NCBI RefSeq assembly: GCF_022531965.1 | Contig: NZ_CP092831.1 | Coordinates: 1,454,001-1,518,000, forward strand | Direction of reading: 5' to 3' | Source: Paenibacillus peoriae | GTDB lineage: Bacteria; Bacillota; Bacilli; Paenibacillales; Paenibacillaceae | DNA: 64,000 bases | Shown here: positions 1 to 64,000 of the stretch, in pieces | How positions within the stretch are numbered: the first letter of the stretch is position 1 | How the letters are laid out: each line of letters begins with the position of its first letter | Position numbers and translations under genes: made by a program | Notes under the pieces: generated by a model | The model's database searches: none | What the model was told of the DNA's origin: nothing | What the model saw: only the letters and a program-made list of their open reading frames with translations

Positions 1-240
1 TTCTTTATACATATTGAGGATTTCAATACCCTTGTATTCTTGGATTGTTTCAAAGCGCACATTTGTCATTCCGATTTCTTCGCCTTGGTAAATGTAGGAT
101 GTGCCTTGAAGCGTATGCAATAGGGTCGCCAGCATTTTGCCAGACTCTTTATGATAATTCTTATCGTCTCCAAAACGGGAAAGCATGCGAGGTTGATCAT
201 GATTATTCAGATACAGGCTATTCCAACCCTCTCCATTCAG
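1..240 (-). pseudogene. GH13 alpha-glucosidase fragment (oligo-1,6-glucosidase type), 5' part missing
   Basis: Read on the minus strand from about 240 down to 1, the frame is open and encodes GWNSLYLNNHDQPRMLSRFG, then LLHTLQGTSYIYQGEEIGM and TNVRFETIQEY. The NNHDQPR stretch carries the conserved His-Asp of GH13 region IV, and YQGEEIGM is the usual following motif of oligo-1,6-glucosidases and trehalose-6-phosphate hydrolases. Homology stops abruptly near 240. The sequence further upstream (241 onward) does not encode the expected barrel with the catalytic Asp and Glu, so the gene has lost its N-terminal two thirds. The C-terminal end lies outside the window on the left. The family call is firm; the exact substrate cannot be told. 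The cut is probably a deletion or insertion edge of the decayed island that follows. Confidence 0.8.
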
Positions 241-396
241 TCGAGCTTAAAAAGAATGCTAATGAAAAAAAGTTCTGTTGGGTACACAAGCTGAGCACTT
301 AGCAACGGTCGGTCTAGTAAGAGTTATCTCTGGATATACATATGCAAGAGTGATTCAGGCTACCGAAAATGAGAGAGGGAATCAGTGGTATACTTG

Positions 397-548
397 GACC
401 AGGACAAGATTGCTCAGTGGGCCAAAGGAGAGATTATGGGTCTTACGAAGATTATATGGTCCAAGGGTATTCGGACGGAACATTTAGACCGAAAGACCAT
501 ATGAGTAGACAGGAAGGAGCCATGCTTTCTTTGAAAGAGAAAAAATAA
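397..548 (+). pseudogene. S-layer homology (SLH) domain remnant, frameshifted
   Basis: Two adjoining frames together read like the end of an SLH domain. One frame gives DKIAQWAKGEIMGLTKI (about 403-453) and the next gives MVQGYSDGTFRPKDHMSRQE (456-515), followed by GAM and a stop at 546-548. The GYSDGTFRP...SRQE pattern matches the SLH core (GYPDGTFKP...TRAE), which anchors proteins to secondary cell-wall polysaccharide. A frame change is needed near 455, there is no start codon with a ribosome-binding site, and no upstream SLH repeats can be read. This is therefore a scrap of a surface-protein gene rather than a working one. Confidence 0.6.
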
Positions 549-787
549 TGAAAGAAAATATCAAGCTCAGGCAAATACTGCCCGAGTCATTATCCTGAAT
601 CCATAAACCGTGCATAACCGTGTTAAAATTGATGTATAAGATGATCCTGATGGAAAAAAAACTCAGATCATTTTTACAGAAGAAGGAAAGCGAGAAGTTG
701 AGTACACTTAACGCCTGGAAACAAGTGCAAGACAAGAAAACCAGCTAATGTTTGTCAAGGGGTACCACTAATATTTTAACGAAACTA
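549..787. other. Decayed intergenic stretch, no gene recognised
   Basis: No frame of credible length carries a ribosome-binding site. A short plus-strand run near 630-715 reads DDPDGKKTQIIFTEEGKREV between stops. It looks like coding sequence that has lost its ends, but I cannot assign it. Confidence 0.4.
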
Positions 788-811
788 TACGCCAAGGACA
801 TGGCGTATTTT
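788..811 (+). terminator. Intrinsic terminator
   Basis: Perfect 7-bp stem TACGCCA/TGGCGTA around a 6-nt loop, followed by a T-rich run. It may have ended the lost gene to its left. Confidence 0.55.
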
Positions 812-819
812 TCTATAAA

Positions 820-1059
820 TTGAACGGTATGATCGTCTATAGGTTGAGTACTAAATTCCATATTGTTCAGGAAGTGCGGAGCGCCCGCGCACATTATAGA
901 GCAAATGGTGCATGGGTTGTCACCAATAGCAACTTTACATCACAGGCCTATGAGTTGGCTAAATCCAATAGTGTCAGGCTAATCAGCCGGAATGAATTTG
1001 GTAGAGATGCTAGTACAAACGAAAGAAAAATGTTGTCCTCTAAGAAGACAAGTGCTTAA
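820..1059 (+). pseudogene. C-terminal remnant of an Mrr-type restriction endonuclease
   Basis: The 79-residue frame contains VQEVRSARAHYRANGAWVVT, NSNFTSQAYELAKSN and VRLISRNEF. This follows the second half of the Mrr catalytic domain, where a helix, the 'VVTNS.FT..A.ELA' strand-helix and a closing 'L..R..L' strand come after the active site. The first half, with the catalytic D and (Q/E)xK residues, is absent, because a terminator hairpin lies directly in front (788-811). There is no ribosome-binding site at the first ATG. It is thus a dead fragment of a defence or DNA-cleavage gene. The family assignment is by eye from this motif only. Confidence 0.6.
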
Positions 1060-1526
1060 TTCAATAACGATGCTGCCTATTGTAGAATTATTACCTTATA
1101 AAGAAAATGATTTTGAATATTATTGAAGTGATCCCACGCGAAATTGAGGAATGATTCAACTGTTGAATGAAAGGGGGAATGATCCTTAGCGAATTGGCTC
1201 GAGTGCTATTATTTATAACAGAATCTGAATTATTGCCTTAGTAACATACTGAAGAAATTTTACTAATAAGAGTCTAATAGAAAATGTAGGTTGTAACGAG
1301 AAAGATCAGCACTGATCTTTTTGTTTCGTTTGCTGTAGGGAGAAACTCTTTGTTGTAAAAGATCCTTATAGGTGATCCTCACAAATAACCGTGGGTAGTA
1401 GTACATAAGGTTTGTTGATTGTTTTCTTAGTTGAATTAGAATCGATTTGCTGCAATTCATGTTCCCATTGACTTATATACTCTAGAATAGAAATAAATCT
1501 TTTACTTTGAAGGGAGACCGAAACAT
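1060..1526. other. Intergenic region in front of the unknown gene
   Basis: About 470 bp with no credible coding frame. It contains one terminator hairpin (1301-1324) and an AT-rich stretch (1460-1510) that probably holds the promoter of the following gene. I could not pick a well-spaced -35/-10 pair. Confidence 0.4.
1301..1324 (+). terminator. Intrinsic terminator
   Basis: Stem AAAGATCAG / CTGATCTTT with a minimal loop, followed by TTG and a T-rich run. Its upstream gene is no longer recognisable. Confidence 0.5.
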
Positions 1527-2654
1527 ATGAGGGGTTTGTACTATCATCCTAATCGGATCAAATATAATGGTTCACCAGTGTTAATAGACTCAGGAAAACA
1601 CGATGCCATATCATTGTTTGTAAAGTTAATAGAACAAATGGCACCAGATGTACTGGAACAATTAGAACATGGCGTTTATGAAAGCTATACACAAGCTTTT
1701 CAATGGTATGCAAGTCAAAAGGAACTGACTCCCAATGAAGAGCCGTCAAATTGGAAACTAATAAAAGCAGCCCGCACAGATTACTTTCCTGAATATATGA
1801 AATTAAAAGAGAGTCTATACGGCTGGGCTACTAAGTACCACTTAACAGGAGATGGAGACTTGTACCTAAATTTGGCTCTATGGGGGATTGCTAACTATTA
1901 TGATGACCGGAAAGAGGAATCAAGAAAAGAAAGACAGCTGAATATAAAAAAGCACGCTGAAGATCTTGAAGTCGGTCCGGAGGCTCTTCGCGCAATGTCA
2001 ATTTACAAATGCTCTTGGCCGTATGAGGAACAGTTATCATTATCAGAGTATCTCTACTTTGAGGACGAACACGACGATATTGAATTAAGTAGAAGTGTCG
2101 GTAAACAAGAAAAAATATATCATTCATTTTTTTCGAGATATTTCCCTTTCGTGTTTTCCCCAGAAGATATATTCTGTTTGTCTGGAAACGATAAACCGAA
2201 TATCCATGCTTTTGAAATGCTTAGAATGTTTGACGAAAGTAAGAGCAATATTATTGAAGCTAAAATCATGGATTCGTCTAAAACTAACTCACTTACACAA
2301 CCATGGGAGGGCGGGAAGGGTTGGGATCCGCGGAAAGAAACCTGGAAAGAGTTCGAGAGACTCATAGACACATATTATGAACAATATAAAAATCTATATC
2401 GTGAACGAACAGAGCAATTCCTTCAAGAACGAGGATATGTAAAAGATAAAGAGAAGAGAAATTTAGAACATTTTAAATGGCTCGTAGATTATCAAATTAA
2501 AGGATGGACTCTAAAAGAAATTGCTGATCACTATAGTAAGGTTAGATCTGAGATAATCAACGAGGATACTATTTTCCATGGAATTAAAAATACAGCCAAC
2601 TTGGTTCTTGTTCATCTAAGATCCTCAAAAAACAAACAAGACACTTGGATTTAA
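1527..2654 (+). CDS. Hypothetical protein, 375 aa
   Basis: I do not recognise this protein. It starts at ATG 1527 behind GAAGGGAGA, a good ribosome-binding site, and runs 375 codons without interruption. That sets it apart from the broken genes on both sides. It is rich in aromatic and charged residues, lacks a signal peptide or membrane segment, and is probably cytosolic. Near the C-terminus, about residues 320-365, the segment GWTLKEIADHY followed about 17 residues later by TIFHGIKNTAN has the spacing of a helix-turn-helix, so DNA binding is possible. It stands alone, with a terminator upstream and a decayed secreted-protein gene downstream. Being intact inside a decayed island suggests recent arrival or selection. 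Function is unknown. Confidence 0.6.
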   Translation: MRGLYYHPNRIKYNGSPVLIDSGKHDAISLFVKLIEQMAPDVLEQLEHGVYESYTQAFQWYASQKELTPNEEPSNWKLIKAARTDYFPEYMKLKESLYGWATKYHLTGDGDLYLNLALWGIANYYDDRKEESRKERQLNIKKHAEDLEVGPEALRAMSIYKCSWPYEEQLSLSEYLYFEDEHDDIELSRSVGKQEKIYHSFFSRYFPFVFSPEDIFCLSGNDKPNIHAFEMLRMFDESKSNIIEAKIMDSSKTNSLTQPWEGGKGWDPRKETWKEFERLIDTYYEQYKNLYRERTEQFLQERGYVKDKEKRNLEHFKWLVDYQIKGWTLKEIADHYSKVRSEIINEDTIFHGIKNTANLVLVHLRSSKNKQDTWI

Positions 2655-2707
2655 CAATTTCAATGATGGCTGGCATTACCACCTAGTAATACAAAGAGGA
2701 ATAATAT

Positions 2708-3030
2708 ATGAAAAAGAAATTATTCTTTGTATCAGCCTTATCTATTAGTTGTTGGGAGCTGTTGTGCTGTTGTCGTGCCGAGTGCGATCTTTGCAAGTGT
2801 AACTGATTCTGCCAATATATCCGCTACTGCGACCCAAGATGTTGGTACAACAAATAACTTCTCAAAAATCCAGAAACGTTTTTAATGACACATCCAACAA
2901 ACAAGATCCAGTAACAAACTGAAGATCGTAAGAGGCGGAAAGGAGGAAGCAAAAGCGAATTATCAAAAATTCAAGAAACAAGGCCTAATCGATGGTCTTA
3001 GCTGGTTGACTGGAGATAAAGCAGAATAGT
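2708..3030 (+). pseudogene. Broken small secreted-protein gene
   Basis: The start ATG 2708 has an AGAGGAATA ribosome-binding site and encodes MKKKLFFVSALSIS, the front of a signal peptide. The reading frame then has to shift by one base near 2750 to continue as VVGSCCAVVVPSAIFASVTD, which completes the hydrophobic core and an A-F-A-S type cleavage site. A second interruption follows at the TAA near 2885, and a third segment (about 2938-3030) reads ANYQKFKKQGLIDGLSWLTG before a stop. At least two frame changes make it a pseudogene. The mature protein is not recognised. Confidence 0.5.
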
Positions 3031-3361
3031 CAAAATGGAACCATATGTATTAAGGTTAATTTATCACACTTCCAAAAACTTCAAAGTAGTAGAACTTGCC
3101 CTGGGATTTTCTGGGGCTCTTTTTGGTTGTCCTTCCTTACAAAAGCTGCCTCCTTTAAATTTGGACCTTTGCATTTTTTCATGTTTAGGATACCCGGTAT
3201 CATTTTTTACAATAAGATCAGAGAATGGATCTGGTCGATACTATGAGCTGAAGAAGAACCTATGAAGTATGTGTTTATGGAAAACATCCATTTTTGTTAC
3301 ATAACAAAATCAATTTAGAACATAATATGCTTGCACAAAAATAATCCTTAGAGGTGATTTA
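3031..3361. other. Intergenic stretch, no gene recognised
   Basis: An open frame at 3035-3265 (76 codons) has no ribosome-binding site and no recognisable motif. I treat it as non-coding or as decayed sequence. Confidence 0.35.
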
Positions 3362-3457
3362 ATGAACAATTCAGAAAAACAATTTCAGATAAAATCCTAT
3401 TCTAGCACAGAATCTCAGAGGGTATTAGAATATTGGACGCTAGAAAGAATAACATGA
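3362..3457 (+). pseudogene. 31-codon N-terminal fragment of a lost gene
   Basis: ATG 3362 sits 7 nt behind GAGGTG and opens a frame (MNNSEKQFQIKSYSSTESQR ... YWTLERIT) that stops at 3455-3457. The 'S..SQRVLEYWT.ER' pattern resembles the propeptide start of some secreted trypsin-like or glutamyl endopeptidases of Bacillales, but it is too short to be sure. No continuation was found in the other frames downstream. Confidence 0.3.
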
Positions 3458-3664
3458 ATGAATATAGGCAAATGAAATTTTCTGAACAGGGAACAAACCA
3501 TGTTATAAAATAAGAGTTAAGTTCAGAAACGTTTATCGGCGAGAATCAATCCAGTTTTTTCACTTCATTACGCTCTAAAATGAAAGCGTTGACATGTATT
3601 TCAACCCACTATATACTTAGCTTAATTAAATGAATAGCACTAGGATTGTTACTGTTACGCAGGC
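3458..3664. other. Non-coding stretch
   Basis: AT-rich, with no coding frame or clear motif. It leads into the long hairpin at 3665-3731. Confidence 0.3.
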
Positions 3665-3731
3665 AAAACCTAAGGAACAAAATGTTAAGATCCAAGGATC
3701 TTATGTATTTTGTTATACTTAGGTTTTTTTG
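3665..3731 (+). terminator. Long intrinsic terminator / inverted repeat
   Basis: The arms AAACCTAAG/CTTAGGTTT, an inner AACAAAAT/ATTTTGTT pair and an apical TAAGATCC/GGATCTTA nest into one long, slightly bulged stem that ends in seven Ts. It is unusually long for a terminator. It closes the decayed island and isolates the AraC gene. Confidence 0.6.
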
Positions 3732-3828
3732 TTTATAGAGAGAGGGAGGTTAAATACAAGTGGTTTCGGCACTCTGCTGAAGCCATTTTCTTCTATTTAT
3801 GAGGTCACATCTGAGAGGAGCGATAAAC

Positions 3829-4710
3829 TTGGAATACAAATATGAGCTGGTCCAGGCAGACAATCATTTTCCGTTAAAAATTATAGTTCATTCCTCCAAT
3901 GAACCAGCATACATACCTGGGCATTGGCACGATAGCATCGAAATATCCTATGTACTTTCAGGAAGAATTGACCATATCTATATTGATGGTGCGAGCTATA
4001 GCTCCAAAGAAGGAGATATTGTGCTCATTAATTCGAATGCTATTCATTCCTTTTCTGTGGCTAAGGGAAAAGGAAGAGAGGCCATAACCGTTCTGATTCC
4101 TTCTGAATTTATTAGAGCAAATGTCAACGGCAGTAACCCCATTTCATTTGACTGTATATCCATTTTCGAAACTAACGAGCAGAGATTACAGCATTTTGCG
4201 GAGCTGCGTGATTTGCTAAACACCTTATTTGTGGCTTATCTCAATCAGCATAATGACTCTTTAGCACATATCCATTTAACATCGCTATCTTATAAACTGG
4301 TGTATCTGTTATTAATGCATTTTAAAATGGACAATGAATCTATCCCCGGCTTTAACTCTGATAAATATTTGGAGCGGCTGACGCTGATAACCAATTATAT
4401 CAAAGAGAATTACGATCAAAGCTTATCCCTGGATTCCATAGCCCAGGTTTTTGGACTATCTCCCGAATATTTGTCCCGTTTTTTTGTGAAGCATGTAGGG
4501 ATGACTCTATTTCAATATATCAATGCCATCCGTCTGGAGAGATCTTATCGTGTTCTTATGAATACGGATCATTCCATCATACAAATTGCGTTGGAGCACG
4601 GTTTTCCGAACGAGAAGTCTTTTGCCAGGGTATTTAAGAAGGTTTTCCAGGCAACACCGCATCAATATCGAAAAGAGAACAAGAGGTATTCTGGAGCAAG
4701 GAGTCAGTAA
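3829..4710 (+). CDS. AraC family transcriptional regulator with N-terminal cupin domain
   Basis: DNA-binding regulator of about 293 residues. The N-terminal part (HWHDSIEISYVLSGRIDHIY, then EGDIVLINSNAIHSF) is the AraC-type cupin that binds a small ligand. The C-terminal 100 residues carry two helix-turn-helices (SLDSIAQVFGLSPEYLSRFF and SIIQIALEHGFPNEKSFARV) and the closing 'F.ATPHQYR' motif of the family. I prefer the TTG at 3829, 8 nt behind GAGAGGAG, over the ATG at 3799, which has no ribosome-binding site. The secreted esterase starts 101 bp downstream in the same direction and is its likeliest target. The ligand is unknown, though the architecture is typical of carbohydrate-utilisation regulators. 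Confidence 0.85.
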   Translation: MEYKYELVQADNHFPLKIIVHSSNEPAYIPGHWHDSIEISYVLSGRIDHIYIDGASYSSKEGDIVLINSNAIHSFSVAKGKGREAITVLIPSEFIRANVNGSNPISFDCISIFETNEQRLQHFAELRDLLNTLFVAYLNQHNDSLAHIHLTSLSYKLVYLLLMHFKMDNESIPGFNSDKYLERLTLITNYIKENYDQSLSLDSIAQVFGLSPEYLSRFFVKHVGMTLFQYINAIRLERSYRVLMNTDHSIIQIALEHGFPNEKSFARVFKKVFQATPHQYRKENKRYSGARSQ

Positions 4711-4772
4711 TTGACCTGAATTAGGCTAATAAAAGACAGGATGCAAATTAAAAAGATTATTAAAATAAACAA

Positions 4773-4786
4773 TGTAAGCGTTCTAT
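4773..4786 (+). promoter_or_regulatory. Candidate catabolite-responsive element (cre)
   Basis: TGTAAGCGTTCTAT agrees with 12 of 14 positions of the CcpA box TGWAANCGNTNWCA. It lies 26 bp upstream of the esterase start, where it could repress transcription in the presence of preferred sugars. Confidence 0.35.
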
Positions 4787-4811
4787 TAATGGATCTGGGA
4801 GGTAAGACATC

Positions 4812-6140
4812 ATGTTTAAACGGTTTCAAAAGGCTGCTAAGACAACTATGTTACTCACTTTAGCTATCGGTACGACTCTTGTTTTCAGCTCCGGTGCATG
4901 GGCCAAGGATGTAAAGATACAGCCCACCTCATACCGGACGGTTGCGGAAGTTAAGGATTGGGGAGCAGCCATTACGAAGATCATTGTTAACCTGGGTAAG
5001 CCAGTCCCTAAAGATGCGATAACTAAGGATACATTTAAGGTGCATGTGGGAAGGAGCGACAATCGGTTGTTAAATCCCTTTATTGAAAATGGCAACCGGA
5101 AAGTCACCAAGGCCTATGTATCGGACAAAAGTGGCAATCCTGTAAATAAAACCGGAAGCTATGTTGTATTGGAAATGGAAATCGGTCCGACATTAACACT
5201 AAGCTCCGCTATTCATTATGATGCGGCAGGCTCCGGGTTTAATGCATGGAATGATAACAAATACACGATCACGCAGCAAAAAACTATTAAAACCAAATCC
5301 GGAACGATTTCCGATTTGAAGATTGATACTTCCGCAGGACAGATACGGAAGTTGGTTGATCAATTTGCGACCGGTAAATCTACTTTTGATGGAGTTACTT
5401 TAACCTACGCAGACTATGCACCGGCAAAAGACAAAGTGAAAAACCCTTTGGTGATCTGGCTGCATGGTATGGGTGAGGGAGGTACCGATCCAACGATTCC
5501 GATTGCCGGAAATAAAGCAGCAAATTTTGCCTCTAAGGATATCCAATCCTATTTTGGCGGGGCTTATGTGTTGGCACCTCAGACCCCAACCTACTGGATG
5601 GATGGCTTTACAAGCTTTGGGGACGGAACCTCCAAGTATGAGCAAGCATTGATGTCCTTAATTAAGGATTACGTGGCCCAAAACAAAGACATTGATACAG
5701 ATCGAATCTACATTGGTGGAGACTCCAACGGTGGTTACATGACTATGCTGATGATCCGTGACTATAAAGATTATTTTGCAGCAGCTGTGGTTGCATGTGA
5801 AGCCTTGAAGGATAGTCTTATAACCGATGAACAGATTAACGAAATGAAGGACCTGCCGATCTGGTTTGTGGCTGCCAAAACCGACACCGTGGTTCCGCCC
5901 AACGATTATACGGTTCCGACTTACAACCGTTTAGTGAATGCTGGAGCAAAGGATGTTCATATGTCGTTATTTGATAACGTAGTGGATACCTCTGGTTTGT
6001 ACAAGAAGAGCGACCAAACACCGTATGAATACAACGGCCATTGGTCTTGGATTTACGTATATAACAACGAAGTATCGAAGGTGATTAACGGAAAGAAAAC
6101 AACGATGATGCAATGGCTTGCCTCCAAAACATTGGACTGA
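4812..6140 (+). CDS. Secreted alpha/beta-hydrolase esterase with N-terminal Ig-like domain
   Basis: A 442-residue exported hydrolase. The signal peptide covers residues 1-31 (basic MFKRFQK, hydrophobic core, AWA cleavage). Residues about 35-165 form a beta-rich domain like the Ig-like domain of EstA-type esterases. The rest is an alpha/beta-hydrolase, with oxyanion strand VIWLHGMGEGG, nucleophile motif GGDSNGG (Ser305), likely acid Asp358 in AAKTDTVVPP and likely His410 in YNGHWSW. This fits the carboxylesterase/prolyl-oligopeptidase-like group that acts on acyl esters outside the cell. The ribosome-binding site GGGAGGT is well placed. A bidirectional terminator follows at 6316. Substrate is not known; the AraC gene upstream and the possible cre box suggest plant-polymer or sugar-linked regulation. 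Confidence 0.85.
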   Translation: MFKRFQKAAKTTMLLTLAIGTTLVFSSGAWAKDVKIQPTSYRTVAEVKDWGAAITKIIVNLGKPVPKDAITKDTFKVHVGRSDNRLLNPFIENGNRKVTKAYVSDKSGNPVNKTGSYVVLEMEIGPTLTLSSAIHYDAAGSGFNAWNDNKYTITQQKTIKTKSGTISDLKIDTSAGQIRKLVDQFATGKSTFDGVTLTYADYAPAKDKVKNPLVIWLHGMGEGGTDPTIPIAGNKAANFASKDIQSYFGGAYVLAPQTPTYWMDGFTSFGDGTSKYEQALMSLIKDYVAQNKDIDTDRIYIGGDSNGGYMTMLMIRDYKDYFAAAVVACEALKDSLITDEQINEMKDLPIWFVAAKTDTVVPPNDYTVPTYNRLVNAGAKDVHMSLFDNVVDTSGLYKKSDQTPYEYNGHWSWIYVYNNEVSKVINGKKTTMMQWLASKTLD

Positions 6141-6315
6141 AAGATAGCATGAACCAAAGCGTTGAGCTTGGACGTAGCAGTAATAGTAAACACAACTTCG
6201 CTTAACGCACATACATTTCCCAGACGAAAACTCAAGGAATCAGTATGACAGACTGTACTTGAGCAGCTCGGCAAAAGAATGATACACATAGCTAAATGCT
6301 AACATTCAAATAGAA

Positions 6316-6357
6316 AAGGGCTTCCCATAAGTTTGATAAACTTATGAGAAGCCTTTC
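6316..6357. terminator. Bidirectional intrinsic terminator
   Basis: The arms AGGGCTTCCCATAAGTTT and AAACTTATGAGAAGCCTTT close over a 3-nt loop, with T-runs on both strands. It is shared by the esterase (plus) and the flippase gene (minus). Confidence 0.8.
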
Positions 6358-7860
6358 CTACTCTTTGAAAACGCTTTTTAATCGAACCTTTAAATACAAA
6401 GCACACCAGAAGCAGTAATGGATTACCTCCACAATTATATGAGCCGTCTCTGGCCATTCCAATGAGGATAACGTCTTGGAACACAACATGCCCACTATAA
6501 GAATGGCTTCAAAAACTAAAATATCTACTAACAGCATAATGGCTAAACAGGATTTGGCACGTTGAAAGAGTTGAAGGACTTTGAAATTCCAACCTGTTGC
6601 GATCAACTCCAGCGTTATGATCCCCAGGGACATGCCGGTATACCCGAAATCGGGAATGGCAACCAAGGAGTAAAGAATGATGAAATTGGCAAGTACACCT
6701 GTGCAAAGGCCGATAAAGGGAGTTTTCTTCCGATTTTGTGCCCATAAGACGCTAGTTGTGATTTCCCGCCATCCAACGAGTAATGGTAGCATAGCCAACG
6801 ATTTAATAGGAATTTCGGCATTTTGTATATCAAAAACAAGTAGGGAGATATCTGGGGCATATTTAAAAATGAAAAAACCTGAGGCTAATCCCCAGACCCA
6901 CGCTACCTCAATAGCGGCATAGCCTTTTTTATAGAATGAGTTGTACTTCTTATTTTGCCAGTCTGCTGTTATTTTCATAGTGAGCGTATGGGTTAACGCG
7001 CCTGTAATCACAGTAGGCATATAAGCGACAACAAGGGCGATGCCAGTAACAATACCGAACATCTCCGCTGCCTCTTTAGAAGAAACCCCGGCAACTTGTA
7101 ACCGTTGGGGAATAATGATCGCATCCATAAAATCAGACGTAGGTATGAGCAAACGTGTAAGCGCAATAGCAAAGGAAGCTTGTACTACTAAAGGTAAATC
7201 TGTTCGAATTGATGGAGGGGATAAAGCTACAGAAGGGCGGTTATACATAAAAAAAGCAATAAGCACAGCAAAGGATAACAACGCGCCTGTAAAAGTTCCA
7301 AGTACCGCTCCACCAACAGCAAACTCGATGCCGGATTGGATAAATAATGGCACTAGCAACATCAAAGTACCGATCCGGGCAGTTTGCTCTATGATTTCCG
7401 AAATGGCGATCGCAGTGTACTTTTCAAGACCTTGCAAATATCCACGCAGCAGACTTAACAAGGGAACGGTCAGTATAGCTGGGGCTAGGCATCGAATCAC
7501 AAAATTGATCTGCGGATAGCCGAGTAATTTAGCAAGGGGCGTTGAAAACCAATAGGTCAATAAACTGCATGCCAATCCCGTTAGAATTATGGGTATTGAA
7601 AAAATTTTGAACAACCGCCAGCCTTTTGCCGTATGTTTAGCTGTAAACATAGCCAACGCTGTTGGCAATCCCCCGGAAATAATCATCAATACTAAGCTGT
7701 AGAAGGAATAGACTAACTGGTAAAGGCCCATTCCTTCAGCTCCAACTAGCCGTATCATAAATACTTTTCCGATTAGACCTATGGCTTTCACGACGATCAT
7801 CGCATTAGCTCTCACCATAGTTTGTTTTAATAAAAGAGGTAATTTCAAATCGTTTTTCAC
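6358..7860 (-). CDS. SpoVB/YkvU-type polysaccharide flippase (MOP superfamily)
   Basis: A 500-residue integral membrane protein with about 14 hydrophobic segments, belonging to the polysaccharide-transporter branch of the MOP exporters. The start MVRANAMIVVKAIGLIGKVF and the LVGAEGMGLYQLVYSFYSLV stretch are typical of SpoVB/YkvU proteins of spore formers. SpoVB acts in spore-cortex synthesis as a likely lipid-linked precursor flippase, and YkvU is its forespore paralogue. Standing alone rather than next to secDF or yrbF, it may be a YkvU-like copy. There is no clear ribosome-binding site consensus in front of ATG 7860, so the start is less certain. A shared terminator begins directly after the stop codon. 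Confidence 0.85.
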   Translation of the reverse strand: MKNDLKLPLLLKQTMVRANAMIVVKAIGLIGKVFMIRLVGAEGMGLYQLVYSFYSLVLMIISGGLPTALAMFTAKHTAKGWRLFKIFSIPIILTGLACSLLTYWFSTPLAKLLGYPQINFVIRCLAPAILTVPLLSLLRGYLQGLEKYTAIAISEIIEQTARIGTLMLLVPLFIQSGIEFAVGGAVLGTFTGALLSFAVLIAFFMYNRPSVALSPPSIRTDLPLVVQASFAIALTRLLIPTSDFMDAIIIPQRLQVAGVSSKEAAEMFGIVTGIALVVAYMPTVITGALTHTLTMKITADWQNKKYNSFYKKGYAAIEVAWVWGLASGFFIFKYAPDISLLVFDIQNAEIPIKSLAMLPLLVGWREITTSVLWAQNRKKTPFIGLCTGVLANFIILYSLVAIPDFGYTGMSLGIITLELIATGWNFKVLQLFQRAKSCLAIMLLVDILVFEAILIVGMLCSKTLSSLEWPETAHIIVEVIHYCFWCALYLKVRLKSVFKE

Positions 7861-7935
7861 CCCATTAGAAGCTGTCCATTCTATTTCTATGACAGTACTC
7901 TTTGGGATATGAGCAAGTGTTGCGATTCAAGATGC

Positions 7936-9066
7936 TTAATCTTGTATATGAATCAATAAATACTGGGTGTTTCTATCCCATCCCAAGTCGAAGGGAACCC
8001 TGAAACGGTCTGCCGTATGGGAGTTAACTAAAGGATAGCCACCCTCATCGAATCCGACAACAACGGAGAAGTGGTCTACATCTCCTTTTAATACGTAAGC
8101 AATCAAATCACCTGGCAGCAACTGTGGTCTGTATTGATGCTGCTGACCATTGACCGCGCGGACAACATCTGAGAAGCTCCCTTGTCCTATAATCCTCCCA
8201 TAGCCGGAGCGTATCAGAAAATTTTTAAAAGCGTCCGTTTGAACCCAGGCTTGGCTTCCGCCGTTACCATACAAGTAATGCCACCCAGATTTCATAGGCA
8301 GTCCTCCACCTTCCTCCTTGTCTCCGATAACTTGGGAGGAGAAGTTGGTACAGTCGCCCCCTTTGGAGTTATAATCCAGGTATTTTGGGTTATATCGCTG
8401 ACGATTTCCTGCTCCCCATGTTATTCCAGCATACTTGTTAGCATAGTCAATGGCTCGGGCTCTATTGTAATTATGGATAACCTTCTCTGATGGCACCGAG
8501 TCTTTATGAGGAATAAAACTTGAATCAAGCGGTTCAATTTTTTTTGGATTTTCTTCCAGTGGATCTGAATACCATTCACGTTCCACGTACCAACGGCTAT
8601 CTTTTTTTCTAAGTGTAATGCCATGACGTGTTCCAATTCCAAAATCATGCTGACCGGGGTAGCTGTCGATATACTCATAACTCAATTTTAAGGACTGAAC
8701 AAGTGACACCTTTGCCGTATCGCCTAACACTTCTATACGGGATATCCGAATGGAGCTTTCTGCATTCACGAATTTCATTTTTCGATGCTTGGCCCATTCC
8801 TGAATATATTCCGCTCTGTTCATTTCATGAAGGTATGCGTAGTTGCTTCGATTGTGCTTTACTAAATAATAGTCCTCGATATGCTTTTTATCCTGATCCA
8901 TCAACAACCGGGTGCGATCATTAAACAGCTTTTGAAGAAAAGGAATAACGTCATCTTGTTTTGCTGGCTCTGCTTGTACACGAAATGAAGAGAAGCTGTA
9001 AGCGGGGATCATTATTAAGATCATGCACAGCAATTGCAATTTAGCGATCTTAAGCACATTATTCAT
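7936..9066 (-). CDS. Secreted protein with C-terminal putative amidase domain (Amidase_6)
   Basis: An exported protein of about 376 residues. A signal peptide (KLQLLCMILIMIPAYSFSS) is followed by about 190 residues of alpha/beta sequence, then a C-terminal cysteine-peptidase-like amidase domain. That domain shows AIDYANKYAG, GGDCTNFSSQVIG (catalytic Cys) and PGDLIAYVLKGDVDHFSVVVG (catalytic His). It resembles the putative amidase domain found in Bacillales wall-associated enzymes and may cut peptidoglycan stem peptides. I take the start inside the longer frame (ATG 9066, or GTG 9057, which has better spacing to AAGGAGA). The frame from 9126 would overlap the sortase gene and push the signal peptide inward. 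Third gene of the LPKT protein-sortase-amidase operon. Confidence 0.75.
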   Translation of the reverse strand: MNNVLKIAKLQLLCMILIMIPAYSFSSFRVQAEPAKQDDVIPFLQKLFNDRTRLLMDQDKKHIEDYYLVKHNRSNYAYLHEMNRAEYIQEWAKHRKMKFVNAESSIRISRIEVLGDTAKVSLVQSLKLSYEYIDSYPGQHDFGIGTRHGITLRKKDSRWYVEREWYSDPLEENPKKIEPLDSSFIPHKDSVPSEKVIHNYNRARAIDYANKYAGITWGAGNRQRYNPKYLDYNSKGGDCTNFSSQVIGDKEEGGGLPMKSGWHYLYGNGGSQAWVQTDAFKNFLIRSGYGRIIGQGSFSDVVRAVNGQQHQYRPQLLPGDLIAYVLKGDVDHFSVVVGFDEGGYPLVNSHTADRFRVPFDLGWDRNTQYLLIHIQD

Positions 9067-9082
9067 TCTCCTTGAAAATGTT

Positions 9083-9751
9083 TTAATTGGTTTTGGAATT
9101 GCCCTTATCCTGAGTAAGTTTCTCACAGGCTGAATTCATGTGTGCTAATTTGGTGTAAACTACTAGCCTTCCCTCGTGTTCTTTTCTGCTTCGGCTATAG
9201 CGACCTGCACATGTAATCAAGTTCAAACGATGCTCTTCTGTAGGACCAAAAATTTTCTGAATCGGTGCTTCGGAAGTTAAGTAAAATTTTACAGACTCGA
9301 CAGCAAACTGAATCTTACAGCCGCCACCGCCAGTCACATACACGAAATCCCCCTTTTTTAGTTTTTTAAGAGGATAAAAAACAGCTGGGCCCGTGTATGT
9401 ATCTACATGTCCATCCATAATTGCCTTACCTGCTGCCCCTGGCAATATACCGGTAGATAAATAACCTACTCGATTTGTGTTGCTTGGAACGCCCATCTGA
9501 CCATTTTCTAAGAATGTAACCGGTTCTATAATTGAATGAATACGAACCTCAGGAATATCGAGCATATATGGAACGATTCCTTGAAAAGGTTTATTTTTAA
9601 CCTGTAAGGGCTTCGCTATTTTAACTTGTTGAATTTCAGATTTGGCCGGGGCGTAGGTAGAGTTATGATGATGTTCAACAGAGGATGAACAGCTCGTACT
9701 TCCCAGCAAAATTAAGAATACTCCTATACGAATGATCCATGTATTGTTCAT
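9083..9751 (-). CDS. Sortase, class F-like (peptidase C60)
   Basis: A 222-residue membrane-anchored transpeptidase. An N-terminal hydrophobic helix ending in a Ser-rich CSSS stretch is followed by a linker and the sortase barrel. The motifs are KAIMDGHVDTYTGPAVFYPL (catalytic His), NLITCAGRYSRSRKEHEGR (catalytic TC and Arg) and a closing VVYTKL strand. The short, compact barrel and 'DGHVD...GPAVF..L' fit class F/D-like sortases of Bacillales, which attach small LPxTG proteins to the wall. Its start overlaps the stop of the His-rich gene by 4 nt (ATGA), so the two are translationally coupled. That gene encodes an LPKT motif, which makes it the obvious substrate. The lipobox is imperfect, so lipidation is doubtful. 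Confidence 0.85.
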   Translation of the reverse strand: MNNTWIIRIGVFLILLGSTSCSSSVEHHHNSTYAPAKSEIQQVKIAKPLQVKNKPFQGIVPYMLDIPEVRIHSIIEPVTFLENGQMGVPSNTNRVGYLSTGILPGAAGKAIMDGHVDTYTGPAVFYPLKKLKKGDFVYVTGGGGCKIQFAVESVKFYLTSEAPIQKIFGPTEEHRLNLITCAGRYSRSRKEHEGRLVVYTKLAHMNSACEKLTQDKGNSKTN

Positions 9752-10110
9752 ATGAAGAAAGAGAGAGGGTTTAATAAAGCTAACCCTCTCCTTTTAACCC
9801 TCCCTAATTCATTTGCTCGCTCGCGCCACCGAATCCAAGTTTTTGGTAATTTTGTTGCCTTTGCTTTCAAACTTTTCGCATGAATACTTTTTTCTCCTAT
9901 GATTTTGGCAGGAGCAGCTTTACGCGCATGTAGCTTGTGTATTTTCTCATGCTTGCTCTTGGCATGCATCTTGTGTTCATGTTTTGCATGAACCTTATGT
10001 TGATGCATTTTTTGCTCGTGTTTTTCTGTTGCGGGTGCAGCCGCAGAAACCATCGATCCTGCTGACAGAAATACAGCAAGGGACGCTACAGTCAATATTG
10101 CTTTTTTCAT
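9748..10110 (-). CDS. Small secreted His/Lys-rich surface protein with LPKT motif; apparent 1-nt frameshift at the sorting signal
   Basis: ATG 10110 sits 8 nt behind AAAGGAGG and opens a 120-codon gene. Residues 1-22 are a signal peptide (AILTVASLAVFLSAGSMVSA). The mature part is made of H, K, M and A in repeated 'KHEHKMHAKSKHEK' units, which suggests metal or anionic-polymer binding. At 9838-9849 it encodes LPKT. In the current frame the next residues are WIRWRERANEL, but removing one T (near 9837) gives LPKTGFGGASEQMN and a stop at 9804-9806. That is a normal end for a class F sortase substrate, and it is followed by GGAGGG for the sortase gene. Either the gene carries a real +1 shift or the sequence has an error here. 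Confidence 0.75.
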   Translation of the reverse strand: MKKAILTVASLAVFLSAGSMVSAAAPATEKHEQKMHQHKVHAKHEHKMHAKSKHEKIHKLHARKAAPAKIIGEKSIHAKSLKAKATKLPKTWIRWRERANELGRVKRRGLALLNPLSFFI

Positions 10111-10277
10111 TGTAATTGCCTCCTTTAAATAGTTGTAATTGTAATTCGTAAGTATAGTTGCCGTAAAAAGAATGTATTGTGTAACCAATAATTTCATATA
10201 AAAGGACTATATTACAAATACCTATCTCTTCAACTATTGAACTTAATTAGTCCTTTGGGTGTCACAGATAGTAATTA

Positions 10278-10312
10278 GACTCCGTCGGCGAGTAACTGGC
10301 GGAGTCTTTTTG
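10278..10312. terminator. Terminator-like hairpin
   Basis: Arms GACTCCG and CGGAGTC around a 15-nt loop, with a T-run on the plus strand. It separates the deacetylase gene from the surface operon; both are on the minus strand, so it probably works bidirectionally. Confidence 0.55.
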
Positions 10313-10322
10313 TTTCTATCTA

Positions 10323-11114
10323 CTATTTATTCACTTCAATCAGTCCTTCGGGCGTCTTACGATTGGCAAGCAGCTCAGACACAGTGACGAAGGTAAACCC
10401 CCTTTTTTTTAGTTCGGGCAAAATGATTTTCAGGGCTTCGACGGTTTGTGTACTTTTATATACATAATCGTGCATAAGGACGATGTCGCCGTTACGGACA
10501 TTGCGAAGGACCTTATTAGCGATACGATGTACACCGGGTTTTCGCCAATCTAAGGTATCCTGATGCCAGGACCATAAAATAATTTTGAGACCTTTCTCCT
10601 TGGAGAGCTTGACCAGCGAATCGGTATAGGAGCCGCCGGGTGGCCTAAAAAGATGGGTCCCCGCACCAGTTGCCTGTACGATGCTCGCCTGAGCTTGATC
10701 CAACTCGGACAGAGCTTTGTTGCGAGAAATATATTGAAAGGATGAGTGAAGGAAGGTATGGTTGCCAACTTCATGCCCTTCTTCTCGTTCCCGCTTGACA
10801 AGGTGAGGCAGCTTTTCTACACGACTGCCGACGACAAAAAAGGTCGCTTTAGCATCGTATTCTTTAAGCAAATCCAAAATGGCAGGCGTATTGCTTCCAT
10901 CCGGTCCGTCGTCGAATGTGAGGGCAATCAACTTGCGATGGGTAGGAACTTCCCATACAATGTCGCCGCGTTCTTCATAATAGGCTCTTCCCTTTGTAGG
11001 AGTAGGGGAGGTGTAAGATGCGGCTTGTGCAGTATTTGTATAGGTTGTGGGGCACAAGCTGGCACAAAACAAGGAAACAGCGATACTTGCAGATAGTAAT
11101 CGGTTATATTTCAT
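10323..11114 (-). CDS. Secreted polysaccharide deacetylase (NodB/CE4)
   Basis: A 263-residue exported enzyme. A signal peptide ends near residue 31 (AQA-ASYTSP). The NodB domain then shows the five CE4 motifs: TFDDGPD (metal-binding and catalytic Asp), the HxxxH of NHTFLHSSF, RPPGGSYT, a central W-rich DTLDWR segment, and LMHDYVY with the catalytic His. Such enzymes remove N- or O-acetyl groups from peptidoglycan, chitin or xylan; at this length a peptidoglycan or spore-type (PdaA/YlxY-like) role is most likely. It stands alone with its own hairpin downstream. The exact polymer cannot be told from the sequence. Confidence 0.88.
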   Translation of the reverse strand: MKYNRLLSASIAVSLFCASLCPTTYTNTAQAASYTSPTPTKGRAYYEERGDIVWEVPTHRKLIALTFDDGPDGSNTPAILDLLKEYDAKATFFVVGSRVEKLPHLVKREREEGHEVGNHTFLHSSFQYISRNKALSELDQAQASIVQATGAGTHLFRPPGGSYTDSLVKLSKEKGLKIILWSWHQDTLDWRKPGVHRIANKVLRNVRNGDIVLMHDYVYKSTQTVEALKIILPELKKRGFTFVTVSELLANRKTPEGLIEVNK

Positions 11115-11225
11115 CAGGCTTCTTCTCCGTTCTTACGTATTCTCACATTAGCTTGCCAAGAAAGAGCGCATACCATTCCCCGTTTCTAAGATTCATCATT
11201 TCAAATCACTCAAGATTAGATCTAT

Positions 11226-11378
11226 TTGTCGGATTCTAGAGGGAACATCACGCTGATTAATCAGGGTGTGAACGAGGTGTTCACCCACCTGCCGAGTGGA
11301 GATTGTATAGAGATAACTAAAACCTCCAACTTCGTAATGGGCCAATGGCAGGCTCCTTACGGAATTGGAGGTTTTTTT
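11226..11378 (+). promoter_or_regulatory. Possible leader with attenuator upstream of the sugar ABC operon
   Basis: Small stems (GTGAAC-GAGGT-GTTCAC near 11270, CCAC...GTGG near 11286) precede a strong terminator at 11319-11378, about 200 nt before the transporter gene. It fits an attenuator-type leader but matches no riboswitch class I know. A short open frame also runs through it, so a decayed gene 3' end is an alternative. Confidence 0.3.
11319..11378 (+). terminator. Intrinsic terminator
   Basis: AACCTCCAACTTCGTAA pairs with TTACGGAATTGGAGGTT (one mismatch) and is followed by a T7 run. Confidence 0.75.
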
Positions 11379-11578
11379 GTCTTTTTAACTAGACAGATTG
11401 TATTTGGATCGAACGCTAGCTCAACAGGGTTATAACCGTCCTTGTGCTCATACCTATAGAGAGTTGCTTTTACAAAAAGGAAAAACATTAACATTTTACT
11501 CCAGCCCACTTGACGTTCCCTTTACATCGAAACGATACACTTACTGAGGTTGGTTTGAAAAGAAAGGGGCGCTCCGTT

Positions 11579-12544
11579 TTGGGTGAGCTTAACAAATCTA
11601 TGGGACTGGGGACGAGGAGTCAGCAACAGACTTCGTCTAAAGCCCGCATACGCACGGGTTCGCTAAAAATTCAAAGACTGCGCGAAAACGCGCTGGCGTA
11701 TACCTTTTTGGCTCCATCGCTTATTTTGTTCGTTATATTTATGTTTTATCCGATGATCAAGTCCGTTTATCTTAGCTTGCATTCTACAGATCCCGCAGGA
11801 AACGTTGCAGCATATGTAGGATTAGATAATTTCACTACACTTTTCAGCTCGGGACTGTTTCTGCAAGGGATTAAGGTGACACTCCTGTTTGCACTGTTAA
11901 CCGTACCAGTAGGTATTTTATTGGCGCTGGTACTGGCTGCACTTACACACAGTAAATTGCGGGGAATGCGTATCTTCCAGTTTGCCTTTTCGCTGCCGAT
12001 GGTGTTGTCGGTCGGTTCATCTGCGGTCATTTGGAAATTTCTTTTTCATCCGACACTGGGGATGCTCAACTATGTGCTTTCCCTCCTACATATCAATCCG
12101 GTTCCGTGGCTGACCAGCCCGGATTGGGCGCTGTTCTCAGTAGCCATAATGACCATCTGGATGAATCTTGGCTTCAATTACATTATCTTATCGAGTGGAC
12201 TTCAAGGGATTCCAGATGACATGTATGAGAGTGCCAAAATGGACGGGGCTGGACCGCTCGTCACGTTCTGGCGTATCTCCATGCCACTGTTATCACCGAC
12301 GATCTTTTTTGTGACCGTAGTTTCCATCATTGGAGCCTTCCAGTCTTTTGCTCAAATTAACATTTTGACCAAAGGCGGTCCGGTGAACAGTACAAATGTA
12401 TTCGTATATTCCATCTATCAGGAAGCTTTCGTTAATTTCCGGTTCGGAACGGGGAGCGCGCAGGCCATTGTCTTGTTTGCTGTCATTCTGCTGCTCACGA
12501 TGATTCAGTTCAAATGGGTGGAAAGAAAGGTGCATTACCAATGA
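11579..12544 (+). CDS. Sugar/glycerol-phosphate ABC transporter permease (UgpA/MalF-like)
   Basis: First permease of a carbohydrate-uptake-type 1 ABC importer. Six hydrophobic segments follow a basic N-terminus. The cytoplasmic coupling motif MDGAGPLVTFWRISMPLLSP (EAA loop) lies about 80 residues from the end, and the ANALAYTFLAPSLILF-like first helix is typical of UgpA/LacF/MalF proteins. The open frame extends to TTG 11510 without a ribosome-binding site. I prefer TTG 11579, 9 nt behind AAAGGGG, with ATG 11600 as a further candidate. It overlaps the second permease by ATGA, showing an operon. No ATP-binding subunit is encoded here, so the complex probably uses a shared MsmX-type ATPase encoded elsewhere. 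Confidence 0.82.
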   Translation: MGELNKSMGLGTRSQQQTSSKARIRTGSLKIQRLRENALAYTFLAPSLILFVIFMFYPMIKSVYLSLHSTDPAGNVAAYVGLDNFTTLFSSGLFLQGIKVTLLFALLTVPVGILLALVLAALTHSKLRGMRIFQFAFSLPMVLSVGSSAVIWKFLFHPTLGMLNYVLSLLHINPVPWLTSPDWALFSVAIMTIWMNLGFNYIILSSGLQGIPDDMYESAKMDGAGPLVTFWRISMPLLSPTIFFVTVVSIIGAFQSFAQINILTKGGPVNSTNVFVYSIYQEAFVNFRFGTGSAQAIVLFAVILLLTMIQFKWVERKVHYQ

Positions 12545-13362
12545 AACGACACCTGAATTCTACATTGCTGTATGTGCTGCTTACGATTGCAGCTGCTCTC
12601 ATTTTGTATCCGGTTATATATACGTTTTTTATGGCAGTCATGTCTCCCGAGGAAGCGAGCGCTTACCCACCAAGCTTTTTCCCGCATTCTTTTCATATGG
12701 CCAATTTTACTGAAGTGTTTGAAATCGTTCCGATTGCAGCCTTTATTGGAAATACATTTCTCATTTCGGGTCTTACAATGATTGGGCAACTGATTACAGC
12801 GAGCTTGGCGGCCTATGCCTTTGCCAAAATGGAATTCAAGGGAAAAAACTTCATTTTCAGCATGTTTGTTGCGACAATGATGATCCCTTGGGAAGTGACC
12901 ATTATTCCAAACTACCTGACGGTACGGAGCTGGAATTGGCTTGATACATATCAAGGGTTGACGGTTCCTTTTCTGGCGACGGCATTCGGGACATTCCTGT
13001 TAAGGCAATTTTTTCTCCAGCTTCCCAAGGAACTGTTCGAGGCGGCTCGTATGGATGGGTGCGGACATATCCGTTACTTTCTGTTCCATGTGCTTCCGTT
13101 ATCGCGCCCTGCGCTCGGAACACTGGCTGTGTATTCGTTCCTGAATATGTACAATTCGTACCTCTGGCCTTTACTAATCACCAATAGCGAGAATATGCGC
13201 ACGGTACAGATCGGCATATCCATGCTCGAATTTCAGGAATCGACTTCATGGAATCTGGTATTTGCGGGTACGGCTCTTGTCATTTTACCGTCTCTGCTCC
13301 TGCTGATCTTTGGACTAAAACAGTTGGTTCGTGGAATGGCGGCGGGTGCACTTAAAGGCTGA
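12541..13362 (+). CDS. Sugar/glycerol-phosphate ABC transporter permease (UgpE/MalG-like)
   Basis: Second permease of the importer, 273 residues with six membrane spans. Helix 1 is preceded by MKRHLNSTLLYV. The segment ASLAAYAFAKMEFKGKNFIF and the EAA loop EAARMDGCGHIRYFLFHVLP are diagnostic of MalG/UgpE proteins. ATG 12541 overlaps the stop of the first permease (ATGA) and has AAAGGTG in front. The frame could be read from 12514, but that would only add residues encoded inside the upstream gene. It pairs with the first permease to form the channel. Confidence 0.85.
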   Translation: MKRHLNSTLLYVLLTIAAALILYPVIYTFFMAVMSPEEASAYPPSFFPHSFHMANFTEVFEIVPIAAFIGNTFLISGLTMIGQLITASLAAYAFAKMEFKGKNFIFSMFVATMMIPWEVTIIPNYLTVRSWNWLDTYQGLTVPFLATAFGTFLLRQFFLQLPKELFEAARMDGCGHIRYFLFHVLPLSRPALGTLAVYSFLNMYNSYLWPLLITNSENMRTVQIGISMLEFQESTSWNLVFAGTALVILPSLLLLIFGLKQLVRGMAAGALKG

Positions 13363-13486
13363 CCACATATGTCAAAAGAAAGCAACACCTGCGCAAGCAG
13401 CCCATATACAGAGCTTCAACACACAAGAATATCGCAAGAGAATGCCAATTCAAGAATCATTTAATCAAAGGGAGAGAAGAGAGATT

Positions 13487-14851
13487 ATGAGATTTTTTCG
13501 TCTGAAAAGTGCATTGACCCTGCTTATTCTGACTGCCATGGTGGTTGCAGCAGGTTGTAGCAATAATACTGCTGCAGAGAAGCCGAGTAATGGTAGTGAT
13601 GGAGCAGCAGCGACTTCCCCAGTGAAGCTGACTTGGTGGCATTCGATGTCCGGTAACGGTGAAAAAGCAATCAAGCAGATCGCTGCTGATTTTAACGCCA
13701 GTCATAAGGACATTCAGGTAGAGCCGGTATATCAAGGCAAATATGATGACAGCTTGAACAAGCTGAAAGCGTCGCTTGGTTCCGACAGCGGACCGGACAT
13801 CATTCAGGTATATGAAATCGGTAGTAAATTCATGATCGACTCCAAAATGATCACACCCGTACAACAATTTATTGATGCAGACAAGTTCGATCTGTCACAG
13901 CTAGAGCCGAATATTACACGATACTATACGATTGATGGTAAACTGAACGCCATGCCGTTCAATACGTCAAACCCGATTTTATATTACAACAAGGATGCAT
14001 TCAAAGCCGCAGGACTTGATCCAGCTAATCCTCCGAAAACGTATGATGAGTTCGAAAAGGCTGCTAAAGCCTTGAGCAAGGATGGTAAATCCGGTGCTTC
14101 CATTGCCATCTACGGCTGGTTTATGGAACAACTGTTTGCCAATCAGAACGCAGATTATGTGAATAATGGCAATGGTCGTGATCAAGCGGCAACGGAATCC
14201 ATGCTGAATTCGGATGCAGGTGTAAAAACCCTAACGTGGTGGAAGAAAATGATCGATGAAAAGGTTGTATCCAATCTGGGACGTAACTCGGACGATACGG
14301 CAAAGGCTTTTTCCGCAGGGCAAATTGCAATGACGCTGGATTCCACCGCTTCGCTGCGTAATATTGTGGAGCAGGTTGGCGATAAATTTGAAGTAGGCAC
14401 AGGATTCCTGCCAAGAGCCAATGAAGCTAAAGAAGGCGGCGTGGTTGTAGGCGGCGCAAGCTTGTACATCATGAACAACAAGCCCGAAGCCCAGCAGAAG
14501 GCAGCATGGGAGTTCATTAAATTCGTCGCTTCCCCAGCTGTACAGGCACAATGGAGTGTGAATACCGGGTACTTCCCGATCACGAAAGCAGCCTATGACG
14601 AGAAGGTACTCAAAGACAATATGGTAAAATATCCGCAATTCCAGACAGCGGTTGACCAATTGCACGCATCGGCACAATCCACCGCTACACAGGGCGCAGT
14701 GATGGGCGTATTCCCAGAAGCGCGTCAAATCGTCGAAGGTGCAATCGAGGCTGTTCTGAGTGGCCAGCAACAGCCCAAACAGGCATTGGATCAAGCTACC
14801 CAAGAAATCACAGGCAAAATTGCGCAATATAATCAAACCGTGAAAAAATAG
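13487..14851 (+). CDS. Extracellular solute-binding lipoprotein (UgpB-like, family 1)
   Basis: A 454-residue receptor of the importer. The lipoprotein signal is LLILTAMVVAAGCSNN with the acylated Cys in the AAGC lipobox. The mature part follows UgpB: LTWWHSMSGNGEKAI, GPDIIQVYEIGS, MPFNTSNPILYYNKDAFKAA, VVGGASLYIMNN and NTGYFPITKAAYDE. UgpB binds sn-glycerol-3-phosphate and glycerophosphodiesters, so this or an oligosaccharide is the probable cargo. I start at ATG 13487 behind AAAGGGAGAG; the frame is open from 13331, but those extra residues overlap the permease gene and precede the signal peptide. It is the last gene of the operon, followed by two hairpins. Confidence 0.85.
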   Translation: MRFFRLKSALTLLILTAMVVAAGCSNNTAAEKPSNGSDGAAATSPVKLTWWHSMSGNGEKAIKQIAADFNASHKDIQVEPVYQGKYDDSLNKLKASLGSDSGPDIIQVYEIGSKFMIDSKMITPVQQFIDADKFDLSQLEPNITRYYTIDGKLNAMPFNTSNPILYYNKDAFKAAGLDPANPPKTYDEFEKAAKALSKDGKSGASIAIYGWFMEQLFANQNADYVNNGNGRDQAATESMLNSDAGVKTLTWWKKMIDEKVVSNLGRNSDDTAKAFSAGQIAMTLDSTASLRNIVEQVGDKFEVGTGFLPRANEAKEGGVVVGGASLYIMNNKPEAQQKAAWEFIKFVASPAVQAQWSVNTGYFPITKAAYDEKVLKDNMVKYPQFQTAVDQLHASAQSTATQGAVMGVFPEARQIVEGAIEAVLSGQQQPKQALDQATQEITGKIAQYNQTVKK

Positions 14852-14864
14852 TCGGCCTTCCCTT

Positions 14865-14915
14865 AAAATCAGATGATAATCCGTAGAATGCGCCTCCTTC
14901 TTATCATCCGATTTT
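14865..14915 (+). terminator. Hairpin after the solute-binding gene
   Basis: AAAATCAGATGATAA pairs with TTATCATCCGATTTT over a 21-nt loop, with a short T-run. Confidence 0.55.
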
Positions 14916-14924
14916 ATGACATAG

Positions 14925-14966
14925 CGGATCGAATGAGTGACCCCCTCACTTATTCGATCCGTTTTT
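14925..14966 (+). terminator. Intrinsic terminator
   Basis: CGGATCGAATGAGTGA / TCACTTATTCGATCCG over a CCCCC loop, then T5. This is the main terminator of the importer operon. Confidence 0.85.
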
Positions 14967-14990
14967 GCATTTTCACTTTTAGAATAAGCG

Positions 14991-15009
14991 TTTAGACGAA
15001 TTGTCTAAA
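14991..15009. promoter_or_regulatory. Palindromic operator candidate
   Basis: Perfect inverted repeat TTTAGAC-gaatt-GTCTAAA, 24 bp upstream of the putative -35 of the TetR operon. It could be a regulator site. Confidence 0.4.
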
Positions 15010-15032
15010 ATGGAATATTTTCATTTTTCCTA

Positions 15033-15093
15033 TTGCTGGATAACTAAAAATGGGCTTATAATAAATACATAATTTTTGTACTGGACGGTCAGT
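15033..15093 (+). promoter_or_regulatory. Promoter and TetR-type operator of the efflux operon
   Basis: TTGCTG (15033-15038) and TATAAT (15057-15062) are 18 bp apart, a good SigA-type promoter. Just downstream, 15080-15093 reads ACTGGACGGTCAGT, an imperfect palindrome (ACTG..CG..CAGT) like known TetR/AcrR boxes. A repressor bound there would block transcription, which implies autoregulation. Confidence 0.55.
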
Positions 15094-15110
15094 TCAAAAA
15101 AGGAGGAAGC

Positions 15111-15695
15111 ATGAAACAGCAGACAAAGGAAATTATTTTTAACGGCGCACTCAAAGCTTTTTCTGAACGAGGATTTAATGAAACAAATATGGAGGAAATT
15201 GCCAAAGTTTGTGGCATAGCCAAAGGAACCCTGTATTACAATTTTAAAAACAAGCAAGAATTGTACATTTACATTTTGAAGATGGGGATGGAGCGTTTTG
15301 TCCGGGATATCCATGAAGCAATGGCTCATACGCCTAAAGATCAGGTGGAGCTTAGGATTCGCAAGCTGATCCAAGTACATATTGAGTTTATTGTGAGAGA
15401 ACCGGACTTTTGCCGTCTATTGGTCAGTAAGGGCTGGGTTTCGCAAGAGCAGCATTTTAATATTAGGCAGGTGCTGGCTGACTATTTTGATTTTATGGAG
15501 GCAGAGATCGATTCCGGCAAGTTTCATGGGAAAATTTCAAGTAAGCTGGATGCCAAAACAACAGCCAATTGCTTATTTGGGATTTACATTTTTGCACCAA
15601 TGAGGTCAATGGTTTGGGGCGAAACGATGAATCTGCAAGAGGCTCGTGAAAGCATTGAAGTTTTTGTGTGTAATGCATTGGGCATGCAACATTAA
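15111..15695 (+). CDS. TetR/AcrR family transcriptional regulator
   Basis: A 194-residue repressor. The N-terminal helix-turn-helix runs through IIFNGALKAFSERGFNETNM, EEIAKVCGIAKGTLYYNFKN and KQELYIYIL, the canonical TetR signature. The remaining 130 residues are the all-helical ligand and dimer domain. ATG 15111 lies behind AAAAAAGGAGGAAGC, a near-perfect ribosome-binding site. It is the first gene of an operon with an HlyD-type adaptor and an ABC-2 permease, so it very probably senses a toxic compound and controls its export. The palindrome at 15080-15093 between promoter and start is its probable operator. Confidence 0.88.
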   Translation: MKQQTKEIIFNGALKAFSERGFNETNMEEIAKVCGIAKGTLYYNFKNKQELYIYILKMGMERFVRDIHEAMAHTPKDQVELRIRKLIQVHIEFIVREPDFCRLLVSKGWVSQEQHFNIRQVLADYFDFMEAEIDSGKFHGKISSKLDAKTTANCLFGIYIFAPMRSMVWGETMNLQEARESIEVFVCNALGMQH

Positions 15696-15718
15696 TATAC
15701 AGATGGAGTGATGAAAAC

Positions 15719-17083
15719 ATGAAAGCTAAAAAATATACGATTTATGTCGTACTTATTATTTTAATCGCGGTTGGGATATATGCCTTAACTGCTCTTCCAC
15801 GGGGTGGAAGCAGCTTGTCTGCGGATCAGTCTTCTTCCATTCCTACGGCTTATGTGGAGTCGGATACCCTCAATGCCAGCTTTAAAATGGCAGGACGGAT
15901 TGACCAGATGCTCGTCAAAGAAGGCGATCAGGTTAAAAAAGGGCAGGTGTTAGCCCATCTGGAAAGTCGCGAGTTGCAAGATAAGGTGAAGCAGGCACAG
16001 GCGGCATTGCTGGCAGCCAAGAGTAATGTATCCAAAGCAAAAGCTGGAGTGTTGCAGGCTCAAGCAGGCGTAGGCCAGGCACAGGCTACTGTGAGTGCTG
16101 CTCAGGCCAAGAAAAGCCAAGGCACGACATCGGTCAGTGTGACCGCAGAGGCTTCCTCCAGCCAGATTGAACAGGCCAAAGCGGCTGCGAACGCCGCCTT
16201 GGCAAAACTGGATGCCCTCAAGAGCGGGGCAAGACCACAGGAGCTTGAGCAATTGCAAGTATCTGTGAAGGTAGCCAAGGAAACGCTGGACCTGACCGTT
16301 AAAAATCTGGAGCGTGCCAAAAAGCTTCAAGAAGCCGGTGCAGCAACCCAGGCATCTTTGGATCAAGCGACATTGGAACATCAACAGGCAGTGGCCAAGT
16401 ATAATGCAGAGTCACAAAAATTGGATATGGCACGGGAGGGAAGCCGCAAGGAGGAAATTACGGCGGCTGAAGCTCAATACCGTCAAGCCTTGGCTGCGGT
16501 GAAGGAAGCACAGGCAGGAGCGGGCAAAGTTGCTCTGCAACAGGAAGATGTCAAAGCCGCTCAGGCTTCGGTAGAACAAGCGCAATCTGCGGTGAAGGCG
16601 GCGCAATCCACAGTTGAGCAGGCTCAATCTGCGGTTGCAGGTGCCAATGCACAGGTAGCCCAAGCGGAAGCCGCACTTCAAGAGGCTCAGACCTATTTGA
16701 GCTACACTACGCTGCGTGCGTCCGAGGATGGAATCGTAAAATCCAAGTCGCTTAGCTTAGGTGAAATGGCTAGTGCAGGGTTCCCGGTTTATACCATTGA
16801 AACTTCGACACAACGTTGGGCTAAATTCTATGTACCTGAAACGTCTCTGAACGGTCTTCAAGCAGGGGATACAGTCCAAATTAAATTGCTGTCTGGCGGT
16901 AAGGAGCTGAAGGGTAAAGTCATTCTGTTAGAATCGGCTGCTGACTTTGCCATTCAAAAACCGAGCCAAAGCTCCGGTGACAAGGATGTCCGTTCCTTCG
17001 GTGTTAAAGTAGCATTGCCAGACCTTGCTGCATCGGTTCCAACAGGCTCCACGGTTCTGTTTACAGGCAAAGGGGCGCAGTAA
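15719..17083 (+). CDS. HlyD/EmrA-type membrane-fusion (periplasmic adaptor-like) protein
   Basis: A 454-residue single-span adaptor. The N-terminal helix YTIYVVLIILIAVGIYAL anchors it. The first biotinyl-lipoyl half follows (GRIDQMLVKEGDQVKKGQVL), then an extraordinarily Ala/Gln-rich coiled-coil hairpin (about residues 90-325) with QAQAGVGQAQ-like repeats. The second lipoyl half and a beta-barrel complete it (TLRASEDGIVKSKSLSLGEM). In Gram-positive bacteria such proteins assist ABC or MFS exporters. The gene starts 23 bp after tetR, and its stop is separated from the next ATG by a single base. The internal repeats explain the long spurious frames on the opposite strand. Confidence 0.85.
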   Translation: MKAKKYTIYVVLIILIAVGIYALTALPRGGSSLSADQSSSIPTAYVESDTLNASFKMAGRIDQMLVKEGDQVKKGQVLAHLESRELQDKVKQAQAALLAAKSNVSKAKAGVLQAQAGVGQAQATVSAAQAKKSQGTTSVSVTAEASSSQIEQAKAAANAALAKLDALKSGARPQELEQLQVSVKVAKETLDLTVKNLERAKKLQEAGAATQASLDQATLEHQQAVAKYNAESQKLDMAREGSRKEEITAAEAQYRQALAAVKEAQAGAGKVALQQEDVKAAQASVEQAQSAVKAAQSTVEQAQSAVAGANAQVAQAEAALQEAQTYLSYTTLRASEDGIVKSKSLSLGEMASAGFPVYTIETSTQRWAKFYVPETSLNGLQAGDTVQIKLLSGGKELKGKVILLESAADFAIQKPSQSSGDKDVRSFGVKVALPDLAASVPTGSTVLFTGKGAQ

Positions 17084-17084
17084 T

Positions 17085-18308
17085 ATGCAGGATTCACAGG
17101 AAAGACTTCGTATCCGCGATGTGTTTCGTGAGGAATGGCTGAGCATCTTCCGGGACCGCCGCTTTATGGCTATTCTGCTGATTACGCCGATTGTGTATAC
17201 GATACTATTCGGCTTCCTATATTCACATCAGCGGATTACCGAGATGCCTGTCACCGTGTACGACGGAGATAATTCGCAACTCAGTCGCCAGATCATTCAG
17301 GCGTTTGATTCGACCGATTCATTTGCCGTTACACGGCAAGCAAACAATCAGGATGATGTAGTCCGTCAAGTAGAGACTGGAGAAGCTAAGGTCGGAATCG
17401 TCATTCCCGACAACTTTACTACTCGGCTTAAGCATGGGGAGAATCCACCCGTGCTCACGCTGATTGACGGCAGTAATATGATGTATTCCAATAGTGCCAG
17501 TCGGATTGCGAATCAGGTTATTAGTAGCGTGAGTGCCGGAGTATCAGTCAATTCCATGAAACAAAAGGGAATGAACGCCGATCAGGCCGCATCGACGCTG
17601 ACTACCATCCCGTTCCGATCCAGAGTGCTATTTAACCCGGTATATGATTATAAGCTTTTCATGCCCCTAGGGGTTATCTCTGCGGCTCTCCAGCAGTGTT
17701 TGCTGCTTGGTATCGCGTTGTCCTGCACGCGTGATAAGGAAGCAGGGACTTGGGGGAGATTTGGCGCATGGAGAAATACCCCTTGGCGTTTGGCTATTGC
17801 CAAACTGGCACCGTATTATGCAGCGGGAGCTTTCAATGTGCTGACTGTATTCAGTATCAGCGCTTTATGCTTCGATATTCCGTTTAGGGGACAGGTATTG
17901 CCGTTGATTTTAGTGTCGCTGGTTTTTAACTTTGCCTTGTGCGGATTAGGCTTCCTGTTCAGTCTCTTTTCCAAAACCAGAGTAGATGCGACCCAAACTC
18001 TGATGCTGATTGCTGTTCCTTCCTTTATGCTGTCAGGCTATACGTGGCCATTAGAGGCAATGCCCGGCTTCTTGCGGGGGCTTGCTGAGATATTGCCACT
18101 GACGTATTACCTGGATGCTGTACGGAACATCACGCTCAAAGGACTGGATATCACATACATCTTCAAAGATATGATTGCTCTAGGCGTCATTGGTTGTGTA
18201 AGTCTGCTGGTGTCTTTCGCGATCTATCCGTTATTCTTTAGACAGCACCAGACGACAGAGCAGCATGCCGATGTGTCCGCTCAAGAAGGATTCACGCTAA
18301 AAGGCTGA
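17085..18308 (+). CDS. ABC-2 type transporter permease (YhhJ/YbhR-like)
   Basis: A 407-residue membrane protein. One N-terminal span (FMAILLITPIVYTILFGFLY) is followed by a large extracytoplasmic domain of about 150 residues (VYDGDNSQLSRQIIQAFDST onward) and then five spans. The C-terminal part SGYTWPLEAMPGFLRGLAEI LPLTYYLD is typical of ABC-2 permeases of the YhhJ/YbhR drug-export type. ATG 17085 follows AGGGGCG; the frame is open further upstream, but that part lies inside the adaptor gene. No ATPase gene is in the operon, and the protein itself has no nucleotide-binding domain, so the energising subunit must be encoded elsewhere or have been lost. Confidence 0.85.
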   Translation: MQDSQERLRIRDVFREEWLSIFRDRRFMAILLITPIVYTILFGFLYSHQRITEMPVTVYDGDNSQLSRQIIQAFDSTDSFAVTRQANNQDDVVRQVETGEAKVGIVIPDNFTTRLKHGENPPVLTLIDGSNMMYSNSASRIANQVISSVSAGVSVNSMKQKGMNADQAASTLTTIPFRSRVLFNPVYDYKLFMPLGVISAALQQCLLLGIALSCTRDKEAGTWGRFGAWRNTPWRLAIAKLAPYYAAGAFNVLTVFSISALCFDIPFRGQVLPLILVSLVFNFALCGLGFLFSLFSKTRVDATQTLMLIAVPSFMLSGYTWPLEAMPGFLRGLAEILPLTYYLDAVRNITLKGLDITYIFKDMIALGVIGCVSLLVSFAIYPLFFRQHQTTEQHADVSAQEGFTLKG

Positions 18309-18334
18309 GAGCAACTCTAAATATTGGATATCAC

Positions 18335-18373
18335 AAAAAGGCAGATCAGGAGTAAACCCTGATCTGCCTTTTG
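18335..18373. terminator. Bidirectional intrinsic terminator
   Basis: AAAAGGCAGATCAGG / CCTGATCTGCCTTTT with a 6-7 nt loop. It is shared by the convergent efflux and opu operons. Confidence 0.85.
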
Positions 18374-18405
18374 CTTGTTCGTATGGTTTAAAAGCAGAAA
18401 AAATA

Positions 18406-21003
18406 TTATTGCGGCGGCTGAAGATCCTCGATAGAATCAATCGGCACATAGGATGGAACGACAAGTCCGGACATAACGCCAGTCATGCTGGTTCCGATGT
18501 CATCCACCTTATCCTTGTATTGAGCCCAATAATCAGCATGCGTCAATGGAAGCCAAGCGGCTGCGGTAGCATCTACACTTCCGCTGGCCACGCCAGTCCA
18601 CATCGGGCCGATTTCCACTTGCAGAGCTGTTACTTTATAGCCCAATTTTTGTTCCAATACATATTTCAATACGTTCGTACTGGCAATTTCAGAATCCCAA
18701 GCAGCGTAGCTTAGCTTCAAAGGATCGCCGTTGACGGGCTGCAGACCCTTGATCCATTCCTGAACCTTGTCAGGATGTTTATCAGCCCAATTCTTGGCAG
18801 CCTGCTGTGGGGCAGTACCGTCCTGAATCGCGATCATCACTTCACCCATATCTTCAGCAGTCCACTTAAATCGGCTTAGAAATTCATAAGCCACAGGAGC
18901 ATCCTGCTTCAAGCCTTTGCGGGCGATTGTATGAATTTCTTCCTTATCACCGTACGCCTTTTTAGGATCTTTCAAGTATTTCAAATCATATTTATTAAAC
19001 ATCCAGTGAGGAGTCCAACCTGTTACGACGATAGGCTGCTTGGCTTTGATAGCTTTATCCAGTGTAGCAGTCATAGCAGCTCCAGAGCTTTCAAGCAGCT
19101 TCCAGTCGGATAAGCCATAGTCATTCATAGCTTTAGCGGTCAGCTTCATTAGTCCGGCGCCAGGGTCGGTACCGACAATGCGGTAGCCGACCTCTTTGCC
19201 AAAGTCCCCAGTTGTGGCGGAAGCCGGAGCCGCTTCGGCTCCGTTATCCTGCAAATCAGTAATCGATTTAACATCCATGTAAGCTGGAACGACCAATCCG
19301 GTTTTAACACCGCTCATATTAGCCCCAAGATCGTCGAGCTTATCCTTGTATTTAGCCCAGTAATCCGCATGTGTTAACGGCAGCCATGCAGCCGGTGAAG
19401 CATCTACATCACCACTAGCGACACCCGTCCACATAGGACCTGCTTCAACTTGAAGTGCGGTTACTTTGTAACCCAGTTTGTTCTCCAAAATATAACTTAG
19501 CAAATTGGTGCTGGCAATTTCAGAATCCCAAGCCACATAACTTAGCTTGAAGGTGTCACCATTGACAGGTTGCAGTCCTTGAGTCCATTCCTGAACCTTG
19601 TCGGCATGTTTCTCCGCCCAATCCTTGGCAGCTTGCTCAGGACTGGTTCCGGCTTGAATGGCGACCATCATTTCACCCATATCTTCTGGTGTCCATTTGA
19701 AACGTTTTAGAAACTCATAAGCGATAGGAGCATCCTGCTGCAAGCCTTTACGGGCAATCGTATGAATCCCCTCGGCTTCACCATAAGACTTCTTAGGGTC
19801 TTCCAAATATTTGAGATCATACTTGTTGAACATCCAGTGTGGAGTCCAACCTGTAATAATGATCGGTTTTTTCGCTTTAATGGCTTTGTCCAGTGTGGCC
19901 GTCATAGCTGCACCGGAACCTTCAACCAGCTTCCAATCAGACAAATTGTAGTCTTGAATTGCTTTGGCAGTCGATTTCATAATGCCTGCCCCGGCATCAA
20001 TACCGATAATTTTGTAACCGACTTCTTCGCCAACCGGGTTGGCAGCAGCGTTACCTTTGCCAGATGCGGAATGATCTGTACCCACAAAATATTGGGATGC
20101 ACCAGCGATCAAAATGACAGCTGTAACTGCAGAAGTAATCCATACTTTTTGCTTGCTGGATACGCGGCTTTTGCCTTTTTGCGTAGGTTTAAACAGGTTT
20201 TGCGTAAAACGGTCAAGCACAATAGCCAGAACGACAACAGCTAAGCCGGCTTCAAAACCTTTACCGATTTGCAGCTGTGTCACAGCACGGTACACAACAG
20301 CACCGATGCCTTCCGCACCGATCATGGAAGCAATGACAACCATAGACAGTGACAGCATAATCGTCTGGTTAATACCAGCCATTAAGGTAGGCAATGCAAG
20401 TGGAAGCTGAACTTTGAACAGCTTTTGCGCAGATGTTGAACCAAAAGCGTCTGATGCTTCGATCAGCTCACCCGATACTTGCATAATCCCCAAGTTGGTC
20501 ATGCGAATGGTTGGGGGGATAGCAAAGATAACAGATGCGATAACACCCGGCACAACACCCAGGCTGAAAAAGGTAACCGCTGGGAGCAAGTACACGAACG
20601 CAGGCATCGTCTGCATAAAGTCAAGTAAAGGCGTGATAATGCGTGATGCCGATTTACTGTATGCACACCAGATCCCGATGGGAATCCCGATAACAATGGA
20701 TACGAGCGCAGACGTGATGACCAGTCCGAGCGTATTCATTGTTTCACTCCAATAACCAAGATTATCAATCAGCAGGAAGCCGATGACAGTAAATAGCGTA
20801 AGCTGAACCCGCCCGATCATAAAGGCGATGATCCCGATGATCACGATGAACACCAGAGGGTGCGGAAGCATGAACAGGCCTGAGAAAAAGCCTACTACAG
20901 CTTCTATAATGGAAGAAATAACATTAAACAATCCAGCCAGATGAATACCCATCCAGTCGACAATGGCTTGAATCCACTCAGCGATTGGCAGTTTCGGTAT
21001 CAT
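18406..21003 (-). CDS. Glycine betaine/proline-type ABC permease fused to two substrate-binding domains (OpuAB-AC-AC)
   Basis: An unusual three-module protein of about 865 residues. Residues 1-280 are an OpuAB-type permease with several spans and the coupling loop EASDAFGSTSAQKLFKVQLP. A further span near 290-310 (ITSAVTAVILIAGASQYFV) is followed by two consecutive OpuAC domains, one at DNA 20030-19265 and one at 19200-18412. They share long near-identical runs such as TGWTPHWMFNKYDLKYL and the Trp-rich ligand strands GPMWTGVASG and AAWLPLTHADYW. OpuA takes up glycine betaine for osmoprotection. The first ATG (21009) is only 3 nt from AGGAGG, so ATG 21003 is more likely. It overlaps the end of the ATPase gene. 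Single-domain fusions are known; the doubling here is the oddity. Confidence 0.88.
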   Translation of the reverse strand: MIPKLPIAEWIQAIVDWMGIHLAGLFNVISSIIEAVVGFFSGLFMLPHPLVFIVIIGIIAFMIGRVQLTLFTVIGFLLIDNLGYWSETMNTLGLVITSALVSIVIGIPIGIWCAYSKSASRIITPLLDFMQTMPAFVYLLPAVTFFSLGVVPGVIASVIFAIPPTIRMTNLGIMQVSGELIEASDAFGSTSAQKLFKVQLPLALPTLMAGINQTIMLSLSMVVIASMIGAEGIGAVVYRAVTQLQIGKGFEAGLAVVVLAIVLDRFTQNLFKPTQKGKSRVSSKQKVWITSAVTAVILIAGASQYFVGTDHSASGKGNAAANPVGEEVGYKIIGIDAGAGIMKSTAKAIQDYNLSDWKLVEGSGAAMTATLDKAIKAKKPIIITGWTPHWMFNKYDLKYLEDPKKSYGEAEGIHTIARKGLQQDAPIAYEFLKRFKWTPEDMGEMMVAIQAGTSPEQAAKDWAEKHADKVQEWTQGLQPVNGDTFKLSYVAWDSEIASTNLLSYILENKLGYKVTALQVEAGPMWTGVASGDVDASPAAWLPLTHADYWAKYKDKLDDLGANMSGVKTGLVVPAYMDVKSITDLQDNGAEAAPASATTGDFGKEVGYRIVGTDPGAGLMKLTAKAMNDYGLSDWKLLESSGAAMTATLDKAIKAKQPIVVTGWTPHWMFNKYDLKYLKDPKKAYGDKEEIHTIARKGLKQDAPVAYEFLSRFKWTAEDMGEVMIAIQDGTAPQQAAKNWADKHPDKVQEWIKGLQPVNGDPLKLSYAAWDSEIASTNVLKYVLEQKLGYKVTALQVEIGPMWTGVASGSVDATAAAWLPLTHADYWAQYKDKVDDIGTSMTGVMSGLVVPSYVPIDSIEDLQPPQ

Positions 21004-22201
21004 GGGCATTCACCTCCTTCGTAGTAGTAACATCTCCACCAAGTGCGCCGAGCAATGCTCCGCGGACGATAACGCCTAGCAGTTTCTGCTTATCATCGAC
21101 CACAGCCAGCGGCACTTTGGATGAGCTTGTAATTTCAAATAAATCATTAATGACAGTCTCGGCAGCAACCTGCGGTCCGTCCGTGATCAAAATATCTTCA
21201 ATCTTCAAATTATTGCGCAGTGCATGAACAGCATCCTCGGCGTTAATAACACCCAGTAGCTTTTTGGTGCGGTCAATGACGAACAAATTGGAAATCCCAC
21301 GCTCTCGCATCAATTCCAGAGCCACACGCGGACCACGATCCATGGTGATGGTTTCTGGACGAAGCATGACATGAGCAGCCGTCAATACCTTGGACAGATC
21401 CACATCCTCGACGAAGCGGGCTACGTAAGAGTTAGCCGGTTGGATCATAATTTCTTCCGGTGTACCGATTTGTACGACCGCACCGTCTCGCATCAATGCA
21501 ATCCGGTCACCAATCCGCAACGCTTCATCCAGATCATGGGTGATAAACACAATGGTTTTCTTCATTTTATCCTGAAGCTCCAACAGCTCATCCTGCATGT
21601 CACGGCGAATGAGCGGGTCCAATGCACTGAACGCTTCATCCATCAGGAGCACTTCAGGATCATTAGCCAGCGCCCGTGCCAGACCGACACGCTGCTGCAT
21701 GCCGCCACTCAATTCATCGGGCATTTTATCGCCCCAGTTTTTAAGACCAACCAGTTCCAGCGCTTGTTGCGCTTTTTCCTGACGCTGTGCTTTTTCTACC
21801 TTTTGAATTTCAAGACCATATTCTACATTTTCTAATACAGTCCGATGTGGGAACAGAGCGAATTTTTGAAAAACCATGCTGATGGTTTTACGACGAACTT
21901 CGCGAAGTTGTTCTTTGTTCATCTTACGGAGATCTTTGCCGTGGACCAGAATTTCACCGGAGGTAGGCTCAATCAAGCGATTTAGCATTCGCACCAAAGT
22001 GGACTTGCCACTGCCCGATAGCCCCATAATTACGAAAATTTCACCTTGCTTAATTTCCATGTTGGCCTTATTGACACCAACAGTAATCTGTTTTTCTTTG
22101 GCCAACTTTTCCTTGCCCCAGCCTTGCTCCAGGAGCGGAACACCTTGCTCTGCGTGAGGACCAAAGAGTTTGCTGACATTTTTGACTTCCAAAATCGTCA
22201 T
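20978..22201 (-). CDS. opuAA: Glycine betaine/L-proline ABC transporter ATP-binding protein
   Basis: A 407-residue energising subunit. It shows Walker A GLSGSGKST, signature LSGGMQQRVGLARALA, Walker B VLLMDEAFSALDP and the H-loop FITHDLDEAL. A C-terminal pair of CBS domains (about residues 285-395; VALELMRERGISNLFVIDR and ITSSSKVPLAVVDDKQKLLG) senses ionic strength in OpuA-type transporters. I start at ATG 22201 (MTILEVKNVSK) behind AAGAGGTG; the frame extends to 22327 but without a ribosome-binding site. It lies in an operon with the permease/receptor fusion, with which it overlaps by about 26 nt, and is divergent from the GbsR gene. The CBS tandem fits osmotic gating. Confidence 0.88.
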   Translation of the reverse strand: MTILEVKNVSKLFGPHAEQGVPLLEQGWGKEKLAKEKQITVGVNKANMEIKQGEIFVIMGLSGSGKSTLVRMLNRLIEPTSGEILVHGKDLRKMNKEQLREVRRKTISMVFQKFALFPHRTVLENVEYGLEIQKVEKAQRQEKAQQALELVGLKNWGDKMPDELSGGMQQRVGLARALANDPEVLLMDEAFSALDPLIRRDMQDELLELQDKMKKTIVFITHDLDEALRIGDRIALMRDGAVVQIGTPEEIMIQPANSYVARFVEDVDLSKVLTAAHVMLRPETITMDRGPRVALELMRERGISNLFVIDRTKKLLGVINAEDAVHALRNNLKIEDILITDGPQVAAETVINDLFEITSSSKVPLAVVDDKQKLLGVIVRGALLGALGGDVTTTKEVNAHDTETANR

Positions 22202-22365
22202 ACATACACCTCTTCTTTCTATACTTTGCTTGGTATTAACCCCATGTTGCATTAAGGATTGAGTATAAAAATCATAATTCTGAACATCCTGAACGGTTAA
22301 TGACAAAATTAATTGTAACAGAAGCATTGCTTACATTTCAAACAAAAAAACTGTTCATAAAGTAC

Positions 22366-22383
22366 GTACAGAAAAAACTGTAC
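22366..22383. promoter_or_regulatory. Inverted repeat upstream of opuAA
   Basis: GTACAG-aaaaaa-CTGTAC, 165 bp upstream of the opuAA start, is an operator candidate. Confidence 0.3.
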
Positions 22384-22600
22384 AAAGTTTCCTTCGATAT
22401 GCTCCTTCGTTCTATAGAATGCTCAAACATTCGGAACTTTACAACCGATAGTGCTTTTTTTAAAATAGACAATGAAATATAACCATAAGAAAAAGATTTA
22501 TGTATATCCATAATTTAAAAAGTTTACTATCATTAGCAATTTTGCGAATTATGATTTTGAACGACCCATGCTGTTGTAATATAGACAGAAGCTTTGCTTT

Positions 22601-22640
22601 TGAAACATTTCATTTATTGTTGAAAGATTTCATATATTGC
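22601..22640. promoter_or_regulatory. Tandem 20-bp repeat, candidate GbsR operator
   Basis: Two abutting copies of TGAAAnATTTCATnTATTGn (17 of 20 identical), each with a GAAA-n-ATTTC half-palindrome, lie 77 bp upstream of the regulator start. The arrangement suits two dimers of a MarR-like protein. Confidence 0.4.
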
Positions 22641-22716
22641 GTCAAAGCTAATCTTTTACGGGTAAATCGTTCATACTAGGTTGTGCAAAATGCTCTAAAA
22701 TTAGGAGGTTGCAAGC

Positions 22717-23280
22717 ATGAGCTTGTACCAGTTAGGTGATGAGCAGCAGGCTTCGCTGCAAAAAATTCGCAAACGTGTCATAGAAGCTATAGGTAAAAAC
22801 ATGGACCTGTATGGGATTACTTTGTCTGCGGGGCATTTATACGGTTTGCTTTTTTTTGCGGATAAACCGATGACGCTGGACGAGATGGGCCGTGAAATGG
22901 AAATGAGCAAAACGAGCATGAGTACAGGAGTTCGAACATTATTGGATCTGAAAATGGTAAATAAGGTATGGAGCAAGGGCTCACGCAAAGACTTGTATGA
23001 AGTCGAATATGACTGGCATCAAACCTTCACTGACTTCTTCGCTATTAAATGGAGAAAAGCGGTAGAAACAAATTTACTGGTACTGCGCAAAGCCATTGAT
23101 GAGCTGGACAAATTGATGAATCAGGGTGAAGAGTACGAGGAATTTAAGGCGATTCTTCAGCAAGATCGTTTGAAGATGAAGCAGGCCGTCGCTTATTACA
23201 AGTGGCTAGATCGACTAATTGACTCTATGGAAAGCGAAGAAATTTACAAGCTGATTCCAAAAGAAGAAGTTCGGGATTAA
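22717..23280 (+). CDS. GbsR/OpcR-type MarR-like transcriptional regulator
   Basis: A 187-residue regulator. The winged helix spans about residues 35-95 (LTLDEMGREMEMSKTSMSTG-like helix-turn-helix, then KVWSKGSRKDLYEVE as the wing), and a helical C-terminal half follows. GbsR and OpcR of B. subtilis repress choline and glycine betaine genes and respond to choline; the N-terminal AGHLYGLLFFADKPMTLDEM matches that group. ATG 22717 follows TTAGGAGGTTGC. The gene is divergent from the opu operon, so control of osmoprotectant uptake is the natural reading. No choline-oxidation genes (gbsAB) are in the window. Confidence 0.82.
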   Translation: MSLYQLGDEQQASLQKIRKRVIEAIGKNMDLYGITLSAGHLYGLLFFADKPMTLDEMGREMEMSKTSMSTGVRTLLDLKMVNKVWSKGSRKDLYEVEYDWHQTFTDFFAIKWRKAVETNLLVLRKAIDELDKLMNQGEEYEEFKAILQQDRLKMKQAVAYYKWLDRLIDSMESEEIYKLIPKEEVRD

Positions 23281-23304
23281 TCGCTATTTCCCTATCTTGT
23301 TTAT

Positions 23305-23342
23305 AAAAATGCCGGAGCGCAAAAGTGCTTCCGGTATTTTTT
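23305..23342 (+). terminator. Intrinsic terminator
   Basis: AATGCCGGAGC / GTGCTTCCGGTATT with loop AAAA and T6. Confidence 0.75.
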
Positions 23343-23433
23343 GGTTTGGCCGTGTGCAAAGGGTATAATAGAGATATGTAAAGATTGATATTATACCGTT
23401 GTGTTGAACATACGAAATAAAGGGGGCTTCATA

Positions 23434-24915
23434 ATGGAAAGTATTACGGTACATACTCGTTTAGGTCAATTACGTGGGGAAACGGGAAATGGATATCATG
23501 TGTGGAAAGGTATCCCATATGCACAGCCTCCTGTTGGAAAACTACGTTTTCACGCGCCCCAGCCTTTGGAGTCTTGGGAGGGTGTGCGGGCTGCGACGAG
23601 TTTTGGGCCAATCTGTCCGCAACCTATGCCATCCGCTGAAAGTATGACTGGAAATCTGGTGGAACCGCCTAAGCAGTCAGAGGATTGCTTATACCTGAAC
23701 GTTTGGACACCTGCTTCGAAGACTCCTGAGAAGGGACGTCCAGTGATGGTGTGGGTTCATGGCGGTGCCTTTATCACGGGGTCCGGGATTATACCTTTAT
23801 ATGACGGGGAACGCATGGCGAAGAATGGCGATGTTGTGGTTGTTACGATCAATTATCGATTGGGGCCGTTAGGATTTTTGCATCTGACTCCAAAGGGAGA
23901 TGGCCTGACCTCTAATGCGGGACTACTGGATCAGATCGCTGCGCTGGAATGGGTTAGGGATCACATCTCTGCCTTTGGCGGCAATCCGGACGAAGTGACG
24001 GTGTTCGGTGAATCAGCAGGCGCGATGAGTATTGCCGCTTTATTGGCGATGCCAGCAGCTAAAGGACTGTTCCAGCGTGCAATTTTGCAGAGCGGTGCGT
24101 CGCAGATATTGCCAACTTCACAGGCCGAGCAAGTGACGGCTGTGTATCTACAGCAGCTGGGTGTGGACACTCAGCATCCAGAGAGGTTGTTTAGCCTGCC
24201 GACAGATGCGCTGATGCTAGCGATGGCGAAGACGCATGAAGTCATCGGACCAGGGATGGCGATGATCTATCAACCCGTTGTGGACGGTGTGACCTTGCCA
24301 GATGTACCCCTGTCTGCAATCGCGCAAGGTTCAGCAAAGCAGGTTTCCGTTTTGATTGGAACGAACTTGCATGAGGGGGGCTATTTCATCCGAAAAGAAT
24401 CCCATCTAATGAACAAGTCGACAGCGAGACAGGCATTGGAAATGATGACGGGCATGTCAGACATCGGCGACCTGATAGAACCTTTTCCGGTTACGATTGA
24501 GGGACAGGCGCAAATGTTGACCGATCTATTTTTTTGGCGTCCTGCGTTGGCTCTTGCTGTTGCACAGTCGGCGCATGCGCCTGTATGGATGTATCGTTTT
24601 GATTGGACATTGCCGGGGCATCCTACCTTTGGACAAGCGGTTCACGGTGCAGAGATTGCGTTTGTTTTCGATAATCTGGAGCTGCTAGATAAGCTTGGAT
24701 TAGAGATTCAACCTTCGATGCAGAAGCTGGCTCAAGATATGCAGCAGGCATGGGTTGCTTTTGCACGTGATGGGAAGCCAGTGCTGTCCGAGGGGGCTTG
24801 GCCGATGTACGACAGAGAAGAGCGGACTACAGCTATTTTCCATCAGAATATTAAGGTGGAGCACGACCCTGAAGGAGATAGACGCCGTCATTTAACCGGT
24901 CAGATGACCCTATAA
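23434..24915 (+). CDS. pnbA: Carboxylesterase, para-nitrobenzyl esterase type
   Basis: A 493-residue cytosolic type-B carboxylesterase, close to the usual length of B. subtilis PnbA. Residues 1-40 (TRLGQLRG, GIPYAQPPVGKLRF) are the family start. The oxyanion hole is VWVHGGAFITGSG, the nucleophile elbow is VFGESAGAMS (Ser194), and the catalytic His lies in FGQAVHGAEIAFVF. The EDCLYLNVWTP motif of type-B esterases is also present. I start at ATG 23434 behind AAAGGGGG; upstream codons from 23401 lack a ribosome-binding site. It hydrolyses short acyl and aryl esters, probably for detoxification or scavenging. It is a single-gene unit between two terminators. Confidence 0.9.
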   Translation: MESITVHTRLGQLRGETGNGYHVWKGIPYAQPPVGKLRFHAPQPLESWEGVRAATSFGPICPQPMPSAESMTGNLVEPPKQSEDCLYLNVWTPASKTPEKGRPVMVWVHGGAFITGSGIIPLYDGERMAKNGDVVVVTINYRLGPLGFLHLTPKGDGLTSNAGLLDQIAALEWVRDHISAFGGNPDEVTVFGESAGAMSIAALLAMPAAKGLFQRAILQSGASQILPTSQAEQVTAVYLQQLGVDTQHPERLFSLPTDALMLAMAKTHEVIGPGMAMIYQPVVDGVTLPDVPLSAIAQGSAKQVSVLIGTNLHEGGYFIRKESHLMNKSTARQALEMMTGMSDIGDLIEPFPVTIEGQAQMLTDLFFWRPALALAVAQSAHAPVWMYRFDWTLPGHPTFGQAVHGAEIAFVFDNLELLDKLGLEIQPSMQKLAQDMQQAWVAFARDGKPVLSEGAWPMYDREERTTAIFHQNIKVEHDPEGDRRRHLTGQMTL

Positions 24916-24951
24916 GTAACAAGAGAGAGAGCATATCAAGAACTCAAATGT

Positions 24952-24994
24952 AAAAAGCCTTCGCCCGTAATTTGTATACGGACGAAGGCTTTTG
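24952..24994. terminator. Bidirectional intrinsic terminator
   Basis: AAAAGCCTTCGCCCGTA / TACGGACGAAGGCTTTT. It serves pnbA and the convergent chemoreceptor gene. Confidence 0.85.
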
Positions 24995-25005
24995 TTAGTA
25001 GTAAG

Positions 25006-27036
25006 TTAAATCTTAAATCGCTTAACCAGCTGTTGCAAATCCTGCGCCATGTTGGACAACTCCTGTGACGAAGAGGCAATTTCCTCCATAGCTGCCATTT
25101 GTTCCTGAGCAGCAGCAGATGTTGTCTGCGAGCTGTCCGCCGAATTGCGAGACAGGCTTGCCAAATGGGTAACAGTGGCGGAGACTTCCTCTGTACTGGC
25201 TGAGATTTGTTCAGCAGCAGCGGACACACTTTGAATTTGTTCCACGATATGAGAAGTAGAGCGCTCAATATTCGTAAATGCACCTTCTGCATCTTGGCTA
25301 ATACGCATACCTTCACCTACCTGGTTACGAACATTACCGTTCATGGTAGCGGTAGAGCGTTGAATCAAATCGAGCATCTGAGTAATAATCTGACTGATGG
25401 AATCCGCGCTTTCCTTGGATTGCTCAGACAGCTTGCGTACCTCTATAGCGACTACGGCAAATCCACGCCCGGCTTCGCCAGCTCTGGAAGCTTCAATAGA
25501 CGCGTTCAGAGACAACAAATTGGTTTGCTTGGCAATGGCGGCAATAGCCGTATTCATCTGCTTCGCATCGTCCGAGAGCTGGGATAGCTCATCCATTAGG
25601 CTAGCCGTTTGGCTGACAGCCTCCAGAATACGGTCCATTTGGGTCCGTACACTACTGATCATTTGACTGCCTTGAGCCACATCATGCTCGGTTTGTCCTG
25701 CTGAATCCACGATGGAGCTTGCCGATTCGGCAATGGTGCTGACACCCTTCGCCATTTCTTCAACGGCATTAGCGGTCTGCTCGGATGCCTCGGCGCTGGT
25801 GGCTGCATTTTCCGCGGATTCCATAACCGTTTCCGCTACATGTTGTACGGACTCCGTCGTTTGCTCTGTGCTTTCCTTGATTATCAGGGAAGAGGAAGCA
25901 AGTCGGGAGGAGGTTTGGTTGACCTCTGAGACCATCGTATGCAAGGAATGCGTCATCTGGTCAAAATTCTGTGCCAGTTCGCCGAACTCATCCTTGCTGG
26001 ATAGATTAACACGTTCGGTCAGATTTCCGTCACGGACGATGCGTGTTCCTGCTTGCAGCTTGCGCAGCGGAATTAAGAATGAGCGGACCATAAGCACAAT
26101 GATGATCGCCGCGGCAAGTATGGAAATAACAATCACAATCAGGCTTTGTTTCAGAATTGGTTGGGCTGCATCACTATAATCCTCCAGATCCGACAGTGCG
26201 ACAATGCTCCAACCGGTGAGAGGGTCCTTAAGTGTAAAGGCCAGCATATCTCGATTCATAAATTGAATTTGCGACATGGAAGGAGTATCATTTTCGACGG
26301 TTGTCGCCACTTCGGGAAGTCCTTCTATGGCGTCAGCCGCTTTTTTGCCTGTCTTGTTGAAAGCTGTTCCAGTCCCAGATACAACTTTATGTTCAGAATC
26401 AACAATAATGAGTCCTCCGCGCTCACCAATCTTAACAGACTGCAGACTTTCACTCATTTTGTCCAGGTTCAAAGCCAGGGCAACAGCTCCTTCACCGTCC
26501 TCCAGCGTTCCCGATATATTAACGACTAAATTCCCTGTCGTGACGCTGGCAACTGGAACACCGACGAATACTTTACCCTTTTCCAGCATCGCGTTTTTGT
26601 ACCATTTTCTCTCCCTGGGATCATAATCGGACTCCTGTTTTTTCGGCGAACGTATGTATTGCCCCTTCTCATTGCCGAGAAGCGCCGCATCTAGCTCGGG
26701 GTGAGCCTTGACGATAACATCTAACTTTTTCTGAAGGGCTTCTTGGTTGGTACCGATGGAATCAGAATTGATTTCAGTGGTAAGCACGTCCAGATCTTTC
26801 ATAATGGGCGCTACATACTGATTGACATTGCTTCGGATCAGATACAGATTCGTGTATACGGAACCGCCCATTTGCTGACTGAGTTGTGTCGTAGCCCCCT
26901 GATAAGAAAAGTACCCGATAAGTACGCTCGGAATCAATAACACAGCTAAAAAAGATATTATTAATCTTGTCCTCATTAAATAAAACTGCTTGAGAAACCT
27001 GTTCCACCACGGAACTGTTTGTTTTGTTTTAGTCAT
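25006..27036 (-). CDS. Methyl-accepting chemotaxis protein (Cache-type)
   Basis: A 676-residue transmembrane chemoreceptor. Span 1 ([20 protein letters not shown]) and span 2 ([20 protein letters not shown]) enclose an extracellular double-Cache-like sensor of about 250 residues ([20 protein letters not shown] is typical). A HAMP linker follows ([20 protein letters not shown]), then a long cytoplasmic coiled coil with the signalling tip [20 protein letters not shown]. The start is ATG 27036, 8 nt behind GAGGAGC; the frame from 27066 has none. Such receptors usually bind amino or organic acids and signal to CheA. No other chemotaxis gene is nearby. Confidence 0.9.
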
Positions 27037-27201
27037 AGTTCTTGCTCCTCTGTGTCTGATGATCACTACATTGTTTTATTCGACATAAACCGACGAATTT
27101 TATAGATGTAATCATTGGGAAACGAGAAATAGTAGCATATTTTAGACACTTTTTTTGAAAAACAGGTCTAAAGAACTATGATTAATATTAATGCGAACAC
27201 A

Positions 27202-27248
27202 TAAAAAGCCAAATCGGAGATGCAAAAGCATCTTCACAATTTGGCTTG
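27202..27248 (-). terminator. Intrinsic terminator of the EamA gene
   Basis: On the minus strand AAGCCAAATTGTGAAGATGC pairs with GCATCTCCGATTTGGCTT and is followed by T-rich sequence. Confidence 0.75.
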
Positions 27249-27276
27249 GGTGAGTCATGAAGGGGACATTGAACTG

Positions 27277-28224
27277 TTAATTTTTTTGCTGACGTGAAAT
27301 CATAAAGAGCGTAATCCAGATGAGCATAAAACCAGTCAATTGCGCTACAGTAACGATTTGCTGAAATGCGATCCAATTAATCACGACACCCACCATGGGA
27401 AAGCTCAATTCTGCCATCGTAGCATAAGACGCTTTGGTCGTACTTAAGCCTTTGTAATACAGCAATAAGCTAAGAAGACCTGGAAGCAATGCCTGCAATA
27501 GCAAGTTGATAATCACAGCTGCGCCTGCCCATGTACCGGCAGGCATATTCCATGGCGCATGCTCTACAGAGGTGAGGACAATCAGCAGAGGGAGCGCCAC
27601 CATGAAGCGGAGGGAGGTTACCGTTTCATATTTCATTGAACGAAGCAAGTAGCTTCCCATGACTGTCGAACCGCCCCACAGAACCGCTGCACCCAGTGCA
27701 AGTAGACTACCGACCTGGACAAAATCACGAACATGCCCGAAGGGGAGCGACCAACCGAAGGTCAGAAGATACGTCCCGAACAGAGCGACGACAATTAATA
27801 ATCCAAAATGACGCGGCAGCATTTCCTTCAATATAACGCGGGCCAGAATAATAGCGACCAATGGTTGAAGCTTCTGGAGTAAGAGTACAGCATTCAGATC
27901 ACCGTTGCTGAGCGCCATGGTAAAAATCACGCTGGCCAGAGCTGAGCCGCCCCACGAGACGAACAAAATAGCGAAAACTTGACGAAGCCGTACCGCTTTG
28001 AGTTCCTCACGATGTTTCCACAGCATCGGTGTCAGAGCAAGGAAAAGCAGCATATGCTCCATTAGTACAATTTGTGTTGAAGTAAATGATTTTAGCAAAA
28101 TAATACGAAACAGCGGATCAGCGCCCCACAAGGCTGCTCCTATTGCGACCAGCCAAAAACCGCTTTTCATGTGGGAGCTATGATCAAAACCTTTGGATGT
28201 TAGTACAGTAGAAGATTGACTCAT
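27277..28224 (-). CDS. EamA/DMT-family transporter under FMN-riboswitch control (candidate flavin carrier)
   Basis: A 315-residue protein with ten hydrophobic segments in two EamA repeats, the drug/metabolite-transporter fold (WLVAIGAALWGADPLFRIIL and LLALGAAVLWGGSTVMGSYL open the two halves). I start at ATG 28224, behind AAGGAGC. The leader contains an FMN riboswitch (28406-28545) and an intrinsic terminator (28262-28305), so expression falls when flavin is plentiful. Known FMN-riboswitch targets are riboflavin synthesis genes and riboflavin importers (RibU, RibM, RfnT and, in Proteobacteria, the EamA protein RibN). By inference this protein moves riboflavin or a related flavin, probably inward. 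It is not preceded by biosynthesis genes. Direction and substrate are unproven. Confidence 0.8.
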   Translation of the reverse strand: MSQSSTVLTSKGFDHSSHMKSGFWLVAIGAALWGADPLFRIILLKSFTSTQIVLMEHMLLFLALTPMLWKHREELKAVRLRQVFAILFVSWGGSALASVIFTMALSNGDLNAVLLLQKLQPLVAIILARVILKEMLPRHFGLLIVVALFGTYLLTFGWSLPFGHVRDFVQVGSLLALGAAVLWGGSTVMGSYLLRSMKYETVTSLRFMVALPLLIVLTSVEHAPWNMPAGTWAGAAVIINLLLQALLPGLLSLLLYYKGLSTTKASYATMAELSFPMVGVVINWIAFQQIVTVAQLTGFMLIWITLFMISRQQKN

Positions 28225-28261
28225 ACTCAATTAGCTCCTTGCGAATACAGGACCGGTGGCA

Positions 28262-28305
28262 CAAAAACCCCCGTCTATGGCGAAAGGCCATGCAAGACGG
28301 GGGTT
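28262..28305 (-). terminator. Riboswitch-controlled intrinsic terminator
   Basis: On the minus strand CCCCCGTCTTGCATGGCC pairs with the CCATAGACGGGGG arm and is followed by T5. It lies between the FMN aptamer and the EamA start and is thus the expression platform. Confidence 0.85.
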
Positions 28306-28405
28306 GATCAAATAAACTTGCCGCTTTATGCAAGTTAAATGAAGTTACTGCTACTGCAAAACCCATAACGCAGCATTCATCCACTTCGCGGCATGTTGAT
28401 ATTTC

Positions 28406-28545
28406 GATCTTCTTCCATCCGGACTTTACCGTCGGCTTTGGCATCTCACCAAATCAGTCCGTATCCTGTTGCCAGATACAGAGTCGCGGGCTTAGCTCCA
28501 TGAGCCATACCGCCGGTTGGGAATCTCACCCTACCCCGAAGATCC
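28406..28545 (-). ncRNA. FMN riboswitch (RFN element)
   Basis: The minus strand reads GATCTTCGGGGTAGGGTGAG, ATTCCCAACCGGCGGTA, AGCCCGCGA, then the CCGACGGTAAAGTCCGGATG core and GAAGATC. These are the conserved six-helix RFN landmarks in the right order, and the P1 arms GATCTTC (28544-28538) and GAAGATC (28412-28406) pair perfectly. The aptamer is about 140 nt with a normal variable arm. It lies 100 nt upstream of a terminator and 180 nt upstream of the EamA gene, so FMN binding should cause premature termination. Confidence 0.95.
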
Positions 28546-28669
28546 TTATTCCGTTTTTTAATTTCTCCTATAGGATATACCTGTTTTAGAATGAAGTCCA
28601 GTGAAAAATGTGTGTATATCTAACAATGATTTTCATCTATTTTTCGAAAGCGTTTTACTAAGTTACATA

Positions 28670-29365
28670 CTATGAAGTAATATCCTTATACTCAATGCGT
28701 CGAATCGCTGCATAAGCCACAAGCATTCCCAGTATAGAGAAGCCTATTTGCACGGGGGCTATGGAGCTAAGTGTAGCGCCGTTATTATTGGAGAAAAGCA
28801 ATGCTACAATCAGGATTGAGGTCACAATGGTGGTGGGTACAGAGTATCTTCGCATCCCCATATACAGCGGAACCAGTCCCATAAAGCTGGCAGCAACGGC
28901 ATTGATCAGCGTCCGTGCTGATTGTTGACCCAGTATCGAAAGAGTAAGGTTATCGGGTACAATCAAGACAAGCTGGTTGAGCAGATGAATAGCAGCCGTA
29001 ATGATTATTTCCGAAATAATAATAGATAAGAAGGTAAACAGCAGCACAACCAAGAGCTTGGCGATCATCAGCTTCTGACGGTGAATCGGATACATGAACA
29101 GGATCGTAATCGATTTGGACTTAAATTCCCCTACGATAAAGCGGCACAGAAGAACAGAGGCAAACACAATAAATGTGGCTCTGACCAGCATGTCCATGAG
29201 ATCGAGAAGCTGAGTGTACTGTGTAAATTCGGGTATTCCTGTACTTTGGCTGTCCAGCGCGATGATACAGAGCAACCCAAGAATGCATGCATTGGCGATC
29301 AGTGCTGAACGGATATAACCCGCCAGATGAAATTTTTTCAGCTCCAATTGCATCAATTTAAGCAT
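28670..29365 (-). CDS. ABC-2 permease of a peptide-resistance-type ABC transporter
   Basis: A 231-residue membrane protein with six spans (LIANACILGLLCIIALDSQS, FIVFASVLLCRFIVGEFKSK, LLVVLLFTFLSIIISEIIIT and so on). The RFIVGEFKSKSITILFMYPI segment after the second span is typical of the permease of BcrAB- or LanFE-like exporters. I take ATG 29365, 8 nt behind GGAGG; the frame reaches GTG 29374. It overlaps the ATPase gene by 8 nt. It is the last gene of the response-regulator/kinase/ATPase/permease operon and would form the channel through which bacitracin-like or lantibiotic peptides are removed from the membrane. The substrate is inferred from the module only. Confidence 0.75.
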   Translation of the reverse strand: MLKLMQLELKKFHLAGYIRSALIANACILGLLCIIALDSQSTGIPEFTQYTQLLDLMDMLVRATFIVFASVLLCRFIVGEFKSKSITILFMYPIHRQKLMIAKLLVVLLFTFLSIIISEIIITAAIHLLNQLVLIVPDNLTLSILGQQSARTLINAVAASFMGLVPLYMGMRRYSVPTTIVTSILIVALLFSNNNGATLSSIAPVQIGFSILGMLVAYAAIRRIEYKDITS

Positions 29366-30281
29366 GGAGATCACCTCCGTTTAACAGCCGCAAAAAGTAG
29401 TCTTCTAGCGTACTGCTTTTCTGATGAATGGAATCCACTTCTATATCATTTAAAATGAGCGTCTTCGTAATTTGTTTCTGCGGTACATTTGAGTCGTAAA
29501 TACGTATATTCTGTTCATTGAGCACCCTTATATTATTCAGATTCAGATGATGGGAGAGGACGTAGGCCGCCTTTTTACAATCATTGGTCGTAAATTCGAT
29601 GTATTCCGTATTGGTTTCTCGCACCTGTTCCATCGACACTTCCTCAATCAGCCTTCCGTGATTAATCACGCCTACCGTATCCGCAATCTGCTCTATTTCC
29701 GCTAAAATATGACTGGACACGAGCAGAGTCATCCCATATTCCTTGCATAGCATGTGGAATAGTTGGCGGATTTCCTTGATTCCCACGGGGTCCAAACCAT
29801 TAATCGGTTCATCCAAAATGAGTAGCTCTGGCTTAGTCGCAATAGCGCGGGCAATCCCGAGACGCTGTTTCATTCCCAGTGAAAAGTCTTTTACCGACTT
29901 GTCACCCGCATTCTGCAAGTTTACTAATTCCAGGGCATCTCGGACAGCCTGCTTATTATAGTAGCCCATGTATTCACAATGAAGTTCCAGATTTTGCTGC
30001 GCCGTCAGCCTGTCATAAAAAATCGGGTATTCAATAATCGAACCCATCCGTCCGAGCAGATGATACGATTTTGGCGTTAGTTTTTCACCGAATAATTCAA
30101 TTTCACCCGATGTCGGCTTGAGTAAATTCGTAATCATTTTCATTATCGTTGTCTTGCCTGCCCCGTTGGGGCCGAGAAAGCCATAGGTTTCTCCCTTGCG
30201 CACATTCATGCTGACTCCTGCTACAATTTCGTTGCCCTTCAGGGCTTTGGTCAACTGATGTGTACGTATTACGTAAGTCAT
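29358..30281 (-). CDS. ABC transporter ATP-binding protein (BcrA/LanF-like)
   Basis: A 307-residue ATPase with Walker A GPNGAGKTT, signature FSLGMKQRLGIARAIA, Walker B LLILDEPINGLDP and H-loop LLVSSHILAE. The C-terminal 80 residues (YIEFTTNDCKKAAYVLSHHL onward) form the extra domain seen in BcrA/LanF-type subunits. ATG 30281 follows AAGGGAG; the frame is open to 30338 without a ribosome-binding site. It pairs with the permease (8-nt overlap) and sits 108 bp behind the kinase gene. That organisation, with a two-component system directly upstream, is common for antimicrobial-peptide sensing and detoxification in Bacillales. Confidence 0.85.
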   Translation of the reverse strand: MTYVIRTHQLTKALKGNEIVAGVSMNVRKGETYGFLGPNGAGKTTIMKMITNLLKPTSGEIELFGEKLTPKSYHLLGRMGSIIEYPIFYDRLTAQQNLELHCEYMGYYNKQAVRDALELVNLQNAGDKSVKDFSLGMKQRLGIARAIATKPELLILDEPINGLDPVGIKEIRQLFHMLCKEYGMTLLVSSHILAEIEQIADTVGVINHGRLIEEVSMEQVRETNTEYIEFTTNDCKKAAYVLSHHLNLNNIRVLNEQNIRIYDSNVPQKQITKTLILNDIEVDSIHQKSSTLEDYFLRLLNGGDLHA

Positions 30282-30389
30282 GGGTGTTCTCCCTTCGTAT
30301 ACTGCTGATAATTCAAGGATAAAGGGCGAAATGTTCATTTTTCTTTCGTGATTCTTACAAATTTATTAAGTTGAGTATGTTGAGTTCGA

Positions 30390-31334
30390 TTAATAGTTGA
30401 TTTTCTTCAATGTAAAAGAGAAGACTGTCCGCTCATAAGGTCTACTGGTCAATTGAATTTCTCCGTTCATCGTTTCAACCAGACGTTTGGCAATCGTAAG
30501 GCCCAGTCCGCTGCCTTGTACCGCCTTATTGCGGGAGTCCTCCAGTGTGTACATACGTTCAAAAACTTTATCTTGCTCAGATTCCTGTATGCCTTTGCCA
30601 CGATCCCATACCTCTATACGCACTGTATCCTGCTGTTCTGACAGCGTCAGGCCTAGCGTCCGTCCATCTGCCCCGTAGCGAATGGCGTTCGAGATCAGAT
30701 TATTCAGCACCCGCCCAATCGCTCCTTCGTTCCCCAAGGCATGAATGGGGTACTCCGGGATCTCAATATGCACAGTAAACCCCTGTGCAGTCAGCAGGTC
30801 ATAAAACTCTAAAATGCTGCGTCTGCACAGTTCTCCCACTTCCAGTCGTGTCAACGGAATATCCGTATCATTAGCTTCCAGTTTCGCCAAATTAAAAAAG
30901 CTTCCGATCAACTCAATCGCTTCGCTTGTCTTTTGATGAATTTTGGATAGCAGCTTTATACGTTCTTCCGGCAAAATAGTCGGATCGCCATCCAGCATCT
31001 CGGCATATCCAAGCACAACCGTAAGCGGGGTCTTGAGATCGTGTGAAATGTTCGAAATCATTTTGCGCATAGCAATTTGGCTACGGTTGTAATCTGCAGA
31101 CACTCTGAGATTCAAGTCCAGCAGTCGATTAATTTCCGTCATGAGTCGTTGCAGTTCAACGTCACCTGTGACATATAGCAGCTTTTCCGCATGATTCACC
31201 GTCACTATTCGCTCTAGTAGGGCTCGGATATCCCTTATTTTGCGCTTATTGGCCATACGCTCCCGCCAAAGCCATACTATAACGACTGACATGATGAGAC
31301 CGACAATCCATTCAGAAATGTTTTCGATGTTCAT
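30390..31334 (-). CDS. Sensor histidine kinase, single-span
   Basis: A 314-residue kinase from ATG 31334, which has GGGAGA at 9 nt; an ATG at 31340 is the alternative, and the long frame to 31418 lies inside the regulator gene. Only one hydrophobic segment is visible (WIVGLIMSVVIVWLW, about residues 9-23), with hardly any extracellular part. Next come a linker helix, a HisKA domain with His98 in SNISHDLKTPLTVVLG, and HATPase_c with NLISNAIRYGA (N box), WDRGKGI (G1) and GSGLGLTIAKRLVE (G2). This architecture suits a sensor that reads the state of the transporter or membrane rather than a soluble ligand. It is translationally coupled to the regulator upstream. Confidence 0.85.
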   Translation of the reverse strand: MNIENISEWIVGLIMSVVIVWLWRERMANKRKIRDIRALLERIVTVNHAEKLLYVTGDVELQRLMTEINRLLDLNLRVSADYNRSQIAMRKMISNISHDLKTPLTVVLGYAEMLDGDPTILPEERIKLLSKIHQKTSEAIELIGSFFNLAKLEANDTDIPLTRLEVGELCRRSILEFYDLLTAQGFTVHIEIPEYPIHALGNEGAIGRVLNNLISNAIRYGADGRTLGLTLSEQQDTVRIEVWDRGKGIQESEQDKVFERMYTLEDSRNKAVQGSGLGLTIAKRLVETMNGEIQLTSRPYERTVFSFTLKKINY

Positions 31335-31335
31335 A

Positions 31336-32043
31336 TCAGCCATTCTCCCATTTGTAGCCAATGCCCCATAGCGTTTTAATGTGGACAGGATGAGAGGGAT
31401 CTTCTTCAATTTTCTCACGCAGGCGGCGAATATGGACGTTAATCACGTTCTCGTCGCCCATATAATCGTCCTTCCAAATAAATCCGTATAATTGTGCTTT
31501 TGTAAATACCCGGTTTGGATTGGCTACAAACAGCTTCAAAATATCGGATTCTTTGGCTGTTAGCTGAATTTCGTTTTCATTGCGTATGACTGTAAAATGA
31601 TCAAAATCAATGCACAGACTGCCGTAGGTCAAAACTTGTGCTTGCGGCTGTTCCTCCTGCTGTTGCTGACGGGCATATGTAGTAGATCTGCGGATCGCGG
31701 ACTGAATACGAGCGGTCATTTCCAGCATTGAAAAAGGTTTGGCAATATAATCGTCTGCCCCAAAGCCCAGTCCAAGCGCTTTATCCACGTCGCTGTCCTT
31801 GGCTGACATAATCAGAATCGGGACGGCGCTATGGGTACGAATTCGTCGAATCACCTCCATACCGTCCACCTTCGGCATCATCAAATCCACCAGTACCAGA
31901 TCATAGGTATGACGTTCAAAGGCAAGAAGCCCCTCTTCCCCGTCATAGGCAGTGGTTAGGCTGTATCCTTCCTTAGTGAGTGCTTTAAGTAGCATTTCGG
32001 CAATGGATAGATCGTCTTCAATAAGTAAAATATGCTGTGGCAT
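31336..32043 (-). CDS. OmpR-family response regulator
   Basis: A 235-residue two-domain regulator. The receiver shows acidic pocket EDD (residues 9-11), phospho-acceptor Asp53 in LVLVDLMMPKVDG, Thr/Ser switch ILIMSAKDSDV and Lys in YIAKPFSMLEM. The C-terminal winged helix contains ELQLTAKESDILKLF-like, RVFTKAQLYGFIWK and VINVHIRRLREKIE. It heads the operon with the kinase and the ABC genes and probably activates them on peptide challenge. The start ATG 32043 has only a weak GGGGTG behind an inverted repeat (AGGTGT-gga-ACACC), which may limit translation. Confidence 0.9.
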   Translation of the reverse strand: MPQHILLIEDDLSIAEMLLKALTKEGYSLTTAYDGEEGLLAFERHTYDLVLVDLMMPKVDGMEVIRRIRTHSAVPILIMSAKDSDVDKALGLGFGADDYIAKPFSMLEMTARIQSAIRRSTTYARQQQQEEQPQAQVLTYGSLCIDFDHFTVIRNENEIQLTAKESDILKLFVANPNRVFTKAQLYGFIWKDDYMGDENVINVHIRRLREKIEEDPSHPVHIKTLWGIGYKWENG

Positions 32044-32289
32044 AGGTGTGGAACACCCCTAATTTTTAGATTAAGCTCGTGTGACGAACTGTACCTGAAT
32101 TATATAGAGCAGTGGAGGGGATTTCCATAAAAAATATCCAAAGAATTTGAATAGGGGAATTTTCGAAGGAGGGTTAAAGGGCTGTTTTTCCCGATGCATT
32201 GGCTTTATTTCAAGAATGAATTCCACGGTGTACATCCAATGATGTTCCTAATAAATTAAGGTATTTCATTAAGCGTTGGAGGTGATTTT
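32044..32289. other. Promoter region between response-regulator operon and CRISPR leader 1
   Basis: About 250 bp of non-coding, divergent control region. Next to the regulator start is a small inverted repeat (32044-32060) that would overlap its ribosome-binding site. The rest has no feature I can name. Confidence 0.4.
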
Positions 32290-32462
32290 TTCCCAACCTC
32301 TTAAAAGGGTGAGACGTGGAATTTCTTAGAGGTGCAAGGGTTTTAGACGTTTTTTTCTACAATTTGAGGGGAGGGGTCTACGGTTGGGAAAAAATTGCGA
32401 AACCCTAGTGGCTGTAGTAAAATAAGCACATTATTAAAACTGAAAAGCTTGATTCTACTAGC
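32290..32462 (+). promoter_or_regulatory. CRISPR leader 1
   Basis: It starts with TTCCCAACC (32290-32298) and has the matching GGTTGGGAA at 32382-32390. The leader core GAAACCC...GGCTGTAGTA...TGATTCTACTAG then runs directly into the first repeat. The same elements occur in front of the other two arrays. The leader position at the left, opposite the degenerate last repeat, fixes the array orientation as rightward. Confidence 0.8.
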
Positions 32463-34269
32463 CTTTAACCACAACATGTGATGTATTGAAATCGTTTTAG
32501 TTGGTAGTTGGTGGGTGGTGGGTGGTTGCCTTTAACCACAACATGTGATGTATTGAAATCTCCCTGTCCTCACCCTCCGTCTGAACGAAAACCAGCTTTA
32601 ACCACAACATGTGATGTATTGAAATCAGTTTACCGGACTGAGAGAATACCTTCCTAATCGACTTTAACCACAACATGTGATGTATTGAAATTGTGGTGTC
32701 CGCATCTGGAGACAAGAGCGAACAAGACTTTAACCACAACATGTGATGTATTGAAATCTGTATAAAGGATTTCCTTCTGTGATCCATACTCTTCTTTAAC
32801 CACAACATGTGATGTATTGAAATTTTTCCTATCCTCCTTTCTCACTGTAAACAATTGTACTTTAACCACAACATGTGATGTATTGAAATTCGCTCAAAGC
32901 AGGCATATTTGTATCGACCGTATCGCCTTTAACCACAACATGTGATGTATTGAAATACATTCGCGGAGCTTGGGCAGTGCAAAGGTAAAACCTTTAACCA
33001 CAACATGTGATGTATTGAAATTATGTATTTTTATAGCCAACTACTTGACCTTTACCACTTTAACCACAACATGTGATGTATTGAAATTATTGTTCAAACG
33101 CAACACCATGCATAAATTATTTGCTTTAACCACAACATGTGATGTATTGAAATACGCACATTGTTCGCTCGATGTCGGAAAGTCTGTTCTTTAACCACAA
33201 CATGTGATGTATTGAAATAAAAATGTCCAGGAGGATCTAAGTATCTGGCCGATCCTTTAACCACAACATGTGATGTATTGAAATGGTACTGGATCGGCTG
33301 CAAGGTCTGGACGCTTGGAACTTTAACCACAACATGTGATGTATTGAAATTCATGACGATTATTGCGGTAATCGTTGCGGCCATGGCTTTAACCACAACA
33401 TGTGATGTTTGAAATCCAGGTATTCCCCCGCAGGTGCATCTGTGACAACGGACTTTAACCACAACATGTGATGTATTGAAATTTGCCTGAGAACACCACA
33501 CCCGTATTGCCTGACCCCTTTAACCACAACATGTGATGTATTGAAATCTTTGAGCAAAGAGGTTCCTTTGACATGAATAGAGCTTTAACCACAACATGTG
33601 ATGTATTGAAATTTGCCTGAGAACACCACACCCGTATTGCCTGACCCCTTTAACCACAACATGTGATGTATTGAAATCTTTGAGCAAAGAGGTTCCTTTG
33701 ACATGAATAGAGCTTTAACCACAACATGTGATGTATTGAAATTACGCTTGACGCCCTCCCGCTGTCGAGAAGTCTGTGCTTTAACCACAACATGTGATGT
33801 ATTGAAATATCTTTCAAGTGTTTGCGCCCGTGTTTCGTATTTGTCTTTAACCACAACATGTGATGTATTGAAATCGGAAAATCTGCGTGAAAGCTTCGTG
33901 TAAAACGTCCGCCTTTAACCACAACATGTGATGTATTGAAATGTATTTTCACCCATCTTAGCTGTTCATCAATTCTACTTTAACCACAACATGTGATGTA
34001 TTGAAATTTTTGGACAGATTCGAACCCGGTAAGGCAGTATTATCTTTAACCACAACATGTGATGTATTGAAATACATGTATAAACTTCCTCCTTATATTT
34101 AGGAAAACTTTAACCACAACATGTGATGTATTGAAATAAGGCTGGGTTGAGGCGTAAGCCAGTACCTACGATGCTTTAACCACAACATGTGATGTATTGA
34201 AATAGGAGTGACACGGCTTCACCCGCTTTCGGGTTAGCTCTTTAACCACAACATGGAATGTATTGAAAA
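32463..34269 (+). CRISPR. CRISPR array 1, type I-B, 28 repeats / 27 spacers
   Basis: Thirty-base repeats start CTTTAACCACAACATGTG and end ATGTATTGAAAT, with spacers of about 34-38 nt. I count 28 repeats with starts from 32463 to 34240. The last (34240-34269) is degenerate (ACATGGAATG, ending GAAAA), as expected at the old end. One internal repeat (33387-33415) is one base short. A two-unit block (33483-33612) is duplicated exactly at 33613-33742. The repeat end ATTGAAAT gives the 8-nt handle expected from Cas6 cleavage. All units lie on the plus strand; the apparent proteins on either strand are translations of the repeat. Confidence 0.98.
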
Positions 34270-34363
34270 TACTCGGCCTCGTTTCTGCAAAAGTGCTTTT
34301 TCGATGCTCAACGATCAAAATTATTTAGTTTCATCCTTCCATGAACTCCATTCTTTTTTATTG

Positions 34364-34405
34364 AAAAAACCTCCTAAGCCACTTAAAGTGGTCAGGAGGT
34401 TTTTG
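34364..34405 (+). terminator. Intrinsic terminator after array 1
   Basis: AAAACCTCCTAAGCCACTT / AAGTGGTCAGGAGGTTTT with T5, about 95 nt beyond the last repeat. It would end the pre-crRNA. Confidence 0.8.
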
Positions 34406-34687
34406 ACATTTGCATGCATTTGGGTTTTAGAATACTTTTTAAATCTCAAATTTTGAAAGCATGATTTATATAAAGGACTTCAGAAAATCACAATTACAAT
34501 GTAGCTCATAGCCATTAGTAAGAATATTTCCGAACAAAAAGTAAAAGAAACATCGGAGGTTATGGTCATAGTCTAGTTTCAGTATTTTAAAACTAGAAAT
34601 ATAAATTTAAATACACAAGTGTTTTATTCATTATGCGCATTATTTTTTTTAGATGCATTTACATTATACTCTTAAGTAAGCGATCTC
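34406..34687. other. AT-rich spacer between array 1 and leader 2
   Basis: No coding frame with a ribosome-binding site and no recognised motif. The high A+T content is consistent with promoter-bearing or decayed sequence. Confidence 0.35.
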
Positions 34688-34713
34688 AACATAGACCAAA
34701 GGTCTATGTTTTT
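34688..34713 (+). terminator. Hairpin directly in front of leader 2
   Basis: Perfect 10-bp stem AACATAGACC / GGTCTATGTT with loop AAA and T3; the next bases begin the TTCCCAACC arm of leader 2. It insulates array 2 from read-through. Confidence 0.7.
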
Positions 34714-34883
34714 CCCAACCTTATAAGAGCTAGAAAGAGGTAACTCCTTAGATCACCAAGGGATACAGCTATTTTTCTTAGCACTTGGCAAGAAGCGACC
34801 TACGGTTGGGAAAGAATTGCGAAACCCTTGTGGCTGTAGTAAAATAACGACATTGCGATTTTGGAAAGCTTGATTTTACTAGC
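34712..34883 (+). promoter_or_regulatory. CRISPR leader 2
   Basis: TTCCCAACC (34712-34720) and GGTTGGGAA (34804-34812) enclose about 83 nt that differ from leader 1. The downstream core (ATTGCGAAACCC, GGCTGTAGTAAAATAA, AAGCTTGATT, TACTAGC) is nearly identical to leader 1. Confidence 0.8.
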
Positions 34884-36352
34884 CTTTAACCACAACATGT
34901 GATGTATTGAAATGCAGCACTACCGGATTCTCTCGTATAAGCTCCGTCCTTTAACCACAACATGTGATGTATTGAAATGAATATCCTCGTTTACGTTAGC
35001 AGTTGTCATTTTAACTTTAACCACAACATGTGATGTATTGAAATATCTTTTAACGTTGGCTCTCCGATCCCCACGATCAGCTTTAACCACAACATGTGAT
35101 GTATTGAAATGACGAAATTTTCATATGCCTAGCTGTAACAACCATCTTTAACCACAACATGTGATGTATTGAAATACCATCATGTCCGCATCCTCCGGCA
35201 ACTCCTCGGTACTTTAACCACAACATGTGATGTATTGAAATGAACTGCACTCTGTAACTGTGTAACACACGATTGACTTTAACCACAACATGTGATGTAT
35301 TGAAATATGAAAATAAGCCATCAAAAACCAATGCCAAAATCGTCTTTAACCACAACATGTGATGTATTGAAATCACGCTCGAAAACGTCGTAATGCTCTC
35401 CTCGGAACCTTTAACCACAACATGTGATGTATTGAAATAAACCCGGCTCCAAGCCACCTGATCTTTGCCGCAGTCTTTAACCACAACATGTGATGTATTG
35501 AAATTCGGCATACAAAGTGTCTCCTGCAAGAAATACATAGCTTTAACCACAACATGTGATGTATTGAAATCTTCTAAAACTAACTTACTAATATCGACAC
35601 TCTTCACTTTAACCACAACATGTGATGTATTGAAATGCATATATAGACCCTCGGGGGGAACCTTCATCCATAACTTTAACCACAACATGTGATGTATTGA
35701 AATATACCTCGACGCTTCCCGGTCCCTCTGGATCAGCTCCTTTAACCACAACATGTGATGTATTGAAATAAGTAACTGCGGATCTCTTCCACGCTGTACC
35801 CCTGCCTTTAACCACAACATGTGATGTATTGAAATGGTGTGAATGTAACTTTGTTTATGATGCCATCAGCTCCTTTAACCACAACATGTGATGTATTGAG
35901 ATTTTGTTCAAATGAAGGCAATACTATTTCAGAAACGACTTTAACCACAACATGTGATGTATTGAAATTCAACATTTTTATGTTGTTCCTGATCTTTGTT
36001 GTGTCTTTAACCACAACATGTGATGTATTGAAATTGAATTCAGGTACAGCAGGATCGTTTATATTAAAGTCTTTAACCACAACATGTGGTGTATTGAAAT
36101 TACGTTTGTCCATCTACATGCATAGGCCGTGGAACTTTAACCACAACATGTGATGTATTGAAATTGCTATTGTCAATGCCACAGGTAGCGCACAGCATGC
36201 TTTAACCACAACATGTGATGTATTGAAAATATGAAGCTGGCGTTAGGAGCTGTTTAAATTCTTTAACCACAACATGTGATGTATTGAAATTGGGTTGCAG
36301 TCAGCGCTTGAATCGTAGACATTCTTAAACCACAACATGGATGTATCGAAAT
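34884..36352 (+). CRISPR. CRISPR array 2, type I-B, 23 repeats / 22 spacers
   Basis: Same repeat as array 1. Repeat starts run from 34884 to 36324. Two repeats have single changes (GAGAT end near 35900, TGGTG near 36088), and the last (36324-36352) is clearly degenerate (CTTAAACC, ACATGGATG, TATCG). The spacers look unrelated to those of array 1. The array ends 308 bp before the cas6 start. Confidence 0.98.
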
Positions 36353-36660
36353 AAGAAATTGTACGTGTCATTTATTTTGGTTGCTATCCTTCAATTTCGT
36401 ACTGAGTCCTAAGCAGTAGGGAAGAATTGTTCTGGAGAAGCGTAAGCGTCTATCTTTATTCCGATTTTAATCCTCGAAGGGTTTATACAATCCAGAAAAT
36501 CCAGAAAATCCGCGGATAACAGCGACCGGAAGGACAATCTGCACGTGTAGCAATTTAAATACCGTTGCATTTTATTATAAAAATATAATTATAATGAGAA
36601 ATATATTTACAAATCATGGAGCGAGGTCTATACTTTATATCAGATCAGGAGGTGTACGTA
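36353..36660. other. Intergenic region before cas6
   Basis: About 300 bp without a gene. A candidate promoter for the cas operon is TTGCAT (36565-36570) with TATAAT (36590-36595), 19 bp apart in a very AT-rich stretch. A short direct repeat (CCAGAAAAT twice near 36493) has no known meaning. Confidence 0.4.
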
Positions 36661-37365
36661 TTGTATTATGAAATTCACATAACAACGTTAATTAAACAAT
36701 CATCTCACCATCTGGAGATACCGGAGCGTATCGGAGCCTGGATTGGTCGGGCTGGGTTGAAGGACGAAGCGTTGAAGCAGACGCACTACGACAAGGACTA
36801 CAAGCACTATACATTTGGGTCGCCTTTTCCGCGTGAAAAGGAGGGGGTATACAAACAAGGTCGTGTATACGTCATTACGATTCACAGCTCCGTAGAGCTT
36901 ACGCTACGTCGAATATCCGCAGCATTGCAAGCTTTGCAGGAGGATGAGTATTTCCAGTTTATCGCCGCATCCCCTGTACAGTCCAAGAAGCTGGCACATA
37001 TTACCGAGCTTACCACCGTTACTCCTGCTATTGTTACGATTGAAGGCAAACCGTGGGTGCCGAGTCTGAGTGTGGAGCTTTTACTGCAACGGATTCATGC
37101 TAATGCGGAGAAAAAATACAATCATTTATACCCGGATCAGCCTGTTCGATTGGAACAACCTTTTGTCGAAGGGATTCAGGTGTTGAACCATAAACCGATT
37201 GCCTTGGTCTATAAAGGACGTAAGCTATTAGGTAATAAACTGCGCTTGCTTGTCAGAGAAGATGAATATTCACAGAAGTTAGCAAGTGTGGTATTAGGTT
37301 CAGGAGCGGCAGAAAAGAATAGTATCCTTGGGGCAGGCTTTTGTATCGCCAAAGGACTGGAATAA
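36661..37365 (+). CDS. cas6: CRISPR-associated endoribonuclease Cas6
   Basis: A 234-residue pre-crRNA processing nuclease of the RAMP superfamily. The ferredoxin-like N-terminus is YYEIHITTLIKQSSHHLEIP, and the C-terminal glycine-rich loop NSILGAGFCIAKG is the Cas6 hallmark. I choose TTG 36661, 6 nt behind GGAGGTG; the frame to ATG 36616 has no ribosome-binding site and would add residues foreign to the family. It cuts inside the repeat to leave ATTGAAAT as the 5' handle. It is the first gene of the cas operon, 21 bp before cas8b. Confidence 0.85.
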   Translation: MYYEIHITTLIKQSSHHLEIPERIGAWIGRAGLKDEALKQTHYDKDYKHYTFGSPFPREKEGVYKQGRVYVITIHSSVELTLRRISAALQALQEDEYFQFIAASPVQSKKLAHITELTTVTPAIVTIEGKPWVPSLSVELLLQRIHANAEKKYNHLYPDQPVRLEQPFVEGIQVLNHKPIALVYKGRKLLGNKLRLLVREDEYSQKLASVVLGSGAAEKNSILGAGFCIAKGLE

Positions 37366-37386
37366 CGTGGAAAGGAGGCGTAGGGT

Positions 37387-39411
37387 ATGCTGAAGGATTT
37401 GACGAACAGCTATCTATTGGCGAAGAATGATTTTCCCAACATCACATTTCTAAGACACCAACCCAAGGAAGGGCTGTATATTCGACTGCGACTAGATCAA
37501 AGCTGGAATGAACAGGTCAGCGTGTTTGATAGCGAGCATATGATTATTACCAAAGAAGAACCCGATCTATCACGCAAGGGACTTTTTGAATGGTTCCAAC
37601 AAAAAGATTATGTGAGTTCTCTGATCTCTATGAACAAAGCTGTAGATCCCGGCAAACAGCTTCATTCTAATAACCCGTACACCCTATATGCAAAAAGGGA
37701 TGTATTTTTAGCCGAGCCACTGGCAGCTGGAACCACCGGGATGAGCACGCATCTTGCCCGTTTTCTGGACAAGACTCAGGCATCTGAGGTGCAGAAAAAG
37801 TGGGATGAGTTGATAGGTGCCAAGAAGACTAGCAGCAAGAAAGCCAGTAAGAAAAGCAGCACCGAGACTATCTTCACCAGTCCTACGCAGCAATTTTTCT
37901 CTGATACGGATTATGCACCTGCACTGGAATATCTCGTAAGTGAGGAGCGCCGAACACATATTGCACAGATTGAGCAATGGTACGCTACAAACCTGTCGGC
38001 TCTCATTGAACATATCCGAACCATTCCTTTTAAGAATTACGTTAAAATCTTTTTCACCTCAGAACCTACTCCACTTCACTCATCAATGGATCACCCATCT
38101 AACGAATCTTCCAGCTTTTACTCATGGGACGAAATGTATGGCTATGAATATTTGCTATATACCATCCCAAAAATCTTTAATAGTAATGACTATAACCAAA
38201 TGGTAGACGGAGCTTTGACAGGTCTTCCCGGTTTTAATATGAGCATGAACAGCAAGAAGCCGTATTTAGAGCATAAAACGATGCGTGTCGGAGCGCCCAT
38301 TCGTTTATCTCTAGAGGAAGCATTGCTGGTAAAGGAAGCGTCTGAATGGCTCCTTTCTCAGCCCAAGTTTCGAATGAACAAATTCGGTTATCATACGGAT
38401 TTTTCCAAGAATTCTGAGAAGATAGCAGAAGGCTATTTTTTGGTTTACATGGAGGGTAAGGATAACGAGGTGCAAGACTTTGAAAATGTACCTTTCTCCA
38501 AAAAAGTTCATGTCAATATCCGACTCAAGAATGTATTGGGTGTGATGACCAAAAATAACGATGGCGAAGCGTTTGTGAAGGATTACGGCTCTCTGGAAAA
38601 TGTGGAGCAACTGCAAAAGGAAATTAGCAAACGCTTTTTTCGCGGACGGATGAACGGTGATTTTCTTCAAGATGAACCGAAAGCGAGAGAAAAGGATTTT
38701 ACGAGTGTGATGGTCGCGTTGTTTATGCAGAGCAAAAAGGGCTTTTATGACTGGATTTTCAAAGGAACGGCCGCCACGATCCGCTCTCAATTTGCACGCG
38801 TAACGCTTCGACTCATAGAGGAACAGCTATTACGAGTAGAGCCAGCAGGACAAGAGAAGTCTAGATTGGATCTACGTGGGTTGGCCGATGCGATGAATGT
38901 AAGACTTTCGCTAATGGCTTATTTGGAAGGGGAGGAATACACAGCTATGGGAAATCGCCTGATTGCAGTGTCTAATGGACTGAAAGACAAACTGGAAACG
39001 CTAGAAAAGCGAAAACCAAAGGAAAATACAGACCCAGTCTATGTAGAGACGGATGATGAGTTTTATTATTTGGCAGGGCAGCTTGCCTTCTATTTGAAAA
39101 GTCAGTCCGAAGCCCAGCAGAAAAAGGGGGATTTGCTTGGAACTTTTTTCATGGCAAAGCGCAGTGCACAGCTCAAAAAACGGATCGAAGAAGCGTATCA
39201 TTTGCATCGTCACAAAATGCGATTACATCACACTAAATTAAATTGGGCTTTAGGCCAAGTGTATGGATACCAGCCGGACAAAGAATTCCAGCATGAAGAT
39301 GCAAGGGAGATGTTCTTAGCGGGGCTATTTTCAGACAATTGGTTCTGGAAGAAAGGCGAGAGAGAGAAACCAAACAGCGAAGGGGAGAACGGATATGGCG
39401 AAGAAAACTAA
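37387..39411 (+). CDS. cas8b: Type I-B large subunit Cas8b
   Basis: A 674-residue large subunit of the I-B effector (Cascade). It is placed by operon position between cas6 and cas7, by size, and by overall character (Lys/Glu-rich with a helical C-terminal region), as in Csh1/Cas8b proteins; sequence motifs are weak in this family. ATG 37387 lies behind AAAGGAGGCG. It should recognise the PAM and contact Cas5 and the 5' handle. The C-terminal 154 residues probably also exist as a separate small subunit through an internal start (see 38947). It overlaps cas7 by 17 nt. Confidence 0.8.
   Translation: MLKDLTNSYLLAKNDFPNITFLRHQPKEGLYIRLRLDQSWNEQVSVFDSEHMIITKEEPDLSRKGLFEWFQQKDYVSSLISMNKAVDPGKQLHSNNPYTLYAKRDVFLAEPLAAGTTGMSTHLARFLDKTQASEVQKKWDELIGAKKTSSKKASKKSSTETIFTSPTQQFFSDTDYAPALEYLVSEERRTHIAQIEQWYATNLSALIEHIRTIPFKNYVKIFFTSEPTPLHSSMDHPSNESSSFYSWDEMYGYEYLLYTIPKIFNSNDYNQMVDGALTGLPGFNMSMNSKKPYLEHKTMRVGAPIRLSLEEALLVKEASEWLLSQPKFRMNKFGYHTDFSKNSEKIAEGYFLVYMEGKDNEVQDFENVPFSKKVHVNIRLKNVLGVMTKNNDGEAFVKDYGSLENVEQLQKEISKRFFRGRMNGDFLQDEPKAREKDFTSVMVALFMQSKKGFYDWIFKGTAATIRSQFARVTLRLIEEQLLRVEPAGQEKSRLDLRGLADAMNVRLSLMAYLEGEEYTAMGNRLIAVSNGLKDKLETLEKRKPKENTDPVYVETDDEFYYLAGQLAFYLKSQSEAQQKKGDLLGTFFMAKRSAQLKKRIEEAYHLHRHKMRLHHTKLNWALGQVYGYQPDKEFQHEDAREMFLAGLFSDNWFWKKGEREKPNSEGENGYGEEN
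38947..39411 (+). CDS. cas11b: Putative internally translated small subunit Cas11b
   Basis: Within cas8b and in the same frame, GGAAGGGGAGGAA (38926-38938) stands about 10 nt before ATG 38947. That is a far better ribosome-binding site than chance would give inside a gene. The product would be 154 residues, almost all helical (MGNRLIAVSNGLKDKLETLE at the front). Internal translation of Cas11 from cas8 has been shown experimentally for types I-B, I-C and I-D in other organisms. Here it is inferred from the sequence only. Confidence 0.55.
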   Translation: MGNRLIAVSNGLKDKLETLEKRKPKENTDPVYVETDDEFYYLAGQLAFYLKSQSEAQQKKGDLLGTFFMAKRSAQLKKRIEEAYHLHRHKMRLHHTKLNWALGQVYGYQPDKEFQHEDAREMFLAGLFSDNWFWKKGEREKPNSEGENGYGEEN

Positions 39412-40399
39412 TCGTGTGGTGGGACTGATCGGGATTGTGAGCCGGATGGCTAACTGGAATGCGGACTTTAGCGGACAGCCGAAGACGACCAGCACAGGCG
39501 GCATTTTTGGTAGCGACAAGGCGTTAAAATATAGCATCAAACGCTTATGGGCAGAGGAAGGACAGAAGGTACTGTATATTCGTTCGTATAAAGTGAGTAG
39601 CGGCAAGGACAAAAAAACGGACAAGGCAAAGGATGCAGACAAAGGGAAAGAAGAGAAGCTCCAGCCTCGTAATCTCGCAGAACGCTATGAGTATCTCTTT
39701 GGTGAAGAGGTCTCCAAAAATTCACGTGAAGTGCTGAACAAGCTGTTTCAGTGTGTAGATGTAATGAATTTTGGTGCGACATTCGCAGTGAAGGATCAGA
39801 ATATTGGTTTGGCGGGTCCGGTGCAAATTGGCCAGGGTTTTAATAAATATGAGTGGTCTAATCTGGAGGTACAGGATATCTTGTCACCGTTTCGTAACTC
39901 AAACGAAAAGAGCGAGGACAATGATGCGACCTCAATTGGTAAAAAAAGAACGGTGGACGAATCCCATTATATATATCCTTTTTCCGTCAATCCGAAGCAT
40001 TATGATAACTATCTGGAACTACTGGCAGCCGAGGGGTTTGAAGGGTATACGGAGGAAGCGTATCAGGCCTTCAAAACGGGAGCTTTGACCGGGGCTACTT
40101 TGCAAAATACCAATAGTAAATCAGGTGCGGAAAATGCCTTTGCCCTATTTGTGGAATTTAAAGCGGGGAGCCCGGCGTATTTACCGAATTTGGACCCTTA
40201 TGTGAAGGTAGATAAGGACAAGGATGGAGAGCAGACGGTTTATGATTTATCGGCCCTTGCACCGCTTTTGAACGATGTAAACGAGGAAATTGAAACAGTA
40301 GAATTATACGTTAATCCGTATGCATCGCGTGTAGAGCTGGATTTTCCGGGGCTGCGGACGTTTAACATCTTTACGCGCAGCGAGCTTCCTCAAGGCTAG
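39395..40399 (+). CDS. cas7: Type I-B backbone subunit Cas7 (Csh2-like)
   Basis: A 334-residue RAMP protein forming the crRNA-binding helical backbone. The N-terminal VGLIGIVSRMANWNADFSGQ with nearby DKALKYSIKRLWAEEG is characteristic of Csh2/Cas7. A central MNFGATFAVKD and GPVQIGQGFNKYEWS follow, with a closing beta strand RVELDFPGLRTF. A Lys-rich insertion (about residues 68-90, KDKKTDKAKDADKGKEE) is probably a surface loop. ATG 39395 lies 17 nt inside the end of cas8b, behind GAAGGGGAG, so the two are coupled. Confidence 0.88.
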   Translation: MAKKTNRVVGLIGIVSRMANWNADFSGQPKTTSTGGIFGSDKALKYSIKRLWAEEGQKVLYIRSYKVSSGKDKKTDKAKDADKGKEEKLQPRNLAERYEYLFGEEVSKNSREVLNKLFQCVDVMNFGATFAVKDQNIGLAGPVQIGQGFNKYEWSNLEVQDILSPFRNSNEKSEDNDATSIGKKRTVDESHYIYPFSVNPKHYDNYLELLAAEGFEGYTEEAYQAFKTGALTGATLQNTNSKSGAENAFALFVEFKAGSPAYLPNLDPYVKVDKDKDGEQTVYDLSALAPLLNDVNEEIETVELYVNPYASRVELDFPGLRTFNIFTRSELPQG

Positions 40400-40433
40400 A
40401 GGATGATTACATCTGGGAAGGAGGGAAGAAAGC

Positions 40434-41234
40434 ATGCAAGCGTTATGCTTTGAGTTGAGCGGAGAAACAGCGTTTTTTAAAAAGCCGGATGTTAACGTAT
40501 ATGCGTATTTTACATACAGTCATATCCACAAGGTTGCATTATATGGCTTGCTCGGTGCAGTACTCGGACTTGGCGGCTATACGCAGCAGTATGAACGGAA
40601 TATGGCGTTGGGCGGTAAAGCCAAACAGGATAATCCGGCGATGCCGTACCCTGAATTTTATGAGGTGTTTCGTCATGCTTCGGTAAGCATCGTGCCGCAC
40701 GGGGATCGGGGATATTTTTCAAAAAAAATCCAGATTTTCAACAACACAGTCGGTTATGCAAGCCAGGAAGAGGGCGGTGTGCTGAATGTGCGAGAGCAAT
40801 GGTTGGAGCGTCCACGCTGGACGATCTACGTGGCAGATGATGGGGGTGTAGATCGGGAGGTATTTGATCGGCTTGCAGATTATGTACAGCATTCCAAGGC
40901 TGAATACATTCCTTATCTGGGGAAAAATGATCATCCGGCTACGATATCCAAGGCTCGATTAGTTGAGTTGGAGCCAGCGAGTGAACCGGAATATATCGAC
41001 TCCCTCCGAGCTGCACATGTACTTGTGGATAGGGGAGGATATGTGAAAGATGATCAGATGCAATCCTACTTGCAAGAGTATCTCCCCGTAGGGCTGAATA
41101 CAGCCAACAACGGTTACATTCTGGAGCCGCTTGTATTTTCTAATCAGGAAATAGATACAGATGAGCTGAAAGCCGAAGATCTACAAAAAATATACCGGGA
41201 TGCTGACAATGACCGCACCTTGTATTTTATCTAA
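40434..41234 (+). CDS. cas5: Type I-B subunit Cas5
   Basis: A 266-residue RAMP protein capping the 5' handle end of the effector. The start CFELSGETAFFKKPDVNVYA and the phrase FTYSHIHKVALYGLLGAVLG are the Cas5 (Hmari-like) hallmark. ATG 40434 follows AAGGAGGGAAG. A terminator-like hairpin stands 34 bp after the stop codon, before cas3. It completes the Cas5-7-8 set of the interference complex. Confidence 0.9.
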   Translation: MQALCFELSGETAFFKKPDVNVYAYFTYSHIHKVALYGLLGAVLGLGGYTQQYERNMALGGKAKQDNPAMPYPEFYEVFRHASVSIVPHGDRGYFSKKIQIFNNTVGYASQEEGGVLNVREQWLERPRWTIYVADDGGVDREVFDRLADYVQHSKAEYIPYLGKNDHPATISKARLVELEPASEPEYIDSLRAAHVLVDRGGYVKDDQMQSYLQEYLPVGLNTANNGYILEPLVFSNQEIDTDELKAEDLQKIYRDADNDRTLYFI

Positions 41235-41268
41235 AAAAAGGGCAGTCGCTTTCGTAGATGGAATCAAC

Positions 41269-41312
41269 ACCGGGTATTCTCCATTGTCAGGATGGGGAGC
41301 GCCCGGTTTTTT
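41269..41312 (+). terminator. Terminator-like hairpin between cas5 and cas3
   Basis: ACCGGGTATTCTCCA pairs (with G:U pairs and one mismatch) with TGGGGAGCGCCCGGT, followed by T6. It lies inside an open frame that could extend cas3 upstream, but its position between the effector genes and cas3 suits partial termination that lowers cas3-cas4-cas1-cas2 relative to the effector. Confidence 0.6.
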
Positions 41313-41358
41313 ATATGGATTTTTTAAAATTGTACCCAAGGAAAAGAGGGAAGACGAA

Positions 41359-44070
41359 TTGCGTATTCATGTATCCATACAACATTGGCTAACGGAGGAA
41401 GGGAAAGGGAGGCTGAAGGCGCACACGGCAAAAGAAGAGGGGCTTCAACAGGATGAAATGCTGGAGGAACATAGCGATCTGGTCATGCATCATGCTGAGA
41501 TACTGATGAGGGATAATGGTGTGGAAGCTGCTGTACATAGGGCGCTAGATCGTCTCGGCATAGATGGAGAACCGCTGGATGAATCATTAAGGCAAATGAT
41601 CATGTACTATTTTAGACAAGCCATTTATTTGCATGATCTTGGCAAGGTGAACCCGGCCTTCCAACGTATCAAAATGAAGAACAATGAAGTTAAAAGGAAC
41701 GCTGAGTTGGGAGACAGTAACCATTCCATGCTGTCTGCTGTGCTTTACTTGCATATTCACTTACGACAGGTGCAGGAATGGCATGATACAACAGAGCTGT
41801 ATCCAAACCGTAAGAAGCATAAACGCAAAGTACTTGCATTCCTGCATCATCTTTTATATTCATTCGCATATACGATCTCCCGCCACCACACGTACCTGGG
41901 AAATATGGATGAAGATATGGGAGGGCAGGTAAACGAATTTGAGTTGAAAATAAAAAATCAATATAACCGGGTCAAAGAGAATCCTGATTATATTCGCTAT
42001 TATCGTGATCAGCAGGACTTGCTACAGAACGATAACGTATTTGGGTGCATCCGTCTGGAAGGCAATAAACGTCATAATAAAATACACAGCCCTTTTCCTT
42101 TCTATGTGTTGGTCAAGCTACTGTACTCCACGATGGTCGCATCGGATTTTCGGGCAACGTATCAATATATAGAGCAGCAAGTACCGGAGATGCATTATTT
42201 TGGAGAACGTCTACCACTGGAGCCCATGCTAGAGGCTTATCGTCAGACGGGAATTGTGCAGGGGATTGAGTCCTATCGCCAAAATCCTGATGCCTCTGGC
42301 TTGTCTGAGATGAATCAGCTACGGGCGGAGTTATTTATCGAAACAGAAAGACGGCTGTTGGAGCGACTACAAGAGCCTGTTTTTTATCTCGAAGCTCCTA
42401 CTGGTTCAGGTAAAACCAACATGTCTATAAATTTGGCACTGCATTTGCTGAATAGCGGCTTGGGACTGAACAAGTTAATTTATGTATTTCCGTTCAACTC
42501 TCTGATCGAGCAGACAAGACAGACGTTAAATGGGATTTTCCACAAGGAGCAGGTAAACGACTATCGGGTGGAAGTTATTAATTCGATTACTCCGATGGTG
42601 ACCGAGGAAGAACTAGAAGCAGAAGCTGCTTTGGAAGGGAAGAACAAGGAGCCAGACAACACGGATTTCAAAAGGGTGCTGTTGGAGCGTCAATTGCTGC
42701 AATATCCGGTGACACTGACTTCTCACGTGAACTTTTTTAATTATTTATTTGGGACAGGACGAGAGGCCAATCTAGCATTTGCCCATTTATGCAATAGTGT
42801 CATTGTACTGGACGAAATTCAGAGCTACCGAAATGAATTGTGGAAGGAAACCATTCATTTTCTGCGATCCTTTGCGGATATTCTGAACATTAAAATTATT
42901 ATCATGTCCGCTACCTTGCCAAATCTGGATTTGTTACTGGAGCAGCGAGATCATGAGGAAGCAATACAAACCTATACACTGGTGCAGAACCGGGATCGTT
43001 ATTTTACCCATTCGTTGTTTAGAGAGCGCGTGAAGCTGGATTTTAATTTGTTGAAACAGGGCAAGATGCAGCCGGAACAAGTAGTGGAGCATGTTGAATC
43101 TGTAATCAAGCAGCGAGAGCGGGATGGGCAAGGGAACAGGGTGCTGATCGAGTTTATCAAGAAAAAGACGGCACGCCAATTTTATAATTTGGTGCTAGAG
43201 CAGAATTTGGGCTTTGACGTCTATGAGCTTACCGGGGATGATAGCTTCTCCTATCGCCAAGAGCTGTTGCAGAAATTGGGGAAGGACGAACATGGGAGCT
43301 TTTATTTGAGTGATGTGATCGTTGTAGCAACACAGGTGATTGAAGCCGGGGTAGATATTGATATGGATGTGGGCTTTAAAGATATTTCTTTGCTGGATAG
43401 CGAGGAGCAATTTTTGGGACGACTGAATCGTTCTTGTCTGCGTGACTACTGCCAGGCTTATTTCTTTGATTGTGATCAAGCGAGCGGTATATATAAAAAC
43501 GACTTGCGTGTTGCATTTGATCTTAAAGAAGAAGCGTATCAAAAAATGCTTGAAAATAAGGATTTCAGTGGATTTTATGAGAATGTTATTCATGAAATCA
43601 ATAAGTCTCGTGAAAAGCCAAATCAGCAGTATTGGGGCGACTTTACCCAGAAAGTACAGAAACTTGAATTTCCAGATGTACAAAAGCATATGGACCTCAT
43701 ACCTGATCAAAGTGTGACGCTGTTCCTGAACTATACCTGTCCAATGAAAGACGCTTCTCTGCTGAACGGTCAAGATGTGTGGGATGAGTTTGTTAGATTG
43801 TCAGACAAGCGGTTGGAGATGGACTATTCCGAAAGAATGATTCGCTTGTCCGTGGTGCGTGCTCAAATGAATAACTTTACTTTTATTTATCCGGTTTCCC
43901 AAATGTATACAAAATGGGGGAAAGTAAAGCCAGGTTTATATACCCGTTGTATAGGTACTTTGTATTTCGTGGAGCACGGTGAGCAATATATGGAATGGGA
44001 TGAACTAACTAGAACCAAAAAGTTTAATCGTGCCAAGTATACCGAGGATGAAAAGGGGCTTTTCCTATGA
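41359..44070 (+). CDS. cas3: CRISPR-associated helicase/nuclease Cas3 (HD + SF2)
   Basis: A 903-residue effector nuclease. The N-terminal HD domain has LEEHSDLVMHHAEIL and AIYLHDLGKVNPAFQ. The helicase has Walker A EAPTGSGKTNMS, DEAD-box variant VIVLDEIQSYRNELW, motif III IIMSATLP, motif VI QFLGRLNRSC and a C-terminal domain. I start at TTG 41359, 7 nt behind GAGGGA, which gives the usual short N-terminus; the frame is open from 41200, but that part contains a terminator hairpin. It unwinds and degrades DNA marked by Cascade. Its stop overlaps the cas4 start by ATGA. Confidence 0.9.
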   Translation: MRIHVSIQHWLTEEGKGRLKAHTAKEEGLQQDEMLEEHSDLVMHHAEILMRDNGVEAAVHRALDRLGIDGEPLDESLRQMIMYYFRQAIYLHDLGKVNPAFQRIKMKNNEVKRNAELGDSNHSMLSAVLYLHIHLRQVQEWHDTTELYPNRKKHKRKVLAFLHHLLYSFAYTISRHHTYLGNMDEDMGGQVNEFELKIKNQYNRVKENPDYIRYYRDQQDLLQNDNVFGCIRLEGNKRHNKIHSPFPFYVLVKLLYSTMVASDFRATYQYIEQQVPEMHYFGERLPLEPMLEAYRQTGIVQGIESYRQNPDASGLSEMNQLRAELFIETERRLLERLQEPVFYLEAPTGSGKTNMSINLALHLLNSGLGLNKLIYVFPFNSLIEQTRQTLNGIFHKEQVNDYRVEVINSITPMVTEEELEAEAALEGKNKEPDNTDFKRVLLERQLLQYPVTLTSHVNFFNYLFGTGREANLAFAHLCNSVIVLDEIQSYRNELWKETIHFLRSFADILNIKIIIMSATLPNLDLLLEQRDHEEAIQTYTLVQNRDRYFTHSLFRERVKLDFNLLKQGKMQPEQVVEHVESVIKQRERDGQGNRVLIEFIKKKTARQFYNLVLEQNLGFDVYELTGDDSFSYRQELLQKLGKDEHGSFYLSDVIVVATQVIEAGVDIDMDVGFKDISLLDSEEQFLGRLNRSCLRDYCQAYFFDCDQASGIYKNDLRVAFDLKEEAYQKMLENKDFSGFYENVIHEINKSREKPNQQYWGDFTQKVQKLEFPDVQKHMDLIPDQSVTLFLNYTCPMKDASLLNGQDVWDEFVRLSDKRLEMDYSERMIRLSVVRAQMNNFTFIYPVSQMYTKWGKVKPGLYTRCIGTLYFVEHGEQYMEWDELTRTKKFNRAKYTEDEKGLFL

Positions 44071-44556
44071 GGATTACCGGAACGATGGTGAACTATTATG
44101 TACACTGTCGTAGACAATGCTGGTTATTTGCCAATGGAATGGGTTTTGAAGATGATAGCGAGGACGTGCGGATCGGCAAGGTCATGCATGAGCTACAGAG
44201 TGAGGGGAAGAAAAACCGCGAAGTCGCTATTGAGGGCATCAAAGTGGATAAGCAGTGATTATGTGACCGAGATTAAAAAGTCTGACGCCGATGTCGAAGC
44301 TACTAAATGGCAGACGCTGTACTATATGTATGTACTTAAGCAAAAAGGGATGGAGCGCAAGGGGAAAATCCAGTTCAGCGAGCGCAACAAACAGGCTAGT
44401 AAAACGATAGAGCTGGAACTGGATGAAGCGGCAGAACGGGCGATGGAGCAGTTGTTGGCTGAGTTGGAGCAATATTTACAGCAGGAGCAGCCCGATCCGG
44501 CGATACGTGACAAAAAATGTACCCGCTGCGCCTATCTTGCCTACTGCTTTTTATAA
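44067..44556 (+). pseudogene. cas4: cas4, frameshifted (adaptation nuclease)
   Basis: ATG 44067 starts a Cas4 (YYVHCRRQCWLFANGMGF, EDDSEDVRIGKVMHELQSEG) that hits TGA at 44256. The remainder of the protein continues in another frame: SDYVTEIKKSDADVEATKWQ carries the D(x)EIKKSD nuclease motif, and DKKCTRCAYLAYC near the end carries three iron-sulfur cysteines. Joining GIKVD to SDYVTEIKKSD leaves a few residues missing compared with normal Cas4, so a small deletion or shift near 44250 is likely. Cas4 trims prespacers and selects PAMs, so its loss could make new spacers less accurate. A GTG at 44263 could in principle restart the C-terminal part. A sequence error is possible. Confidence 0.8.
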
Positions 44557-44574
44557 GAAAGGAGGACGACAAAA

Positions 44575-45588
44575 ATGTCCAAAACAGCGCCATCTACTAG
44601 ATATATACGTACTCCGGGAACTTTGGGACGTGAAGATAATTCACTGACATTTCGGAGTGAAGAAAGAGGGATCGTACACCTGCCGATTCATGGGTTGAAG
44701 GAGCTATATTTACTCAATGAGATAACGTTGAACAGCAAGCTCCTGTCTTTTCTGTCAATGGCGGGGATAACAGTCCATTTCTTTGATTACTATGGTCATT
44801 TTAGAGGAACCTTTTATCCGAAGGACGCAAGGGTGAGCGGTAAGGTTAAGCTTTTGCAAGCGAAAGCCTGTTTGGAGAGAAGAATACCTATTGCTGCTAC
44901 TTTTATTGGTGCCATTGCAGCTAACATCCATGAAGTGCTGTATCACTATTATAAACATGGCAACAAGGAGATCAAACCATATCTGAACTGGCTGAGAAAA
45001 GATGTACCACGATTGTTAGATAAAATGGAGATTATTCCGAGACTGTTGAGTGTGGAAGGGGAGATTTGGAGACGGTTTTACGACACATTTAAGACGTTCC
45101 TGCCTGAAGATTTTAAAATGAATAAGCGGGTCAAGCGCCCGCCGGACAATCCGCTGAATGCACTAATTAGCTTTGGTAATACCATTTTGTACACGAAAAC
45201 GATTTCGCAAATTTACCATACCCATCTGGACCAGAGTATCAGTTTCCTGCATGAACCGAGTGATCGACGATTTTCCCTCAGTCTGGATTTGTCTGAGCCG
45301 TTCAAGCCATTATTGGTATACCGTACTATTTTTGAATTGGTGAACAATCGAAGAATACAGGTTAATAAGCATTTTGAAAAGGATTATAATTACTGTATTT
45401 TAAATGGGACGGGTCGCGATGTATTTATCACCGCGCTTGAAGATCGGATGAAGCAGGTGTTCGATCATGGCACACTTAAACGGAAGGTCAGCTATTTATC
45501 TGCTATTAAATATGATGCTTACAAGTTAAAAAAACATATCGTCGAAGGAATACCTTTTGTTCCCTTTTTGGAAAAGGAAAAGAGGTAA
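44575..45588 (+). CDS. cas1: CRISPR integrase Cas1
   Basis: A 337-residue spacer integrase. The N-terminal beta domain is TLGREDNSLTFRSEERGIVH. The helical C-terminal domain holds the metal-binding residues in a Glu-containing EVLYHYYKHGNKEIK/VEGEIWRRFY region, an IYHTHLDQSISFLHEPSDRR segment (His) and LDLSEPFKPLL (Asp/Glu). Of these, HEPSDRRFSLSLDLSEPFKP is the clearest Cas1 signature. ATG 44575 lies behind AAAGGAGGACG. It forms the adaptation complex with Cas2 directly downstream (5-bp gap). Confidence 0.93.
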   Translation: MSKTAPSTRYIRTPGTLGREDNSLTFRSEERGIVHLPIHGLKELYLLNEITLNSKLLSFLSMAGITVHFFDYYGHFRGTFYPKDARVSGKVKLLQAKACLERRIPIAATFIGAIAANIHEVLYHYYKHGNKEIKPYLNWLRKDVPRLLDKMEIIPRLLSVEGEIWRRFYDTFKTFLPEDFKMNKRVKRPPDNPLNALISFGNTILYTKTISQIYHTHLDQSISFLHEPSDRRFSLSLDLSEPFKPLLVYRTIFELVNNRRIQVNKHFEKDYNYCILNGTGRDVFITALEDRMKQVFDHGTLKRKVSYLSAIKYDAYKLKKHIVEGIPFVPFLEKEKR

Positions 45589-45593
45589 AGGAT

Positions 45594-45875
45594 ATGGCGA
45601 AAAATTATAACTATGTCATTCTGGTGTATGACATCGGAGAAAAGCGAGTGGGTAAGGTATTTAAAATATGTAAAAAGTATCTCGTTCATTTTCAGAAATC
45701 CGTATTTCGAGGTGAAATTACCCCTGCTAATTTAATTCAGCTACGCGCTGAGTTAAAAAAGGTTATTGATGAAGGGAACGACTTTGTTGCCGTTTTTAAG
45801 ATGACAGGTGATTATGTTTTCGACGAGGAAATCATCGGTGCCCGCATGAATGATTCGGAGTCCTTATTGCTGTAA
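45594..45875 (+). CDS. cas2: CRISPR-associated Cas2
   Basis: A 93-residue structural partner of Cas1. It begins with the ferredoxin-like strand YNYVILVYDIGEKRVGKVFK (conserved Asp) and continues VHFQKSVFRGEITPANLIQL, with DDD-like VFKMTGDYVFDEE near the end. ATG 45594 sits behind AAAGAGGTAAAGGAT. It is the last cas gene; CRISPR leader 3 begins 3 nt after the stop. Confidence 0.93.
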   Translation: MAKNYNYVILVYDIGEKRVGKVFKICKKYLVHFQKSVFRGEITPANLIQLRAELKKVIDEGNDFVAVFKMTGDYVFDEEIIGARMNDSESLLL

Positions 45876-45877
45876 TT

Positions 45878-46050
45878 TTCCCAACCGCCCTAAAGAGGAG
45901 GAAAGCATTTAACCTTACAGCGCCAAGGGTTTGAAAGGATTTGTCAATTGTTTTTAACAAACCCTCTTCGGTTGGGAAAATTTTGTGAAACCCTTGCGGC
46001 TGTAGTAGTATAGGCATAATAGCATTTGTAAGAACGTTGATTTTACTAGC
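45878..46050 (+). promoter_or_regulatory. CRISPR leader 3
   Basis: TTCCCAACC (45878-45886) and GGTTGGGAA (45970-45978) enclose about 83 nt of diverged sequence. The following core (GAAACCC, GGCTGTAGTA, TGATTTTACTAGC) is shared with leaders 1 and 2 but with several differences (GTGAAACCC, GCGGCTG). Confidence 0.8.
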
Positions 46051-47004
46051 CTTTAACCACAACATGGGATGTATTGAAATGTTTCTGGAGTGATGTCTTT
46101 CCGTTCATATGGATTACTTTAACCACAACATGGGATGTATTGAAATCGGCATTTGATCCAATGGCCCCGATGATGGCAACCGCTTTAACCACAACATGGG
46201 ATGTATTGAAATGCTTTTAAATACAATGCCTTTGGGCCGTGACCAGCGCTTTAACCACAACATGGGATGTATTGAAATCCTCATAACCGTAGCAGCCAGG
46301 AGAACGGTCGCGCCCTTTAACCACAACATGGGATGTATTGAAATTCATGCTAGATACCGTCTCGTCTCCGAACTGATTCGCTTTAACCACAACATGGGAT
46401 GTATTGAAATGTCGGATGTAACAGCAACGGTGAATCCGGTGCCGCAACTTTAACCACAACATGGGATGTATTGAAATTTTCATAAGCCACGAACATGGAT
46501 TTATCCCCTATCACTTTAACCACAACATGGGATGTATTGAAATGAGTATTGCCAAAAGTCCCAACGTGACCAACCAGACTTTAACCACAACATGGGATGT
46601 ATTGAAATCGCATTTGGTGCGAATATCAGGCAAAGATTTTGAACTTTAACCACAACATGGGATGTATTGAAATGTAAATAATTTTCGGAGTGGCAAGCGG
46701 TATAATAACTTTAACCACAACATGGGATGTATTGAAATGATATTGAAAGCTTACAGTGCCAGCGGTGGCAAGATCTTTAACCACAACATGGGATGTATTG
46801 AAATGTAAGTTCTCCTGTGTCAGTGTCTTTTAAGTAAACACCTTTAACCACAACATGGGATGTATTGAAATTCCATCACCCTCACAAGCACCTGATTTTT
46901 ACACTCAACTTTAACCACAACATGGGATGTATTGAAATGTGCTCGCTTGAATCGGATGCCCTTCAAGCACGTAGCTTTAACCACAACAGAGAAGTATTCA
47001 AAAT
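46051..47004 (+). CRISPR. CRISPR array 3, type I-B, 15 repeats / 14 spacers, variant repeat
   Basis: The repeats differ from those of arrays 1 and 2 by a single base (ACATGGGATG instead of ACATGTGATG), and this is constant in all 14 complete repeats. The last (46975-47004) is degenerate (ACAGAGAAG, ATTCAAAAT). Spacers are about 35-37 nt. It directly follows cas2 and its own leader. Confidence 0.98.
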
Positions 47005-47221
47005 ACTCTTAACCTGAAGGCACTATAGTAATTTCATCTCCACTCCTAACAGAAGATGTGATCAAATTACTGGCAGCTGCTAGCCCCTATATTATACTGA
47101 AAGATTTTATAATCTGATGTTTGGAATACGGTATTATAATATCCGGGGCATGCCTTATTATGAGAGATTAGGTATGTCGAATCACGCTGCGGTACAGGAG
47201 CGTCAATAAAGGAGAGCAACG

Positions 47222-47725
47222 ATGTTTGTCATACGAGGAACACAAAAACTGCTGAAGGAATGGGAGACTGAACCACTTCAAGTTGATATTTATCCGCCTT
47301 TAAATAGTTGGCATGCCAGCTTATTTTTACTGAATCGAAGAAAAAATATAGTGTTTATGCATGATATATCCCGCTTAAGCATCACGCTGTTTGGGATTAA
47401 AAAATCGCAGTACAAAAACCTGCCGACTCTTTTTATACAAGCCTTGAAGGAATTAATGATCAGCGAAGGGTTTGATGAGCAGATCGTGAAGGCATACACA
47501 CAGGAAGGCGAGCAGATGCTGGCAACTACGACGAATAGACATAGTGTGTTGGTAACCTTAGATGAGATTATATTTATTATGAAGGAACTGGATATGGAGC
47601 ATGGGTGCGAGCTGGAAAAAAACCAGTGGAATAACCGGATTGTTTTCAAAACTGTTGAATACAAGTACCCTGTTGATGTTTTTAAAGAAGTGCTGGAAAA
47701 GCATTATAAACTAGAGCGGATTTGA
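47222..47725 (+). CDS. DUF6933-like hypothetical protein
   Basis: A 167-residue cytosolic protein. The opening FVIRGTQKLLKEW followed by LNSWHASLFLLNRRKNIVFM and HDISRLSITLFGIKK fits the small DUF6933-type family, seen next to defence or mobile genes as well as in core regions. Function is unknown. ATG 47222 follows AAAGGAGAGC. It is the first gene after the CRISPR locus and is separated by 217 bp with a TATTATAAT-type promoter candidate near 47130. I see no catalytic motif. Confidence 0.6.
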   Translation: MFVIRGTQKLLKEWETEPLQVDIYPPLNSWHASLFLLNRRKNIVFMHDISRLSITLFGIKKSQYKNLPTLFIQALKELMISEGFDEQIVKAYTQEGEQMLATTTNRHSVLVTLDEIIFIMKELDMEHGCELEKNQWNNRIVFKTVEYKYPVDVFKEVLEKHYKLERI

Positions 47726-47823
47726 GAAATTTATGATTTTACGAAATGAGTTCCATTTATTCCCTCTGTCCTATATAATCTAATATAGTTCTAAAAGACT
47801 ATATAAAGAGAGGTAAGGGGTAA

Positions 47824-48132
47824 ATGAAGATTAAATTAAGAAATAAAACTGGAATGATCAAGGAACGCAAAGTAGGTTTTTCATGGACTACGCTCTTTTT
47901 CGGTTTTTTCCCTGCGTTGTTTAGAGGGGATTGGAAGTGGGCTGTTATTATTTTTCTGGTATCGATCCTTACGAGTGGGGCGTCCAATTTTGTATTTTGC
48001 TTCATTTATAATCGCTTACATATTAATGATCTGCTGTCCCAAGGCTATGGCCCTGCTACTAAGAAATCCCAATCTATCCTGATTTCTAAGGGATTTATTG
48101 CTGAAAATTACGCTGCTAACTTTGCAGGTTAA
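47824..48132 (+). CDS. Small membrane protein, DUF2628-like
   Basis: A 102-residue membrane protein with two hydrophobic segments: VGFSWTTLFFGFFPALFRGD and WAVIIFLVSILTSGASNFVF. The pattern 'GF.W..FF.G.FPALFRGDWKW' followed by an aromatic 'FIYN' and a polar tail matches DUF2628-type proteins, whose job is unknown. ATG 47824 lies behind AGAGGTAAGGGGT. It is alone, in the same direction as its neighbours. A short plus-strand T-run near 48202 may act as its terminator. Confidence 0.55.
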   Translation: MKIKLRNKTGMIKERKVGFSWTTLFFGFFPALFRGDWKWAVIIFLVSILTSGASNFVFCFIYNRLHINDLLSQGYGPATKKSQSILISKGFIAENYAANFAG

Positions 48133-48344
48133 TTTGAGAGCTGTTTGTTAAACGAGACGTATCAAAAGGGCATCCACCAAAGTCCATACGGGCGGGGGAG
48201 GCTCTTTTTTTATAACTCACATGATAGCAACGCTTGCGATGAAATGAATCATAGCGCAATAAGCGGCACACTTTGGTAAAATAAAACGATACAGGGTTTG
48301 ACACCATCGGTCAGACTTATAAAACGGGGGGTACATAACGAAAG

Positions 48345-49976
48345 ATGAAGAGGATTATTGATATAGCCAAAGAAGCAGGAATTGAAGAAGAACATCTAGA
48401 GACGTATGGAAAATATAAAGCAAAGCTGAACCCGTCCCTGTGGGAGCAGTTAAAGGATCGTCCGAATGGAAAGCTGGTGCTGGTTACGGCGATGAACCCC
48501 ACGCCAGCGGGAGAAGGCAAAACGCTGACCACCATTGGACTGTCGCAGGCGCTGAATGCGCTGGGGCATAAAACCGTTGCTGCGTTACGTGAGCCGTCCC
48601 TTGGCCCTTGCTTCGGCATGAAAGGAGGAGCAACTGGGGGAGGACAAGCCCAGATTGTTCCAGCAGAAGACATTAACCTCCATTTTACAGGTGATATTCA
48701 CGCGATTTCGGCAGCGCATAATTTGCTGGCAGCGATGATCGATAACCACTTATTTCATGGAAATGCTTTGCGGTTGAAACCCGAGCGGATTGTGTGGAAA
48801 CGCGCTGTCGATATGAACGACCGGAGTTTACGAAACATTGTAACCGGATTGGGGTCAGGTAATGGAGCAGTGAGAGAAAGTGGTTTTCTGATTACCTCGG
48901 CTTCAGAAGTGATGGCCGTATTATGTTTAAGTGAAGATATGGACGATCTTAAAGTGCGATTGGGTCGGATGGTGATTGGTTATAACGAAGATGGCGAAAC
49001 GGTAACAGCTGAGGAACTACATGCGGTGGAAGGTATGGCTGTGCTGCTTCGGGAAGCATTGAAACCCAATCTGGTGCAGACGTTGGAGGGAACTCCAGTT
49101 ATTGTGCACGGCGGACCTTTTGCGAATATTGCGCATGGATGCAGTAGTTTGATCGGTACGAAGCTAGCCCTGAAGCTGGGAGAGGTGGTTGTCACGGAGG
49201 CTGGGTTCGGGGCTGAGCTGGGGGCAGAAAAGTTTTTTGACATCAAGTGCCGTCAATCCGGTTTGCAGCCAGATGCGGCTCTGTTGGTCGTAACCGCCAA
49301 AGCGCTGAAATATAACGGCGGTGTAGCTAAAAATGAGCTGGACGCAGAAAATCTGGAGCAATTGCAACTTGGATTAGCCAACATGAATCGGCATGTACGG
49401 AATTTGCAAAAGTTTGGCGTGCCAGTACTGGTAGCGGTCAACCATTTTGTAACAGATAGCGAAGCCGAGCTGGAACTGATTTTCTCGGAATGCCTCAAGC
49501 TGGGAGTACCCGTAGAGTTGTCACAGGTGTGGGCACAGGGAAGCCAAGGGGGAGAAAAGCTGGCCCAAAGCCTGCTCAACCTGCTCCAGGAGGACAAAGC
49601 CCATTTTGCACCATTGTATGAGCATACCCTTGATTTGCAAGCGAAAATTAGTGTTATTGCGAAGGAGATTTACGGTGCGGCAGAGGTAGCTTACACTCCT
49701 GCGGCCAAACGGGTGTTGGCCGGTATGGAGCAGCTTGGTTTTGGACAACTGCCTGTATGCATGGCCAAAACGCCGTATTCTTTCTCAGATCAACCTTCTC
49801 TGCTAGGTGCACCGGAAGGCTTTACCATTCACGTGTCCAGCGTTGCTTTGTCTGCAGGGGCAGGCTTTGTGGTCGTGGAAACAGGCAATACTATGACGAT
49901 GCCAGGATTGCCCAAATCGCCAGCAGCTGAGCATATGTCGCTGGAGGCAGATGGAAGCATTCAAGGTCTAATGTAG
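48345..49976 (+). CDS. fhs: Formate--tetrahydrofolate ligase
   Basis: A 543-residue cytosolic enzyme, slightly shorter than the usual 555-560, that makes 10-formyl-tetrahydrofolate from formate, ATP and THF for purine and one-carbon metabolism. The diagnostic stretches are VTAMNPTPAGEGKTLTTIGL (ATP loop), REPSLGPCFGMKGGATGGG, NLHFTGDIHAISAAHNLLAA, VTEAGFGAELGAEKFFDIKC and a closing MPGLPKSPAAEHM. ATG 48345 is preceded by GGGGGG at about 15 nt, so the ribosome-binding site is weak. It is a single gene, convergent with the AraC-type gene downstream. Confidence 0.95.
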   Translation: MKRIIDIAKEAGIEEEHLETYGKYKAKLNPSLWEQLKDRPNGKLVLVTAMNPTPAGEGKTLTTIGLSQALNALGHKTVAALREPSLGPCFGMKGGATGGGQAQIVPAEDINLHFTGDIHAISAAHNLLAAMIDNHLFHGNALRLKPERIVWKRAVDMNDRSLRNIVTGLGSGNGAVRESGFLITSASEVMAVLCLSEDMDDLKVRLGRMVIGYNEDGETVTAEELHAVEGMAVLLREALKPNLVQTLEGTPVIVHGGPFANIAHGCSSLIGTKLALKLGEVVVTEAGFGAELGAEKFFDIKCRQSGLQPDAALLVVTAKALKYNGGVAKNELDAENLEQLQLGLANMNRHVRNLQKFGVPVLVAVNHFVTDSEAELELIFSECLKLGVPVELSQVWAQGSQGGEKLAQSLLNLLQEDKAHFAPLYEHTLDLQAKISVIAKEIYGAAEVAYTPAAKRVLAGMEQLGFGQLPVCMAKTPYSFSDQPSLLGAPEGFTIHVSSVALSAGAGFVVVETGNTMTMPGLPKSPAAEHMSLEADGSIQGLM

Positions 49977-49999
49977 TATCTTTAGAAAATGGCAGCTTC

Positions 50000-51730
50000 T
50001 CAGGATGAAGTGCCAAGCAGTTTGGGCAGTGCAGTAAGCAGCTTTTGTCGGGTTATGGCATCGCTCCAGTTCCAGCGTTCAGCTTCTACGAAATATACCC
50101 GACCTTGACGTACAGCAGGGAGGCTGCGCCAGAGAGGGCTGCTGATCATGCGTTCCAGCGTACGTTTGGATTCTGGGGCTGTCGGGACAAGCATAAAAAT
50201 GCGGTCCCCGGCGTAATCAGGCAATTCGTTCGGATCTATTTCCGCGAAGCCGTGTCCCTCGTCGAGCACCTTTTGGATCGGCTCAACGGGCTGAAAGCCC
50301 TGGGGGTGGTAGAGGGCCGATGAGAATCCGGACATACCCATGACAAAGAGCCGATCACCATGATCGAAGATGAAGACGGAGGCCGTTTCTCCGGCTGTGA
50401 TTTGCGTACCGAGCTGCTGCCACATTGCCAGATTACGGGCTTTGAAGGTAGACAACCAGCGTTCGGCCTCCCGCTCCTTACCGAGCCAGGCGCCAAGTGT
50501 ACGCATCCGTTCCTCCAGCGTGGCGAAGGAGTTGAAGGTGACGGTGGGGGCGATGCTGGCAATGCGCTCATATTCCTGTTCATCCGAATTGGCGATGATA
50601 ATTAGATCAGGATCAAGAGCGCTGGTCAAGCGGGTATCCAGTGGAAGGCCCACATCGGCGACATTCACAAGACGATGTTTATAGACGCTGTATTCACTGA
50701 GTTGCAGACTTCCACCGATGGCTTTGGTCCCTAATGCCAATAGATCGCCCATCGTTTCTCCATGATAGATGATGCGGCTTGCTCGGCGTGGAATATGAAT
50801 ATGGTGACCCGTCCAATCCTTGACGCGCACAGAACCGGAGACAGAAAGTGCGTACTTGCCAGGGGGAATCCCGGTCATTTGCCTAAACCGTCGATTAAAA
50901 TAATATTCGTCAGAGAAACCAACCTGACGGGCTATTTCACGTAAAGGCCGTTTGCAATCCAGCAGCAGCCGCTTGGCATGATTCAAGCGCAGCTCAGTGA
51001 GGTAATGCAGCGGCTTTTTGCCTGTAATTTTACGAAACATTTGCGAGTATTGCCATATGGAAACGTTCGCCTGCTCGGCAAGCTGCTTGACGGTAATGGG
51101 CTTTTCATAGTTGTTTTCCATATATGAGAGAGTGCCTTCTACCGATGCTGGCAATGCCGGATTAGAGGTATTGTTTTGATCAATATCGGTGTGATCTTCC
51201 TGCCACAGCAAAAACAACTCTTGAAACATGATTTGCTGCCGTAATACGGATGTTTGGTTATGCGGCTGTACCGTTTGTTGGGTACTATAAAATAACTCTT
51301 CAATCAACTGAATAAGTTTGGAGGAAGAAGAGGAGACGATGTATTCGCGCGGTTCCGGCAGGACAGCTCCATGATATATGGACGGCATGCGCGCTGCGTG
51401 TTCAGCCAAGGCCATGTCCGCTTGTGGTTCCGACGTCAAAGCGATGACCTCAAACGTGATTTTGTAGTATTCAGGTACAGTTCCATTCAGGGGAGCGATT
51501 TGATAGGATTCACCTGGAGCTAGCCAATACCCATGACCTGTATGGAATAGATACTGCTCTGGGCCAATGTCCACCATCCCTGTCCCACTGATGAACATAA
51601 GAAGACAGTGATATGAACTGGGACGTGATAATAATTCATCGGTAGGCTCACCAATCAACGCAATTTCTTTAAAATGAAAAAGCAGTGAGCTGAACGGAGG
51701 AGGATATACGGACGACGAAGACTGGTTCAC
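50000..51730 (-). CDS. AraC regulator fused to a siderophore-binding domain (Btr-like)
   Basis: A 576-residue fusion. An N-terminal cupin-like region (about 1-170) is followed by an AraC double helix-turn-helix (KPITVKQLAEQANVSIWQYS and PLREIARQVGFSDEYYFNRR, then TGIPPGKYALS). A C-terminal FecB/FhuD-like binding domain completes it (IIYHGETMGDLLALGTKAIG, DLIIIANSDEQEYERIASIA). B. subtilis Btr has the same layout and activates ferri-bacillibactin uptake when siderophore binds. I start at GTG 51730, 6-7 nt behind AAAGGAGC, so that a Fur box (51747-51765) falls upstream; the longer frame to ATG 51763 would start inside that box. A siderophore-binding lipoprotein gene lies upstream in the same direction. 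Confidence 0.82.
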   Translation of the reverse strand: MNQSSSSVYPPPFSSLLFHFKEIALIGEPTDELLSRPSSYHCLLMFISGTGMVDIGPEQYLFHTGHGYWLAPGESYQIAPLNGTVPEYYKITFEVIALTSEPQADMALAEHAARMPSIYHGAVLPEPREYIVSSSSSKLIQLIEELFYSTQQTVQPHNQTSVLRQQIMFQELFLLWQEDHTDIDQNNTSNPALPASVEGTLSYMENNYEKPITVKQLAEQANVSIWQYSQMFRKITGKKPLHYLTELRLNHAKRLLLDCKRPLREIARQVGFSDEYYFNRRFRQMTGIPPGKYALSVSGSVRVKDWTGHHIHIPRRASRIIYHGETMGDLLALGTKAIGGSLQLSEYSVYKHRLVNVADVGLPLDTRLTSALDPDLIIIANSDEQEYERIASIAPTVTFNSFATLEERMRTLGAWLGKEREAERWLSTFKARNLAMWQQLGTQITAGETASVFIFDHGDRLFVMGMSGFSSALYHPQGFQPVEPIQKVLDEGHGFAEIDPNELPDYAGDRIFMLVPTAPESKRTLERMISSPLWRSLPAVRQGRVYFVEAERWNWSDAITRQKLLTALPKLLGTSS

Positions 51731-51746
51731 AGTATTGCTCCTTTTA

Positions 51747-51765
51747 TTGAGAATGGTTATCATGT
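51747..51765. promoter_or_regulatory. Fur box of the AraC/binding-fusion gene
   Basis: TTGAGAATGGTTATCATGT resembles the Fur consensus GATAATGATAATCATTATC. It lies 17 bp upstream of the GTG start. Confidence 0.55.
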
Positions 51766-51794
51766 ATATATGAGTATACCTCCTTTAGGTTCAA

Positions 51795-51831
51795 CAAAAA
51801 AGAAGCCTATCAACAAGTGTCGATAAGCTTC
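51795..51831 (-). terminator. Intrinsic terminator of the siderophore-binding gene
   Basis: On the minus strand GAAGCTTATC pairs with GATAGGCTTC over a 10-nt loop, followed by six Ts. Confidence 0.8.
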
Positions 51832-51838
51832 TCCAATT

Positions 51839-52831
51839 TTATCTGATGAGCTTGGGCAATTCCTTCAGCAGCCATTCTCGAGTGGAAGCATCACTTTCAG
51901 TTTTGCCAATATCCTGAGTGTACACACGACCCTGTTTGACAGCAGGGAGCTGGAGCCACAGCTTGCTTTTCATTAACTGTTCGGTGGATTGTTCGGCTTC
52001 TGAACTTGGTGTTCTTAGTATGAAAATCCGATCTCCAGCGTATTGTCCGATCACTTCCTGAGATATTTGTACAAATCCTTTGTCTTCATCCAGTGCTTTC
52101 TGGATAGGAGGGGTAGGTTTGAAACCATTCTTTTCATACAGTAATTGTGACAGTCCTGTCCGTCCCATTGCGAATAAACGGTCACCTGGATAGTAGGTAA
52201 AGACTGAAGCAGTTTCCCCCGCCTTAACACCTTCTGCGTGAAGTTTGGTCCACATCTCCGCTTCCTTTATTTTATATTGGGCAAGCCAATCTTCAGCGTC
52301 CTTTTTCTTGTTCACAATGTCTCCGAGATGCAGCAAACGTTCGTTTAACGGAGCAAAGGTATCGAACATAATTGTAGGTGCAATTTTTGTTAACGCTGCG
52401 TATTGCTTTTCATCTGTATCGGCGGTAATGATCAGGTCAGGCTGTAGTTCCAAGGCTTTTTCCAAATTAATCGGGAACCCCAGATCAGCCACGTTCTGAA
52501 CCTGCTTTTCGTAAACCTTGCCTTCAATCATAGAAGTTGATGTACCTACAGCTTGTACGCCTAAAACCAATAAATCCCCATAGTTTTCTCCAAAGTAAGC
52601 AATGCGCCGAGGAGTCGTGGGAATATTCACTGTATGTCCCTTATAGTCTGTGTATTCACGAGTTGTGGCAGCTTCCGATGTTTTTGTAGATGCTGTCGTG
52701 TTGCTGCTTGCACTCTGATTGTCAGATGCGCCGCATCCCAGCAGCAATGCCCCCATAAGAAAGAATAGGCAGATGAGAGCAGTGTATGGTCGAGTAGATT
52801 TTTTGTTGATTATCGAGCTCTTGTTGGTCAT
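51839..52831 (-). CDS. Iron-siderophore ABC transporter substrate-binding lipoprotein
   Basis: A 330-residue lipoprotein. The signal is ALICLFFLMGALLLGCGASD with a good lipobox (LLGC). The FecB-type domain follows: RRIAYFGENYGDLLVLGVQA, DLIITADTDEKQYAALTKIA and APLNERLLHLGDIVNKKKDA. It resembles the C-terminal domain of the AraC fusion downstream, so the two are paralogues reading the same or similar ferri-siderophore. ATG 52831 lies behind GGAGGTT. No permease or ATPase (FecCD/FecE type) is in the window, so it must serve a transporter encoded elsewhere. A Fur box stands 39 bp upstream. Confidence 0.87.
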   Translation of the reverse strand: MTNKSSIINKKSTRPYTALICLFFLMGALLLGCGASDNQSASSNTTASTKTSEAATTREYTDYKGHTVNIPTTPRRIAYFGENYGDLLVLGVQAVGTSTSMIEGKVYEKQVQNVADLGFPINLEKALELQPDLIITADTDEKQYAALTKIAPTIMFDTFAPLNERLLHLGDIVNKKKDAEDWLAQYKIKEAEMWTKLHAEGVKAGETASVFTYYPGDRLFAMGRTGLSQLLYEKNGFKPTPPIQKALDEDKGFVQISQEVIGQYAGDRIFILRTPSSEAEQSTEQLMKSKLWLQLPAVKQGRVYTQDIGKTESDASTREWLLKELPKLIR

Positions 52832-52869
52832 AGCAACCTCCGTATAATAGAATGATTCAGAATTTTGCA

Positions 52870-52888
52870 AATGAGAATTATTATCACA
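52870..52888. promoter_or_regulatory. Fur box
   Basis: AATGAGAATTATTATCACA fits the Fur consensus GATAATGATAATCATTATC well and lies just upstream of the siderophore-binding gene. Confidence 0.65.
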
Positions 52889-53065
52889 AAAGCTATGATA
52901 AGCGCTGAACCCTCAATACTCAATGGACAAACTTGGTCAATGAATCCGATTTTGTACAAAATAAGTCCCATGTGTTCTTAGCTCATCTCATTCTTCAAAA
53001 TTTATTGATTTGTCATTTTTTATGGTATAGAATAGCATTTTTATACATTTGAAAGGGGTTTTGAA

Positions 53066-53697
53066 ATGGCATTGTTTATTACATATGTTTTACTAGGTTT
53101 CTCTATATCACTACCTGTAGGTACAATTACGGTTGAAATGACGAAGCAAGGGCTAAAGAATGGATTCATGCATGGTTGGATTGTGGGCCTTGGGGGATGA
53201 CCATCGATTTGTTATTAATTACTGGCTTGTATTTTGGTCTGGCCTCAGTCTTGTCATTACCTGTGGTACAAGTGATTATGTGGTTCGTTGGAGCCCTTTT
53301 TTTGTGCTACGTGGGGTACGACAGCATTAAAAATGCAGATCATGATATTGCGCTAGAAGGAGAGAAAAAGACGAAATCATTATTTTCTTCCTATAAAAAT
53401 GGGCTGCTTGTAGCTGTTTCACCAGGAAATTTAGTGTTCTGGGTGAGTGTTTTTGGAACTGTGCTGGCAAGCTCATTTGATCGGTCAAATACAAGTCAAT
53501 TCTTGATTGTTGGCTTAGGTATTTTGTTTGGTATTCTTATCCATGATTTAGGCTTGATGACCCTCGTAGCCACAACACGGAAAGCCATGAATCGAACCGC
53601 TATCAAGTGGGTTACGATCGGTGCAGGCGTGGTTTTGGTCGGTTTTTCGATTTATTTTCTGTATGAATTTATGATCACTCTCCAAAAGATTTTATAG
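53066..53697 (+). pseudogene. LysE family exporter, one-base frameshift
   Basis: ATG 53066, 7 nt behind GAAAGGGG, opens ALFITYVLLGFSISLPVGTI and VEMTKQGLKNGFMHGWIVGL, the normal front of a LysE/RhtB-type amino-acid exporter (about 200 residues, six spans). It ends at a TGA near 53198. One base later, in the next frame, the protein continues MTIDLLLITGLYFGLASVLS, VSPGNLVFWVSVFGTVLASS and WVTIGAGVVLVGFSIYFLYE to 53697. The break is at GGGGGATGACC; one extra A would restore GGMTID. Either a recent mutation or a homopolymer sequencing error. Confidence 0.75.
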
Positions 53698-53807
53698 CAT
53701 TACGTAAGGATACGTTCAAGCTTGTCATGCCAGTCTGCATAAATCGAACAAGTCCTTCATAGACATGTACTAATTCATTTAAAACATGTGCTGAAGGGGT
53801 TGATGAC

Positions 53808-55085
53808 ATGCGCCGGATTTCATGGATGCTCGCCATGGTCATGTGTGTAACGCTGCTGCTGGCCGGGTGCGGCAAGAAGAGCGCGGACGATGTGGTTAAA
53901 GATTTGAGTGACGTGGTGAGCGACCTGAACAGCTACCACGGTACAGCTTTGATGACGCTGCATACCGGCGACACGCCGCAGGAATACAAGGTGGATATTT
54001 CCTACCGCAAGCCGTCCTATTACCGAATTGCCATGACGAACGAGAAAAAGGATGTTACGCAAATTGTGCTTCGTAATGATGAGGGTGTATTTGTACTAAC
54101 ACCCAGCCTGAACAAAAGCTTCCGTTTCAAAAGCGACTGGCCAAACAATCAGGGTCAAGTATATTTATATGAAACGTTGGTTCGCAGCATTATCGGCGAT
54201 GCCTCCCGTCAGTTGGCTACCGACGATAAATCCTATGTGTTTGATGTGGCAGCGAATTACAACAGCCATGCGTTGGTGAGACAAAAGATATGGCTGTCCA
54301 AAAATGACTATGCACCCACTCAGGTACAGGTGTCTGATGCGAATGCCAAGGTAGTTGTTGATCTGAAATTCGATCAATTTGCTTTTGATACGAAGTTTGA
54401 CAAGGACTCTTTTGATATGGAGCGGAATATGGCTTCAGGTAAGACGAGTACAGGTAGCGCAGGGGCGCCATCTTCCGGAGCAGTAGATCCCAGCGGTCAG
54501 CTTGATCCTTCCGGTGCGATGGATGGGACGACTGGCGTGACGACTGGCGAACCCGGACAAGAGCAGGGGACAGCAGGGGATGCAGTCCAGCAACCGTCAG
54601 GAGAAGCCAAGGTGGACGGTACTGCCACAAACGATACGTCCAAACTGGACAAAGCAGCCAACGCAGAGGCGCAGCAACAAACCCCGGGCACATCGGATGC
54701 CGCAAACGGAACGTCAGCGGGAACGGATGCGGCAGAAGCTGTGATGGGTGAGTTCGGCTTGATCGAACCGTCCTACACGCCAGCCGGAGTACAGATCAAG
54801 GATACGCCGGAGCTGGAGGATAATGGTACACATGCCGTGATGCTGCGGTATAGTGGAACATATAATTATACCATTGTGGAGGCACGTCCAAAAGATCGGG
54901 CGGTCGCACTAGCCGCAGGCGAACTGGTTGATATTGGAGGGAGCTTTGCCGTGCTGACCGGAAGCGAACAGCAGACGATGACCTGGATGAATGACGGAAT
55001 CGAGTTCAGAATCACCAGTGCTGACCTGCCTGTGAGCGAAATGATACAAATTGCCGCTTCTATACAGGATCAATCGGGTAAATAA
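53808..55085 (+). CDS. LolA-like lipoprotein, YdcC type (sporulation-associated in Bacillales)
   Basis: A 425-residue exported lipoprotein. The signal is MLAMVMCVTLLLAGCGKKSA with lipobox LAGC. Residues about 25-205 are a LolA-like beta domain (KVDISYRKPSYYRIAMTNEK, KSFRFKSDWPNNQGQVYLYE). Residues about 210-310 are a low-complexity Gly/Ser/Ala/Thr/Gln insertion (ASGKTSTGSAGAPSS onward). A C-terminal domain of about 110 residues has another beta fold. In B. subtilis ydcC stands directly in front of alr and ndoAI, exactly as here, which supports the call. There is no clear ribosome-binding site; GAAGGGG precedes ATG 53808 by 7 nt. The insertion is longer than expected and probably disordered. 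Confidence 0.8.
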   Translation: MRRISWMLAMVMCVTLLLAGCGKKSADDVVKDLSDVVSDLNSYHGTALMTLHTGDTPQEYKVDISYRKPSYYRIAMTNEKKDVTQIVLRNDEGVFVLTPSLNKSFRFKSDWPNNQGQVYLYETLVRSIIGDASRQLATDDKSYVFDVAANYNSHALVRQKIWLSKNDYAPTQVQVSDANAKVVVDLKFDQFAFDTKFDKDSFDMERNMASGKTSTGSAGAPSSGAVDPSGQLDPSGAMDGTTGVTTGEPGQEQGTAGDAVQQPSGEAKVDGTATNDTSKLDKAANAEAQQQTPGTSDAANGTSAGTDAAEAVMGEFGLIEPSYTPAGVQIKDTPELEDNGTHAVMLRYSGTYNYTIVEARPKDRAVALAAGELVDIGGSFAVLTGSEQQTMTWMNDGIEFRITSADLPVSEMIQIAASIQDQSGK

Positions 55086-55093
55086 AATTTTAT

Positions 55094-55153
55094 AGACGGA
55101 TGCAGACGGTCTAGAGTGTAAAAATGCTCTGCTGCCGCCCGTATCCGTCTTTT
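55094..55153 (+). terminator. Intrinsic terminator
   Basis: AGACGGAT pairs with ATCCGTCT, with inner partial pairing, followed by TTTTG. Confidence 0.6.
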
Positions 55154-55354
55154 GTTCATTCGCAGTCTAAGATGTGCATCGCTTGTATATCCTGTTCTAT
55201 TGTAGAGATGGTAGAGGAGGCTGGTAAAGCCCCCCTGCCATTGACAGCCACGTTTTTGAACATTACCATTAACCTTTGGAAGCAAGCACTTTTGCCACAC
55301 TCCGAATGGTAAAAGGTTATGTTACAGGCTAACAATTGAAGAAGGTGACTGGAT

Positions 55355-56551
55355 TTGCAAGCACAATACAGATCGACCCGGGCCGAAATCAACCTGGATC
55401 ACCTTGGCGCCAACTATGAAGCTTTTCGTAAGGCATTGCCAGCGGATAAGCTGATACTGGTCTGTGTCAAGGCGAATGCCTACGGACACGGTGCCGTGGA
55501 AATTTCAAAGGAATTGGAACGCCTTGGTGCGGATTATTTGAGCGTCGCTTTTCTGGATGAAGCGTTGGAGCTTCGTCATGCGGGGGTTCAGCTACCGATT
55601 CTTGTACTCGGCTATACCCCACCGGAAGCTGTACAAACGGCTTGGGAGCATGATATCTCATTGACTGTGTTCAGTGAAGAAGTGCTGGAGGGTATCCGCA
55701 GACTGGACTGCCAAGGAAATGAACGCAAGCTGAAGGTGCACATCAAAATAGACAGCGGCATGGGAAGACTGGGTTTGCTGCCTGGAGAAGAGGCTATGGC
55801 TTTTGTCCGGCAGGCTCACGAATTAGAGCAGGTGCTGCTGGAAGGCATGTACACCCATTTTGCCCGCGCGGATGAAGAAGACAAAAGCTATACACTGCTA
55901 CAATATGATCGGCTTCGGGGCGTGGCGGAAGCGCTAAGGGAACAAGGTATCACCATTCCCATTATACATACGGCTAATAGCGCCGCTACCATTGATACCC
56001 CTTCTCTTTCCCCCAATATGGTGCGGATTGGTATCAGTATATACGGTCTGTATCCGTCTGATGAGGTTAACCGGCAAGCCATTGAACTGCTGCCTGTATT
56101 GTCATTGAAGACGGCGGTGGTTTATACCAAGACGCTTCCTCCCGGCTGGGGAGTTAGCTATGGCACCCGGTATGTGACTTCCAGTGAAGAACGGATCGGT
56201 ACACTGCCAATCGGCTATGCGGATGGATACTCCCGCATGCTGAGTGGGAAGATCGAAGTGTTGATACGCGGTCGTCGCGTCCCGGTACTCGGCACGATTT
56301 GCATGGACCAGTGTATGGTATCCTTACAATCTTTCGCAGAAGATGCGGAAGAAATCCAAACCGGCGAAGAGGTTGTTCTCATCGGTCAGCAGTCCGGCGA
56401 AACTATCGCGGCGGATGAGCTGGCATCCAAGCTTGGTACGATCCACTATGAGGTGATCTGCATGATCGCAGACAGGGTACCGCGTGTATACACACGAGGC
56501 CATGTTCCTGTTATTCGAGTGAACTCGCTTCTTCCAACCCACTGGAATTAA
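55355..56551 (+). CDS. alr: Alanine racemase
   Basis: A 398-residue PLP enzyme that makes D-alanine for peptidoglycan. The PLP lysine is Lys39 in VCVKANAYGHGAVEIS. The second base Tyr lies in GVSYGTRYVTSSEERIGTLP, and VRIGISIYGLYP and GTICMDQCMV are the other family motifs. The start is TTG 55355, 8 nt behind AGAAGGTG; the first ATG inside the frame would cut off the conserved front (STRAEINLDHLGANYEAFRK). It lies between the ydcC-type gene and the EndoAI/EndoA toxin-antitoxin pair, the same order as in B. subtilis. Confidence 0.95.
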   Translation: MQAQYRSTRAEINLDHLGANYEAFRKALPADKLILVCVKANAYGHGAVEISKELERLGADYLSVAFLDEALELRHAGVQLPILVLGYTPPEAVQTAWEHDISLTVFSEEVLEGIRRLDCQGNERKLKVHIKIDSGMGRLGLLPGEEAMAFVRQAHELEQVLLEGMYTHFARADEEDKSYTLLQYDRLRGVAEALREQGITIPIIHTANSAATIDTPSLSPNMVRIGISIYGLYPSDEVNRQAIELLPVLSLKTAVVYTKTLPPGWGVSYGTRYVTSSEERIGTLPIGYADGYSRMLSGKIEVLIRGRRVPVLGTICMDQCMVSLQSFAEDAEEIQTGEEVVLIGQQSGETIAADELASKLGTIHYEVICMIADRVPRVYTRGHVPVIRVNSLLPTHWN

Positions 56552-56842
56552 TTTCATAACGCAAATTACCGAATAAAAGCAGGAGTTTTCGCAGAACGTC
56601 CCGAAATATGTATAAAGGAAAGAAAAGAGCGCTATAACTGTCAAAAGACGCATCAGGCTCCGCTGACACTTGTATTTCGGGGATCAAACGCCTGTACGAA
56701 AACGAACTGCGTAGTTTATAATGGAATGCAGCATAGATGATATACGAATATCATATACATTCTTGTATTCCGTTTGAATAAATTACCGGGAATAACGTTA
56801 TAATGGTACAATGGCGACAAGGTTTTGGGGGTGGAAGAGAAG

Positions 56843-57124
56843 TTGGCCAATTTGCAGAACACCAAAAGAATAATGATCAGTTTGCCAGATCATCTCTTAC
56901 AGGAAGTGGACGGGATCGTAGCTATGGAAAATTCCAACCGCAGTGAATTTATCAGGCAGGCCATGAAGCTGTATGTAGGCGAACGTAAAAAACGTTACAT
57001 TCGTGAAGCTATGCAGCGTGGATACATGGAAATGGCTAAAATTAACTTGACCATGGCATCCGAAGCCTTTCACGCGGAGGAAGATGCAAACAGCACCTTG
57101 GGCCGTACAGTTAGCGGGGTGTAA
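56843..57124 (+). CDS. ndoAI: Antitoxin EndoAI (MazE-like, ribbon-helix-helix)
   Basis: A 93-residue antitoxin from TTG 56843, 8 nt behind GGGGGTGG; the frame continues upstream to GTG 56831 and TTG 56825. The ribbon-helix-helix motif is RIMISLPDHLLQEVDGIVAM with ENSNRSEFIRQAMKLYVGER. The C-terminal tail GYMEMAKINLTMASEAFHAE, which binds and blocks the toxin, is strikingly like B. subtilis EndoAI. It pairs with the toxin gene 6 bp downstream. The length equals that of the known family member. Confidence 0.9.
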   Translation: MANLQNTKRIMISLPDHLLQEVDGIVAMENSNRSEFIRQAMKLYVGERKKRYIREAMQRGYMEMAKINLTMASEAFHAEEDANSTLGRTVSGV

Positions 57125-57130
57125 TCCATA

Positions 57131-57481
57131 TTGATCGTAAAGCGCGGCGACGTTTTTTTTGCAGACCTTTCACCCGTAGTCGGTTCCGAGCAAGGTGGCG
57201 TCAGACCTGTGCTGATCATTCAAAATGATATCGGCAATCGGTTTAGTCCTACCGTGATCGTGGCAGCTATCACCGCTCAGATTCAGAAGGCAAAGCTGCC
57301 TACACACGTGGAAATCGACGCGGCGACGCATGGCTTTGATCGTGATTCTGTTGTTCTTCTGGAGCAAATTCGGACGATCGACAAGCAAAGGCTTACCGAC
57401 AAAATCACCCACTTAGATGAAGAAACTATGCGCAAAGTGAGCGATTCGCTACAAATCAGTCTCGGTTTGATTGATTTTTAG
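57131..57481 (+). CDS. ndoA: Type II toxin EndoA (MazF-like endoribonuclease)
   Basis: A 116-residue mRNA interferase of the MazF/PemK family, TTG start at 57131. The first strand [24 protein letters not shown] carries the catalytic Arg; [20 protein letters not shown] and [20 protein letters not shown] with the conserved Ser/Gln-Thr core follow. Known EndoA enzymes cleave single-stranded UACAU. It is controlled by the antitoxin gene immediately upstream and lies in the conserved alr-ndoAI-ndoA-tex order. A terminator follows 26 nt after the stop. Confidence 0.95.
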
Positions 57482-57506
57482 CGTGATGGAACGACGAGTG
57501 AAACGG

Positions 57507-57537
57507 GAAAAGGGCAGCGCTTGGGCGCTGTCCTTTT
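57507..57537 (+). terminator. Intrinsic terminator
   Basis: AAAAGGGCAGCGC / GCGCTGTCCTTTT with a TTGG loop. It ends the ndoAI-ndoA unit. Confidence 0.8.
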
Positions 57538-57660
57538 GCGTGTCTGATGAAAAATGCAGGTAGGGCTTGCTCTAACGGCACCTGCTGGCGCTTTGAATCA
57601 TTTTTTGTGATAATGAAAGACATGCTGTATGACAAGAGTTGTGAGGAAGAAGGGATAGGT

Positions 57661-59883
57661 TTGTCTAACGAGGAAACGAAGACGGAAATCCGGCAGGAGC
57701 CGAACGAAGCAGAACGCCAAGAGCGGATTGTCAAACAAGTGGCGAGAGAGCTGTCGCTGGCACTCAAGCAAATCCGGACAACGATCAGTTTGTTGGATGA
57801 AGGGAATACAATTCCTTTTATCGCGCGTTATCGTAAGGAAATGACAGGAGAGCTGGATGAAAATCAGCTACGTGAAATTGAAGATCGTGTAGTGTATTTG
57901 CGTAATCTGGAGGATCGTAAGGTAGAGGTCATCCGCATTATTGATGAGCAGGGCAAGCTGACGGAAGACCTGCAGGCGGCTATCACCTCTGCGGTTAAAC
58001 TTCAGGAAGTGGAGGATCTGTACCGTCCGTATCGGCAAAAGCGCAAAACCCGCGCCAGTGTAGCAAAGGAACGGGGACTGGAGCCGCTGTCCATCTGGAT
58101 CTGGAGCCAGCCGAAGCAGGGCGATGCTCTGAAAGAAGCCGAGTCTTATGTAAATGCGGAACTTGGAGTGGACAGCGCCGAGGCGGCCATCCAAGGAGCC
58201 TTGGACATTTTAGCTGAAAATATAGCGGATGATGCGGCTATTCGCCAATGGGTACGCCGATATACGCTGGACCATGGTATGCTGACCTCCGAAGCGAAGG
58301 ACGCAGAGCAAGAATCCGTGTATGAGAACTACTACAGCTATCGTGAACTCGCTAAGAAAATGCCACCTCACCGTATTCTGGCGATTAATCGCGGGGAGCG
58401 GGAAGGCATTCTTAAGGTTGGTCTGGAGGTAGTGCCAGATTCTATTTACAATTACATGGCAGGCCAAGTGATTAAAGGATCGTCTGTCGTGCAAGATCTG
58501 CTGCGCAGTGTCATTGAGGATGCGTATAAAAGACTTATCGCGCCGTCTATCGAGCGTGAAGTGCGCGCTGAAATGACGGAGAAGGGCGAGCAGCAGGCGA
58601 TCTCCATTTTTGCAGGCAACTTGCGCAGCCTGTTGCTACAGGCTCCGATCAAGGGCCGACGTGTGCTCGGTGTCGATCCGGCCTATCGGACAGGCTGCAA
58701 GCTGGCGGTTGTCGATGACACCGGCAAGCTGCTCGAAGTGGCTGTGACGTATCCGACACCACCGAACAACAAGAAGCGCGAGGCTGCTGAAAAGTTCAAG
58801 CAGCTGATTGCCCAATACGGGATCGAATTGATTGTCATTGGTAACGGAACCGCTTCGCGCGAGACAGAGCAATTCGTAGCGGAAGTCATCGCGGACATTG
58901 GTGACAGCAGTCTAGCGTATCTGATCGTCAATGAGGCGGGCGCAAGCGTATACTCTGCCTCCAAGCTGGCACAGGAGGAATTTCCCGATTTAGACGTGGC
59001 CGAGCGCAGTGCGGCTTCCATCGCACGTCGTGTGCAGGACCCGCTGGCTGAGCTGGTCAAGATTGAGCCGAAGGCTATTGGTGTAGGCCAATACCAGCAT
59101 GATGTGTCGCAGAAACATCTGGATGAAAGCTTAAAGGACGTTGTCGAATCAGCCGTTAACCATGTCGGTGTAGATGTGAACACGGCTTCTTCTGCGCTGT
59201 TATCCTATGTAGCAGGGATCAATGCGACGATTGCCAAAAACATCGTTAAGTACCGTGAGGAAAACGGTAAATTCAGCAACCGTCGTCAGTTGCAGAAGGT
59301 GCCGCGTCTTGGTGCAAAAACCTACGAGCAATCTGTTGGCTTTATCCGTATACCGGGTGGAGAAAATCCGCTGGATCGCACACCGATTCACCCTGAATCC
59401 TATGCTGTCGTAGACCGCCTGTTGGCGGAACTGGCCATCAATGCCCACGATCTAGGCACCAAGGCTGCAACGGAAGCACTGAACGTGTCCAACATTGACG
59501 AACTAGCTGCGAAGCTGGAAGTCGGCGTGCCGACACTGAAGGATATTCTGGACAGTCTCCAGCGTCCGGGCCGTGACCCGCGTGACGAGCTGCCGTTACC
59601 TGTATTCCGCAAGGATGTGCTGAAGATCGAGGATCTGGCACCGGGTATGGAGCTTCAGGGAACCGTCCGCAATGTCATTGATTTTGGCGCGTTTGTCGAT
59701 ATCGGTATTAAAAGTGACGGGTTGGTTCATATTTCACAGCTGCGCAGTGGCTTCGTAAAGCATCCGATGGATGTCGTATCTGTCGGTGATAACGTAACGG
59801 TGTGGGTGTTAAATGTTGATTTGAAAAAAGGCAGGGTTGGTCTGACGATGAAACCTCCTGCAGAGGCGCAATCGCAGGCATAA
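57661..59883 (+). CDS. tex: Tex-like RNA-binding transcription accessory protein (YdcI)
   Basis: A 740-residue cytosolic protein. Module order: an N-terminal helical Tex domain (KQVARELSLALKQIRTTISL, GNTIPFIARYRKEMTGELDE), a YqgF-like RNase H fold (GRRVLGVDPAYRTGCKLAVV), helix-hairpin-helix motifs (NTASSALLSYVAGINATIAK, NRRQLQKVPRLGAKTYEQSV) and a C-terminal S1 domain (LQGTVRNVIDFGAFVDIGIK). The frame is open from 57547, but TTG 57661 behind AGAAGGGATAGG is the sound start. Tex proteins bind nucleic acid and affect transcription elongation and toxin gene expression in other species. Single-gene unit with a terminator. Confidence 0.93.
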   Translation: MSNEETKTEIRQEPNEAERQERIVKQVARELSLALKQIRTTISLLDEGNTIPFIARYRKEMTGELDENQLREIEDRVVYLRNLEDRKVEVIRIIDEQGKLTEDLQAAITSAVKLQEVEDLYRPYRQKRKTRASVAKERGLEPLSIWIWSQPKQGDALKEAESYVNAELGVDSAEAAIQGALDILAENIADDAAIRQWVRRYTLDHGMLTSEAKDAEQESVYENYYSYRELAKKMPPHRILAINRGEREGILKVGLEVVPDSIYNYMAGQVIKGSSVVQDLLRSVIEDAYKRLIAPSIEREVRAEMTEKGEQQAISIFAGNLRSLLLQAPIKGRRVLGVDPAYRTGCKLAVVDDTGKLLEVAVTYPTPPNNKKREAAEKFKQLIAQYGIELIVIGNGTASRETEQFVAEVIADIGDSSLAYLIVNEAGASVYSASKLAQEEFPDLDVAERSAASIARRVQDPLAELVKIEPKAIGVGQYQHDVSQKHLDESLKDVVESAVNHVGVDVNTASSALLSYVAGINATIAKNIVKYREENGKFSNRRQLQKVPRLGAKTYEQSVGFIRIPGGENPLDRTPIHPESYAVVDRLLAELAINAHDLGTKAATEALNVSNIDELAAKLEVGVPTLKDILDSLQRPGRDPRDELPLPVFRKDVLKIEDLAPGMELQGTVRNVIDFGAFVDIGIKSDGLVHISQLRSGFVKHPMDVVSVGDNVTVWVLNVDLKKGRVGLTMKPPAEAQSQA

Positions 59884-59925
59884 TACTTTAAATAAAACTG
59901 TGCAACCTTCTTGTGAAGGGTTAAC

Positions 59926-59970
59926 AAAAGCCGGAATCTCCGAACTGCATCGGAGATTCCGGCTTTCATT
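59926..59970. terminator. Bidirectional intrinsic terminator
   Basis: AAAGCCGGAATCTCCGA / TCGGAGATTCCGGCTTT over a 6-nt loop. It serves tex and the convergent cmpA. Confidence 0.85.
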
Positions 59971-59987
59971 TTGGATGCCTTTAGCTT

Positions 59988-60122
59988 TTACCCGTTGTTG
60001 GCATCGAACTCCACGCCAGGTGCTTTATGATAAAAAAACCAACAATCGTTCAACAGTTTAATTTGGCGCCGGTCCTTTTTGTAAAAGGCCCGCATGAGCT
60101 GATTGCTGAGCCATTGAGGCAA
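59988..60122 (-). CDS. cmpA: Cortex morphogenetic protein CmpA
   Basis: A 44-residue gene on the minus strand. TTG 60122 sits behind GAGGAGGAGATCGGC. The protein starts PQWLSNQLMRAFYKKDRRQI and goes on KLLNDCWFFYHKAPG. The 'P.WL.NQ.RKAF..KDR.QI..LN.CWF.Y' pattern is that of B. subtilis CmpA (37 residues), which restrains cortex assembly during sporulation until SpoIVA assembly is checked. It lies between tex and the SprT gene; I believe B. subtilis has the same neighbourhood, but I could not check it. It is one of the clearest signs that the organism sporulates. The TTG start and small size make it easy to miss. Confidence 0.85.
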   Translation of the reverse strand: MPQWLSNQLMRAFYKKDRRQIKLLNDCWFFYHKAPGVEFDANNG

Positions 60123-60266
60123 GCCGATCTCCTCCTCTGCGTTACATCTGTATGCTTAGCATATGGGGTGGGTACCTAAAGTGTGCTTATGAATTGGGGG
60201 TTAGACTTCGGTCGTTATTTTATAATATGCTTGTCAGTAAGGAGTAAAGGAGGAGAGACCGTAAGG

Positions 60267-60791
60267 ATGGAGTCCAAGTCCCTGAACAATTCAATGAACC
60301 ATTCAATGAGCCATTCTATGAGTAATGAAGAGCTTCAAGAATGGGTAGAGCGCATTTCGCTGGAGAGCTTCGGTGTGCCGTTTCGACATCAAGCCACCTT
60401 TAATGTACGTCTGTCTTCCACAGGCGGTAGGTATTTTATGAAAAGTCATCATATTGAAATTAATCCACATCAACTCGCAGCTTACGGACGTTCTGAGGTG
60501 GAGAAAATTATTAAGCATGAGCTGTGCCATTATCATTTACATTTGCGCGGGATGGGCTATCAGCATCGAGATGCTGACTTCAAAGCATGGTTGGCCCGTG
60601 TAGGAGGAAGCAGGCATTGTCAGACTCTGCCGGGAAGAACGGAACGTAAGCCTCAGCCTTATCGTTACAAGCTAGTATGCGTTTCCTGTAAACAGGAGTA
60701 TATGCGCAAGCGTAAGATGAATCCTCAGCGATATCGCTGTGGGAAATGTGGAGGTAAGCTTCGCCTGTTGGCACTTGACGGCACCCCCTGA
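60267..60791 (+). CDS. sprT: SprT family zinc metalloprotein-like protein
   Basis: A 174-residue protein. The central zincin motif is KIIKHELCHYHLHLRGMGY, with the HExxH-type helix HELCH. A C-terminal zinc ribbon follows (CVSCKQEYMRKRKMNPQRYR, then CGKCGGKL). I start at ATG 60267, preceded by AAAGGAGGAG; the open frame from 60183 has no ribosome-binding site at its head. A second ATG inside the Met-rich 'NSMNHSMSHSMSNEE' run is possible. SprT-like proteins are probably proteases (SPRTN-like) or zinc-binding proteins; the bacterial role is unclear. The gene follows the cmpA/tex block and precedes a tRNA pair. Confidence 0.85.
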   Translation: MESKSLNNSMNHSMSHSMSNEELQEWVERISLESFGVPFRHQATFNVRLSSTGGRYFMKSHHIEINPHQLAAYGRSEVEKIIKHELCHYHLHLRGMGYQHRDADFKAWLARVGGSRHCQTLPGRTERKPQPYRYKLVCVSCKQEYMRKRKMNPQRYRCGKCGGKLRLLALDGTP

Positions 60792-60835
60792 ATCATGGTA
60801 AATTAACCATACTGTAAGATAATTTACAGTAATGT

Positions 60836-60911
60836 TCCCTGATAGCTCAGTTGGTAGAGCACTCGACTGTTAATCGAGTTGTCACAGGTTCGAGTCCTGT
60901 TCGGGGAGCCA
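60836..60911 (+). tRNA. tRNA-Asn (GTT)
   Basis: Complete cloverleaf with acceptor TCCCTGA/TCGGGGA, D-loop AGCTCAGTTGGTAGAGC, anticodon loop CTGTTAA and T arm GTTCGAGTC. CCA is encoded at the end. Confidence 0.97.
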
Positions 60912-60912
60912 T

Positions 60913-61001
60913 GGAGAGGTACCCAAGTGGCTATAAGGGGACCCTCTGCTAAGGGGTTAGGCTGCGAAAGCGGTGCGAGGGTTCGAATCCCTCTCTCTCC
61001 G
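60913..61001 (+). tRNA. tRNA-Ser (GCT)
   Basis: Acceptor GGAGAGG/CTCTCTCC, anticodon loop CTGCTAA, a long variable arm (GGCTGCGAAAGCGGTGC) typical of class II tRNA, and T loop GTTCGAATC. It starts one base after tRNA-Asn. CCA is not encoded. Confidence 0.96.
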
Positions 61002-61016
61002 TTGGTATTTTAAGTA

Positions 61017-61066
61017 GAAAAAGGACGCTCGTATGCATTGTAATGATGCTTGCGAGCGTCCTTTTT
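61017..61066 (+). terminator. Intrinsic terminator of the tRNA pair
   Basis: AAAAAGGACGCTCG / CGAGCGTCCTTTTT with an inner GCAT/ATGC pairing. Confidence 0.85.
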
Positions 61067-61180
61067 GTCTAGATCTGCTTTGAAAATAACGGTGGACTGA
61101 AATTCGTTTAAGTGGAGAGACGAACGTGCTGCGTACGCCATGAAGCGACGTCAACCTGTCTTGTAAGCAGCCAATGACTT

Positions 61181-62056
61181 CTATTTCACAGTGTCAGCCT
61201 CAACTGTCTTAAGTATGTTCAACAGAGCATGAGCGACGCCATCTTCCGTATTAGTCAGAGTCACTTCGGAGCAGACGGCCTTAATGTCGTCTTTTGCATT
61301 GCCCATGGCAATGCCTCTTCCTGCCATTGTCAGCATGGAGATATCGTTGTAACTGTCCCCAATCGCTACAGCTTCCTGCATGGGAATGCTCAGATGATTC
61401 GCCAGATAACGCAATGCATTACCTTTAGACGCGTCCTTATGCTCGACTTCAAAGTTACGGTCTGAAGAGATGACCATGTTCAGGCCCTGAAAACTTTGGT
61501 AACGCTCACGGCCCCGATCCAATTTGGCTTGATCAAAGGAGAAACAGAGCACGTTATAAATCTCTACATCCAGTGGAATGTCCTCATATGAAGCGATGCG
61601 GGTATGTCCGGTCTGTTCATATTGTTTTTCGGCTGCGTGTAATAATGTATCCAGCGAAATATCCGGGTTGGCGCTCAGCAATCGATCCATTTCAACAGCA
61701 AGTAGCTGATGTCCGTTTTGTGGAGAATAAATAGCGCGGTCTGTCATGACCTCATAGTAAAAGTCGTTATCGTGCAGCCAGCTCAGCACTTCAAACGTTT
61801 CACTGCGGCCCATAGGAGTAGAGGTTAACTGACGACGATGCACATCGTGTACGGTTGCGCCGTTTGCTCCAATGACGGGAGTTATAAGTTCTGCTTCCTC
61901 TAGCTTTGTCCAGGCGTCATAAGCGGCTCTACCAGTGGCAATTGTCACCTGAACGCCTTGCTTTTGTGCTTGGCGTATAGCCTCCGCGTTCACTTTGCTT
62001 ATTTTTCCTTCCTCGTTCAGCAGTGTTCCATCCATATCAATCGCAAACAGTTTCAT
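61181..62056 (-). CDS. Cof-type HAD-IIB phosphatase
   Basis: A 291-residue cytosolic phosphatase of the haloacid dehalogenase superfamily, Cof/YidA group. Motif I is FAIDMDGTLLNEEG (nucleophile and acid/base Asp), motif II is TIATGRAAYDAW, the lysine of motif III is DASKGNALRYLANHL, and motif IV is AVAIGDSYNDISMLTMAGRG. A C2-type cap occupies the middle. These enzymes dephosphorylate sugar phosphates or other small metabolites. ATG 62056 follows GGAGAG. It forms a minus-strand operon with the DeoR-type gene 69 bp upstream, which may regulate it. Confidence 0.9.
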   Translation of the reverse strand: MKLFAIDMDGTLLNEEGKISKVNAEAIRQAQKQGVQVTIATGRAAYDAWTKLEEAELITPVIGANGATVHDVHRRQLTSTPMGRSETFEVLSWLHDNDFYYEVMTDRAIYSPQNGHQLLAVEMDRLLSANPDISLDTLLHAAEKQYEQTGHTRIASYEDIPLDVEIYNVLCFSFDQAKLDRGRERYQSFQGLNMVISSDRNFEVEHKDASKGNALRYLANHLSIPMQEAVAIGDSYNDISMLTMAGRGIAMGNAKDDIKAVCSEVTLTNTEDGVAHALLNILKTVEADTVK

Positions 62057-62125
62057 TTCTCTCCAACTCCTGTCTTTCGATATCTCTGTGATAAATCTTG
62101 AGTTCTAGCTAAGCAGTCTCATATT

Positions 62126-62887
62126 TTATGAGGGGACAACAACTTCAATATCATGATGTTGCAAAATTTCCAGCATTGCTGGTTCTGGCAAGCGATCGGT
62201 GATCACGATATTAACTTCAGATAAATCAGCAAAACGATACGGGAAATTAATTCCGAATTTCGAATGGTCCGCAAGGATGATCACCTGATCCGCCTGTTTC
62301 ATCATCTGATGCTTCAGCATACCGTCTTCTTCATGAATCAGGCTTAGTCCGTGGGATGATATGCCTCCAATCCCGATAAAAGCTTTGTCTACAAAATAGT
62401 GAGACAAAGTGGCGATTACGGACGAGCCATATACATACCGGTGCTCTTTTTGCAGGCGGCCTCCCAACAGATGAATGGAGACACCGTCTTTTCCAGATAG
62501 TACGTCGGCCTGATTAATTGAATTGGTGATAACCGAACATTCCTGCACATTCAGTCTTTCTGCACACGCCTGTACGGTGGTAGAGGAATCCAATATAATA
62601 CGATCCCTATCTCGTACCATGTTGGCAGCCAATTGTCCGATCACTTGTTTCTCCTCAGATACAGTAAGCAGTCTTTCGTTATAATTTCCAATTGGATCGT
62701 GATGCAGTTTAGGGAGAAGGGCGCCGCCGCGGGTGCGAATAATTTTTTGATGCTCCTCAAGTTTTACCAGGTCTCGACGGGCCGTATCCCGTGAAACATT
62801 AAAAATTTCACAAATATCATCCACCGAAATACGCTTGTGAAGCTGTAAGTAATCAACGATTTTTAACATTCGTTCTTCCTGATACAT
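62126..62887 (-). CDS. DeoR/GlpR family transcriptional regulator
   Basis: A 253-residue repressor. The N-terminal helix-turn-helix is RISVDDICEIFNVSRDTARR followed by DLVKLEEHQKIIRTRGGALL. The C-terminal effector-binding domain carries the DeoR pattern IILDSSTTVQACAERL and DKAFIGIGGISSHGLSLIHE, with VIILADHSKFG near the end. The ligand is usually a sugar phosphate. ATG 62887 lies behind GAGGAGC. It is the first gene of an operon with the HAD phosphatase. The upstream region carries repeats of GTAAGTGAT-like sequence that could be its operator. Confidence 0.9.
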   Translation of the reverse strand: MYQEERMLKIVDYLQLHKRISVDDICEIFNVSRDTARRDLVKLEEHQKIIRTRGGALLPKLHHDPIGNYNERLLTVSEEKQVIGQLAANMVRDRDRIILDSSTTVQACAERLNVQECSVITNSINQADVLSGKDGVSIHLLGGRLQKEHRYVYGSSVIATLSHYFVDKAFIGIGGISSHGLSLIHEEDGMLKHQMMKQADQVIILADHSKFGINFPYRFADLSEVNIVITDRLPEPAMLEILQHHDIEVVVPS

Positions 62888-63132
62888 AGAAAGCTCCTCT
62901 GATATATAATGATTTCGGTATCTCGTAAGTGATTATAAGTAAATGTAAGTGATATTGCAATCATTTATCATGATTTTTCAGGGATTAAATGATTCTAGAT
63001 AAGTTAATGTAAGTGGACATGCATTTTGTAATGATAAAAACTGCTTTTTTTAAAATTTCAAAAATAAGTATTGCCATTTGTTATTCTATTTGATATACTC
63101 TTTCTTGTCGCCAAGTTGGCGCATAATAATAA
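62888..63132. other. Upstream region of the DeoR operon
   Basis: About 245 bp, very AT-rich and non-coding. AAGTGAT and GTAAGTGAT occur near 62928 and 62945, with AATCATTTATCATGATT near 62960, which are operator candidates. The other side leads to tRNA-Glu. Confidence 0.35.
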
Positions 63133-63204
63133 GGCCCGTTGGTCAAGGGGTTAAGACACCTCCCTTTCACGGAGGTAACAGGGGTTCGAATCCCCTACGG
63201 GTCA
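63133..63204 (+). tRNA. tRNA-Glu (TTC)
   Basis: Acceptor GGCCCGT/ACGGGTC, D arm TGGTCAAGGGGTTAAGACA, anticodon loop CTTTCAC and T loop GTTCGAATC. CCA is not encoded. Confidence 0.96.
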
Positions 63205-63290
63205 TTGTTGTCTTTATAGACTACATGTTGCATGCTTAAGGGAAATTCCTGAGGTCTGGTCTAATGGCGGACAGCTTGGATGAACAGCAT

Positions 63291-63366
63291 GAGCCATTAG
63301 CTCAGTTGGTAGAGCACCTGACTTTTAATCAGGGTGTCGAAGGTTCGAGTCCTTCATGGCTCACCA
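63291..63366 (+). tRNA. tRNA-Lys (TTT)
   Basis: Acceptor GAGCCAT/ATGGCTC, AGCTCAGTTGGTAGAGC, anticodon loop CTTTTAA and GTTCGAGTC. Encoded CCA. Confidence 0.97.
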
Positions 63367-63381
63367 TTTATATTTTGTTAT

Positions 63382-63464
63382 GCGGTCGTGGTGGAATGGC
63401 AGACACGCTATCTTGAGGGGGTAGTGAGCGTACGCTCGTGGAGGTTCGAGTCCTCTCGACCGCA
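63382..63464 (+). tRNA. tRNA-Leu (GAG)
   Basis: Acceptor GCGGTCG/CGACCGC, anticodon loop CTTGAGG, class II variable arm TGAGCGTACGCTCG and T loop GTTCGAGTC. It closes the Glu-Lys-Leu cluster. Confidence 0.95.
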
Positions 63465-63479
63465 TCAATGGAATGAACG

Positions 63480-63510
63480 GAAAAGTCTCTCACGGTAGAG
63501 GCTTTTTTTA
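63480..63510 (+). terminator. Intrinsic terminator of the tRNA cluster
   Basis: AAAAGTCTCT / AGAGGCTTTT (one mismatch) over CACGGT, with T7. Confidence 0.75.
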
Positions 63511-63627
63511 TTTGTGTAATGATGTAATAAAGTAATGATTATGATGAAATAATGATTCCATAGTATAATATAACGCCATAATGTTATAGAATGATAAGTA
63601 TAAACTTATGAAGTGACGGTGAAAAAT

Positions 63628-64000
63628 ATGGACACTCAACTGTTAGGAAATATATCAGAAAATATTTTGGGCTTGTTTCCGATTGTGAAGAAGAAATTTT
63701 TCACCTACGGTCCGCTCGATTTCCCATTACACTTGTCGCCTAATAACTTTCAGGTGCTAATGCTCCTGCGTGAAGTACGTTCGTCTACGGTATCAGATTT
63801 GTCCAAACAGCTCAATGTCTCACGTCCGAACATGACTCCTCTTCTGGACAAACTGGTGGAGCATGGGTTGGCTGACCGCCAGTCGTGTGATTCGGATCGC
63901 AGAGTCGTGAATGTGGCGATTACACAGGAAGGCGATGCTTTTTGTGAACAGGTATTTCATACCTTCTCCAATAAAATTCAAGAAAGACTGGTGTATCTGC
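63628..64000 (+). CDS. MarR family transcriptional regulator (3' end outside window)
   Basis: The open reading frame from ATG 63628 continues to the window end (124 codons seen). The winged helix-turn-helix is clear: LHLSPNNFQVLMLLREVRSS, VSDLSKQLNVSRPNMTPLLD and KLVEHGLADRQSCDSDRRVV (wing), with VAITQEGDAFCE after it. MarR proteins repress efflux or oxidative-stress genes and release DNA on ligand binding or cysteine oxidation. The region in front (63520-63600) is AT-rich with repeated TAATGAT-type words and TATAAT-like boxes. The ribosome-binding site is weak (GACGGTGAA). Its targets would lie to the right of the window. Confidence 0.85.
   Translation, partial: MDTQLLGNISENILGLFPIVKKKFFTYGPLDFPLHLSPNNFQVLMLLREVRSSTVSDLSKQLNVSRPNMTPLLDKLVEHGLADRQSCDSDRRVVNVAITQEGDAFCEQVFHTFSNKIQERLVYL

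Follow-up and report, generated by a model that had tools for sequence, protein, structure and literature searches.

An EamA carrier linked to an FMN riboswitch in Paenibacillus peoriae and its relatives, a predicted flavin importer

Why should a bacterium that can probably make its own riboflavin keep a membrane carrier behind an FMN riboswitch? The question is raised by a locus in the genome of Paenibacillus peoriae (5.84 Mb, one contig). We analyzed the locus within a stretch of 64,000 nucleotides (positions 1,454,001 to 1,518,000 of contig NZ_CP092831.1; here called the window) and compared it with loci from related genomes. An initial annotation of the window, made from the sequence alone, had proposed that an FMN riboswitch controls a lone EamA/DMT gene and that the gene product is a candidate flavin carrier.

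The riboswitch, the terminator, and the EamA gene all lie on the minus strand (Table 1). The aptamer matched the full length of the RF00050 model (positions 1 to 138; E value, 3.1e-26; gathering score, 66.2), and the RFN landmarks named in the initial annotation can be read on the minus strand. The interval assigned to the feature at that time (28200..28545) includes most of the aptamer but just the initial bases of the EamA gene. The terminator expected after the aptamer is present: a G+C-rich hairpin followed by five T residues stands between aptamer and gene, 97 bases from the aptamer, and supplies the expression platform of an FMN riboswitch. The case for this terminator rests on hairpin strength and conservation rather than on a generic terminator scan, which returned 3 sites in positions 27180-28760 versus 1.6 (standard deviation, 1.2) in shuffled sequences. 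A promoter scan returned two sites, both on the plus strand.

The open reading frame of the EamA gene (28230-27277, minus strand) can begin at ATG 28224 (315 amino acids) or at TTG 28230 (317 amino acids). The ATG is the likelier start because AAGGAG lies ten bases upstream of it. After the stop codon there is a hairpin with a T run, and the next gene on the same strand encodes an unrelated chemotaxis receptor (ORF 27066-25006). The EamA gene therefore looks like a single-gene unit, in agreement with its description as a lone gene. A crude terminator rule left the downstream hairpin unflagged; the same rule flagged a postgene terminator in 27 of 125 loci.

Table 1. Positions of the features discussed (window coordinates unless a contig or locus is named)
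Feature	Position	Strand	Basis or remark
FMN riboswitch aptamer (RFN element, RF00050)	28403..28547	-	Rfam cmscan, 115.6 bits
Leader intrinsic terminator, stem AACCCCCGTCT / AGACGGGGGTT then TTTTT	28263..28305	-	Folding, rule, reading
Shine-Dalgarno-like AAGGAG	28235..28240	-	Reading
EamA/DMT carrier, predicted flavin importer	27277..28224	-	PF00892, two stretches, 102.3 bits
Probable terminator downstream of the EamA gene, hairpin with T run	27203..27247	-	Reading
Second FMN riboswitch	C1:3397725-3397898	-	Heads ribE, ribB, ribH; own terminator
Riboflavin-gene loci, own genome	L003:5492-7412 and L009:4970-6831
Distant riboswitch-linked EamA gene	L184:5378-6217	-	Also L298

Several other features were seen in the window. 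Genes for an ABC permease and an ATPase occupy positions 28670-30338 of the minus strand; the best NCBIfam match of the ATPase is the lantibiotic protection family TIGR03740, under its cutoff, and genes for a histidine kinase and a response regulator (30390-32043) adjoin this pair. CRISPR repeats with a period of about 66 bases cover positions 32441-36100 and 36616-39411 (one array or two) and are followed by matches to Cas6b and Cas8b (type I-B). Within the CRISPR region, a 130-base stretch is exactly duplicated in tandem (33453-33712).

The linkage between riboswitch and gene was followed through related genomes. All 75 genomes searched in the genus contain an FMN riboswitch, with exactly two in 74 of them and one in the other. 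The family sample comprised 295 genomes from 19 genera, with orthologs called at an E value of 1e-50 or better; an ortholog was present in 194. At least two FMN riboswitches and the ortholog occurred together in 193 genomes, and 100 genomes had one riboswitch or none and no ortholog. The two discordant genomes were G307 (two riboswitches and no ortholog; 7% contamination) and G313 (the ortholog and one riboswitch, namely, the EamA one; 88% complete). These 295 genomes are related and do not represent 295 independent events. By our reading, both states (pair present and pair absent) occur within eight genera (g2, g4, g5, g6, g9, g12, g13, and g17); among the counts made for seven of the eight, single-riboswitch genomes were 3 of 42 in g13 and 1 of 19 in g6. 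Joint loss or gain in several genera suggests that riboswitch and gene behave as one unit and would otherwise be hard to explain.

According to the initial annotation, the proposal would have to be given up if the riboswitch of relatives served another gene; this was checked, and the proposal stood. Among the 52 best-scoring riboswitch loci (L001 and L010-L060), the gene was found downstream by tblastn in 50, and the other two riboswitches (L027 and L028) precede what we read as a ribD-like ORF. Since these loci are the best-scoring ones, it is the genome counts that carry the linkage argument. The riboswitch-to-gene spacing in the 50 leaders was approximately 91 to 191 bases (gene start extrapolated), and in all 17 further family loci, most of them from genera sampled less until then, the riboswitch lay upstream. 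That the two elements are chance neighbors or an annotation artifact has a negligible probability: nothing was found to support it, the genus and family counts (agreement in 293 of the 295 genomes) and the spacing speak against it, and the linkage in relatives was kept rather than broken. Control of the EamA gene by the FMN riboswitch is thus well supported, by co-inheritance across the family and by terminator-bearing leaders in relatives.

A hairpin with a T run was detected by rule in 41 of the 50 homologous leaders, by a folding search in L010, L011, and L021, and by eye in L012. The terminator stems differ in sequence, with the pairing kept. No terminator was detected in the five leaders L039-L042 and L047, all from genus g6, to which a terminator-bearing leader (L059) also belongs. 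At least L039-L042 have AGGAGG close to the start of the gene. The five leaders may act on the ribosome site, perhaps through translation control.

In the classical antiterminator, CGGGG in the 5' part of the aptamer is joined to the C-rich arm of the terminator. In each of the 41 leaders compared, the best partner of this arm was the 5' segment of the aptamer, but shuffled arms did almost as well (mean, -11.4 kcal/mol versus -10.0 kcal/mol for shuffles; the real arm outdid 95% of its shuffles in 6 of 41 leaders), and no sign of coevolution appeared when arms were exchanged between aptamer classes. As these antiterminator controls are weak, we infer off-type behavior from known FMN riboswitches and from the terminator itself. 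At high FMN levels, the leader RNA would fold as an FMN-bound aptamer while it is being made, the terminator would form, and the gene would be silent. When FMN is scarce, transcription would continue, and the membrane carrier would be made.

Orthologs were also found beyond the family. Matches to a profile of 14 members (A1), counted at 1e-35 or better, occurred in 60 of 398 Bacilli genomes, 23 of them outside the family. For 18 of these 23 orthologs, including that of Alicyclobacillus pomorum (L132/L174), an FMN riboswitch lies upstream on the same strand; the relatives of A. pomorum in this sample probably belong to Alicyclobacillaceae. An Rfam scan that included a permissive threshold revealed no FMN riboswitch at the other five loci (L130, L135, L136, L137, and L142). 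Of 65 near-invariant columns, 61 show no change in any of the proteins from these five loci, and each of the remaining four differs in one protein.

A broad scan for the riboswitch pattern yielded at least 119 stretches, of which 80 were used; 75 had a downstream ORF, and all of these except L217, which contains a masked run, were domain scanned (74 in total). Among the matches listed, and with counts that are approximate because some first ORFs were wrongly chosen, the downstream genes encoded an ECF S component and a RibD C-terminal domain in 16 cases each, DHBP synthase in 13, lumazine synthase in 11, and an EamA protein in 3, the last being those of Paenibacillus doosanensis (L207), A. pomorum (L174), and a Bacillota metagenome genome (L184). 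The earlier remark that such a carrier is less usual in Gram-positive bacteria therefore holds for this overall sample but not within the family, where the ortholog is widespread (194 of 295 genomes). In the same scan, the pattern was seen shortly before large ORFs at L190:119-2542 (minus strand) and L238:6709-7998 (plus strand), in Prevotellaceae and Bacteroidaceae genomes; we read these ORFs as TonB-dependent receptors (two Plug-domain matches), perhaps outer-membrane flavin receptors.

We then considered the protein. Both EamA repeats score above the curated cutoff, and PF00892 is the only domain found in the protein; neither of the RibU domains (PF12822 and PF07155) was detected. RibU with its ECF module, the usual Gram-positive importer behind FMN riboswitches, has the same regulator and the same expected job but belongs to a different Pfam family. 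No specific NCBIfam assignment could be made, the best match being TIGR00950 at 39.5 bits versus a cutoff of 230. The nearest named relatives are Paenibacillus proteins called DMT, EamA, or multidrug transporter. The predicted fold is that of the DMT proteins and is nearest to LicB and 5i20, both DMT; no flavin carrier was among the structural matches listed, and the comparison did not indicate a cargo. A search by sequence for a relative of solved structure found none at E values up to 1. LicB of Streptococcus pneumoniae is a choline importer that resembles the carrier in fold, at 16% identity.

RibN is also an EamA protein, and a comparison with it had been suggested in the initial annotation. 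We used as RibN-type references three Rhizobiales proteins labeled on the basis of riboswitch and EamA domain (L299, L302, and L305). They share with the carrier two PF00892 stretches, a length of about 300 residues, and, in some Rhizobiales, the position of first gene behind an FMN riboswitch, but the identity is only about 25% over part of the length. Orthology was rejected on identity. In the tree, the clade of the carrier adjoins the three proteins (support, 96/84), on long branches that drew a warning from the tool.

A plain assignment to a known family, RibN or ImpX, with nothing new about the carrier, is in our judgment rather unlikely. The tree adjacency would fit it, as would the best BLASTP match from beyond the clade within the set compared, which is a RibN-type protein (E value, 4e-6), and a profile of the three RibN-type rows, which matched the clade at an E value of 9e-9. 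However, two of the three proteins were 24.6% and 25.8% identical to the carrier, over 207 and 178 residues, respectively, and the third gave no BLASTP match; the threshold for RibN orthology in PMC4418817 (cited here and below as far as its text was accessible) is >38% identity with at least 80% coverage, set there for the Rhizobium leguminosarum RibN and applied here to the three Rhizobiales proteins. The clade profile also ranked three EamA paralogs from the same P. peoriae genome (26, 17, and 8 bits) above the RibN-type proteins (7, 6, and -1 bits), and one of these paralogs reached an E value of 2e-8 in a profile comparison. Given these paralog scores and the long-branch warning, we make no claim that the clade is sister to RibN. 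Nine polar residues are invariant in the clade (E56, H57, Q117, K118, Q120, R206, Y256, Y257, and E272), and N283 is found in 35 of 36 members; none of these residues is found in the three RibN-type proteins. In the accessible text of PMC4418817, RibN is reported only from Proteobacteria, and ImpX is placed behind FMN riboswitches in Firmicutes, Fusobacteria, and Proteobacteria, which would suit an assignment to ImpX. PMC4418817 describes ImpX, too, as a gene that often stands alone after an FMN riboswitch in bacteria that make riboflavin. The best reading of these comparisons is that the carrier represents a distinct subfamily in Bacilli, set apart from the RibN type by sequence and compared with ImpX by description. 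We propose that it works like RibN without being its ortholog. The EamA gene of the Bacillota metagenome genome (L184, also L298) likewise combines an FMN riboswitch with PF00892, and the other riboswitch there heads a ribD-like gene; its clade profile score of 0.3 bits suggests that it is probably a separate recruitment of EamA.

The flavin genes elsewhere in the P. peoriae genome provide context for the function. The genome has two FMN riboswitches in total, and the second (101.9 bits) heads a riboflavin operon without ribD and without the GTP cyclohydrolase II half of ribBA. A ribA-ribD pair lies at about 4.945 Mb of C1, 1.5 Mb from the operon and beside a gene for an FAD-dependent oxidoreductase, and no FMN riboswitch was found there; early and late riboflavin steps seem to be controlled differently. 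With ribA, ribB, ribD, ribE, and ribH all present, the cell should be able to make the vitamin, and a need for uptake is not obvious. Neither of the two FMN riboswitches is followed by an S component. Matches to ECF S components are weak in this genome, with one PF12822 match just over the cutoff (which has frame neighbors), one under it, and one PF07155 match at an E value of 5.8e-8. RibU-type S components (PF07155) reached the curated cutoff in 203 of the 295 family genomes, and many of these genomes may therefore have another flavin importer.

The terminators in both leaders, which would turn expression off at high FMN, suggest that the carrier is expressed at low FMN together with the riboflavin operon, and this timing favors import. 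Through the carrier, riboflavin, or else FMN or a different flavin, would enter a cell equipped with riboflavin synthesis genes. We put the probability that it imports a flavin, most likely riboflavin, at roughly 0.8. Export of flavins or of a toxic flavin analogue is very improbable. It would fit the frequency of exporters among EamA/DMT members, the roughly one dozen further EamA genes of the genome, and the name multidrug transporter given to some relatives of the carrier. However, a terminator-type FMN switch would give expression at low FMN, the wrong time for export, and the leader of the riboflavin operon in this genome is of that type too.

The substrates of EamA proteins are diverse, and the carrier, coregulated with the flavin supply, may instead move a compound related to riboflavin: FMN or FAD, a late precursor (for example, the lumazine), or an antibiotic resembling a flavin. 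The clade-specific polar residues would be consistent with such a cargo, as would the location of the second riboswitch on the late genes ribE-ribB-ribH, with ribA-ribD elsewhere and without one. Against it, the linkage holds in G047, where FMN riboswitch L027 precedes a ribD-like ORF (L028 is from G031, outside the 295-genome sample). In addition, RibXY, RibZ, and ImpX, all picked by their riboswitch, supported growth of an auxotroph at low riboflavin, as did RfnT, picked by clustering (PMC4418817). We consider a related compound unlikely. The same source lists yaaDE and a carbohydrate kinase as two FMN riboswitch targets for which a flavin role is not obvious, so riboswitch-based prediction of function is good but not certain. 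Riboflavin import also fits the accessible text of PMC6593275, in which facilitator-type riboflavin transporters are seen only in riboflavin makers.

An FMN riboswitch-controlled riboflavin carrier is already known, in Proteobacteria also of the EamA type; the mechanism proposed here is ordinary, and its use is as annotation. What is new, as far as the literature searched shows, is a separate EamA subfamily behind FMN riboswitches across several families of Bacilli. Our search, which covered openly accessible text, found nothing on an FMN riboswitch-linked EamA gene of Paenibacillus or Alicyclobacillus; the accessible parts of PMC12452182, PMC7266159, and PMC13273304 contained matching words and dealt with other topics. 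We give even odds to a broader scenario, in which flavin uptake was taken on independently by an EamA lineage of Bacilli that is distinct from RibN. This lineage would have evolved a binding pocket of its own and would now be the usual FMN-controlled carrier in Paenibacillaceae and Alicyclobacillaceae, a position that RibU occupies in other Firmicutes. Together with RibN and the distant Bacillota gene, this would make at least three recruitments of EamA proteins to the FMN riboswitch.

If the carrier does import flavins, genes now named merely DMT, EamA, or multidrug transporter in 194 of 295 family genomes would gain a specific job, and a riboflavin transporter family would be added in Gram-positive bacteria that also carry genes for riboflavin synthesis; the accessible text of PMC4418817 calls the relevance of having both unclear. 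It would also allow a comparison of one fold adapted to flavins more than once. Flavin uptake may, in addition, bear on plant interaction, since Paenibacillus species inhabit roots, and secreted flavins are important there.
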